A stretch of DNA of 37,597 nucleotides, from contig JAGTQA010000023.1 in assembly GCA_018396975.1 (NCBI GenBank), positions 1 to 37,597 on the forward strand, written 5' to 3'. The position numbers and the translations under genes were made by a program. The DNA comes from Candidatus Bathyarchaeota archaeon (GTDB lineage Archaea; Thermoproteota; Bathyarchaeia; Bathyarchaeales; DTEX01). This document shows, one piece after another, positions 1 to 37,597 of the stretch. The notes beneath the pieces were generated by a model. That model did not search any database, was not told the origin of the DNA, and was given only the letters and a program-made list of their open reading frames with translations. Within the stretch, counting starts at the first letter, position 1. Each line of letters begins with the position of its first letter.

Positions 1-3
1 TTT

Positions 4-81
4 TGGTGCGGCCGCCGGGATTTGAACCCGGGTTGTCGGCGCGGGGGGCCGATGTCCTAGACCAGGCTAGACGACGGCCGC
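4..81 (-). tRNA. tRNA-Gly (anticodon CCC), 3' CCA encoded
   Basis: Read on the minus strand, this folds as a complete cloverleaf. The acceptor stem is GCGGCCG/CGGCCGC, the D stem GUCU/GGAC, the anticodon stem UCGGC/GCCGA, and the T arm CCGGG-UUCAAAU-CCCGG. The discriminator is A73, followed by an encoded CCA. The seven-base anticodon loop is CCCCCGC, so bases 34-36 are CCC, which reads the glycine codon GGG. The acceptor sequence and A73 fit archaeal tRNA-Gly. There is no intron. Position 33 is C instead of the near-universal U. The mature body is 7-81. Confidence 0.93.
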
Positions 82-137
82 CATAATTTTTTGATTTTCT
101 GCGTCCTATTTAGGTTTTCTCCTGGTGTTTTTGGATT

Positions 138-146
138 AATATTTAA
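138..146 (+). promoter_or_regulatory. Probable TATA box for pcm
   Basis: An AT-rich AATATTTAA stretch lies between the divergent tRNA-Gly and pcm. An archaeal TATA box at this place would start transcription near 165-170, just before the proposed TTG start at 185. No mapping data support it. Confidence 0.45.
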
Positions 147-184
147 GTGTGGGTTTTCTATTGAGGTTTGTGGGAGGGCTTAGC

Positions 185-908
185 TTGGTTGGGGATGATT
201 GGGATAGGCTTATTCGTGATTTGATTAGGTCTGGTATTCTTAGGTCTCCTAGGGTTATTAGGGCTATGAGGATTGTTCCAAGAGTCTTGTTTCTGCCCGA
301 GAGTCAGAAGCCTTATGCGGCTATTGATACCCCGCTGCCTATAGGTGAGGGGCAGACTGTTTCTGCGCCACAAGGCTAGCCCACTCGCCTAGTTCGGGTT
401 AGCCTGGCGAGACATGGTTTCAATAATGAATGAGGCTCTTGAGCTGGACGTTGGCCATAAGGTTCTTGAGGTTGGCGCTGGCTCGGGATGGCATGCTTCG
501 ACAATCGCTGAGATAGTTGCGCCCAGTGATGTTCCAAGAGAGAGATGGGGGCATGTATATACTGTGGAGATTATTCCCAAGCTGGCAGAATTTGCGAGGA
601 AGAATATTGCGGAGGCCGGCTATAGTGATAGGGTTACGGTTATATGTGGTGATGGATCACTCGGCTATCCGGATGAGGCGCCCTACGATAGGATACTTGT
701 GACGGCAGCAGCCCCATCAATCCCCAAGCCCCTAAAGGAGCAGCTTAAGCCTGGGGGAGTCATGGTCATACCTGTTGGAGAGGTTGGATTCTACCAGACG
801 CTTATACGCTTAAGGAAGATGGAGGATGGCAGGATGGTTGAGGAGGATCTCGGCGGGGTAGCTTTTGTGCCCCTAGTCGGCAAGTATGGGCATAAATTTC
901 GTGGGTGA
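185..908 (+). CDS. pcm: Protein-L-isoaspartate O-methyltransferase, interrupted by a BHB intron
   Basis: This is an SAM-dependent repair methyltransferase that methylates damaged L-isoaspartyl residues in proteins. The ORF track shows two pieces, 149-379 and 414-908. The first carries the family N-terminal part and ends in GEGQTVSAP. The second starts MVSIM and carries the SAM-binding [12 protein letters not shown] motif. The family has an uninterrupted S-A-P-H-M-V here. Joining 185..371 to 412..908 restores that histidine and the frame, giving 227 aa, a normal Pcm length. TTG 185 is preferred because GGAGG lies 7 nt upstream and the protein then begins at the family N-terminus; GTG 149 and GTG 170 are alternatives. 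Without splicing only a truncated protein would be made. A pseudogene is unlikely, because both halves are otherwise intact and the junction folds as a splice substrate. Confidence 0.9.
372..411 (+). other. 40-nt archaeal BHB intron within pcm
   Basis: The junctions form a canonical hBHBh' motif. The four-base central helix is exon CGCC (366-369) with intron GGCG (406-409). The 5' bulge is ACA (370-372) and the 3' bulge AGA (410-412). The inner helix has ten pairs, AGGCTAGCCC (373-382) with GGGTTAGCCT (396-405), closed by a 13-nt loop. A weak outer helix pairs 364-365 with 413-414. Cutting each bulge between its second and third base removes exactly 372-411. This yields CCA-CAC-ATG (Pro-His-Met), the conserved Pcm sequence, in frame. 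Processing would use the tRNA splicing endonuclease and an RNA ligase. The structure is seen in the sequence; splicing itself is inferred. Confidence 0.87.
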
Positions 909-1112
909 AATTTAGTGGGGGGCGCCGGATAGGCTTAATTTTCCCAGCATTCTGGTGGGGCTTAGTTTTAGAGGAGATCTAGAATCTGCTGAGGCTTGCT
1001 CCCATTACGCATGGCAGATCTTAAATGGGCTTATATTTGACTTAGCCGAATAGAAAATTATATTTTGCAATTATGAAGCATATATTGTTGTGCGATGAGG
1101 GGCTAAGAGGGA
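909..1112. other. Intergenic region with probable promoter for the coiled-coil/rpiA pair
   Basis: There is no convincing ORF or RNA gene here. A strong AT block, AATTATATTTT (about 1056-1065), is a good TATA candidate for the gene starting at 1113, with GAGG just before that TTG start. Confidence 0.45.
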
Positions 1113-1814
1113 TTGCCTGAAGAGATATGGTTTTATCTAACCGTGATTTTCGGCGTCGCTGCTCTGGCATCGATAGTTATGTTTGTAATGGAGAGGGAGA
1201 GGAGGAAGGTTCCAACCCAAAGGCCTAGTTCGTCCGGGGCTACTTGGCCTTTCCCCACAGTCAGGTCTATTCCAGACGAGACTGTTAAGGAGACTAGGGA
1301 TAGGCTTAGGATTCTCGATCTAGAGAGGGAGATTTTGAGCTACGCCATTAGGAGGCTCTATGAGGCCCACGCCGAGGGCAAGATAACTGCTGAAGAGCGT
1401 GATAGCCTAGCCCAAAAGTATAGGGAGGATTTGGAGAGGATTAGGCAGGAGATAGCGCGGGGCGAGTCTATAATAGCCTTAAGCGAGCTTGAGAGAATGC
1501 AGGAAGAGTTCATTAAAATGTTCTCTGAGAAACTTGAGACGTTAAATAGGAGGATTGAGGATCTCAGGGCCATAGCTGGTCTAGCTCCACCAGCACCTAC
1601 ACCTAAGCCTAGAGAGGAGGCTGTTACTCAGCAGCCCGAGAAGGTGGCTGCACCTAGGAGGAGGAAGGAGGTTCCTAAACCCAGCGTTCCATCTGAGGAG
1701 ACGAGGGCAGCTGAGGTGGGGGTTAAGGGTGAGGCTGAGAGGAGGGTTGAGCAGATAATGGCTGAGGTTGAGAAGGTTCTCAGTAGGTTAAGTCAGATGG
1801 AGGTTGAGGAGTGA
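1113..1814 (+). CDS. Membrane-anchored coiled-coil protein of unknown function
   Basis: I do not recognise this as a named family. It has 233 aa. Residues about 5-26 form one hydrophobic helix, followed by a basic stretch (MERERRK), so the bulk is probably cytoplasmic. A highly charged helical region runs over residues 60-155 and is predicted coiled coil. Within it, the stretch around HAEGKITAEERDSLAQKY resembles short C-terminal SHOCT-like oligomerisation segments. A Pro/Lys/Glu-rich linker follows, then a second short coiled coil to the C-terminus. The start is TTG 1113 with GAGG upstream. The 3' end lies only 10 nt before the rpiA start, so the two are probably cotranscribed. A scaffold or membrane-tether role is possible, but nothing specific is shown. 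Confidence 0.8.
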   Translation: MPEEIWFYLTVIFGVAALASIVMFVMERERRKVPTQRPSSSGATWPFPTVRSIPDETVKETRDRLRILDLEREILSYAIRRLYEAHAEGKITAEERDSLAQKYREDLERIRQEIARGESIIALSELERMQEEFIKMFSEKLETLNRRIEDLRAIAGLAPPAPTPKPREEAVTQQPEKVAAPRRRKEVPKPSVPSEETRAAEVGVKGEAERRVEQIMAEVEKVLSRLSQMEVEE

Positions 1815-1824
1815 GCTGTCAGAT

Positions 1825-2523
1825 ATGGGTTGGGTTGAGGAGGCTAAGAGGAGGGCTGCTATAGAAGCTGCTAGAGAGGTTAGGGATGGACTTATTGTTG
1901 GGCTTGGATCTGGGTCTACCGCCGCCTATGCTATTGAGGAGATAGGGAGGAGGGTTAAGGAGGAGGGTTTAAGGATTCTTGCTATACCAACATCTTATCA
2001 GGCGCTCCTCCTAGCGGTTAAGTACGGTATTCCAACAACAACCTTACACGAGCATCCCATAATAGATTTAACGATTGACGGCGCGGACCAGATTGATCCT
2101 GACCTGAACCTCATAAAGGGTATGGGTGGCGCCCTAACTAGGGAGAAGATTGTTGCATCGTCTTCAAAAAGGTTTGTGATAGTTGCTGATGAGAGGAAGC
2201 TTACTGATAAGCTGGGTAGGGGCCATCCTATACCGGTCGAGATTATACCGTTCGCCCAGCCGCTGGTTGTATCTAGGGTGAGGGAGTTGGGTGGTGAGCC
2301 GCATCTCAGGGAGAGGGATAGGGGAGTCCCATACATAACGGATAACGGAAACTTCATCTTAGACGTGAATTTTGGCGCGGTTGAGAATCCGAAGGAACTT
2401 GATTTGAGACTGAAGGCGATACCGGGCGTTGTGGAGACGGGTCTCTTTATAGGTATGGCGCACGCCGCATATGTTGGCACAAAAACCTCTGTGGAGAAGA
2501 TATTTAGGCGAGAACCGACCTAG
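1825..2523 (+). CDS. rpiA: Ribose-5-phosphate isomerase A
   Basis: The enzyme interconverts ribose 5-phosphate and ribulose 5-phosphate, supplying ribose for nucleotide synthesis where archaea lack an oxidative pentose pathway. Family motifs are plain: GLGSGSTAAYAI near the N-terminus (phosphate-binding), IPTSYQ, the DLTIDGADQID segment with catalytic-site aspartates, KGMGGALTREKIVA, and a C-terminal GLFIGMAHAAYVG. From ATG 1825 the protein is 232 aa, the usual RpiA length. The track's TTG at 1804 would add seven residues and overlap the upstream gene. The gene follows the coiled-coil gene closely and is probably in the same transcript. Confidence 0.95.
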   Translation: MGWVEEAKRRAAIEAAREVRDGLIVGLGSGSTAAYAIEEIGRRVKEEGLRILAIPTSYQALLLAVKYGIPTTTLHEHPIIDLTIDGADQIDPDLNLIKGMGGALTREKIVASSSKRFVIVADERKLTDKLGRGHPIPVEIIPFAQPLVVSRVRELGGEPHLRERDRGVPYITDNGNFILDVNFGAVENPKELDLRLKAIPGVVETGLFIGMAHAAYVGTKTSVEKIFRREPT

Positions 2524-2576
2524 ATCTTCAAATGTTCGGTTGATACCTCCCTATCTTTCGGAGTAGCCTCTCCCTC

Positions 2577-3149
2577 CTAGTCCTTTTGGGTGGCTTGCAT
2601 TATTTTTAGTGCTGAATAGATGAGGCATGATGTTACGGCTAGGGCTGAGATTATCTCTGGAACCGCTACCCCCGCACTATATACGCCAGCCCACCAGAGA
2701 ACCCACGCCAGCAAACCCACTACAAATGCTAGGGCGGCCGAGATAAGCTTCCTCTCTATGGAATATATTATGCATGAGATCCCCGCTGAGATGAAGAATA
2801 ACACCGATACGATTGAATGTATTTGCCCATAGATCTCGTCGAATGCTGCGACAGCCTGCAGCATTAGGGCTGAAAACATTAGTGATATGCTGGTGTATCT
2901 GGCGTGTTTTATTAGGGACTTAGCCGAGTAGAGTGCTGTTAGGAAGCCGGATATTAGTAGTCCAGAATTAAATATTGGTGCAACAGTGCTCCTCTGTGCG
3001 TGTCCAAGGTCGCTTAATGCATTAGTATGCCAGCTGAAGGATGGCGATAGGTGTATTGAGAGCCCTATACATATGTATGCTATTAGCGGCCCAACTATCC
3101 CCAGCATGGTGAAGATCCTATCCTCCCAGAAGCCGCCTGCCCTCCCCAT
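2577..3149 (-). CDS. DUF998-type multipass membrane protein
   Basis: About 190 aa with roughly six hydrophobic helices. The first-loop motif HTNALSDLGHAQRS matches the conserved N-x-(L/I)-S-D-L-G pattern of DUF998 integral membrane proteins, whose function is unknown. ATG 3149 is preferred over the track start (3170) because it sits just after the upstream glycosidase stop codon at 3152, with GGGGGTG a few bases before it. That gives a compact two-gene unit with the glycosidase. Whether it helps transport or sense sugars is not shown by the sequence. Confidence 0.78.
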   Translation of the reverse strand: MGRAGGFWEDRIFTMLGIVGPLIAYICIGLSIHLSPSFSWHTNALSDLGHAQRSTVAPIFNSGLLISGFLTALYSAKSLIKHARYTSISLMFSALMLQAVAAFDEIYGQIHSIVSVLFFISAGISCIIYSIERKLISAALAFVVGLLAWVLWWAGVYSAGVAVPEIISALAVTSCLIYSALKIMQATQKD

Positions 3150-3151
3150 TC

Positions 3152-6100
3152 TCAGACACCCCCAAACCATCCCCTAACTGGTGGATTATTATGGAGATCT
3201 GGATCGTTATCGGCCTCTGCTTGGGAGGATTTAAAGGCTATGATCCTAACGCTCCTTAAACCGAAGGGTCTTAGCACATATTCATCTGTCCAGCGGGCCT
3301 CATCCCTAAATGTTTCCGGACCTATAAAGTGCGGATCACCATCCCTATGATGGAGTGGGCCTAAGGTATTCCTTAAGCTCCCAACAAGTATTATTTTTAT
3401 CTCGTTCTTCCCAGACCTTATAAGGCTGGTCACATCAACCTCATATGGTGGCAGTATTGCTTTCCCAGCCTCCACACCATTCACATAGACTATGGCCAGT
3501 GAGGAGCTGAGACCTTCAAGTCGTAAGGTTACTTTTCCAGCCTTTTCGGGAACATCTAGGCTTATTCTTCTACTGATCTCCATCTCTCCAGAATAGAATG
3601 GATAGCCCGCTTGGCATAGATCTCCGAGCTCTATCTGGCTTCTCTCCTCAATCAGCCTTGAGGAGCCCCTTGGACCAGCCCTAACACCGAAGTCTCCCAT
3701 CAAGTAGATGCTCTCCAGTTCAGGCTCTAGATTGACTGTTCCCTCGAGCTCTATTATGTTCAAGCCTCTATCAACTAAGTCTGAGATATCTATCATCGGG
3801 AAGTTCCAGTCGAGCCAGCACATGTCTGATTTAGGCTCAACCCTAACCCCGTTCACAGATATTTTGAAGCGTTCAGGCCTCTCAATAATCAGATGGATGG
3901 ATTTACCCTTAATCTCTATATCTGACTCAAACTCGAACCTAACCGAGAACCTTGTGCCGAGACCGTTCTGAACTATGAGGTTGTGCGCCCTCCAGACTGG
4001 CATGAGACTGCTCCAAGCTCCCTTAACGCGGTATCTGCAGTAGTCTAGGACAAGTATATTTGGGTTTAATCTCCTAATTTTCCACGGTCCATCTACTGGA
4101 ATCTCTAGGATCTTAATCCACTCTTCCACTGAAGGCTTAGGTTCGCCCCCACCCGGCTTTAGGACGAATAGGGCTGACCCGATAGGCTCCAGTCTTACGC
4201 GCCAAAGGGTCCTCCCAGACTCGCTGCTTGAGGGATAGTGCTTTCTCTCCCCGCTCATGGCATCCCATAACTCAACATTGAATGAGCCCTCTACGGATAT
4301 TTTTAGGTCGTGGGCATTCTCACGGCTTGTGTTAGCTAGGAATAGTATGAGCGCCTCATCCCCATCCCGCCTTAAGTGGTATAAGACCTCACCCTCCTCA
4401 TCACCATCTATTATTACGGGTTTCGTAACATCCTTTAAGGCCGCCGCTATGGACGCTCTATTGATCCCATCAATTGTGACGGCCCTATCCATAACCTCAC
4501 ATATAGCCTTGCTCGGTTTTCCATCCACTAAGAGAGGTTTTGGCGGAGCTGCCACCAGCCTACCACCTGATCGAACGAACTCATTTAGCAACCTAACGGT
4601 GCTCTCCGTTAATGTTATGGATGGCGGCACTATAACGGCCTCATATGACATATTGCCGATAACGATCTTTCCATCCTTAACGTAGCCATACTTTCCCATA
4701 ATAATTTCGTCCCCAAGGTCGAAGTCTATGTGAGCTGAGAGCAGCGCCCTAAGCAACCTAATGAGCTGCTCATCTAGCTCTTTCACTCCTGATGGGTTTA
4801 GGGGTGTGAATACTGTCCATGCGCTACCAATTGGATGTATGACCAGAACATTAATTATCCTCCTACCCCTAGAGAGCATGTAGCTTAGCCTAGCGAAGTA
4901 GTCCTCGATAGCCCTATTATATTTCCACCATGGCTGGCTCCAGTGAAAGTTGAGTCCATAATCCCTCTTCCTCCTACCGCGCATCGAGTATGGAACTAGG
5001 TGATGGTTTAAGAGATTAACGCCCATAGCATACAACCAATCCCCAATCCATTTTCTATCTGCGAGGGAGGGATAGTTACCGGTGCATCCATATGTCTCGC
5101 ATAGAACCCTTTCCTTCCCAAGCTGGTTAGCGACACTTGAAACTTGCTTAGCGGTTAATAGGCTCCCCCAAACATGCATGCCCAGATGGTCTATTCCGGG
5201 GATATGCTGATACTCGTAATGGGGCATGACGGCGCCGGCGCATACTAGCTGGCTGAGGAGGCTGTCTTCGGCGAGATAGTGCCCCGTAAACTTCAGCCCA
5301 TAACCATCACACCACTCATATATTTGCTTGGAGAATGCCTCAAGGAACATGATCGTCACCATCCTCCAGTAGTCATATCGGGTTTTCATATAATCTCCAA
5401 CATTGAAGAATAGCTCCGGAAGCTTATCCACTATATTATAGCCGTTCACGCGAATGAAACGATCAACAAATCCATCAGTCCACGGTATGGCGAAAACAGG
5501 AATCCTAGGCCCCCTAGGCGGCATTGTCTCATGGGGCCCAAGTATTCTAGGCCTACCACTTGAGATATTGGGCTCATCCGTGAAAACCCCCGGTATAATC
5601 CTCCCAATTTCGCCTCTAAATCTGCTTACATATGGGGCGTAGGCAACCTCAAGGAATCTCTTAACAACCTCAGGGTCGAGTAGGTCAACGTAGCTTAGGC
5701 CGCTAAACCATGTCTCACCGGGCTGAGCAGTGTAAGTGATGAATGAAAGATATAGGCTGTCCCCACCCTCCTCACCTGGACTCGCAACCTCATATTTGCA
5801 TGGAATCCCTTCACCATCAAGTTTACACTTAAAGTTTGCTATAATTCCCTCACCGCCATAAGCCCTCTCAGATGCGATCATCAACAGAGCCTTAGCCCTA
5901 TATTTTGGCCCTAGAGCCGGAATAATCCCCCCAGCAAAGCCCGAAGGCCACCACAGCTCATCATAGATCCACACATACATACCACGCTTCCCAGCCTCCT
6001 CAACAGCAGCCTCAAAGGCCCTAAACCACTCCTCGCCAAGGAATGGTGTTGCCAGACCTTCCCTAGCGTGGAAGAATGCACCCCCATACCCACCCTCACT

Positions 6101-6214
6101 CAGGAGGGTTATTTGCCGTGCAATCTCCCTTGGCTCAAGCCTATCATTTATTGACCAGAATGGTACACCCCTAAACTCTGGCTTAGGGCTCTTAAACTCC
6201 TCCTCAATCAACAT
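3152..6214 (-). CDS. Large glycoside hydrolase, GH106-like (alpha-L-rhamnosidase-type)
   Basis: A 1020-aa protein with the layout of GH106 and related unclassified glycosidases. The N-terminal catalytic barrel has GGYGGAFFHAREGLATPFLGEEW, then MYVWIYDELWWPSGFAGG, then KFTGHYLAEDSLLSQ and a conserved acidic CETYGCTGNYPSLADRKW stretch. A flavodoxin-like or barrel-associated central part follows, with GH2-type beta-sandwich/galactose-binding regions near residues 690-1000. GH106 enzymes remove L-rhamnose from plant polysaccharides; the exact substrate here is uncertain. There is no signal peptide, so it should act on imported oligosaccharides or glycosides in the cytoplasm. ATG 6214 is preceded by GGAGTGAG and an AATAATTTA TATA candidate about 35 nt upstream. 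The DUF998 gene follows immediately. Base composition matches most neighbours. Confidence 0.85.
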   Translation of the reverse strand: MLIEEEFKSPKPEFRGVPFWSINDRLEPREIARQITLLSEGGYGGAFFHAREGLATPFLGEEWFRAFEAAVEEAGKRGMYVWIYDELWWPSGFAGGIIPALGPKYRAKALLMIASERAYGGEGIIANFKCKLDGEGIPCKYEVASPGEEGGDSLYLSFITYTAQPGETWFSGLSYVDLLDPEVVKRFLEVAYAPYVSRFRGEIGRIIPGVFTDEPNISSGRPRILGPHETMPPRGPRIPVFAIPWTDGFVDRFIRVNGYNIVDKLPELFFNVGDYMKTRYDYWRMVTIMFLEAFSKQIYEWCDGYGLKFTGHYLAEDSLLSQLVCAGAVMPHYEYQHIPGIDHLGMHVWGSLLTAKQVSSVANQLGKERVLCETYGCTGNYPSLADRKWIGDWLYAMGVNLLNHHLVPYSMRGRRKRDYGLNFHWSQPWWKYNRAIEDYFARLSYMLSRGRRIINVLVIHPIGSAWTVFTPLNPSGVKELDEQLIRLLRALLSAHIDFDLGDEIIMGKYGYVKDGKIVIGNMSYEAVIVPPSITLTESTVRLLNEFVRSGGRLVAAPPKPLLVDGKPSKAICEVMDRAVTIDGINRASIAAALKDVTKPVIIDGDEEGEVLYHLRRDGDEALILFLANTSRENAHDLKISVEGSFNVELWDAMSGERKHYPSSSESGRTLWRVRLEPIGSALFVLKPGGGEPKPSVEEWIKILEIPVDGPWKIRRLNPNILVLDYCRYRVKGAWSSLMPVWRAHNLIVQNGLGTRFSVRFEFESDIEIKGKSIHLIIERPERFKISVNGVRVEPKSDMCWLDWNFPMIDISDLVDRGLNIIELEGTVNLEPELESIYLMGDFGVRAGPRGSSRLIEERSQIELGDLCQAGYPFYSGEMEISRRISLDVPEKAGKVTLRLEGLSSSLAIVYVNGVEAGKAILPPYEVDVTSLIRSGKNEIKIILVGSLRNTLGPLHHRDGDPHFIGPETFRDEARWTDEYVLRPFGLRSVRIIAFKSSQAEADNDPDLHNNPPVRGWFGGV

Positions 6215-6216
6215 TA

Positions 6217-6253
6217 CTCACTCCTTTACGGGTAACATGACACTAATAATTTA
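6217..6253 (-). promoter_or_regulatory. Ribosome binding site and TATA box of the GH106-like gene
   Basis: Minus-strand GGAGTGAG (6224-6217) lies directly before ATG 6214, and TAAATTATT (6253-6245) is a TATA candidate about 35 nt upstream. The rest of the roughly 290-base gap up to 6505 is AT-rich and holds no ORF I can support. Confidence 0.55.
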
Positions 6254-6504
6254 GACCACTTAAGTCTTTAGTTAAAGTGCTCACGGAGCCTATTCATTAT
6301 TAAGGCTAGAGTAGAAATTCACATATTAAAGAATTAAGGAGCGAAAGGTGGCTGAAGCCGTTGAAAAGTTCATCTGTCTTCTCTAAATTTTACACTTTAG
6401 TATCTCATGAACATAAACTTTGAGGGCATTTAGTGCACATGCGCCACCTAGATTTTTTCCAATTATTAATGCTAGAATTTATGGCATGCTTTCAACAACA
6501 TATT

Positions 6505-7983
6505 TTAGTCGGTTTCGTAGTCGAAAGAAATTTTTGCAGCAGCACCCTCTTGAGGTACTTCTAACACAGACCTCCATACACTTGCGGTCAAACGAGATAT
6601 TTCTGCACGAGTCAACGTTTCTGTTTCATGTCCTATCCATTTATCCCACTTACTTTCTAGGCAAGCTTTTCTATAATGATGGAATGATTTAAAGAATATC
6701 TTTACACCATATTTTTGCGAGTTAATTGCCATTGGGCAATGCGGATCTATCGTATAAGGAATTGGTGGTTGAACCAAAATATGCTTTCTTTTGGCAACCT
6801 CTTTTGTGAAATCCACTATCTTGCTTATGGAAGAAGCTGAATCACCGGGTAAACCTATGAGAAAATATATGTCTGTTATGACCTCATTTTCATCAAGAAA
6901 CCTTATAGTTTTGAGCATTTGCTCATTTGTGAATGATCTTCCTACCAGCTTCCTGACACTTTCTTGCATTGATTCAGGCGATATAGCCACATTAAGATTA
7001 ATGAACGTTTTATTTGTCTCTTTAATAAAGTCTCTTGAGGGAAGATTGGTGCTTTCCCAGTAAACTGATAGGTCAGATGCGAGACCTTTAAGAGAATTTA
7101 AGAGGGAGAATGAGAATCGTCTGCCAAACATTTCTGGATCATGATTAAATTTAATGATTTTAACTCCAAATTCAATTAGCCTTGCAATATCTTCAACAAT
7201 ATTGTTGATTTCCCGAATCCCAATATTAGCTCTACCAGTTAAGAGCTGATAGCAGCTGCGTGCTCCACCACAATAAATACACTCCTTTAAACATCCTCTT
7301 CCTATTGTCAACCAGAAAGATGGTTTTCTTTTCTCTTCGTAGCCTCTCGCGCAACATTTCAGCTGCTTATCCCAATTTTCCATCAGTTCAAGCGCTGAAA
7401 ATCTAAGTTTATTAAGGTTAGGTGGAGGAGCCAACTTATTCCATTTTATAGAATTTTCAAGACGATAGGTCAGTCCACTTATCCCCTTAATATTTTTTTC
7501 TTTTCCTGAACACACCATCTTAGCTAGGTTAAGTAGCACATATTCAGATTCTCCACGAGCAATAGCGTCGATAAATCGATAAGATTGCATTATTTCAAGA
7601 TCATAATACGTGGCTGTGAACCCTCCGAGAATTACAAAACTGTTCGGATGATATTTTTTGCAGAGTTCTGCGATTTCTAGAGATCCTAAAGAGTGAACAA
7701 ACCAATGAAGATCTATGGCGTAGATCCTAGATTCAAGAGATTTAAGAAAACTTTCAATTCTCCTTGAGGGATTTAAAGTCTGCTCAAGAGCTAAGTTAAA
7801 TATTCTTACGTCAAAACCTTCGCGCTCTAGAAGGGATGCCATAGAAAAGAATCCCATAGGAACTTCGGCAAACTCTCCGGCTATAACATTTCTCTTCCAG
7901 AAGCGAATCTTATCAAGTAAGGAATGTTTACCTATTGTGAATGGAGGATGTAGGAAAACCACATCGAAGGTCTTTCGTGACAT
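6505..7983 (-). CDS. B12-binding-domain radical SAM protein, function unknown
   Basis: The protein has 492 aa. The N-terminal part (about 1-170) looks like the cobalamin-binding Rossmann domain of this superfamily: FLHPPF at the start, EVPMGFFSMASLLEREGFDV, then a VILGGFTATYY segment and ARGESEYVL. The radical SAM cluster motif CLKECIYC (Cys231, 235, 238) follows, and the barrel ends near residue 410 with ITDIYFLIGLPGDS typical of the family. The C-terminal 80 residues are family-specific. ATG 7983 has AAGGAGAG before it. The gene stands alone between long gaps, and its coding sequence is clearly AT-richer, with more AAA, TTT and ATT codons than its neighbours, which suggests later acquisition. 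Substrate class (methyltransferase, mutase or other) cannot be told. Confidence 0.85.
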   Translation of the reverse strand: MSRKTFDVVFLHPPFTIGKHSLLDKIRFWKRNVIAGEFAEVPMGFFSMASLLEREGFDVRIFNLALEQTLNPSRRIESFLKSLESRIYAIDLHWFVHSLGSLEIAELCKKYHPNSFVILGGFTATYYDLEIMQSYRFIDAIARGESEYVLLNLAKMVCSGKEKNIKGISGLTYRLENSIKWNKLAPPPNLNKLRFSALELMENWDKQLKCCARGYEEKRKPSFWLTIGRGCLKECIYCGGARSCYQLLTGRANIGIREINNIVEDIARLIEFGVKIIKFNHDPEMFGRRFSFSLLNSLKGLASDLSVYWESTNLPSRDFIKETNKTFINLNVAISPESMQESVRKLVGRSFTNEQMLKTIRFLDENEVITDIYFLIGLPGDSASSISKIVDFTKEVAKRKHILVQPPIPYTIDPHCPMAINSQKYGVKIFFKSFHHYRKACLESKWDKWIGHETETLTRAEISRLTASVWRSVLEVPQEGAAAKISFDYETD

Positions 7984-8167
7984 ACTCTCTCCTTCTAAAA
8001 GGAAACCTTACTAAAAATCTTTTCTAATAGGAAAGCTATGATCGAGGTTAAGGTAACATTCTTTATTTGCCTTCACCCCGCATATGCTGATTACACTGAC
8101 GTTATGCTGAATCGCTTATAAGATTTGGCGGTCTACACATAGTCTGCTATGAATCCCCTAATCCTCA

Positions 8168-9061
8168 TTATGCTAGGGTTAACTTGACCTCCTTATGTCT
8201 CTTGAGCGGTAGATCCCCGGGCTTCTCCGGAATAACCTTCACTATTGGTGTTGAGGGGAATAAATAAAGCGATAACCTAACTGGCTTCCCATTCAGCCTA
8301 AAAACCACGTTCTCGTGGATTTTAGCCAGCCCCATCCCCTCATAGACCGATACCACTGATCCTATTTCCCTACCTAAGAATCTTACCCGCTCACCTATCT
8401 TTGGGGTGCGGCTTGCATGGATCCCGAAGAATCCGTAATGTGGTACTCCACCATCTATAATTCCAACCCCCTCATCTAGGTGGGCTGGTATACCATGCTC
8501 CAGACAGCAATTTAAGGCGACTAGGGAATACTCACGCCTAGACTCAACCGCTATGCCGCTCAAGCCCTTAAGATCCATAATATCGGTGCAGTTCACATCC
8601 ACATTAATCAGTCTACTGATCCTATAGCCTCCCCTAGCCCGCAGCGGGTCGGATGGATCCCTCACTTCAACATGGATGTGTGGGTCGGTCCAGAAATCGA
8701 AGAATCCAGATCTCAGCAAGTATCCTATTCCATCACCGACCCTAACCCTATCGCCAATCTCAACATTAGGTTTCACATGGAGCATCTTGATGAATCTGCC
8801 CTCATTCTCTCGGCTTCTAAGTATAATAGCATAGTCTTGGCTGGAAAACCCAAATCCCCTATTCGGAAAGAAGCCTAGGTGCCTTATCTCCACAACCTCC
8901 CCGCTCACCGGGGACGGTGCCTCATCCCCAAACTTCAGGTTTGGATAAATATCTATGCCAGTATAATTGCGATGAGCAAAATATGGACTGTTAAAGAATG
9001 ATATTCTGCCATCCTCCGGGCAGTAGATGCTCACGCCCTCGCTCCGAGCAGCCGGGATCAT
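8168..9061 (-). CDS. M23/LytM-like (duplicated hybrid motif) domain protein
   Basis: The protein has 297 aa. The N-terminal half looks like the M23 metallopeptidase/lipoyl-like beta fold: YTGIDIYP, SPVSGEVVEI, VKPNVEIGDRVRVGDGIGYL and the PHIHVEVRDP motif (H-x-H-x-E). In true M23 peptidases a histidine precedes the GxD signature. Here the equivalent position reads YTGID, with a histidine four residues earlier, so the zinc site may be incomplete. The C-terminal half is unassigned. There is no signal peptide, which argues against a secreted cell-wall hydrolase, and most archaea lack peptidoglycan. It is divergent from the RraA-like gene, separated by a very short promoter region. A non-peptidase role is plausible. 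Confidence 0.7.
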   Translation of the reverse strand: MIPAARSEGVSIYCPEDGRISFFNSPYFAHRNYTGIDIYPNLKFGDEAPSPVSGEVVEIRHLGFFPNRGFGFSSQDYAIILRSRENEGRFIKMLHVKPNVEIGDRVRVGDGIGYLLRSGFFDFWTDPHIHVEVRDPSDPLRARGGYRISRLINVDVNCTDIMDLKGLSGIAVESRREYSLVALNCCLEHGIPAHLDEGVGIIDGGVPHYGFFGIHASRTPKIGERVRFLGREIGSVVSVYEGMGLAKIHENVVFRLNGKPVRLSLYLFPSTPIVKVIPEKPGDLPLKRHKEVKLTLA

Positions 9062-9127
9062 GCCGCCGACACTAAAGTGAAATATGGCGAGACTCTAATA
9101 TTATTTTCCCATAGGGGGTGTCGGACT

Positions 9128-9814
9128 ATGATAGATATGGATCTTGTTAGGAGGTTTAGAGCCGTCAGGGTTGCCGATGTCGTGGATGCATTAGACCGAT
9201 ATGGATTCCATGAGAAAACCCTCGTTTCAAGCGAGATAAAACCCCTATATTCTGGTATAAAGGCTGCTGGCTTCGCGGTGACTGTTCAAGCTAGGAGGGT
9301 TCAGGAGGAGATCCCGTCTATGAGCCCAGAGGAGTATGATAGATTCGCTGAGGAATGGTATAGGACTAGGGCCAACTACGACCACTTCATGAGGACCGCT
9401 GGACCCGGAACCATAATAGCCATTAATGCCGATGGGTGTATAAATGTTGGTTTCTGGGGCTCCATGGTAGCGCTGGCCGCCAAGGCTAAGGGTGTTGAGG
9501 GGGTCATCATAGACGGCGGCTGCAGGGACACTTGGGAAATCCAGTACATAAAGTTCCCGGTCTTCTGCAGATCTAGGGGTAGAACTGAGGTTGTTGGGAG
9601 GCTTGAGATAAAACCTGAAAATATAAATATACCGATCTCAATCGGCGGGGTAACCGTTAATCCGGGGGACATTATTATTGGCGACGATGATGGTGTAGTT
9701 GTTGTTCCGAGGAGGGTTGCCCCTCAAGTTCTAGAGAGAGCTGAGAGGCAGATGGCCCTTGACAGAGCATCACAGAAGCCTTATCTAGACATGTTTGGAT
9801 TATCTCTCCCATAA
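9128..9814 (+). CDS. RraA-family aldolase-like protein (HMG/CHA aldolase fold)
   Basis: About 228 aa of the RraA/demethylmenaquinone-methyltransferase-like superfamily, whose active members are class II pyruvate aldolases or oxaloacetate decarboxylases. The metal/pyruvate site motif is visible as GVIIDGGCRDTWEI (G...RD), preceded by GCINVGFWGSMVALAAKAKG, and followed by GGVTVNPGDIIIGDDDGVVVVP, a family hallmark. ATG 9128 is chosen because GGGGGTG lies just upstream and the family N-terminus starts at about this place; the track start 9077 adds 17 unrelated residues. It heads an apparent three-gene unit with a VOC protein and a PPC-domain protein, which suggests a small catabolic module. The true substrate is unknown. 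Confidence 0.85.
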   Translation: MIDMDLVRRFRAVRVADVVDALDRYGFHEKTLVSSEIKPLYSGIKAAGFAVTVQARRVQEEIPSMSPEEYDRFAEEWYRTRANYDHFMRTAGPGTIIAINADGCINVGFWGSMVALAAKAKGVEGVIIDGGCRDTWEIQYIKFPVFCRSRGRTEVVGRLEIKPENINIPISIGGVTVNPGDIIIGDDDGVVVVPRRVAPQVLERAERQMALDRASQKPYLDMFGLSLP

Positions 9815-9842
9815 ATTGTGAGCGAAATTGGGATGTGCCGGT

Positions 9843-10292
9843 ATGGGTTTCAGAAATATGGTTCAGGTAGGTATTGTTGTCAGTGATATTGAGAGGGCTA
9901 GGAGCAAATGGTCTAAACTGCTAGGCCTAGATCCGCAGCCAATAATCGAGACGGAGAGTTGGGAGGAGACGCAGATGAGTTTTAGAGGTTCACCATCAAT
10001 GGGCAGGGCAAAACTGACATTCTTCAAGCTTGAGAATATTGTTTTAGAGCTTATTCAGCCTTTGGATGGACCCAGCACATGGCGGGATTTTCTAGATAGG
10101 CATGGTGAGGGAATCCATCATATAGCCTTCATAGTTGAGGATGCCGAGGATTCCAAGAAGCCTATCCTGGAGCTGGGAGCCATTGAGGAGCAGAGGGGCC
10201 TATTTAAGGGCGGCGGATACATCTATTTAGACGCTAGAGGAAGCCTAGGGGCAATACTCGAGCTCCTATACTATAAGGGGGATAGGCGGTAA
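9843..10292 (+). CDS. VOC-superfamily (glyoxalase/epimerase-like) protein
   Basis: The 149-aa protein shows paired beta-alpha-beta-beta-beta units of the vicinal oxygen chelate fold: an N-terminal VQVGIVVSDIERARSKWSKLLG module and a second module with GEGIHHIAFIVED and AILELL. Metal-ligand candidates are the GIHHIAF histidine and glutamates in VLELIQP and LELLYY, resembling methylmalonyl-CoA epimerase and glyoxalase I relatives. ATG 9843 is preferred over TTG 9828. It lies 28 nt after the RraA-like gene and 18 nt before the PPC gene, so it is probably cotranscribed. No methylmalonyl-CoA mutase gene is nearby, so an epimerase call would be a guess. Confidence 0.83.
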   Translation: MGFRNMVQVGIVVSDIERARSKWSKLLGLDPQPIIETESWEETQMSFRGSPSMGRAKLTFFKLENIVLELIQPLDGPSTWRDFLDRHGEGIHHIAFIVEDAEDSKKPILELGAIEEQRGLFKGGGYIYLDARGSLGAILELLYYKGDRR

Positions 10293-10310
10293 GGCGCCGA
10301 GGTGCTGGAA

Positions 10311-10745
10311 ATGGAATACTTTGTGGCTGATAGAGTCGGTAGGATATTCCTACTAAGGCTTGATCCCGGAGACTATGTCCTAGAAAGCATAAATGATCTT
10401 GTGAGGAGGGAGGGTGTGAGGGATGCCATAGTATTCTCGGCCATTGGAACACTAGACCAATGCATCCTCCACATGGTTACGACAACCGAGTACCCGCCGA
10501 AGGAGTTCTTTAGGAGGTGGAGGAATGAGCCCCTAGAATTGGCTTCGGTAGTTGGCATAATAGCCGATGGCAAACCACATCTGCATGCGGTTGTGTCGGA
10601 CAGCAACTACGCCTATGCCGGACACCTTGAAGAGGGCTGCAGAACACTATACTTGGCGGAGATCGTAGTCATGGAGATATTAGGCGCAAACCTGACCAGA
10701 ATCCGCGACGAAAAGAATATTCCGAGGCTGAGAAGCATTAAATAG
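10311..10745 (+). CDS. PPC (DUF296) domain protein
   Basis: A 144-aa single-domain protein of the PPC/DUF296 family, found in plants fused to AT-hooks and in prokaryotes alone. Signs are the start FLLRLDPGDYVLESINDLV, the AIVFSAIGTLDQC strand, and GIIADGKPHLHAVVSD with the conserved HLH-type metal-binding histidines. Prokaryotic members form trimers with bound metal; their function is unresolved. ATG 10311 has GAGGTG six bases upstream, so it is preferred over GTG 10302. It is the third gene in the RraA-VOC-PPC run and converges on the gene at 10749 with only three bases between stops. Confidence 0.82.
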   Translation: MEYFVADRVGRIFLLRLDPGDYVLESINDLVRREGVRDAIVFSAIGTLDQCILHMVTTTEYPPKEFFRRWRNEPLELASVVGIIADGKPHLHAVVSDSNYAYAGHLEEGCRTLYLAEIVVMEILGANLTRIRDEKNIPRLRSIK

Positions 10746-10748
10746 GGT

Positions 10749-11336
10749 TCACCTCGGCTTACATATGATCTCCCTAATCTTCCTCCGCTCCTCCTTCCTA
10801 CCAAAGATCGTTTCCAGCTCAAGGAAGTCCCTGCTCCTCATGGCTTCAATAACTATTGCGGTATCCAGGCCCCCACCCCTCTCATACCCAAGCATCCCAG
10901 TTCCGCCTAGGGCTATAACCTCCTCACCGGGCTGTATGAGGCCAGCGTCGGTTGCGACTAGGGTAACCTCTACACAAACCTTAAGCCCCTCACAGAATCT
11001 GCATAGAGTCTTCCGAACATCTTCCGGAAACTCGTACTTAATGTCTGAGGCATAGCAGAATTTATGTCCCATCTCCTCCAGCCTTCGCCGTAGATCCTCT
11101 GGAAAACCTGGGAAGGGTGAGCCTGGAGGACCCCTTAAACCTACAACCGTAAGCCTGATATTAGTGTTCTTGAAGATTTCTAGGGCCCTCTCAGCGGAGA
11201 AGCCGGTTATCGACGCTAAAATAATGTTTCTTATACCCCTCTCCTCAGCTCTATCCCTAGCAAGCCTAAGCGCCATATCGGTATTATGCCGCCCACCACT
11301 CTCGAAGTAAACTATCTTCTCCACAATTATTCCCAA
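10749..11336 (-). CDS. Stand-alone pyruvate kinase alpha/beta (C-terminal) domain protein
   Basis: The 195-aa protein resembles the C-terminal allosteric domain of pyruvate kinase found free-standing in many archaea. Motifs include the opening VYFESGGRHNTDMALRLARDRA, IILASITGFSAERALEIF, and the distal VIALGGTGMLGYERGGGLDTAIVIEA. The catalytic barrel is missing, so it is not a pyruvate kinase; its role is unknown, possibly ligand or effector binding. TTG 11336 has GGAGTGA six bases upstream, supporting that start. It is convergent with the PPC gene and lies upstream-adjacent to the moaE end. An arCOG search would confirm the family. Confidence 0.78.
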   Translation of the reverse strand: MGIIVEKIVYFESGGRHNTDMALRLARDRAEERGIRNIILASITGFSAERALEIFKNTNIRLTVVGLRGPPGSPFPGFPEDLRRRLEEMGHKFCYASDIKYEFPEDVRKTLCRFCEGLKVCVEVTLVATDAGLIQPGEEVIALGGTGMLGYERGGGLDTAIVIEAMRSRDFLELETIFGRKEERRKIREIICKPR

Positions 11337-11367
11337 CGCACTTCACTCCACTAAGCCCTCAATATAT

Positions 11368-11790
11368 TTAAGTGCTTTCTATCCACCGCGAGCCCCTCTC
11401 AGTAACTTCCTTCTTCCATATTGGGACCTCATGTTTCAGCCTCTCAATCAGCTCGATTATAGATTTGAAGCCCTCCTCCCTATGCTTAGAGGCTACCAGC
11501 GCGTAAACGGTGTTCTCACCAACACTCGCCACTCCAACCCTATGCTCAACTATGGCGTCGATTATTCCATACTTACCCTTCAACTCCGCAATTATATTCT
11601 CCAGCTTTTTTGCGGCCTGCTCCTCATACGCCTCATACTCTAGCCTAAGAACCCTCTCGCCTTCACTGCTTAAGCCCCTAACGACTCCAACGAAAACTAT
11701 TATGGCGCCCACCTCATTAGAGACTCCTTTAATCTCCTCGATTAAGCCGCTTAAATCGTCAAGATTCTCAGAGATCTTAACCCTCATCAT
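11368..11790 (-). CDS. moaE: Molybdopterin synthase catalytic subunit
   Basis: MoaE uses sulfur carried on the MoaD C-terminus to turn cyclic pyranopterin monophosphate into molybdopterin, the pterin of molybdenum/tungsten cofactor. Family features are GAIIVFVGVVRG near the N-terminus, LEYEAYEEQA, the IVEHRVGVASVGE segment, and SKHREEGFKSIIELIERLKHEVPIWKKE, with catalytic lysines in the last part. The start is one of two tandem ATG codons (11790 or 11787) inside the moaD 3' end, giving about 140 aa, normal for MoaE. The track start at 11928 lies deep inside moaD and is rejected. The overlap with moaD implies coupled translation. Confidence 0.95.
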   Translation of the reverse strand: MMRVKISENLDDLSGLIEEIKGVSNEVGAIIVFVGVVRGLSSEGERVLRLEYEAYEEQAAKKLENIIAELKGKYGIIDAIVEHRVGVASVGENTVYALVASKHREEGFKSIIELIERLKHEVPIWKKEVTERGSRWIEST

Positions 11791-12106
11791 CCCCGCCCCC
11801 AACCGGTGGTAGAATGGCCACCTCATCACCATCCCTAAGCCTATATGTGAGATCCGGGCTTCTCCCACCAACCAGTATGAAGTGGTTTTTGAGTATGGGC
11901 ATCCCATCCCTGCCCATGGCAACATCATCCCTAACAGTTACGAAGACCGTTTTCCTCCATTCATTAGCTGCCTCAGGGTGTCTGCTAGGTATGTGCTTGA
12001 GAAGGAGATCTGCAAGTGTTGAGTCCTCAACATCATAATCTTCCTCTTTAACGCCTAGGAGCTCACGTAGCCTACCGAAGTATTTAACCCTAACCTTAAC
12101 CAACAA
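11777..12106 (-). CDS. moaD: Molybdopterin synthase sulfur carrier subunit (MoaD) with a C-terminal extension
   Basis: A 109-aa ubiquitin-fold sulfur carrier. It starts VKVRVKYFGRLREL and ends with the family's AILPPVGGG, but four residues (DDEG) follow before the stop. MoaD must end in Gly-Gly to be adenylated and thiocarboxylated, so either this protein is trimmed or a variant is tolerated. The extra residues are encoded in the stretch shared with the moaE start. A long-loop insertion around residues 40-75 makes it larger than bacterial MoaD (about 81 aa), as is common in archaea. The start is TTG; GGGGTGG lies upstream. It is divergent from the methylthiotransferase gene. Confidence 0.9.
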   Translation of the reverse strand: MLVKVRVKYFGRLRELLGVKEEDYDVEDSTLADLLLKHIPSRHPEAANEWRKTVFVTVRDDVAMGRDGMPILKNHFILVGGRSPDLTYRLRDGDEVAILPPVGGGDDEG

Positions 12107-12185
12107 ACCACCCCAGAAAGGTCTCTAATGAATGCTTTAACCTCAATAAATTAGTGAGAGAAATTTATCCCTTTCTGGATTAGCC

Positions 12186-13592
12186 TTGCGGCTGCAAGCT
12201 TATATAGATGGCCTAAACCTATTCATTCACTTGATTAAGTTGTCCAGTAGCGAGGATCTAGCCAACATAGGACATCTAGGCGGCGAGTTTGCAGCTCAAG
12301 GCTTAGGGAAGACCATTTATGTCGAGAGCTATGGATGTGCGGCAAATAAGGCCGACCTAGAGATAATGCTCGCGCACATATTAAACTCCGGCTATAAACT
12401 CTCCGGCAGACCTGACGGGGCCGACATAATTTTGGTAAATACTTGCGGCGTTAAGAAGCCCACCGAAGACCGTATGATAGAGAGGATACGGCAGCTCAGT
12501 AGGCTTGGAAAACCATTGGTGGTTTCCGGATGCCTACCAAAGATAAACTTAGGGGCAATAGTTAAGGCTGCCCCAAATGTCTCAGCCCTACTAGACCCGT
12601 ACAGTGTTGACAAGATAAGTGCTGCCTTGAAAGCGGCTGAGAGCGGAGAGAGGAGAAGAATATTCTTCTCGGATAGACCCCCAATCAAGGTTGAGCAGCC
12701 AAAAATAAGGCTTAACCGGGTTATCGAGATAATCCCTATATCTGAGGGGTGCCTAGGCGCCTGCACATTCTGCTGCGTTAGGTTCGCTAGGGGCACACTC
12801 TTCTCTTATCCACCAAACCTAATCGTTGATAGGGTTAGAAGGGTGGTTTCGGAGGGAGTTAGGGAGATCTGGCTGACATCCCAGGATAATGGTGCATATG
12901 GATTAGATATTGGGACTAACCTAGCTGAACTGCTGAAGGAGTGCTGTAGTGTAGATGGTGACTTCTTCATTAGGGTTGGAATGATGAATCCAAACCATGC
13001 AAAAAAGATCTTACACGATCTCATATCCGCCTATAGAGATAAGCGGATATTCAAGTTCCTTCATATACCAGTCCAGAGCGGGGACGATTGGATTCTAAAG
13101 CAGATGAACCGAAAATATACAGTTGAAGAGTTTAAGATGGTAGTCCAAGCATTCAGGGAAGAGATCCCGGATATAACAATAGCCACGGATATTATATGCG
13201 GCTTCCCCGGGGAGAGTAAGGATGCCTTTGAGAGAACCCTAAGGCTCATGGAGGAGATTAAGCCCGATATAATCAACATATCCAAGTTCTTTCCTAGACC
13301 TAATACGCCAGCGGCGCTCATGAAGCAGATTGATACTAGGGAGATATCTTTAAGGAGCCGCATGATGACGGAACTCGCCAATAAAATATCGCTTAACAGA
13401 AATGAGAGGTGGATTGGATGGGAGGGCAGAATACTTATTGATGAGGAAGGTACGAGCGGTTCATGGATTGGGAGAAACTATGCATACAAGCCGGTGGTCG
13501 TTAGAAGCCAGGAGGATCTCCTAGGGAAAACTGTTAATGTTAAGATTATCGAAGCTCACACAAATTATTTAGAGGCTAAGATAATAGATTAG
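12186..13592 (+). CDS. tRNA t6A37 methylthiotransferase (e-MtaB/CDKAL1 type)
   Basis: A radical SAM enzyme predicted to convert t6A to ms2t6A at tRNA position 37. Three expected parts are visible. The MTTase domain has cluster cysteines in ESYGCAANKAD (Cys51), VNTCG (Cys87) and VSGCLP (Cys116). The radical SAM motif is CLGACTFC (Cys189, 193, 196). A C-terminal TRAM domain (about 405-465) binds tRNA. At 468 aa it is slightly long, because about 42 residues precede the usual KTIYVESYGC start. No ATG or GTG is available there. TTG 12186 and TTG 12240 are the candidates, neither with a clear RBS. A TATA-like AAATTTAT at 12161-12168 fits leaderless initiation near 12186. Confidence 0.92.
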   Translation: MRLQAYIDGLNLFIHLIKLSSSEDLANIGHLGGEFAAQGLGKTIYVESYGCAANKADLEIMLAHILNSGYKLSGRPDGADIILVNTCGVKKPTEDRMIERIRQLSRLGKPLVVSGCLPKINLGAIVKAAPNVSALLDPYSVDKISAALKAAESGERRRIFFSDRPPIKVEQPKIRLNRVIEIIPISEGCLGACTFCCVRFARGTLFSYPPNLIVDRVRRVVSEGVREIWLTSQDNGAYGLDIGTNLAELLKECCSVDGDFFIRVGMMNPNHAKKILHDLISAYRDKRIFKFLHIPVQSGDDWILKQMNRKYTVEEFKMVVQAFREEIPDITIATDIICGFPGESKDAFERTLRLMEEIKPDIINISKFFPRPNTPAALMKQIDTREISLRSRMMTELANKISLNRNERWIGWEGRILIDEEGTSGSWIGRNYAYKPVVVRSQEDLLGKTVNVKIIEAHTNYLEAKIID

Positions 13593-13602
13593 TTATGTCT
13601 CT

Positions 13603-14298
13603 TTAAATCTCCATGAAGAGGCTGAGCATCTCCTGCGCATTATGCAGCATATTCGTGTTATTATTAAAGAATATGTAGGCTTTCTCTGGCCCAGCCATCA
13701 AAATCTTATCCTTAACCTCCTCCAGCTCCACCCTCAAATAGCGGTGAGAGTACCAGCCGGTTCTACCATGCATCCTAACATAAACCACCCCATTAGTATT
13801 GAAGATTTTTAGGGGTAGGTCTGGGCAGTCGACGCTTACGAGCGTGATTCCATGCGCGGAAGCCCACTTAACCACACTATCGTCATTAAACCATGTTAGG
13901 TTTCTAGGCTCGAGTGCAAATCTCCTTCCAAGATTAACCGCATCCACAAACTTCTCTATCCTAGGAATATGCGATGTCCTAGTTGAAGGTGGTAGTTGAA
14001 AGAGGTAAAAATCTATTAGGTGATCCATTGGTCTAAATAAATTCTCGAATCTCCCCCAAGCACTAAGAGCCCTCTCGTTAAACTTGAATACATGGGTTAC
14101 CAGCCTACTAACTTTAATAGCCCACCTAAGCCTCCCACCCTTAACACTCCAAGATTTTATGGCGTTTGGAAAGGGGAACCTGTAGAAGCTGGCGTTTAAC
14201 TCTATGGCGTTTAGGCCCGAATTACTAACATACCAGTCTAGGCTTCCACCCTCATTCCAACCATACATCCAACCTGACGTCCCAACATAAACCTCCAT
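13603..14298 (-). CDS. DUF72 (YecE-like) family protein
   Basis: The 231-aa protein has the hallmark start VYVGTSGWMYGWN, followed by AIELNASFYRFP and FAIKVSR-like strands (RWAIKVSRLVTH), FQLPPS, FALEPRNLTWF and VYVRMHGRTGWYSHRY. These are the conserved TIM-barrel segments of DUF72, which has no established biochemical role. ATG 14298 is chosen because the family starts there and GTGGTGAT precedes it; the track start 14337 adds 13 residues. It converges on the methylthiotransferase gene (10 nt gap) and is divergent from the ATP-grasp ligase gene. Confidence 0.88.
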   Translation of the reverse strand: MEVYVGTSGWMYGWNEGGSLDWYVSNSGLNAIELNASFYRFPFPNAIKSWSVKGGRLRWAIKVSRLVTHVFKFNERALSAWGRFENLFRPMDHLIDFYLFQLPPSTRTSHIPRIEKFVDAVNLGRRFALEPRNLTWFNDDSVVKWASAHGITLVSVDCPDLPLKIFNTNGVVYVRMHGRTGWYSHRYLRVELEEVKDKILMAGPEKAYIFFNNNTNMLHNAQEMLSLFMEI

Positions 14299-14455
14299 GT
14301 TAATCACCACTATAAGTAGTCTTCTCAAGTCTCCCAATAATATTGGCTAAAACACCTATCTAAGTGTTAACGATAAGTCATGCCAGAGGCCAAAAGAACA
14401 AATAATTTATTGGTTTTTAGGTAGAGTTTTGTTTGAGGGTTAAGGAGATTCCAGG

Positions 14456-15337
14456 ATGAAGATTGGCATCTTAACCCGCAACGAGAACTCGTGGTGTTCA
14501 GCGCAGCTTAAGGAGGCAATATTAAGGCGCGGCCTACAGCCAATCTGCTTCAGCTTCCCTAGAATTATGGCTAGGGTCGGATTTAAACCAGAAGCGTCTC
14601 TTGAGGACATCAATATTCTAAGGGATATTGGGGCTATAATAGTTAGGCCAATTGGGCGCGGCTCCTTAGAGGAAATAATATTCCGCATGGATCTTCTACA
14701 TAGGCTTCAGAGACTTGGACTGTATATATTGAACCCTCCAAGCGCAATAGAGCGTTCAGTTGACAAATATTATACCCTAGCCCTCCTAGAGGAGGCGGGC
14801 CTACCGGTTCCAAGAACCGCCGTCACCGAGAACGCTGAGAGCGCCCTAAAGGCCTTCCATGAGCTGGGCGGGGATGTCGTCTTAAAGCCGATATTTGGCT
14901 CGCGCGGGGTCGGATCAACAAGGATTTCAGATCCAAATGTTGCGGAGAGAATATTTAGGGCCCTCGAGTTCCAGCATCAAGTCATGTATTTGCAGGAGTT
15001 TATAGAGCATGGAAATTATGACTTAAGGATATTTGTTTTGGGCGGTCAAGTTCTGGCAGCGATGCGGAGGTTCTCGCCAAACTCTTGGAAAACAAATATT
15101 AGCCTTGGAGCCACGCCAATACCCTATAAACCAACAGTTGAGATTGAGGAATTAGCTATAAAGGCGGCTGAGGTTTTAGGCTGCGAGGTTGCCGGAGTCG
15201 ATATACTCGAGAGCAGTAGAGGCCCGCTGATCATAGAGCTTAATAGCCAGCCAGGATGGAGGGGACTACAGACAGTGACCAGCTTCAATATAGCTGACGA
15301 AATCATCAAATATGTTATTGGTAGGGTAGTAAGGTAG
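14456..15337 (+). CDS. RimK-type ATP-grasp alpha-L-glutamate ligase (MptN/CofF-like)
   Basis: A 293-aa ATP-grasp enzyme. N-terminal pre-ATP-grasp MKIGILTRN is followed by the LALLEEAGLPVPRT central domain, the KPIFGSRGVGSTRI nucleotide loop, LQEFIEHGNYDLRIFVLGGQVLAAMRR and the metal-binding AGVDILESSRGPLIIELNSQPGWRGLQ. Close archaeal relatives add glutamate to tetrahydromethanopterin (MptN) or to coenzyme F420 (CofF), while RimK acts on ribosomal protein S6 and LysX on an amino-group carrier. With CofE and MobA next door, a cofactor role is most likely, but the sequence alone does not choose. ATG 14456 has AAGGAGA upstream. It is followed 19 nt later by the MobA-like gene. Confidence 0.88.
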   Translation: MKIGILTRNENSWCSAQLKEAILRRGLQPICFSFPRIMARVGFKPEASLEDINILRDIGAIIVRPIGRGSLEEIIFRMDLLHRLQRLGLYILNPPSAIERSVDKYYTLALLEEAGLPVPRTAVTENAESALKAFHELGGDVVLKPIFGSRGVGSTRISDPNVAERIFRALEFQHQVMYLQEFIEHGNYDLRIFVLGGQVLAAMRRFSPNSWKTNISLGATPIPYKPTVEIEELAIKAAEVLGCEVAGVDILESSRGPLIIELNSQPGWRGLQTVTSFNIADEIIKYVIGRVVR

Positions 15338-15356
15338 GGTTCTGGAGAAGGTGATA

Positions 15357-15986
15357 ATGGATAGAACTGCGATAATACTTGCAGGTAGCTCCTTAAAAGG
15401 GTTTGATTCTGATAAGGGCCTAGTTAACCTAGCGAATAAGCCACTAATATTGCATGTTATAGAAAGAGTTCAAAGTCTAGTTGACGAAGTAATCGTCTGC
15501 GTTAAGTCTAGCAATCAGCAATCGCTTTATACACCAATAATACCGGAAAACAGCAAGATAGTTGTTGACTTGGAGGGTTTCCCAGAATCCCCCCTCACCA
15601 GCGCCATGACGGGACTTTCTAGTTCCCAAGGTGAATATTCAATTATACTGCCATGCGACACCCCATTCATCTCGAAGATGGTTGTGAATTTAATGTTTGA
15701 GATAGCTGTTGGAGTTGATGCTGTGGTTCCGAGATGGCCTGATGGTCGCATAGAGCCTCTGCAGGCGGTTTATAGAACTAGGAGGGCGCTGGATTCCGCT
15801 AGGGAGGCTCTTTCGAGGGGTGAGTTGAGGATGGAGTCGATGATACATCGGCTTAGGAGGGTTCGCTACCTATCGACAATAGTTATTAAGGAGATTGATC
15901 CAAAACTGCTCACATTCTTCAACATTAGCACACCCCTAGACCTAAGGAGGGCTGAGATGCTGGCTGGTAGAGTTGGACTAGGCTAA
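15357..15986 (+). CDS. mobA: MobA-like molybdenum cofactor nucleotidyltransferase
   Basis: About 209 aa of the MobA/NTP-transferase fold. It opens with AIILAGSSLKGFDSDKGL, a variant of the LAGGxSxRxGxDK nucleotide-binding signature in which GG is replaced by GS. The magnesium-binding IILPCDTPFI follows, then VPRWPDGRIEPLQAVYR, matching the MobA EPLxAVY motif, and a C-terminal FFNISTPLDL. MobA attaches GMP to molybdopterin; archaeal members may serve tungsten cofactors. This fits moaD/moaE 3.5 kb away. It is less like CofC, which starts differently. Start ATG 15357 is preferred over GTG 15351. It follows the ATP-grasp gene and converges on cofE with a 3-nt gap. Confidence 0.85.
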   Translation: MDRTAIILAGSSLKGFDSDKGLVNLANKPLILHVIERVQSLVDEVIVCVKSSNQQSLYTPIIPENSKIVVDLEGFPESPLTSAMTGLSSSQGEYSIILPCDTPFISKMVVNLMFEIAVGVDAVVPRWPDGRIEPLQAVYRTRRALDSAREALSRGELRMESMIHRLRRVRYLSTIVIKEIDPKLLTFFNISTPLDLRRAEMLAGRVGLG

Positions 15987-15989
15987 ACG

Positions 15990-16748
15990 CTATATAAAGA
16001 GATCCTTTTCCCTAGGCCTTATTAGGTCCCTTGCAGTCGCATCCTCAGCCCGCTCGTAAGGGTAACCTCTAATTATTGCCACCGGTATGCCCTCATCCGC
16101 CTGCCCTATAACGAGCTCTGCTGCTGAACATAGCTCATCCGCTATGGCTGTCTGCTTAACCTTAAGTGTATATCCAAAAAGATCTTTCTCACCCCTCCTG
16201 TCACGAATAGGCTTTATGCCAGCCACGCCCACAGCAACATTTATCTCGCCATTCCTTAAGGGCCTACCATGGGTGTCGGAGATTATAACAGCAACGTCCT
16301 TTCCCGATACCTCCCTTATCCTCTGCCTTATTATGCGGGCTGAGAGATCTGGATCTTTAGGTAGTGGTGCAACATTCCTCTCCCCCGGAACATTCGATTT
16401 ATCTACCCCGGCGTTTGCGCATATGAAGCCATGTTTTGTCTCCGATATAATGTGCCCATCGCCCATTCGGACAATCGACCTAGACTCTCTCAGTATAACT
16501 TCGACTAAAGCGGGATCCTTACCTAGAACCTCAGCCACCGTTTTAGCGAACTCTGATGGGGAGACACTATCAAGGTTTATTATGTTTCCCTCAGCCCTAG
16601 AGACAATAACATGGGTCACAACTATTATATCGCCATCCTCGATTGGGGTCCCCTGCTTAGCCGCAGCCTCACATATGAGAAGCCCAATATCATCCCCATG
16701 CTGGATTATAGGCAAGCCTGTAACTGGAATAATGCTGATTACACGCAT
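15990..16748 (-). CDS. cofE: Coenzyme F420:L-glutamate ligase
   Basis: CofE adds gamma-linked glutamates to F420-0 using GTP. The 252-aa protein matches family length. Visible signatures are PVTGLPIIQHGDDIGLLI, DIIVVTHVIVSRAEG, CANAGVDKSNVPG, and VAVIISDTHGRPLRNGEINVAVGVAGIKPIRDRRGEKDLFGY, with GTP/metal-binding acidic residues in SDTHGRP, then ADELCSAAELVIGQADEG. ATG 16748 lies about 27 nt from a TTATATAT box, so the transcript is probably leaderless. It shares a divergent promoter region with purA and faces the MobA gene. It shows that this organism uses F420. Confidence 0.96.
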   Translation of the reverse strand: MRVISIIPVTGLPIIQHGDDIGLLICEAAAKQGTPIEDGDIIVVTHVIVSRAEGNIINLDSVSPSEFAKTVAEVLGKDPALVEVILRESRSIVRMGDGHIISETKHGFICANAGVDKSNVPGERNVAPLPKDPDLSARIIRQRIREVSGKDVAVIISDTHGRPLRNGEINVAVGVAGIKPIRDRRGEKDLFGYTLKVKQTAIADELCSAAELVIGQADEGIPVAIIRGYPYERAEDATARDLIRPREKDLFI

Positions 16749-16770
16749 AAACTATGTTAAACGGTTTCAA

Positions 16771-16778
16771 ATATATAA
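16771..16778 (-). promoter_or_regulatory. TATA box of cofE (leaderless)
   Basis: Minus-strand TTATATAT centred about 27 nt before the cofE ATG, with no Shine-Dalgarno between them, is the expected archaeal leaderless arrangement. Confidence 0.65.
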
Positions 16779-16869
16779 GGTGAGGGGCCATTTGCCAGTG
16801 GATATTATAGAAAAGCATAAATTAATCTGGCTGATAAATCGGCAATGTGCTTGAAGGAGGCTTAATTAG

Positions 16870-17874
16870 ATGCCCTGCACGGTTATTGTTTGCGGCTTCT
16901 TCGGCGATACTGGAAAGGGAAAGATAATATCATATCTCGCTCTAAAAGATAAGGTTAGCGTGGCCGCTAGGGCCGGTGTGGGCCCAAACGCCGGACATAC
17001 CGTGGTCTATGGAGATAAAACCTATAAGGTTCGTATGATACCCAGCGCCTTCGTGTATGAAAAGTGCCGGCTATTGATAGGTCCAGGTGTTCTAGTCGAC
17101 CCGAACGTCTTCTTAGAGGAGGTTAAGCTCACCAATGCTGAGAATAGAGTTGGACTTGATCCACAATGCGCCATAATAGAGCCTAAGCATATAGAGGCTG
17201 ACAGAGCCGGGCACCTAGCATCCGAGATAAGAACTACTGGAACTGGAACCGGGCCATGTAACGCTGATAGGGTTCTTAGGAAGGCTAAGCTGGCGAGGGA
17301 TGTGCCTGAACTCCAGCGCTTCCTAATCGATGTGCCCCTAGAAGTTAATATGGCAATTGATAGTGGAGAAAATGTCTTAATAGAGGGAACCCAAGGAACA
17401 TTCCTATCTCTATGGCATGGAACATATCCATACGTGACATCCAAGGACGTGACGGCCTCAGCGGCATGCTCAGACGTTGGTGTTGGACCAAAGAAGGTCA
17501 CTGACGTTATAGTCGTCTTTAAGGCTTTTGTTACGAGGGTTGGGGCCGGCCCACTTCCGGGAGAGATATCTTGGGAGGAAGCCGAGAGGAGGGGTTGGGC
17601 TGAGATAGCATCTGTAACTGGTAGGAGAAGGCGCGCGGCACCATTCAACTTCGACCTAGCCAAGAGAGCGGTTATGCTGAACAGCGCCACGCAGGCGGCT
17701 ATAACAAAGATCGACGTTCTATTCCCGGAGTGTAAGGGCGCGAGGTCCTTTAGCGACCTATCAAGTGAGGCTAAGGAGTTCATTAGGAGGGTGGAGAGCG
17801 AGATAAAGATACCGGTCACATTAATAGGCACTGGACCGGAAGTATGGGATGTTGTAGATAGAAGGCTGGAGTAA
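16870..17874 (+). CDS. purA: Adenylosuccinate synthetase (short archaeal form)
   Basis: PurA joins IMP and aspartate with GTP to give adenylosuccinate in AMP synthesis. At 334 aa it matches the compact archaeal form rather than the roughly 430-aa bacterial one. Motifs are the P-loop GFFGDTGKGK, VGPNAGHTVV, GPGVLVDP, TTGTGTGPCNADR, IEGTQGTFLSLWHGTYPYVTSKD and TVTGRRRRAAPF (as SVTGRRRRAAPF). The P-loop has Thr where the family normally has Glu (GDEGKGK), but the catalytic Asp is kept. ATG 16870 has a strong AAGGAGG nine bases upstream. A TATA candidate (CATAAATTAA) lies near 16816-16825. Confidence 0.95.
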   Translation: MPCTVIVCGFFGDTGKGKIISYLALKDKVSVAARAGVGPNAGHTVVYGDKTYKVRMIPSAFVYEKCRLLIGPGVLVDPNVFLEEVKLTNAENRVGLDPQCAIIEPKHIEADRAGHLASEIRTTGTGTGPCNADRVLRKAKLARDVPELQRFLIDVPLEVNMAIDSGENVLIEGTQGTFLSLWHGTYPYVTSKDVTASAACSDVGVGPKKVTDVIVVFKAFVTRVGAGPLPGEISWEEAERRGWAEIASVTGRRRRAAPFNFDLAKRAVMLNSATQAAITKIDVLFPECKGARSFSDLSSEAKEFIRRVESEIKIPVTLIGTGPEVWDVVDRRLE

Positions 17875-17989
17875 TTTCGGCATTAAATATGGTATGATCT
17901 CAAAAAGTTTTTAAATCACATTTATATAGCATTTATAGCCTATCAGCTCGCTTATCTAATAAGGATCGGTAACATATTACGGTTGAGAG

Positions 17990-17996
17990 GGAGTGA
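17990..17996 (+). promoter_or_regulatory. Shine-Dalgarno deciding an ACG start for rpo7
   Basis: GGAGTGA (GGAGGTGA with one G missing) ends six bases before ACG 18003. An in-frame TGA at 17994 excludes any upstream start, and no ATG, GTG or TTG occurs in frame before 18096. Confidence 0.65.
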
Positions 17997-18002
17997 GCGG
18001 TT

Positions 18003-18575
18003 ACGTTTAATCTGGTAACCGTTGAGGATACAGTTCGCATACCGCCCGAGAAATTTAATGAGCCCCTTGAGAAGGTTGCTCTGGAGCAGCTTAAGATGAA
18101 ATATGTGGGCGTTATAGATGATGAGCTAGGCTACTTAATAGCTGTCACAGATGTTAAGGTCTCGCCGGTGGGCAAGATAATCCCCGGAGACGCTGCAACC
18201 CACCATAAGGTAACATTCTCACTCCTAACATTCTTACCCAAGATTCAGGAGATTGTTGAGGGCGAGGTTGTTGAGGTTGCAGACTTCGGCGCATTCATCC
18301 GGATTGGACCAGTAGACGCCCTCCTCCACGTATCACAGTTAATGGACGACTTCATAACCTATGATGAGAAGCAGGGGATTCTGATGGGTAAGGAGACTAA
18401 GCGGAAAGTGTCTGTTGGCGATAGGATGCGTGTTAGGATAACAGCTGTGTCAATAGGTAGGGGGGCTAGCTTCGGCAAGATAGGTGTCACCGCACGCCAG
18501 CCATTCCTCGGAAAAATTGAGTGGATCGAGGAGGACTTAAAGAGGCTGAGAGCTGAGGCTAAAGAGGAAAAGTGA
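18003..18575 (+). CDS. rpo7: RNA polymerase subunit Rpo7 (RpoE'), apparent ACG start
   Basis: Rpo7 forms the polymerase stalk with Rpo4 and binds emerging RNA. The track ORF starts at ATG 18096 and lacks the first 31 residues. Upstream in the same frame the sequence reads NLVTVEDTVRIPPEKF and EPLEKVALEQLK, the conserved Rpo7 N-terminus. The C-terminal S1 domain is clear (VEGEVVEVADFGAFIRIGPVD). The position matching the family's Met is ACG 18003, preceded by GGAGTGA. This gives 190 aa, normal for the family. The upstream in-frame stop at 17994 allows no other common start codon. Alternatives are a sequencing error or initiation elsewhere. Two TATA candidates (TTTTTAAAT 17908-17916, TTTATATA 17921-17928) precede it. 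It heads the cluster with spt4 and the DUF359 kinase, a common archaeal arrangement. Confidence 0.9.
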   Translation, partial: TFNLVTVEDTVRIPPEKFNEPLEKVALEQLKMKYVGVIDDELGYLIAVTDVKVSPVGKIIPGDAATHHKVTFSLLTFLPKIQEIVEGEVVEVADFGAFIRIGPVDALLHVSQLMDDFITYDEKQGILMGKETKRKVSVGDRMRVRITAVSIGRGASFGKIGVTARQPFLGKIEWIEEDLKRLRAEAKEEK

Positions 18576-18594
18576 GGTGCGTGGTGATATCTGA

Positions 18595-18780
18595 TTGGTT
18601 GAGAGGGCATGTAGAAGGTGCCATTACATAACCGAGGAGAATATCTGCCCAAACTGTAAATCAACCGATCTAAGCGAGGACTTTAGCGGCCTAGTAATAA
18701 TATTTGATCCGGAGAGATCAGCAATAGCGAAAACAATGAGGATTGAGAGGAAGGGGCGGTATGCGATAAAAGTGAGGTGA
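18595..18780 (+). CDS. spt4: Transcription elongation factor Spt4 (RpoE'')
   Basis: A 61-aa zinc-ribbon protein that pairs with Spt5 to promote RNA polymerase processivity. The paired knuckles ACRRCHYITEENICPNC are followed by SEDFSGLVIIFDPERSAIAKTM, the Spt5-binding part. The start is TTG 18595; an in-frame TGA lies immediately upstream, so nothing longer is possible. It sits 19 nt after rpo7. Its stop codon overlaps the Shine-Dalgarno of the DUF359 kinase. Confidence 0.95.
   Translation: MVERACRRCHYITEENICPNCKSTDLSEDFSGLVIIFDPERSAIAKTMRIERKGRYAIKVR
18774..18780 (+). promoter_or_regulatory. Shine-Dalgarno deciding an ACG start for the DUF359 kinase
   Basis: GAGGTGA is a perfect seven-base match to the anti-SD and lies seven bases before ACG 18788. 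In-frame TGA 18773 blocks longer forms. No ATG, GTG or TTG occurs in frame before ATG 18998. Confidence 0.7.
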
Positions 18781-18787
18781 GGAAGAC

Positions 18788-19309
18788 ACGTATATTCTTA
18801 CGCCCGAGCTAAGAAGTGAGCTGAAAGCCCCACTGGGACCCATTATTAGGGGTTCAGTAGAGGAAACCATTAGGGAACTGGAGAAGCTGATTAAGTTCAC
18901 TAGACCCGTCAAAATTATTTCTGTAGGCGATGTTATCTCAAGAAGTATTCTTGAGAGGAAACTTCCGCTAGACATTTTCATTGTAGACAATAGGTCCATG
19001 AGGGAGCCTATAGAGCCCCTAGAGTTCAAGGTGGACAGAACACTAATGCTTACTAATCCAGCTGGTACAATCGCCGATGACTCTTGGAGGGTGATAGGTG
19101 AAGCGGTCAACTCAAATGGGCTCGTTAAGGTTTTGGTTGATGGGGAGGAGGACCTTCTCACCATTGTAGCGGTTCTCATGGCTCCGGAAAATTCACTAGT
19201 TATTTATGGGCAGCCCAATGAAGGCATAGTTGTGATTAGGGTTGACGGGGAAGCTAAGAATAGGATGCGTGAGATTATAAATAGAATGGAGTGTAAACCG
19301 GAAAGCTAA
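18788..19309 (+). CDS. GTP-dependent dephospho-CoA kinase (DUF359), apparent ACG start
   Basis: The archaeal enzyme performs the last step of coenzyme A synthesis, phosphorylating dephospho-CoA with GTP. The track shows only 18998-19309. Translating upstream in the same frame gives YILTPELRSELKAPLGPII, then VKIISVGDVISRSILERKLPLDIFIVDNRSMR, both hallmarks of this family. The downstream part has NPAGTIADDSW and LVDGEEDLLTIVAVL, with the conserved acidic GEEDL site. The full length from ACG 18788 is 173 aa, typical. GAGGTGA ends seven bases before this ACG. ATT 18794 is the only other nearby candidate and is badly spaced. It lies next to spt4 and upstream of rps24e, as in many archaea. Confidence 0.88.
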   Translation, partial: TYILTPELRSELKAPLGPIIRGSVEETIRELEKLIKFTRPVKIISVGDVISRSILERKLPLDIFIVDNRSMREPIEPLEFKVDRTLMLTNPAGTIADDSWRVIGEAVNSNGLVKVLVDGEEDLLTIVAVLMAPENSLVIYGQPNEGIVVIRVDGEAKNRMREIINRMECKPES

Positions 19310-19353
19310 AGTAGGGGTTTAATTCTCAAGATTTAGGTTTGAGGTGGCTCGCC

Positions 19354-19647
19354 TTGAAGATCAGTGTGATAAGCAATAAGCGCAACGAATTGCTTAAGCG
19401 GAATGAGGTGATCTTCAGCATATCGCATAATGGCTCGCCGACGCCTTCACGTATAGAAGTTAGGAGGGAGATTGCCAGAATACTTAAGGTTGATGCTGAG
19501 AGAGTTTATATTAGGAAGATAGAGAGCGTAACTGGAGCGGCCGCTTCTATCGGTGAGGCGCACATATATGACTCACAGGATCAGGCCAAGATAATAGAGC
19601 CGGAACATATAATAAGAAGAAATACTCAACAAAACAAAGGAGGGTGA
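19354..19647 (+). CDS. rps24e: Small ribosomal subunit protein S24e
   Basis: About 97 aa. KISVISNKRNELLKRNEV, then PSRIEVRREIARILKVDAERVYIRKIESVTGAAASIGEAHIYD, are S24e hallmarks. The start is TTG 19354; the track start TTG 19339 adds five residues not found in the family. The C-terminus overlaps nothing, and rps27ae starts 7 nt later, so the two ribosomal genes are coupled as in most archaea. Confidence 0.95.
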   Translation: MKISVISNKRNELLKRNEVIFSISHNGSPTPSRIEVRREIARILKVDAERVYIRKIESVTGAAASIGEAHIYDSQDQAKIIEPEHIIRRNTQQNKGG

Positions 19648-19654
19648 GGGATAA

Positions 19655-19855
19655 GTGCCGGAGAAACGGAAGAAGTTCATCTCCTCATATTATAAAATTG
19701 AGGATGGAAAGATTAAGAGGGTTCTCCCAGTATGCGATAGATGCGGTCCAGGCTACTTCATGGCCGATCATGGAAACCGCTATGCATGTGGGCACTGCGG
19801 CTTCACAAAATATAAGTCTGCAGCGAATCCAAATAGGGAAAAGATATCCCTCTGA
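19655..19855 (+). CDS. rps27ae: Small ribosomal subunit protein S27ae
   Basis: A 66-aa zinc-ribbon ribosomal protein. It has a basic N-terminus (PEKRKKF), then YKIEDGKIKRVLPVCDRC and a second knuckle ACGHCGFTKY, giving the four zinc cysteines. The start is GTG 19655, with GGAGGGTGAGGG upstream. The overlapping 19644-19859 ORF is a shadow in another frame. It is the last gene of the rpo7-spt4-kinase-rps24e-rps27ae cluster. Confidence 0.95.
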   Translation: MPEKRKKFISSYYKIEDGKIKRVLPVCDRCGPGYFMADHGNRYACGHCGFTKYKSAANPNREKISL

Positions 19856-20059
19856 TTAAGGGGGCCTCAGTAAGAGATACAATTGTATGCCAGCCACTAT
19901 AAGCAATAGGATAATTACCATGATTATAATAGTTCCAATAGCCTGAGTCTCAGCGTATACGCTCACCTCAGGTAGAAAGACCAATCCAATATAGGCTATG
20001 AGAATTACTGTGCATACAAATGAGATTAAATAGAAAAAATTTATACGTCGATCACTCAA
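19856..20059 (-). CDS. Small two-helix membrane protein, hypothetical
   Basis: The 67-aa ORF has two clear hydrophobic segments (about 8-29 and 40-63) joined by a short polar loop around EVSVYAETQ, and a basic N-terminus (SDRRINFF). It starts at TTG 20059, with GGTGAAAAGGA just upstream, and ends directly against the rps27ae stop codon. No family is recognised. The hydrophobic pattern and RBS support a real gene, but the short length leaves doubt. Confidence 0.55.
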   Translation of the reverse strand: MSDRRINFFYLISFVCTVILIAYIGLVFLPEVSVYAETQAIGTIIIMVIILLLIVAGIQLYLLLRPP

Positions 20060-20192
20060 TCCTTTTCACCAAACCTATCCTGCCTATCCGTATTAGAATA
20101 CGGGCAATATATCTCTTGCTATTATATTGCATCCAGCATCTTTAAGTTTAATTAATTGATGCTGACTTTATTGGTTTGTGGAGGCTGATACT

Positions 20193-20696
20193 ATGATTAG
20201 CGGTAGGATTGGGGTTATTGCCGATACGCATGATAGGCTTGAGCTTATTGATAGGGTTGTGGAGAGACTGAATAGTGAGGGTGTAGACCTAGTGCTCCAT
20301 GCTGGCGACTATATTGCACCATTCGCGGTTTTACGCTTTAAACCTTTAAGGGCTAGGCTGATCGGCGTCTTCGGCAATAATGATGGCGATCACAATCTCT
20401 TGAGGAGGAGGTTTGAGGAGATTGGGGCGCAGATATATGGAAGATTCGCGGAGATATCTTTTAATAACCTAAAGATAGCGCTAATCCACGGTGAGGATGA
20501 AGCACTACTTAAGGCCCTAATCAACTCAAACTATTATGATGTGGTTGTTCACGGCCACACGCATAGGGCTGAAACCTATACTATCGGAAAAACCCTAGTG
20601 ATAAATCCCGGGGAAGTATGTGGATATTTGACTGGATGTTCAACAATGGCAATTTTAGATGCTAAAGCCATGAGGGTTGAGATGCTAACTCTCTGA
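20193..20696 (+). CDS. YfcE/MJ0936-type phosphodiesterase
   Basis: A 167-aa calcineurin-like metallophosphoesterase. All metal motifs are present: VIADTHDR (D-x-H), HAGDYI (GD), VFGNNDG (GNxD variant of GNH), ALIHGEDE, and VVHGHTHRAE (GHTH). MJ0936-like enzymes hydrolyse phosphodiesters in vitro, with natural substrate unclear. ATG 20193 is preceded by GGAGG in the GTGGAGGCTG stretch, so it is favoured over GTG 20178. It appears to be transcribed alone. Confidence 0.92.
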   Translation: MISGRIGVIADTHDRLELIDRVVERLNSEGVDLVLHAGDYIAPFAVLRFKPLRARLIGVFGNNDGDHNLLRRRFEEIGAQIYGRFAEISFNNLKIALIHGEDEALLKALINSNYYDVVVHGHTHRAETYTIGKTLVINPGEVCGYLTGCSTMAILDAKAMRVEMLTL

Positions 20697-20810
20697 GCTG
20701 ATGGTTAAGGGAGGCTTGGAATCGAGGGATTAATTTCGCCACTAGCCATCCTCCAGCTTACGCTTACCAGAACTAATTACCTCAAGCGTGGTCGGCGGAA
20801 AACGGTAAGG

Positions 20811-20818
20811 CTTAAATT
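20811..20818 (+). promoter_or_regulatory. TATA box of the 20844 membrane-protein gene
   Basis: CTTAAATT sits about 29 nt before ATG 20844 and no Shine-Dalgarno is seen, consistent with a leaderless transcript. Confidence 0.5.
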
Positions 20819-20843
20819 CACCATCAGCCTATTTTCTCGGCTA

Positions 20844-21512
20844 ATGTTGAGGGAAGATTTAAGGATTGTTATAAGAAAAGCCCTCAGCCTAACGCTGATC
20901 TTCAATTCGGTTACCAGCCTATTCTTCTCCCTAAGTGTATTATTTGGCGTTTACGTGGGATTCTCATACCTCTTAATACATGGCCCACACCCTATAGATG
21001 CCCTCCTACTCTTCTTTGTAGCTTTAACGTCAATGCTGAATATTGTTCCAGCGCGGATTTTTGGCAGGGTAAATATTAAAAGAATATTGTTTCACCATTA
21101 TGTTTATGGCTTCCTCTCAATAGCGGCCTATTTAGTTTTCGCGGCTTTACATTCTATAGCCTTCCCCCAAATCTTCCCTTTCCATAGTAGTCTACTACTT
21201 TATTGGGGTTTAACGCTCATAATAGATGATGCGCCCGACATATCTCCCAAGCTAACTCGCCTCATCAATTTTATCGGGGAGAAAATCGGGAGGATAGGTG
21301 GGGCAATTCAGGCAATTCATTTAATCTCAGATCTAGTTTCAGCCTACGTAACCCTCCAGATTTCTCTGCACATTTTTAAGACTAATTTATTGACGAGCGT
21401 TGCATTCTCTGGCATTACATATTTGCTTCCAATAATAAGTTTCTCGGTAACTACGATATATGGACTGAAGGTCTGTAGGGAGGCAGTTTGGATTAAGAGG
21501 TTTAGGATGTAG
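20844..21512 (+). CDS. Multipass membrane protein of unknown function
   Basis: A 222-aa protein with about six hydrophobic helices (about 15-45, 50-70, 85-110, 118-128, 155-180, 190-212). Between helices is the polar HHYVYG segment, and a charged DDAPDISPKLTRLINFIGEKIG loop. I do not recognise the family. ATG 20844 is the likely leaderless start. The 3' end overlaps the convergent HD-domain gene by 11 nt. Nothing in the neighbourhood points to a job. Confidence 0.75.
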   Translation: MLREDLRIVIRKALSLTLIFNSVTSLFFSLSVLFGVYVGFSYLLIHGPHPIDALLLFFVALTSMLNIVPARIFGRVNIKRILFHHYVYGFLSIAAYLVFAALHSIAFPQIFPFHSSLLLYWGLTLIIDDAPDISPKLTRLINFIGEKIGRIGGAIQAIHLISDLVSAYVTLQISLHIFKTNLLTSVAFSGITYLLPIISFSVTTIYGLKVCREAVWIKRFRM

Positions 21513-22215
21513 ATTTATCCTCACTATGCCTATTAACCCTTAACTTAGCAATATTTTCCCTTAAGCCTTCCCATCCACCCTCAGCCTTTAGCATCAGGAT
21601 CTTAAATGCAGTTTTAGAGTCGATCTTATCCCATGATTCCCCGGTTGCCTCCCTAGCTAGGTATCTGGCTGCATTTAAAACTTCCCAGTTCATTTTTGAG
21701 TCGGCCTCATCTGCAATGTGGCAGATTAGGGACTCAATTGTTTTAGGCGATGTTGGACCGCTCTGGCCATGGCTGGCCACCACGACGTGGATTAAGTCTA
21801 GTGGGAAGCCTCTTCTAATGAGTTCGGATGCCGCCAGCGTTAGGTGGTCTAGGCGCTCACCTAATGGTGAGTTTCGGTATGTTCCATCCTCCTTTCTCTC
21901 ATAGGTTAATGACTTAAATATGTCGTGCAGTATAATCCCGCTGAGAACAATATCCCTATTAACCCTTCCACCATAAACCTTCTCAACCGAGTCGCATAGG
22001 GCCATAGCAACATTAACAGTCGATAGGATATGGTCTACTAGTCCACCAGCGTAGCTGTGATGGTGGAATCTGCTTGCGGGTGCCTCCTCGAGCGGTAGGC
22101 CGGTATAAAATTTACCCTCTATACTGGCTGATATCTCCTTCACAACCTCTAAAACCCTATCCCTTAATGACTTATTCTTAATCCTATTAATAACCCTTCT
22201 AAGTCTTGGATCCAA
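21502..22215 (-). CDS. HD-domain phosphohydrolase (YhaM-like)
   Basis: A 237-aa HD-superfamily hydrolase. The metal-site pattern is laid out as HHHSYAGGLVDHIL, then GIILHDIFKSLTYE (the HD pair), DHLTLAASEL, HVVVASHGQ and ICHIADEADSK. This order resembles the HD domain of YhaM-type 3'-5' exoribonucleases and related nucleotidases; the OB-fold nucleic-acid domain of YhaM is absent. It is the third gene of a translin-endonuclease V-HD unit, with a 31-nt gap from nfi, which favours a role in nucleic-acid turnover. The substrate is not shown. Confidence 0.85.
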   Translation of the reverse strand: MDPRLRRVINRIKNKSLRDRVLEVVKEISASIEGKFYTGLPLEEAPASRFHHHSYAGGLVDHILSTVNVAMALCDSVEKVYGGRVNRDIVLSGIILHDIFKSLTYERKEDGTYRNSPLGERLDHLTLAASELIRRGFPLDLIHVVVASHGQSGPTSPKTIESLICHIADEADSKMNWEVLNAARYLAREATGESWDKIDSKTAFKILMLKAEGGWEGLRENIAKLRVNRHSEDKSTS

Positions 22216-22246
22216 TATTTCCCCACAACCCCATAAATAGCGCGAT

Positions 22247-22945
22247 CTATTTCATCTCAGATATCACTTTCCTTTTAGTTTTTTCGGCCACTATGTGGGC
22301 AGCTCTGAGGGGCTCGGGAATCCTACACCCCCTACAACATTCCAGAACTATTCTTACGGCGCTCTCCAAGGCTACTTTATGCCCAATGCTAACATAAATA
22401 GGCTTAGACCCCCTCCTTGGGTATACTGCCATACCTATAACCTCACCATCATGAATTATGGGCCTACAAAGTTCTCCCTCATAATCGTGCACCACATTAC
22501 CACATAGGAGACTCTTTGCAACACCAATTGTTGCCATATCTAGGACTATGCCTAGATGACTTGCGAAACCAAGGCGGTATGGATGGGCGATTCCCTGCCC
22601 ATCAACTAGGAGTATATCTGGCTTAATGCTTAGCTTTCTTATTGCTGAAACCGCTGGCGGAATTTCCCTAAAGGATAGTAGGGTTGGTATATAGGGAAAG
22701 CGGGTCTCAACCTTTGATATCTTCAACTCTACAATCCTCATAGAGCCATAATCTAGGACTGCAACAGCACCTATAGAGAATCCTTTAGCATAGGCAACAT
22801 CAACACCGGCAATATGCCTGATTGGTGTTGGAAAACAATCCTCCAAGATAACCCTTTTAGATAGGTCTCTCTGGATTTTCCTAGCCCTCTCTAGGGAGAA
22901 TCCTATCTTCGCGAGCTGTTCCGCCCATAGGCTACTGTCTCTCAT
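22247..22945 (-). CDS. nfi: Endonuclease V
   Basis: Endonuclease V cuts one base beyond deaminated bases (hypoxanthine/inosine) in DNA, and in several organisms also in RNA. The 232-aa protein shows the family motifs: IAGVDVAYAKG with catalytic Asp, the PYIPTLLSFREIP wedge motif, LLVDGQGIAHPYRLGFASHLG with second catalytic Asp, and GVAKSLLCG, followed by PIYVSIGHKVAL. ATG 22945 lies inside the end of the translin gene (14-nt overlap), so translation is coupled. The HD-domain gene follows. Confidence 0.95.
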   Translation of the reverse strand: MRDSSLWAEQLAKIGFSLERARKIQRDLSKRVILEDCFPTPIRHIAGVDVAYAKGFSIGAVAVLDYGSMRIVELKISKVETRFPYIPTLLSFREIPPAVSAIRKLSIKPDILLVDGQGIAHPYRLGFASHLGIVLDMATIGVAKSLLCGNVVHDYEGELCRPIIHDGEVIGMAVYPRRGSKPIYVSIGHKVALESAVRIVLECCRGCRIPEPLRAAHIVAEKTKRKVISEMK

Positions 22946-23582
22946 GGCTGGTCCTAGATTCTAGAATTCTCATTAAGTCCCTCATCGTATTATTGAGTGC
23001 AACTCTTCGGGCCTCTGTCGTCACATCCCCCCTAGTTGCCTCAATAACCCTTCTTCCAGTGTCGCACTTCCTCCTAAGCCCCGGTATCAATATAAGTAGC
23101 TCATCGCAGCCCATTATCTCTGTATAAATCGTTTCCATCACATTTAAGCATCGCTCCGCCCCCTCAACATCCCCCCTCCTTATCAGGTCTAGGGATCTAC
23201 GCCTCAGCTCACCTATGACATCCGCTAATCCGAGGACATATGCTTCCTCTGGAACCCCGATTTCGCCTGGACCAATAAATCTCCCATCCTTTATAAGCGA
23301 TAGGAATACTTGGGCCTCCGCATACTCCTCGAAGGCTGAGTCGACAAGTCCCGTGTAGAAGAGGCTCGGATGATCCCTTGAGATCTCAGCTAGTTTAGTG
23401 AGGCTGTTCCCAGCTTCCCTCAAAAGGCTTTCAGCCTCATCAACCCTATCTTTATGCGCTAGGAAGATTGCTTGCTTTGACATCCTCGTGATTCTACGGG
23501 CAATCACCTGAATCTCTTGACGTAACACATCCTTTTTTATAGAGTTCTCCCTAATACTGTTGAGGATCTCACTCAGCGACAT
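22932..23582 (-). CDS. Translin-family RNA-binding/ribonuclease protein
   Basis: A 216-aa all-helical protein of the translin/TRAX superfamily. Family signatures are SKQAIFLAHKDRVDEAESLL, HPSLFYTGLVDSAFEEYAEA and YVLGLADVIGELRRRSLDLIRRGD, followed by a C-terminal IPGLRRKCDTGRRVIEATRGDVT segment. The TRAX-type acidic residues appear kept (Glu85/86 and Glu89 in FEEYAE; Asp121 and Glu125 in LADVIGEL), so ribonuclease activity is possible, as reported for archaeal translin. It is the first gene of the operon with nfi and an HD hydrolase. ATG 23582 opens the unit. Confidence 0.9.
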   Translation of the reverse strand: MSLSEILNSIRENSIKKDVLRQEIQVIARRITRMSKQAIFLAHKDRVDEAESLLREAGNSLTKLAEISRDHPSLFYTGLVDSAFEEYAEAQVFLSLIKDGRFIGPGEIGVPEEAYVLGLADVIGELRRRSLDLIRRGDVEGAERCLNVMETIYTEIMGCDELLILIPGLRRKCDTGRRVIEATRGDVTTEARRVALNNTMRDLMRILESRTSHERQ

Positions 23583-23711
23583 GGCATTTCACTTCGCACC
23601 ATAATATTCTCTTCTAGTTCACACTTTAAGAGTTTGCTCCTTAAGAGACTTTGAAATAAGCATTTTTAAGTCGGTAGCGCACTCTATCTTTTAGGTTATG
23701 GGGGTAATTTC

Positions 23712-24170
23712 ATGGTGCTTGATAGACTGTTTAGAAGGAGAAGGAAGAAAGAGGGAATACAGATGCCTATGAGCACGTTCTTGAAGGTCAAACCGGTGAG
23801 GAATCCAGCTCTAAAGTGGGAGAAGGATAAGAAAACAAAGGAGATAAAAATAATTGTTCCTCTACAGCCCCCAGAGGAAAAGAAGCAGAAGAAGAGCATT
23901 CTAGACAAGCTCTTCCCACCAATGCCCACTGAGAGAGTAATATCTCTTGATAAGGTTGGATCTATTGTTTGGGAACTCTGCGATGGTAATAGAACAATAG
24001 GAGACATCGCAAATTACTTAGTCGAAAAATATAAGATATTGCCTGAGGAGGCTGAGACATCATTAAATGTCTACTTCAACCAACTCTCTGGAAGGGGCCT
24101 TATAGGCTTCATCCTCCCAGAGGATCTCAAAGATAAGCTGAAAGAGGATCGAACAGGTATAAAGGCTTAA
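23712..24170 (+). CDS. PqqD-like protein with basic N-terminal extension
   Basis: The 152-aa protein has a PqqD/RiPP-recognition-like domain in its C-terminal half: SLDKVGSIVWELCDGNRTIGDIANYLVEKY, then YFNQLSGRGLIGF. This matches the PqqD winged fold, which normally presents a peptide substrate to a radical SAM maturase. The N-terminal 65 residues are unusual: a basic RLFRRRRKKEG start and a Pro/Lys-rich linker. No precursor peptide or radical SAM maturase is adjacent; the nearest radical SAM genes are more than 10 kb away. ATG 23712 has GGGGGT upstream. Its role may be unrelated to RiPPs. Confidence 0.82.
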   Translation: MVLDRLFRRRRKKEGIQMPMSTFLKVKPVRNPALKWEKDKKTKEIKIIVPLQPPEEKKQKKSILDKLFPPMPTERVISLDKVGSIVWELCDGNRTIGDIANYLVEKYKILPEEAETSLNVYFNQLSGRGLIGFILPEDLKDKLKEDRTGIKA

Positions 24171-24215
24171 TCTCAGATAACACTCAACTGTAATAGCCTA
24201 GGAGATGCATGTGTT

Positions 24216-25253
24216 ATGCCGAAATTCACGGCTGAGCAGCTTATAGATTTAGGGACTAGAATCTTCTCGGCCGCTGGGGCACCATCTGAAGAGGCTAGAC
24301 TAGTCTCGGAGTTCCTCGTTAGGGCCAACTTGGCTGGTCACGACTCACACGGTGTCATACGCATAATAGAATATGTAAACAATATTGAAAAAGGCGCGAT
24401 AAGACCCGGAGCTAAGATCGAGGTTTTTAGGGAGACTCCTTCATCAGCCATATTAAATGGTAATTGGGGTTTTGGACAGGTTATAGCGAAAAGGGCCATG
24501 GAGATGGCTGTCGAGAAGGCTAGGGATGGAGCCGTGGGTGTCGTATGCGCCTTCAACTGCAATCATGTTGGTAGGCTAGCAGATTATACCATGATTGCGT
24601 TAAGCAATGATATGATTGGTATAGCTATGGTTAACTCAACAAGGTTTGTTGCGCCATTTGGCGGGAGGGATAGGATGCTCTCAACGGGCCCAATAAGCTT
24701 CGCATTCCCATCAAACCTAGAATTTCCATTAGTTGTGGATATAGCTACAAGCGTCGTCGCCGAGGGAAAAGTTAGGGTTATGCTGCATAAGGGTGAAAAG
24801 ATACCATTCGGCTGGATAATTGATAAAGATGGAAACCCAAGCAATGACCCCAAAGATCTCTATGATGGAGGTGCACTACTACCCCTCGGCGGCGATGAGG
24901 TTGGGCATAAGGGCTTCGGACTCGGCCTAGCCATCGAGATACTAACTGGAATCCTATCCGGCGCGGGCTGCGCATATGAGGAGAGTAAGAGGGGGAACGG
25001 CATATTCTTTGAGGCCATAAATATTGGGAGGTTTATGCCAATAGATGAATTTAAAAGGAAAGTTACTGAGCTCGTTAAGGCCATTAAAAGTTCTAGGCCT
25101 AGACCCGGCTTCAAGGAAATAATCATACCCGGAGAACCCGAATACCTAACGGAGAAATTAAGACTTAGGGAGGGCATATATGTGCCGGAGAGAACATGGG
25201 AGGAGATAAAGAGCATAGCCAAAAGACTCGGAGTTGACGGGATTCCAGAGTAA
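24216..25253 (+). CDS. Malate/L-lactate dehydrogenase family (Ldh2 type) oxidoreductase
   Basis: A 345-aa NAD(P)-dependent oxidoreductase of the MDH/LDH-2 fold, unrelated to the Rossmann-type dehydrogenases. Family motifs are AGHDSHGVIRIIEY with the catalytic His, VCAFNCNHVGRLADY, AMVNSTRFVAPFGGRDRMLSTGP and GGDEVGHKGFGLGLAIEILTGILSGAG. Family members use malate, lactate, sulfolactate, ureidoglycolate or 2-oxo sugar acids, so the substrate cannot be fixed. It starts at ATG 24216, 45 nt after the PqqD-like gene. Confidence 0.9.
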   Translation: MPKFTAEQLIDLGTRIFSAAGAPSEEARLVSEFLVRANLAGHDSHGVIRIIEYVNNIEKGAIRPGAKIEVFRETPSSAILNGNWGFGQVIAKRAMEMAVEKARDGAVGVVCAFNCNHVGRLADYTMIALSNDMIGIAMVNSTRFVAPFGGRDRMLSTGPISFAFPSNLEFPLVVDIATSVVAEGKVRVMLHKGEKIPFGWIIDKDGNPSNDPKDLYDGGALLPLGGDEVGHKGFGLGLAIEILTGILSGAGCAYEESKRGNGIFFEAINIGRFMPIDEFKRKVTELVKAIKSSRPRPGFKEIIIPGEPEYLTEKLRLREGIYVPERTWEEIKSIAKRLGVDGIPE

Positions 25254-25459
25254 GCGCTTGGCTCCTAATATGTAGATCGTAATGTCCAAACTCTAACATA
25301 TGCGTATTTATGCTTTAAAGCCGCTGCTAAAAACAGAATTTTTCACTTGAAAGCCCTTAACCCATAATGGGCCGGGGATTTCATCAAATAACATGAGATA
25401 TATTTGCATATTTAAAACGCTTAATTTCTAATTTTCATACCCAATTTTGGTTGGGAAAG

Positions 25460-26083
25460 ATGCGTCTAAGGATCCTTGCGGATCTAGAGTTAGAGGCGGC
25501 GCTATTAAGGGTAAAGAGGGAGGTGCTAAAGGCCCTTCTCGACAGGGGAAAGATTTCCACCGACACATTTAATCTCCTCAACCAGAGGATCTCTGAGATC
25601 GAGGGGGCTATGGTGAATCTCAGGAACATGATTGATGGTGAGAGGAAGTTTTGGGAGTCAGTATCTTCTGAGGGGTCGAAGATTCTAGAATCCCTTCTAG
25701 TTGACTTTAGGCTCCTTAATTTAGTCGGTGACATCGGTGATGAGGAGTGGCTCAGAGTTAGTAAGATCATAGAGATGGGGCTCCACCCCACTAAATCCCA
25801 AGGGAGGCTTTCCATAACAAAGTCTAAAAATAGTATCTCTGCGGGCGCCAATACACAAAACAGGAGAGGCCATAATAATGCGACTCGAAGGGATAGGCAG
25901 GCGATGCATCAGGATGAGCATGGATTAGTGTCTATGTCAGATTCTCACTGCATGAATCCCTGGAAGCCCAGTTGTAGGAGAACAGATATTAAGCTTAGCA
26001 TTTATTATAATGGGCAGTTCCTGCCAATATGCCATGAATGCTGGAAGGAGATATCTGAAAAGAACATAGAGTGGACAAGATAG
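25460..26083 (+). CDS. Hypothetical protein with helical N-terminus and C-terminal Cys-rich zinc-like motif
   Basis: About 207 aa and not recognised. The N-terminal 90 residues are helical and heptad-like (LELEAALLRVKREVLKAL, then NQRISEIEGAMVNLRNMI). A low-complexity, Asn/Arg-rich linker follows. The C-terminus carries HCMNPWKPSC and, after about 18 residues, LPICHECWKEISEKNIEW, four cysteines that could bind zinc. ATG 25460 is nine bases inside the track start (TTG 25451). The about 200-nt upstream gap has a TATA-like CATATTTAAAA (25408-25418). A DNA- or RNA-associated role is possible but not shown. Confidence 0.75.
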   Translation: MRLRILADLELEAALLRVKREVLKALLDRGKISTDTFNLLNQRISEIEGAMVNLRNMIDGERKFWESVSSEGSKILESLLVDFRLLNLVGDIGDEEWLRVSKIIEMGLHPTKSQGRLSITKSKNSISAGANTQNRRGHNNATRRDRQAMHQDEHGLVSMSDSHCMNPWKPSCRRTDIKLSIYYNGQFLPICHECWKEISEKNIEWTR

Positions 26084-26154
26084 CCGGGAAGAACTATGTA
26101 TAATTTCTTAGGCTCACCAGCAATATTTTGGTAGCTCTTGGCCCGATAGGGTCC

Positions 26155-27075
26155 TCAAACCCTTATTAAGGGCTCGATCTTCTCTCTAATGGCTTCAGGT
26201 TTCATCTTAACCTTCCCTACATTAAAGACTCTCCAAACCTCTACATGCTCAACTACGCCGGACGGCTCAACTGTTCTAAGAGGCCCAAGGGTCTCGAGCT
26301 CAAGCATGTCTGGGTTAGTGTATACCTCAACGCTGCAGCCGAAATCCGGATACTCCGCTCCGCTCTCATATTGGAATTGCTTAAGGAAGAGCATGCCCTC
26401 AACCCAGTAGGCTATCCAGCATGGATTAGCGTTTGCACCGATCTTAAATGGTCCCTTAGCCCTAGGATCCTGCTTAACAAATATGTATTCTCTTGTGAGT
26501 GTAAGCCTCTCATCAGACATATCCGTGTATGGCCATATAGAAATGTGCCTATCTGGCAGCAGACCCTCAACATCAACCTTCATCGGCTTGACTGGTATTA
26601 TTGCGAAGCCATCTCTCCTCATAACTGAAAGAGCCCAGCATGCCAACCTAATAGGCCAGCGTCCAATATTCCTAATCCTATGAATTACTTGAACACCACC
26701 GTTTCCGTCAGCCCTCACAGTTATCTCCTTCTGTATTGAGTTCTTCTCCTCTGGATTTCCATAGATGGTCAGCGAGCTAGCATCAGCCTCTATTCTCACC
26801 GGCTGATCGTCAAGTGAGTATGAGCGGGGCTTAGCCTCTGGAGCAGTCCAGAGCCTATGCCCACCGTAAATCTTCCAGAATCCCTCGGGTGTCTCTACGC
26901 CAAGATTCGGAAGGATCCCGAAGAGATTTATTTTAGGCTTCTCCGCGCTTGCGAGATAAATTATTCTCGGCCCTATATCGCATGCTACGCCTATAAGCAG
27001 GCCGCTGATCTGGGCGGTTTTAACCCTGAAGCCCTCGATAGTCTCCTCTCTAAGAGTTAGGGGCTCGGATCCCAC
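26155..27075 (-). CDS. DUF4380 / aldose-1-epimerase-like beta-sandwich protein
   Basis: The 306-aa protein resembles the galactose-mutarotase-like DUF4380 group. Visible markers are DIGPRIIYLAS near residue 33, YGGHRLWTAPEAKPRSY with the conserved His, VIHRIRNIGRWPIRLACWALSVM, and a C-terminal LETLGPLRTVEPSGVVEHVEVW, the ETLxPL pattern of mutarotases. It probably binds or epimerises a sugar. The start is GTG 27075, with GGAGGG seven bases upstream. That RBS overlaps the M42 peptidase stop (27087), so the two form an operon. Confidence 0.82.
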   Translation of the reverse strand: MGSEPLTLREETIEGFRVKTAQISGLLIGVACDIGPRIIYLASAEKPKINLFGILPNLGVETPEGFWKIYGGHRLWTAPEAKPRSYSLDDQPVRIEADASSLTIYGNPEEKNSIQKEITVRADGNGGVQVIHRIRNIGRWPIRLACWALSVMRRDGFAIIPVKPMKVDVEGLLPDRHISIWPYTDMSDERLTLTREYIFVKQDPRAKGPFKIGANANPCWIAYWVEGMLFLKQFQYESGAEYPDFGCSVEVYTNPDMLELETLGPLRTVEPSGVVEHVEVWRVFNVGKVKMKPEAIREKIEPLIRV

Positions 27076-27086
27076 ATCTTTCCCTC

Positions 27087-28178
27087 CTATATGGCTGTGA
27101 AACTCTCAACAGTCTCCTTATCAAGCCTCTTAACAAGCTCGATGACGAGTTTAACTGCGTTCTCAACATCCTCTAGGCTTAGGAGGCCGACGTGGCTGTG
27201 TATGTGCCTAGTCGGTATGCCTATTACGACACTTGGACATCCAGCCCGGCTAATATGTATTCTGCCAGCGTCAGTTCCACCCCTAGCAATCTGCGATAGC
27301 TGGAGTGGTATTCCAGCCTCCCTAGCCACCTTTATAACGAATTCTTTTAGGGGCTGGTTTGGAATCATACTGCTGTCATATGTGCATAGGCTTGGGCCCC
27401 TCCCCATCTTTGTCGGAGCCTCCATAGGCTTTATGCCCGGAACATCACCGGCAATATCAACCTCAATTACTAGGGCTACGTCCGGGTCAACTATATGGGC
27501 AACTGTTTGGGCCCCTCTGGCACCAACCTCCTCTTGAACTGTTGCTGCGCCGTAAATTGTGTTCGGATGGCTAATCTTATCCTCCTTTATCCTCCTTATA
27601 GTCTCCATCATCACAAATGCGCCTATCCTATCGTCAAACGCCTTCCCCATCGCAACCCTACCGCCATTAATTAGCATAAATGGGGACCATGGAACAACTG
27701 GGTCGCCAATCTTAACGCCGGCCTCAATAGCCTCCTTACTCGACGTCACACCTATATCAATATACATGTTTCTTCTATCAACAGGCTTCTGCCTCTCCTC
27801 ATCGGTCAGTAGGTGAGGTGGCTTAGCGGCTATAACACCATATAAGTCACCCTTTTCAGTCCTTACAACAACCCTCTGTGATAGAAGCACCTGATCCCAC
27901 CATCCGCCTAAAGGATTGAATGATAGGAAACCTGTGCTCTCATCTATTCCAGATATAACGAAACCAACCTCATCTATATGCCCAGCTAAAAGGACATGTG
28001 GCCTCTCAGAAGTTCCCTTACAAACAAAGATCACTGAGCCGAGCTTATCAGTTTGAATGTCGTCGGAGTAGGGCTTCATATAATCCTTAATTATCTTAGC
28101 GGTCTCCCTCTCAAAGCCCGATGGCCCAAAGGATTCGGTCATTCTCTTCAAAACATCTAAAGCCTTCTCATCAAACAT
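27087..28178 (-). CDS. M42-family dinuclear zinc aminopeptidase (TET/deblocking type)
   Basis: The 363-aa protein has all M42 markers: MTESFGPSGFE at the start, LLAGHIDEVGFVIS (zinc ligand His), KAFDDRIGAFVMME (bridging Asp), ATVQEEVGARGAQTVA (catalytic Glu-Glu), DVALVIEVDIAGD (Asp ligand) and SRAGCPSVVIGIPTRHIHSHVG (final His). M42 peptidases assemble into hollow dodecamers that trim peptides left by the proteasome. ATG 28178 is preceded by GGTGGGAGAG. It follows the aminotransferase by 23 nt and precedes DUF4380. Confidence 0.96.
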   Translation of the reverse strand: MFDEKALDVLKRMTESFGPSGFERETAKIIKDYMKPYSDDIQTDKLGSVIFVCKGTSERPHVLLAGHIDEVGFVISGIDESTGFLSFNPLGGWWDQVLLSQRVVVRTEKGDLYGVIAAKPPHLLTDEERQKPVDRRNMYIDIGVTSSKEAIEAGVKIGDPVVPWSPFMLINGGRVAMGKAFDDRIGAFVMMETIRRIKEDKISHPNTIYGAATVQEEVGARGAQTVAHIVDPDVALVIEVDIAGDVPGIKPMEAPTKMGRGPSLCTYDSSMIPNQPLKEFVIKVAREAGIPLQLSQIARGGTDAGRIHISRAGCPSVVIGIPTRHIHSHVGLLSLEDVENAVKLVIELVKRLDKETVESFTAI

Positions 28179-28201
28179 GCCGCTCTCCCACCATTTATCA
28201 T

Positions 28202-29374
28202 CTACATTCTCAAGTATCTTTCAATAAAGCCTTTAATTTTTTCTATGGCCTCGGCGATTATCTCTAGGCTTGTCGCATAGGATATACGTATATATCCCTC
28301 GCCACAAGAGCCAAATACTATGCCCGGGGTTGTTGAGACCCCCTCCTCCTCAAGAAGCCTCATACATATATCGAGGCTTGACATCCCAAGATCCGGGAGC
28401 TTAGGGAAGACATAGAAGGCCCCCTTAGGCATCACACATCTAACACCTGGAATCTCATTAAGGGCCTTAACAACATATTTTCTCCTCCGGTCGAACTCCT
28501 CAACCATCCTCCTAACGCATTCCCGCGGACCTTTTAAAGCTGCGATGGCGGCTTTCTGTATGAAGCTCGCTGGACATGTTGTCGTCGCCTGCTGCATTCT
28601 ATTCATTGCATCTATTATGGTTTCATTTGCAATAGCGTATCCGAGCCTCCAGCCAGTCATAGCATACGCCTTACTGAATCCATTAATGAGTATTACATTC
28701 TCTCTAATGTTGCTGAAGCTAGCCATGCTCCTGGTCTCGAAACCATCATAAACTATCTCGTCATAGATCTCGTCTGATAGGACAAGCAGATCGTGCTCGG
28801 CCGCTATATCGGCGATGGCCTTAAGCTCGCTGACCCCTAGAACCCCACCAGTCGGATTATTTGGGGAGTTAACAAGTATCATCTTAGTTCTACTTGTTAT
28901 CTTCTCCTTAAGCATCTCCTCATCCAGTCTGTATGATTCGCCGCATGGAACCTCGATAACCCTAGCCCCAGCAGCCTCGACGCATGTAAAGTGGGTTGGC
29001 CATGTAGGTGTTAAAATCAGAACCTCATCACCGGGGTTCAGGGTTGCCATGCAGGCGCAGTATATTGCGTGTTTTGCGCCGGGCGTCACAATTATCTCCT
29101 TATCTGGATTTGCCTCGACACCCCTCTTCTCAAGCAAGTATTCGGCTATTGCCCTCCTAAGCTCAATTATGCCTAGGCTTGATGTGTAATGTGTGAAGCC
29201 GCTCATTAGGGCTTCAACTGCAGCCCTTTTTATATGTTCGGGTGTGTCGAAGTCCGGTTCGCCAACATCTAAATTGTATAGTTTCTTTCCGCTCCTCGCC
29301 AGCTCACGGGCCCTCTCGGCCATCGCTATCGTTCCGGAATGCTTGATAATATCCATCCTATCCGCCAGCCTCAA
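28202..29374 (-). CDS. PLP-dependent class I/II aminotransferase (aspartate-type)
   Basis: About 390 aa of fold-type I. Motifs are YNLDVGEPDFDTPEHIK, HYTSSLGIIELRRAIA, VTPGAKHAIYCA, NSPNNPTGGV, LSDEIYDEIVYDG, NGFSKAYAMTGWRLGY with the PLP lysine, and EGYIRISYA with the carboxylate-binding Arg. The family includes aspartate, alanine and aromatic aminotransferases; the substrate is not certain. TTG 29374 is the best start because GGAGGTGA (29386-29379) ends four bases upstream; the track start 29407 lies before that RBS. Probably in an operon with the M42 gene. Confidence 0.94.
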   Translation of the reverse strand: MRLADRMDIIKHSGTIAMAERARELARSGKKLYNLDVGEPDFDTPEHIKRAAVEALMSGFTHYTSSLGIIELRRAIAEYLLEKRGVEANPDKEIIVTPGAKHAIYCACMATLNPGDEVLILTPTWPTHFTCVEAAGARVIEVPCGESYRLDEEMLKEKITSRTKMILVNSPNNPTGGVLGVSELKAIADIAAEHDLLVLSDEIYDEIVYDGFETRSMASFSNIRENVILINGFSKAYAMTGWRLGYAIANETIIDAMNRMQQATTTCPASFIQKAAIAALKGPRECVRRMVEEFDRRRKYVVKALNEIPGVRCVMPKGAFYVFPKLPDLGMSSLDICMRLLEEEGVSTTPGIVFGSCGEGYIRISYATSLEIIAEAIEKIKGFIERYLRM

Positions 29375-29378
29375 AAAT

Positions 29379-29386
29379 TCACCTCC
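29379..29386 (-). promoter_or_regulatory. Consensus Shine-Dalgarno selecting TTG 29374
   Basis: Minus-strand GGAGGTGA is a perfect eight-base match to the anti-SD, four bases before TTG 29374, so the aminotransferase starts there and not at 29407. Confidence 0.7.
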
Positions 29387-29440
29387 TTTCCAGCATCGTC
29401 CTGCCAATCTTAAATGATAACGATTATCCTCCCCTATATT

Positions 29441-30232
29441 TTATTTTACTGTCGGCGGAGAACTCCTCTTATGCTCAGTTCTAATATGCCTCTGTAGAAT
29501 ATCCCTAACCAGTTCTATCTGAACCCCAAATTTCTCGCTTACCTCCTCGGCTGAGAGACCCTTATCAAATAATCCAACGAGTATTTTGTCTATGATCGAG
29601 TAATCAGCCGGGATCTCATCGGCCAACTTATGTCCAGGATAAAGTTGCGGGCTACTAGGCTTCTTCACAATTCTCTCCGGTAGTCCGAGGTAGGCTGCTA
29701 GCTCCCTAACCTGGGTCTTCAGTAGATGTCTTATTGGGAATATGTCGGCTGCGCCATCGCCGTGCTTAGTGAAGTATCCTATTAAATACTCGCTCCTATC
29801 ACTTGTTCCCACAACCAGATAATTGTGGAGGTTTGCGTAGAAGTATAGGATTAACATTCTAATCCTAGCGCGCATATTTGCCAATGGCATCCTATAGATT
29901 GGGTTGTTAGGGTCGATTCCCAAGGCGCTCACAAACGCATCACATATACCATCTATGTTGATTATCTCGGCTTTCATACCCAGCATCTTAGCTAAGCCCA
30001 CAGCGTCCTCTAAATCCTCCCTAGGCGTGAAGCTGGTAGGCATTATAAGGCCTAGAACTCTGTTCCCGCCAAGCGCGCGGACACATAATGCAGCCGCTAA
30101 GCTGCTGTCTATGCCGCCGCTTAGGCCTAAAACGACCCCGGATGCACCGGCCCTCTCAACCTCCCCCCTTATAAAATCCACTATCTCATTAATAGTCTTC
30201 TCAAAGTCTATTCTCTGGGGCTCTCCGCCCAA
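29441..30232 (-). CDS. nadE: NAD+ synthase (ammonia-type)
   Basis: NadE amidates nicotinate adenine dinucleotide to NAD+ with ATP. The about 263-aa protein shows the adenylation P-loop VVLGLSGGIDSSLAAAL, MPTSFTPREDLEDA, the VVGTSDRSEYLIGYFTKHGDGAADIFPI core, and KPSSPQLYPGHKLADEIPADYSIID. There is no N-terminal glutaminase domain, so free ammonia is used. TTG 30232 has GAGGAG eight bases upstream and fits a TATA-like ATAATTTA near 30283; the track start GTG 30274 would add 14 residues. The C-terminal tail is short and variable. Confidence 0.94.
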   Translation of the reverse strand: MGGEPQRIDFEKTINEIVDFIRGEVERAGASGVVLGLSGGIDSSLAAALCVRALGGNRVLGLIMPTSFTPREDLEDAVGLAKMLGMKAEIINIDGICDAFVSALGIDPNNPIYRMPLANMRARIRMLILYFYANLHNYLVVGTSDRSEYLIGYFTKHGDGAADIFPIRHLLKTQVRELAAYLGLPERIVKKPSSPQLYPGHKLADEIPADYSIIDKILVGLFDKGLSAEEVSEKFGVQIELVRDILQRHIRTEHKRSSPPTVK

Positions 30233-30352
30233 TCCACATCTCTCCTCAAAGCCAAAATATGGAGTGGTGTTCACGACTATAAATTATGCGCTCCACTGGA
30301 ATAGTAAAGCTTAAATCTCCGGCTAATGCCCTCTCTATAGGTGACTGTTTAA

Positions 30353-30514
30353 TTGGCGGGTGAGGAAGAAACCACAATACTGTATCAGTGCGTTAAATGC
30401 GGGGCCATAGTTAAGTCATCCGAGCTTGAGCTTGGCATAAGATGCCCATACTGCCGCTATAGGGTTCTGAGGAAGGTTAGGCCGCCAATAGTCAAGAGGG
30501 TTCTGGCCAGATAG
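30353..30514 (+). CDS. rpoP: RNA polymerase subunit Rpo12 (RpoP)
   Basis: A 53-aa gene too short for the ORF track. Translation from TTG 30353 gives a zinc ribbon with CVKCG and, 15 residues later, GIRCPYCRYRVLRKVR, ending VKRVLAR. This is the Rpo12/Rpb12-type pattern, with the conserved RCPYCGYR-like second knuckle. AGGTGA lies eight bases upstream, and GCTTAAATC (near 30309) is a TATA candidate. It is divergent from nadE and upstream of ahcY. Some archaeal homologues are longer because they include a preceding L37Ae gene; none is seen here. Confidence 0.9.
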   Translation: MAGEEETTILYQCVKCGAIVKSSELELGIRCPYCRYRVLRKVRPPIVKRVLAR

Positions 30515-30527
30515 GACCCCACTCACA

Positions 30528-30534
30528 TTATATA
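30528..30534 (+). promoter_or_regulatory. TATA box of ahcY
   Basis: TTATATA lies about 32-38 nt before the ATG at 30566, between rpoP and ahcY. Confidence 0.55.
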
Positions 30535-30565
30535 CTTCCGCGAATACTTTTCTTTGGTGATGATC

Positions 30566-31822
30566 ATGGAGAGATTTAAGGTTAGGGATCTGAGCCTAGC
30601 CGATAAAGGTGAACTGCTAATTGAGTGGGCTTCTAGGCACATGCCAGTCCTAAACCAGATTAGGGAGCGATTCAGCATTGAAAGGCCTTTCAACGGCTTA
30701 AGGATCGGCGCATGCCTCCACGTAACCAAGGAAACAGCCGTCCTAGTTAAAACTCTCATCGCCGGCGGAGCGGATGTTGCATTATGCGGCTCTAACCCAC
30801 TCTCAACACAAGATGAGGTTGCGGCGGCCCTAGCTAAAATGGGCGTCAGCGTCTACGCCTGGCGTGGTGAGACTGTTGAAGAGTATTATTGGTGCATAAA
30901 CCGTGTTATAGATCATGACCCCATGATCACAATGGATGATGGCGCCGATCTCGTTGGGACAATCCACTCCTCTAGGAGGGAGGCTCTGAAGAATATTATA
31001 GGCGGAACCGAGGAGACTACAACTGGAGTTATGCGTCTTAGGGCCATGGCTCAGAGGGGCGTCCTACAGTATCCGATTATAGCGGTTAATGATGCGTACA
31101 CTAAGTATCTCTTCGATAACCGCTATGGGACTGGGCAGAGCACGATAGATGGTATCTTAAGGGCAACAAACACCCTCCTAGCTGGAAAGAGGTTCGTTGT
31201 CTGCGGATATGGCTGGTGCGGGCGAGGCCTAGCTATGAGGGCTAGGGGGATGGGCGCTAACGTCATAGTGACCGAGGTCAATCCATTAAGAGCCCTTGAG
31301 GCAGTAATGGATGGTTTCCAGGTTATGCCTATGAGTGAGGCTGCGGCTATAGGGGATATATTCGTGACCGTCACAGGAAATATCAATGTTATTAGGGGGG
31401 AGCACATGCTCAAGATGAGGGACGGTGCAATACTGGCGAACAGCGGACACTTTAATGTAGAGATAAGCCTACCGGACCTCGAGTCCCTCTCCACATCAAA
31501 GAGGACTATAAGGCCGAACCTTGAGGAGTACACGCTTAAGAATGGTAGGAGAATATATCTGTTAGCCGAGGGGAGACTTATAAATCTGGCCTCTGCTGAG
31601 GGGCATCCATCAGAGGTCATGGACATGTCATTCTCAAACCAAGCGCTATGCATTGAGTATTTGGTTAAGGGGCCTAGGCTTAAGCCCGGAGTATATAGGG
31701 TTCCTGAGGAGATCGATGAGACTGTTGCTAGGCTTAAGCTTAAGGCCATGGGCATAGAGATTGATGAGATGACGGAGGAGCAGAAGAAGTATCTGCTGAG
31801 CTGGGAAGCTGGGACAACGTAA
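30566..31822 (+). CDS. ahcY: Adenosylhomocysteinase
   Basis: AhcY splits S-adenosylhomocysteine to adenosine and homocysteine, removing the inhibitor of SAM-dependent methyltransferases, several of which are in this window. The protein is about 418 aa, the archaeal/bacterial length. Signatures are [79 protein letters not shown], the NAD-binding [28 protein letters not shown], and [15 protein letters not shown] 30566 (MERFKV) is chosen from a cluster of starts (30554, 30557, 30560). It is followed by the primase gene after 47 nt. Confidence 0.96.
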
Positions 31823-31869
31823 TCGCCTAGCCAGCGGATTAGGCGGGCTCATAAATTATTGAGGGATGG

Positions 31870-32655
31870 ATGATGGTCGAATATTATCTGCCTAGAGGGA
31901 TGCGCCCCTCAACCCTAGAGGAGCGGAGAAAATTCTATACTGAGGAATTTAATATTGCTGGCGTCCGCGATTGGTTTAGGAACTGGATTGGCAAGGTTGT
32001 CTTCGCGGTGATAATTGGTAGGCATACAAGGATTTATCCGCCCGAGTATGAGGAGGATGCCTCAGCAACCATCCTAATAGACAGCTATAGGAGCCTAGAG
32101 GATGTTAGGGGATGGATACTTGAGTTCCTCCCAGAATCAGTATATTATGACAGAAATATTTATGATGAAGACGGCAACGTTCTAGGCCAAGAATTGGCCT
32201 TTGACCTAGACCCAGAGAACCTAACATGCCCAATACACGGATCCCTCGAGGATAAGATGCGTAGGGGTCAGGGCCTAAGCTTCTGCGAGATAGAGCTCGA
32301 AATGGTTAGGGATGAGACAATAAGGCTCTACGAGGAGCTCTCGAAAAACTTCTCAAACCTAAGAGTAGTGTATTCTGGAAGGGGCTTCCACATACACATT
32401 CTCGACCTAGAGACCTTCAGCTGGAGCCATGAGGAGCGTAGTAAACTTGCAAGGAATATGAGGGAGATGGGATTCATGATAGATGAATGGGTAACCTCCG
32501 GGAGCATGAGATTGATTAGGCTCCCCCACAGCCTTCATGGAATGGTCTCCAGAATAGTCACGCCGATAAATGCATCCGAGCTCGAGTCATTTAATCCCAT
32601 TGAGGATAGGAGATGCATACCAAAGTTTCTTAGAGAAGGTGGGAGAGACGCCTAA
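31870..32655 (+). CDS. priS: DNA primase small subunit-like protein (PriS)
   Basis: The 261-aa protein carries archaeal/eukaryotic primase motifs: YLPRGMRPSTLEERRKFYTEEF at the start, the catalytic LAFDLDPEN (Asp-x-Asp), a cysteine/histidine knuckle (LTCPIHGS and SFCEIE), VVYSGRGFHIHILDLE and SMRLIRLPHSLHG. It is shorter than typical archaeal PriS (about 330-360 aa), so some helices or loops are missing, but the catalytic triad appears present. In cells PriS pairs with PriL to make RNA/DNA primers; no priL is visible in the window. ATG 31870 has GAGGG upstream. Confidence 0.85.
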   Translation: MMVEYYLPRGMRPSTLEERRKFYTEEFNIAGVRDWFRNWIGKVVFAVIIGRHTRIYPPEYEEDASATILIDSYRSLEDVRGWILEFLPESVYYDRNIYDEDGNVLGQELAFDLDPENLTCPIHGSLEDKMRRGQGLSFCEIELEMVRDETIRLYEELSKNFSNLRVVYSGRGFHIHILDLETFSWSHEERSKLARNMREMGFMIDEWVTSGSMRLIRLPHSLHGMVSRIVTPINASELESFNPIEDRRCIPKFLREGGRDA

Positions 32656-32675
32656 AAGCACTAGGCTCTTACCCC

Positions 32676-32834
32676 TCACTTTCTCTTACATGCCCTCCGC
32701 TTCTTTACCTCCTCGGCCTTCTTCTCCTCCTTTCCATAATAGTAGTATTTCTTTTTCTTTTCAGCCTCTGACAAGTATAATTCCCCCAACCTCGAAGATA
32801 TTATCTCATCCTTTACCCATATAAAATTTAGCAT
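32676..32834 (-). CDS. Possible small Lys-rich protein
   Basis: Not recognised. From ATG 32834 the ORF encodes 52 aa. It is a short hydrophobic/aromatic start (MLNFIWV), a helix with SSRLGELYLSEAE, then a very basic KKKKYYYYGKEEKK tail ending RRACKRK. TTAAGGATA directly precedes the ATG. The track's longer form would add residues from 32897 and overlap the IMPase start. Basic tails like this occur in nucleic-acid-associated small proteins. Low complexity makes a chance ORF possible. Confidence 0.4.
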   Translation of the reverse strand: MLNFIWVKDEIISSRLGELYLSEAEKKKKYYYYGKEEKKAEEVKKRRACKRK

Positions 32835-32884
32835 TATCCTTAAATGGATAGTGACAGATCTTTCTTGATAAGCTGGTGAATGTG

Positions 32885-33715
32885 ATGGAGCCAGCATGTG
32901 AGAGAATGGACTGGAAGGTTAAGTTACTATCCGATCTTGCTAGGGAGATTTATTCATCCGTCCACCCAATCCTCGGGACATCGAAGGCTGGAGAGAACGT
33001 CGGCTTAGGCTTCGGAGGGGACAAGACAAAATTCATAGACGCCGTATCTGAGGATGCAGCCCTAAAGTATTTGGAGAGATCTGGTGTTTCATGCGTGTTT
33101 GTTGGCGAGGAGTGCGGTGTTAAGGAGATCGGCTCATCACCAGAATTCTACCTTATAGTTGATGGTGTTGATGGAACAAGTAATGCTGTAAGGGGAATAA
33201 GATTCGCCTCGGCATCTATAGCCATGTCGCCAACCAAGTGGCTCGGTGACATAGAGGCAGCGGTCGTAATAGACCTATTTGATGGGGGATTATACTCGGC
33301 TATAAAGGGTAAGGGCGCCGAGTATAATGGCAGGCCGATTAAGCCATCAGACATAAGAAGCCTTAAGGACGCGATTGTAAGCATAGATGTTTCAAGGAGT
33401 AGGAAGTCGATAAAGAGGACCGCGCCAATAATGGGTAGAGTTAAGGGCTTAAGATCCCTCGGCTCAGCATCACTAGAGATATGCCACGTCGCATCGGGAC
33501 TCCTAGACGCTTACATTGATCTGCGGGATATGCTCAGGACAATAGATTTTGCGGCTGGAATGCTGATAGTTAGGGAGGCTGGAGGTTTATTTCTTCAGCC
33601 CAGCGGTGAGGAGATCCCAAATGTCCCGCTGACTGAGGTTAGGCGCTTCTCGGTTATAGCCTCAGCGAACAGAAACATTTTTGACGAAATAATCTCCTTA
33701 ATTGATTTAGGATAA
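32885..33715 (+). CDS. Inositol monophosphatase / archaeal FBPase family phosphatase
   Basis: The about 276-aa protein is a member of the lithium-sensitive phosphatase family. Metal-site motifs are FVGEECG, LIVDGVDGTSNAVRG (variant of D-P-L-D-G-T-x-N) and TIDFAAGMLIVREAGG at the end, where the family has WDxAAG. LFDGGLYSAIKGKGAEYNG is also typical. Archaeal members often act on both inositol-1-phosphate and fructose-1,6-bisphosphate. ATG 32885 is preferred over GTG 32876. It is followed by the phosphoesterase gene 20 nt later, probably cotranscribed. Confidence 0.9.
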   Translation: MEPACERMDWKVKLLSDLAREIYSSVHPILGTSKAGENVGLGFGGDKTKFIDAVSEDAALKYLERSGVSCVFVGEECGVKEIGSSPEFYLIVDGVDGTSNAVRGIRFASASIAMSPTKWLGDIEAAVVIDLFDGGLYSAIKGKGAEYNGRPIKPSDIRSLKDAIVSIDVSRSRKSIKRTAPIMGRVKGLRSLGSASLEICHVASGLLDAYIDLRDMLRTIDFAAGMLIVREAGGLFLQPSGEEIPNVPLTEVRRFSVIASANRNIFDEIISLIDLG

Positions 33716-33735
33716 TCCGCGCCAAGTGCATATTT

Positions 33736-34608
33736 ATGAGTGAAGAGCCTAGAACATTACTTAAGCCGGTAAGTCCCTACCCAGCATTATTGATTGAGAG
33801 CGGCTCGGAGAAGTTCCTAACCATCTCAGACATACATTTGGGTTGGGAGGCAAACCTAGCTGGGGAGGGGGTTCACGTCCCATCCCAAACAAATAAGCTT
33901 CTGAGAAGACTTGAAAGGATAATATCGCTTGTTAAACCCGACTGCCTAACCATACTCGGCGACATAAAGCATACGATTGAGAAGATTGAGCTTGAAGAGT
34001 GGCGGGATGTACCAATCTTCTTCGAGAGCCTCCTCAGAAAAATATCATGTATAAAAGTTATTCCCGGAAATCACGATGGGAACATAGAGGTTTTGTTGCC
34101 AGAGGGGGTTGAGGTGGCACCGCAGCAGGGGATTGTTATTGGCGGGGCCGGACTATTCCATGGGCATACATGGCCGGACATAAAGCTATTAGGCTGCGAA
34201 ACGCTGATTATAGGGCATATACATCCAACAGTAACATTTAAGGATCCAATGGGCTTCCGAATAACCAGCCAAGTCTGGGTTAGAGCACCATGCGATAGGC
34301 CCACGCTAGTAAGGTCAACACTAAAGCACTATAATGTTAGGCTTAAGAGGGATGATGACCCAGAGGAGATTTTGAGGGCAAAATTCTCCATCGAGCCCAA
34401 AGTTAGGAGCCTCATAGTAATGCCCTCCTTCAACGACTTTCTAGGCGGGAGGGCGATAAATAGGGCTTCAATATCTAGGGATGTGATCTTCAAGGATTTT
34501 ATCGGCCCGGTTCTAAGATCCGGAAGCGTTGATCTTGAGAGAGCTGAAATTTATTTGCTAGATGGAACCTTTATCGGCACGCTTAACAAGCTGAGCATGC
34601 TAGAGTAG
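33736..34608 (+). CDS. Metallophosphoesterase (PdeM/YkuE-like archaeal type)
   Basis: A 290-aa calcineurin-fold enzyme. Motifs are TISDIHLGWE (D-x-H), LTILGDIKHT (GD), KVIPGNHDGN (GNHD), GLFHGHTWPD and LIIGHIHPTVTF (GHxH). Close archaeal relatives are annotated as DNA-repair-associated or SbcD-like phosphoesterases of unproven substrate. A C-terminal domain of about 80 residues (from SIEPKVRSLIVMPSFNDFLGGRAIN) is present in this subgroup. It starts at ATG 33736, close after the IMPase gene, and its 3' end overlaps the convergent GH127 gene by nine bases. Confidence 0.9.
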   Translation: MSEEPRTLLKPVSPYPALLIESGSEKFLTISDIHLGWEANLAGEGVHVPSQTNKLLRRLERIISLVKPDCLTILGDIKHTIEKIELEEWRDVPIFFESLLRKISCIKVIPGNHDGNIEVLLPEGVEVAPQQGIVIGGAGLFHGHTWPDIKLLGCETLIIGHIHPTVTFKDPMGFRITSQVWVRAPCDRPTLVRSTLKHYNVRLKRDDDPEEILRAKFSIEPKVRSLIVMPSFNDFLGGRAINRASISRDVIFKDFIGPVLRSGSVDLERAEIYLLDGTFIGTLNKLSMLE

Positions 34609-36495
34609 CTTTTCTGGGGATCTCACCCAGACCGTCATTGGGCTGCGCTCCCTATTGGCCCAAGCATAGTATGGTATTGCAGTGAACTCTACATTACGTA
34701 CACTAAGCCTAACCTCATCCTTGTAGGCATATAATTTCCTTCCGAAGGCCTCAGGATCCACTGCTAATGCCTCACCACGCACAACCATCACCCCGCCAAG
34801 CAAATCCCGCATCCATTCAACCCTAATCTGAGAGTCATCGGGTAGAACAAGATCCCACACGTCGAATCCTGGATTATCAACGCCCTCAAAGCAGTAAACT
34901 ATTGGTCCACGTTTCAATGCAACCCTATCATTATTCTCCATAACGTGTGGGTGGGAGATCAGCCTCTCAACCGGCATCTTAAGCAAAATCCTAACTTTAT
35001 CGCCATCTCTCCACGAGCGGCTTATCACGGCATACCCAGACACCAAAGGCCCACTAAACTTCTCGCCATTAACAGATATGCTCGCATCCCTACACCAGCC
35101 TGGAACACGTAGGTGGAGGTTGAACTCTTTCACGTCCGCTGGATGTATGGTTATGTTAATCTCCCCATCCCATGGGTAATTGGTCTCTTGGATAAGAGTT
35201 ATCTCCGATCCATCAAGGTCTATCCTCGCCTTTCCACTGGCATAGAGGTGCACCCATACACCGTTATCCGATGTGCTGTAGAAGTAGCCGGGTAATGAGG
35301 CTATCAGCCTAGCTATATTTGGTGGGCAGCATGCGCACTCAAACCACTCTTGACGCCTATGCCTACCCCTATCAGCCAATGGATTAACATAAAAGTAGTG
35401 TCTGCCATCAAGGGATATTCCAGACAATACTCCATTGTATAGGGCCAGCTCCATTATATCTGCGAATGCGCCGTCGCCAGTTAATAGTAGCATGCGCCAG
35501 TTCCACATGAAATTGGCTATGGCAGCGCATGTCTCGGCATAAGCCCTAGAATTTGGCAGCTCATAGTCTTCGCCAAATGCTTCGCCTTCATATCGCGAGC
35601 CAACCCCACCAGTCACATACATTTTACGCTCAACCATATTGTGCCATAGGCGCATGAGGGCCTCAAAGAGGGTTTTGTCACCAACCTCAGCATATACGTC
35701 CGCCACTCCGCAATTTAGATATAGGGCTCTGACAGCATGCCCCACGATCTCGTCCAGCTCCCTAAAGGGCTTATGGTCGATGTGGTATGGGTTTCCTCCG
35801 ATAATGCCTTTCCCACGGTTATCGATGAAGAAGCATGCCAGATCCAAATATTCCCTCTTCCCAACAGTCCGATATAACTCTACGAGGGCCATTTCGACCT
35901 CAGGATGCCCGGGTACACCAACGCGCTTCCCTGGACCGAATGTGTCAACTATGTGATCTGCAAATCGGCATGCGATCTCTAGGAGCCTTCTGTTGCCAGC
36001 TGATCTATAGAGCGCCACGGCCGCCTGCATCAAATGTCCAGCGCAATAGAGCTCATGCATATCCCTAAGGTTCTTCCACCGCTCACTCTTCCGCTCAAAG
36101 GTGAAGAATGTGTTTAGGTAGCCGTTCTCATCCTGTGCCGCGGCAATCTCATCAATAGTTTGCTCCACTAAACTAATAATTTCTGGGTTAGGTTCATATG
36201 CGTGTGAAAAGGCTGCTGCCTCAATCCACTTATAGACGTCTGAGTCATTAAAGACTAGGCCGCGGAAGCTCCCGGTCTCCTTCCCAGACGCCCTCCGGAA
36301 ATTAAATATGCGGCCAGTCTCCTCTAGCAGCCTATACTGGGATGGAATGGTAACCTCCCTTATAATCTTCAGCCTAGGAGCCCAGAACCCATCCTCCAGC
36401 CGAACGTTCTCGATGGGAACCGGCCTTAGCCTAGCATATAAACTTCGCGATGTATCGGTAACAACCGTAAAGTGTTCTTTACCCACCAATAACAT
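34600..36495 (-). CDS. GH127 family (beta-L-arabinofuranosidase-like) glycoside hydrolase
   Basis: The 631-aa protein is a GH127/DUF1680 enzyme. The alpha/alpha barrel is followed by beta-sandwich domains. The unusual cysteine/zinc active site is visible: AYAETCAAIANFMW (Glu321, Cys323) and WFECACCPPNIARL (Cys389, Cys390), corresponding to the Glu-Cys-Cys-Cys set known from bifidobacterial HypBA1. DENGYLNTFF and HELYCAGHLMQAAVALY are also family hallmarks. Such enzymes release L-arabinofuranose from plant hydroxyproline-rich or pectic glycans. There is no signal peptide, so it acts inside the cell. ATG 36495 is preceded by a run of six Gs. Confidence 0.95.
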   Translation of the reverse strand: MLLVGKEHFTVVTDTSRSLYARLRPVPIENVRLEDGFWAPRLKIIREVTIPSQYRLLEETGRIFNFRRASGKETGSFRGLVFNDSDVYKWIEAAAFSHAYEPNPEIISLVEQTIDEIAAAQDENGYLNTFFTFERKSERWKNLRDMHELYCAGHLMQAAVALYRSAGNRRLLEIACRFADHIVDTFGPGKRVGVPGHPEVEMALVELYRTVGKREYLDLACFFIDNRGKGIIGGNPYHIDHKPFRELDEIVGHAVRALYLNCGVADVYAEVGDKTLFEALMRLWHNMVERKMYVTGGVGSRYEGEAFGEDYELPNSRAYAETCAAIANFMWNWRMLLLTGDGAFADIMELALYNGVLSGISLDGRHYFYVNPLADRGRHRRQEWFECACCPPNIARLIASLPGYFYSTSDNGVWVHLYASGKARIDLDGSEITLIQETNYPWDGEINITIHPADVKEFNLHLRVPGWCRDASISVNGEKFSGPLVSGYAVISRSWRDGDKVRILLKMPVERLISHPHVMENNDRVALKRGPIVYCFEGVDNPGFDVWDLVLPDDSQIRVEWMRDLLGGVMVVRGEALAVDPEAFGRKLYAYKDEVRLSVRNVEFTAIPYYAWANRERSPMTVWVRSPEKLL

Positions 36496-36594
36496 TTCCC
36501 CCCGATATACGAGAAAATAGTCTCAAGCAATTTAAATGTTTAGTGGTAGAAAGCGATTATATTGGAGGGAAAAATTTGGGGGAGCCGATTACGT

Positions 36595-36825
36595 TTATGG
36601 TAGGCATACGGCTGTCTGAGTATGCTGGACCCCCTCAATTGCATGTATCCTCTTTATAACATCCTTCAACGTCTCTAGGCTGTCTAGTTCGGCATAAACT
36701 ATTATATCATATTGTCCTGTTACGGCATGAGCGGTCTTCACACCCTCAATCCTCGATATTTCTGAGGCCACCTGCCACGGCTCTCCCCTTTCAACCTCAA
36801 CTAGAATATACACGCTTATCTGCAT
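36595..36825 (-). CDS. Stand-alone Lrp/AsnC ligand-binding (RAM) domain protein
   Basis: The 76-aa protein starts at ATG 36825 (MQISVYILVEVERGEPW). It contains VASEISRIEGVKTAHAVTGQYDIIVYAELDSLETLKDVIKRIHAIEGVQHTQT, the full beta-alpha-beta-beta-alpha-beta RAM fold of Lrp/AsnC regulators, with no helix-turn-helix. Such single-domain proteins bind amino acids and may modulate other regulators. The track start 36882 lies before the family N-terminus. A TATA candidate ATATTTTTAA (36869-36861, minus) lies about 40 nt upstream. Confidence 0.92.
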   Translation of the reverse strand: MQISVYILVEVERGEPWQVASEISRIEGVKTAHAVTGQYDIIVYAELDSLETLKDVIKRIHAIEGVQHTQTAVCLP

Positions 36826-36928
36826 TAGGCACACCAAGAGTATTTTATGGTGAGAATAATTAAAAATATATCGCAGTTCCACAATACTAAATCTAGGACT
36901 CCACGTAAAATTTTAGGAAGCCCCGGGG

Positions 36929-37492
36929 ATGGAGGAGGAAAAACTAAGGAGGATAGCCGAGCTTAGGGAGATTCTAGAGGAAAGAATTAGGAGCTTAGAG
37001 GGTGAGATTGAAGGATTAAGGACGCTTCTGGAATTCGTTAATGAGATTCTGCTTGAAGTGAGCTTCAAAAGGGCTGAGGAGATGGTGGCGCCGCCAAAAG
37101 CCGCTGAAGTAGCACCAGTTCAGCCTCCAAGCCCACCGCAAGTTAAAGCGATTCCACTTAAGACTGGTGGTGGAGAAAACTTAGCAAACATATATATTGA
37201 GGGCCGAAATATGCGTGTCATACCTGAGGCGGATAAAAAATTCGATGTTGGCACGCCACCCTTTAAGGCCTTCCTAGTAGATAAGGTTCTAATGAGGATG
37301 CATGAAGTTGACCAAGAAGCTGTTAGGAAGGGTGAACTTATGCCCGATGAGGCCCTATCCTTCGATATAAAGACTGATGGAAACATATTACGTGAGATAC
37401 TTGTTAGAAATATAACGCCGCAAAGGGAGCGGGAACTCCGCTCGGCAATAAGATGGACCCTAGAAAAAATGTATGAGAAAACAAGAGCTTAA
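36929..37492 (+). CDS. Conserved-looking coiled-coil protein of unknown function
   Basis: A 187-aa protein in two parts. The N-terminal 45 residues are a charged coiled coil (LRRIAELREILEERIRSLEG). A Pro/Ala/Val-rich linker over about residues 52-80 follows, and then a compact C-terminal domain with GENLANIYIEGRNMRVIPEAD, PPFKAFLVDKVLMRMHEVD, DIKTDGNILREILVRN and a final helix RELRSAIRWTLEKMYEK. I do not recognise the family. ATG 36929 follows a CCCCGGGG-containing stretch, with only a weak GGGG possible RBS. It is divergent from the RAM-domain gene. Confidence 0.8.
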   Translation: MEEEKLRRIAELREILEERIRSLEGEIEGLRTLLEFVNEILLEVSFKRAEEMVAPPKAAEVAPVQPPSPPQVKAIPLKTGGGENLANIYIEGRNMRVIPEADKKFDVGTPPFKAFLVDKVLMRMHEVDQEAVRKGELMPDEALSFDIKTDGNILREILVRNITPQRERELRSAIRWTLEKMYEKTRA

Positions 37493-37538
37493 CACGAAAA
37501 GCTCATATTAGACATTCACCCTTAAGCTCTCTTGGACG

Positions 37539-37597
37539 ATGAGGAAATCGAGGTACGAGGACGCACCCTCAGTGGATGACGAGCTTTTCCCGCTCCT
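37539..37597 (+). CDS. Possible truncated ORF running off the window end
   Basis: From ATG 37539 an open frame of 19 codons (MRKSRYEDAPSVDDELFPL) continues to the last base without a stop. There is no strong RBS, and the product is not recognised. It may be the start of the next gene or just part of a noncoding spacer. Confidence 0.25.
   Translation, partial: MRKSRYEDAPSVDDELFPL

Follow-up and report, generated by a model that had tools for sequence, protein, structure and literature searches.

Comparison with related archaeal genomes indicates that rpo7, which encodes RNA polymerase subunit Rpo7/RpoE1, very probably starts at an ACG codon reached through a Shine-Dalgarno (SD)-like motif and read by methionyl initiator tRNA (Met-tRNAi), that this follows a clade-wide habit, and that the ACG has probably been kept for reasons of dosage. 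The gene lies on the forward strand of a 37,597-nucleotide stretch of a Candidatus Bathyarchaeota genome (the window, meaning the whole stretch), where letters 17990-18005 read GGAGTGAGCGGTTACG. The SD-like GGAGTGA occupies 17990-17996 and its TGA (17994-17996) doubles as the in-frame stop of the rpo7 frame, after which the codons run GCG GTT ACG TTT AAT CTG GTA ACC GTT GAG GAT and onward. From this stop to 18096 the frame holds no ATG, GTG or TTG, the first being ATG 18096, and a six-nucleotide spacer separates GGAGTGA from the inferred start codon, ACG 18003-18005, from which the gene (18003-18575) would encode 190 amino acids. A reading confined to ATG (18096-18575) is truncated: it drops 31 conserved codons and with them roughly half of the SHS2_Rpb7-N domain (residues 10-65). 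The stop-to-stop open reading frame carries SHS2_Rpb7-N (PF03876) and S1 (PF00575) domains, scores as an Rpo7/RpoE member against NCBIfam NF006333 (239 bits, cut-off 143) and reaches 202 bits against TIGR00448 (cut-off 124). In both family profiles, position 2 aligns with residue 4 of this frame, so profile position 1, the initiator Met, falls on residue 3, which is ACG 18003. The three features by which we recognized a non-canonical start, namely absence of a canonical in-frame start, conservation of the codon in the Met column and SD distance, are all found at rpo7. An earlier note on this DNA had placed the Rpo7 N-terminus upstream of ATG 18096, in a frame empty of canonical starts, with ACG 18003 at the family's initiator Met position six bases after GGAGTGA; codon reading confirms the empty frame, the profile matches and the 31 conserved codons there bear out the N-terminus, and profiles and relatives agree on the codon.

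The same note had proposed a start-codon alignment across sister genomes, and this comparison, with ACG in about 20 related genomes, strongly supports an rpo7 that starts at ACG. Below, G and L numbers denote relatives' genomes and loci, G000 being the window's own genome and G002 another of the same genus; the named relative loci are from Candidatus Bathyarchaeota, in the order that includes B26-1 and Bathyarchaeum. The rpo7 initiator column is ACG in all 18 genomes of the window's family (f1) with a readable start. Across the order, with 163 genomes surveyed, ACG was found there in the window's family, in G022 (another family) and in G037, and ATG, TTG or GTG elsewhere, except for four genomes of family f8 with CTG. 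Nearly all relatives have SD-like motifs at similar spacing before rpo7, the motif of G022 lying further off, and in several of them an in-frame stop stands two codons ahead of the ACG. The possibility that the true base is a T, lost through a sequencing or assembly error, might be entertained for a single metagenome-assembled genome in 75 contigs, but the relatives refute it: about 20 assemblies from different projects share the same ACG, which makes the chance of such an error next to negligible. The earlier note's suggestion of a sequencing error does not hold up, and on this comparison the rpo7 ACG is a fixed biological feature. CTG at the rpo7 initiator column was seen both in other Bathyarchaeia (L161, L166, G114, G117, G144 and G148) and at two Thaumarchaeota metagenome-assembled loci (L174 and L175); at L161, L166 and L175 an in-frame stop stands one or two codons before the CTG.

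If the ACG were a plain threonine codon and rpo7 started elsewhere, at the GCG or GTT just upstream, at CTG 18012 or at ATG 18096, or were reached by a frameshift, the codon should evolve as other threonine codons do. Across 18 distinct ACG genomes, with steps counted on a single-gene tree of uncertain topology, the ACG shows zero changes at all three positions, whereas the 89 degenerate rpo7 columns with an invariant amino acid average 5.2 silent third-position steps, only one of them having none, and two-fold C/T columns average 3.95. Two threonine columns with an invariant amino acid in the same genes have 7 and 8 changes, and threonine usage in these genes is spread over ACA (53), ACT (47), ACC (46) and ACG (34); the third base of the start ACG is always G, unlike that of other threonine codons there, and would vary in an ordinary one. 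This absence of change, set against the silent turnover at other columns, implies that neither the C nor the final G is free to vary. The break in conservation falls exactly at the ACG: pairwise differences per codon position are 0.62/0.65/0.62 upstream of it and 0.22/0.12/0.57 over codons 2-31, a translated and selected pattern. Purifying selection acts on amino acids 2-31, a point against a start elsewhere. In favor of this alternative, CTG 18012 is a plausible near-cognate codon, and an out-of-frame TTG (17983) and GTG (17993) are present; however, CTG 18012 appears as CTA, TTA, TTG, ATA and others in relatives, the codons preceding the ACG are unconserved, only the ACG is fixed at all three positions, and in several relatives an in-frame stop lies two codons ahead of it. 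We regard a start elsewhere as improbable.

The position, conservation and recurrence of the codon are direct observations; how it is used we infer, and SD-assisted near-cognate initiation by Met-tRNAi would be the simplest reading. The upstream SD would place the 30S subunit at ACG 18003, and ordinary Met-tRNAi with anticodon CAU would read the ACG in spite of a C.A mismatch in the middle of the codon; because Met-tRNAi would be the reader, Rpo7 most likely begins with Met. The initiator tRNA is itself ordinary (A1-U72, GGG/CCC anticodon stem, anticodon CAU) and identical in G000 and G002. We considered an altered initiator with anticodon CGU and rejected it, since the initiator has CAU; no initiator-type tRNA with anticodon CGU was found in the parts of the genomes searched, and the only tRNA-Thr(CGU) found, in G002, is of elongator type (G1-C72). 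A degenerate aIF1, the archaeal factor in the role corresponding to that of IF3 (PMC6237735), was likewise rejected as a cause: aIF1 is present and looks ordinary (the protein named in our analysis is that of jannaschii).

Initiation at ACG is inefficient in the systems studied so far, which counts against the ACG reading. The rpo7 ACG is one transition, at its C, away from ATG. The retention of this C suggests that ATG may not just be the better codon at this site, and the invariance of the ACG suggests that a start of low or controlled strength may have been selected. Probably the ACG has been retained because weak initiation fixes or modulates the dosage of Rpo7, in the manner of the AUU of infC and the GTC of sigR in bacteria. 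The infC start is ATT in E. coli and ATC in Streptomyces (PMC5472188). Like rpo7, E. coli infC is a conserved gene with a fixed, SD-supported non-canonical start one base off ATG (PMC5472188), but it differs in codon, gene and domain of life and is repressed by its own product, IF3; since Rpo7 is not an initiation factor, simple autoregulation by codon discrimination is not expected for rpo7. Streptomyces sigR also belongs to the transcription machinery and uses a rare start codon, GTC, with a strong SD; it is conserved across Streptomyces, and tools that expect only ATG, GTG or TTG led to its misannotation (PMC5472188). The sigR case differs in being bacterial, IF3-dependent and tested by experiment. 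In the non-AUG (ACG, CUG) initiation of eukaryotes and their viruses the normal initiator tRNA reads ACG, as we propose for rpo7, but there it usually involves leaky scanning and extra isoforms, whereas for rpo7, an essential gene in an archaeon that uses SD motifs, the ACG would be the sole start.

In Bathyarchaeia of this clade, ACG, CTG and ATT would serve as minor start codons beside ATG, TTG and GTG. Starts were compared between 0.965 Mb of G000 and 1.19 Mb of G002, and the best non-canonical starts were those of NadX, GatA, HflX, an ECF-type ABC ATPase and a MalK-type ABC ATPase; the NadX and ECF-type columns were confirmed in many genomes by degenerate pattern searches that printed the matched letters. 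Aspartate dehydrogenase NadX has ACG in seven genomes of the genus, G000, G001, G002, G003, G005, G007 and G010, where the open frame ends a few codons upstream, and also in G012, G013, G015 and G024, but with longer upstream frames. GatA (ACG in both G000 and G002, shifted by one codon) and HflX (ACG in both, with an ATG six codons upstream as well in G002) are candidates. The start of the ECF-type ABC ATPase is CTG in G000, G004, G006, G007 and G008, TTG in G001, G003 and G010, GTG in G009, ACG in G002 and G024, and ATG in G005 and many outgroups; in most of the genus an in-frame stop closely precedes this column. On these alignments, a single column that swaps ATG, GTG, TTG, CTG and ACG has the look of start-codon turnover. 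The MalK-type ABC ATPase (L100:12130-13233, minus strand) has ATT at its initiator column after GGAGGTGATATAGT, and the same holds in G002.

These genes bear on C-to-U editing, the other alternative raised in the earlier note; on this view an ACG in the mRNA would become AUG, and a CUG would become UUG, ahead of translation. In its favor, ACG and CTG are precisely those that C-to-U conversion could make into AUG and UUG, and strict conservation of the ACG would suit an editing site. In plant plastids ACG start codons are edited to AUG. The plastid cases resemble rpo7 in that a conserved gene carries ACG as its initiator codon; they differ in needing organellar editing factors, and ATT starts also occur in these Bathyarchaeia. 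The ATT at the MalK-type Met column in G000 and G002 cannot become a canonical start by C-to-U conversion, and the occurrence of such starts in the same genomes makes editing less likely; the ECF-type column moreover swaps freely with ATG, GTG and TTG and needs no fixed site. To our knowledge no C-to-U editing of archaeal mRNA has been described, and we hold this explanation very improbable. Near-cognate initiation at ACG remains our preferred reading.

Many gene pairs without an aligned canonical start were rejected because a TTG or ATG lies nearby or because they are antisense shadows. For methionyl-tRNA synthetase (L081:400-460 in G000), neither G000 nor G002 offers a canonical start close to the N-terminus, and an SD points at CTC. 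This gene was not counted: CTCGG stays invariant across other families as well, and two places ahead of it stands ATG in G016, GTG in G027, GTT in most of the genus and ATT or GTC in other genomes. A small conserved open reading frame (L072, minus strand, 1266-1605) has ATA in G000 where its G002 orthologue has ATG, with a strong SD before it.

Non-canonical starts are a small minority: of 527 conserved gene pairs, some ten are candidates. Genome-wide, ACG is modestly enriched for SD motifs (6/45, versus 3.8% at the remaining non-canonical codons; p=0.007), and the difference loses significance when ACG is set against ACA, ACC and ACT (p=0.16), which counts against the ACG reading. In a tighter SD test ACG ranks third behind TTG and ATG, on small counts; an unbiased enrichment over all near-start codons gives a weak ACG signal, and a tally of codons at boundaries only, which is too noisy, gives none. 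In our reading, the case for ACG starts rests on gene-by-gene conservation and not on the SD statistic.

Near-cognate starts are already known, and what is unusual here is the codon, the gene and the depth of conservation. In a study of 36 prokaryotic groups, two of 61,358 ancestral AUG starts had changed to CUG and one to AUU, with ACG unmentioned (PMC5622118), and we found no report of a fixed ACG start in an archaeal RNA polymerase subunit in the literature searched. More tentatively, it is possible, though we think it rather doubtful, that this lineage has widened its start set to ACG, CTG and ATT and that the fixed rpo7 ACG links transcription capacity to the stringency of initiation. Since gene finders assume ATG, GTG or TTG, essential proteins are likely to be truncated or missed in this clade. 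Its ACG starts offer natural test cases for how far archaeal initiation (aIF1, Met-tRNAi and SD) tolerates a middle-base mismatch.

The earlier note is well supported on the rpo7 start but missed both the spread of such starts over genes and species and a second ACG in the window. This second putative start (18788-18790, plus strand) opens the gene for GTP-dependent dephospho-CoA kinase (DUF359), which read from the ACG spans 18788-19309; an SD-like GAGGTGA lies at 18774-18780, the in-frame stop TGA at 18773, and the next ATG at 18998. The column is also ACG in G001 and G010 and ATG in G006, and other relatives have ATG two codons upstream. At five loci of other Bathyarchaeia (L048, L051, L156, L162 and L163) the DUF359 gene has no ATG, GTG or TTG between its upstream stop and the conserved region. 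As an internal control, spt4 (18595-18780, plus strand, TTG start) has a canonical start in all relatives examined, and in the same genomes spt4, S24e and purA have normal starts, a single shifted S24e start being the exception. Elsewhere in the window, a gene for a MiaB-like tRNA methylthiotransferase (12150-13592, plus strand) lacks a canonical start in the vicinity of its conserved N-terminus (about 12297-12320), as it does in G002.
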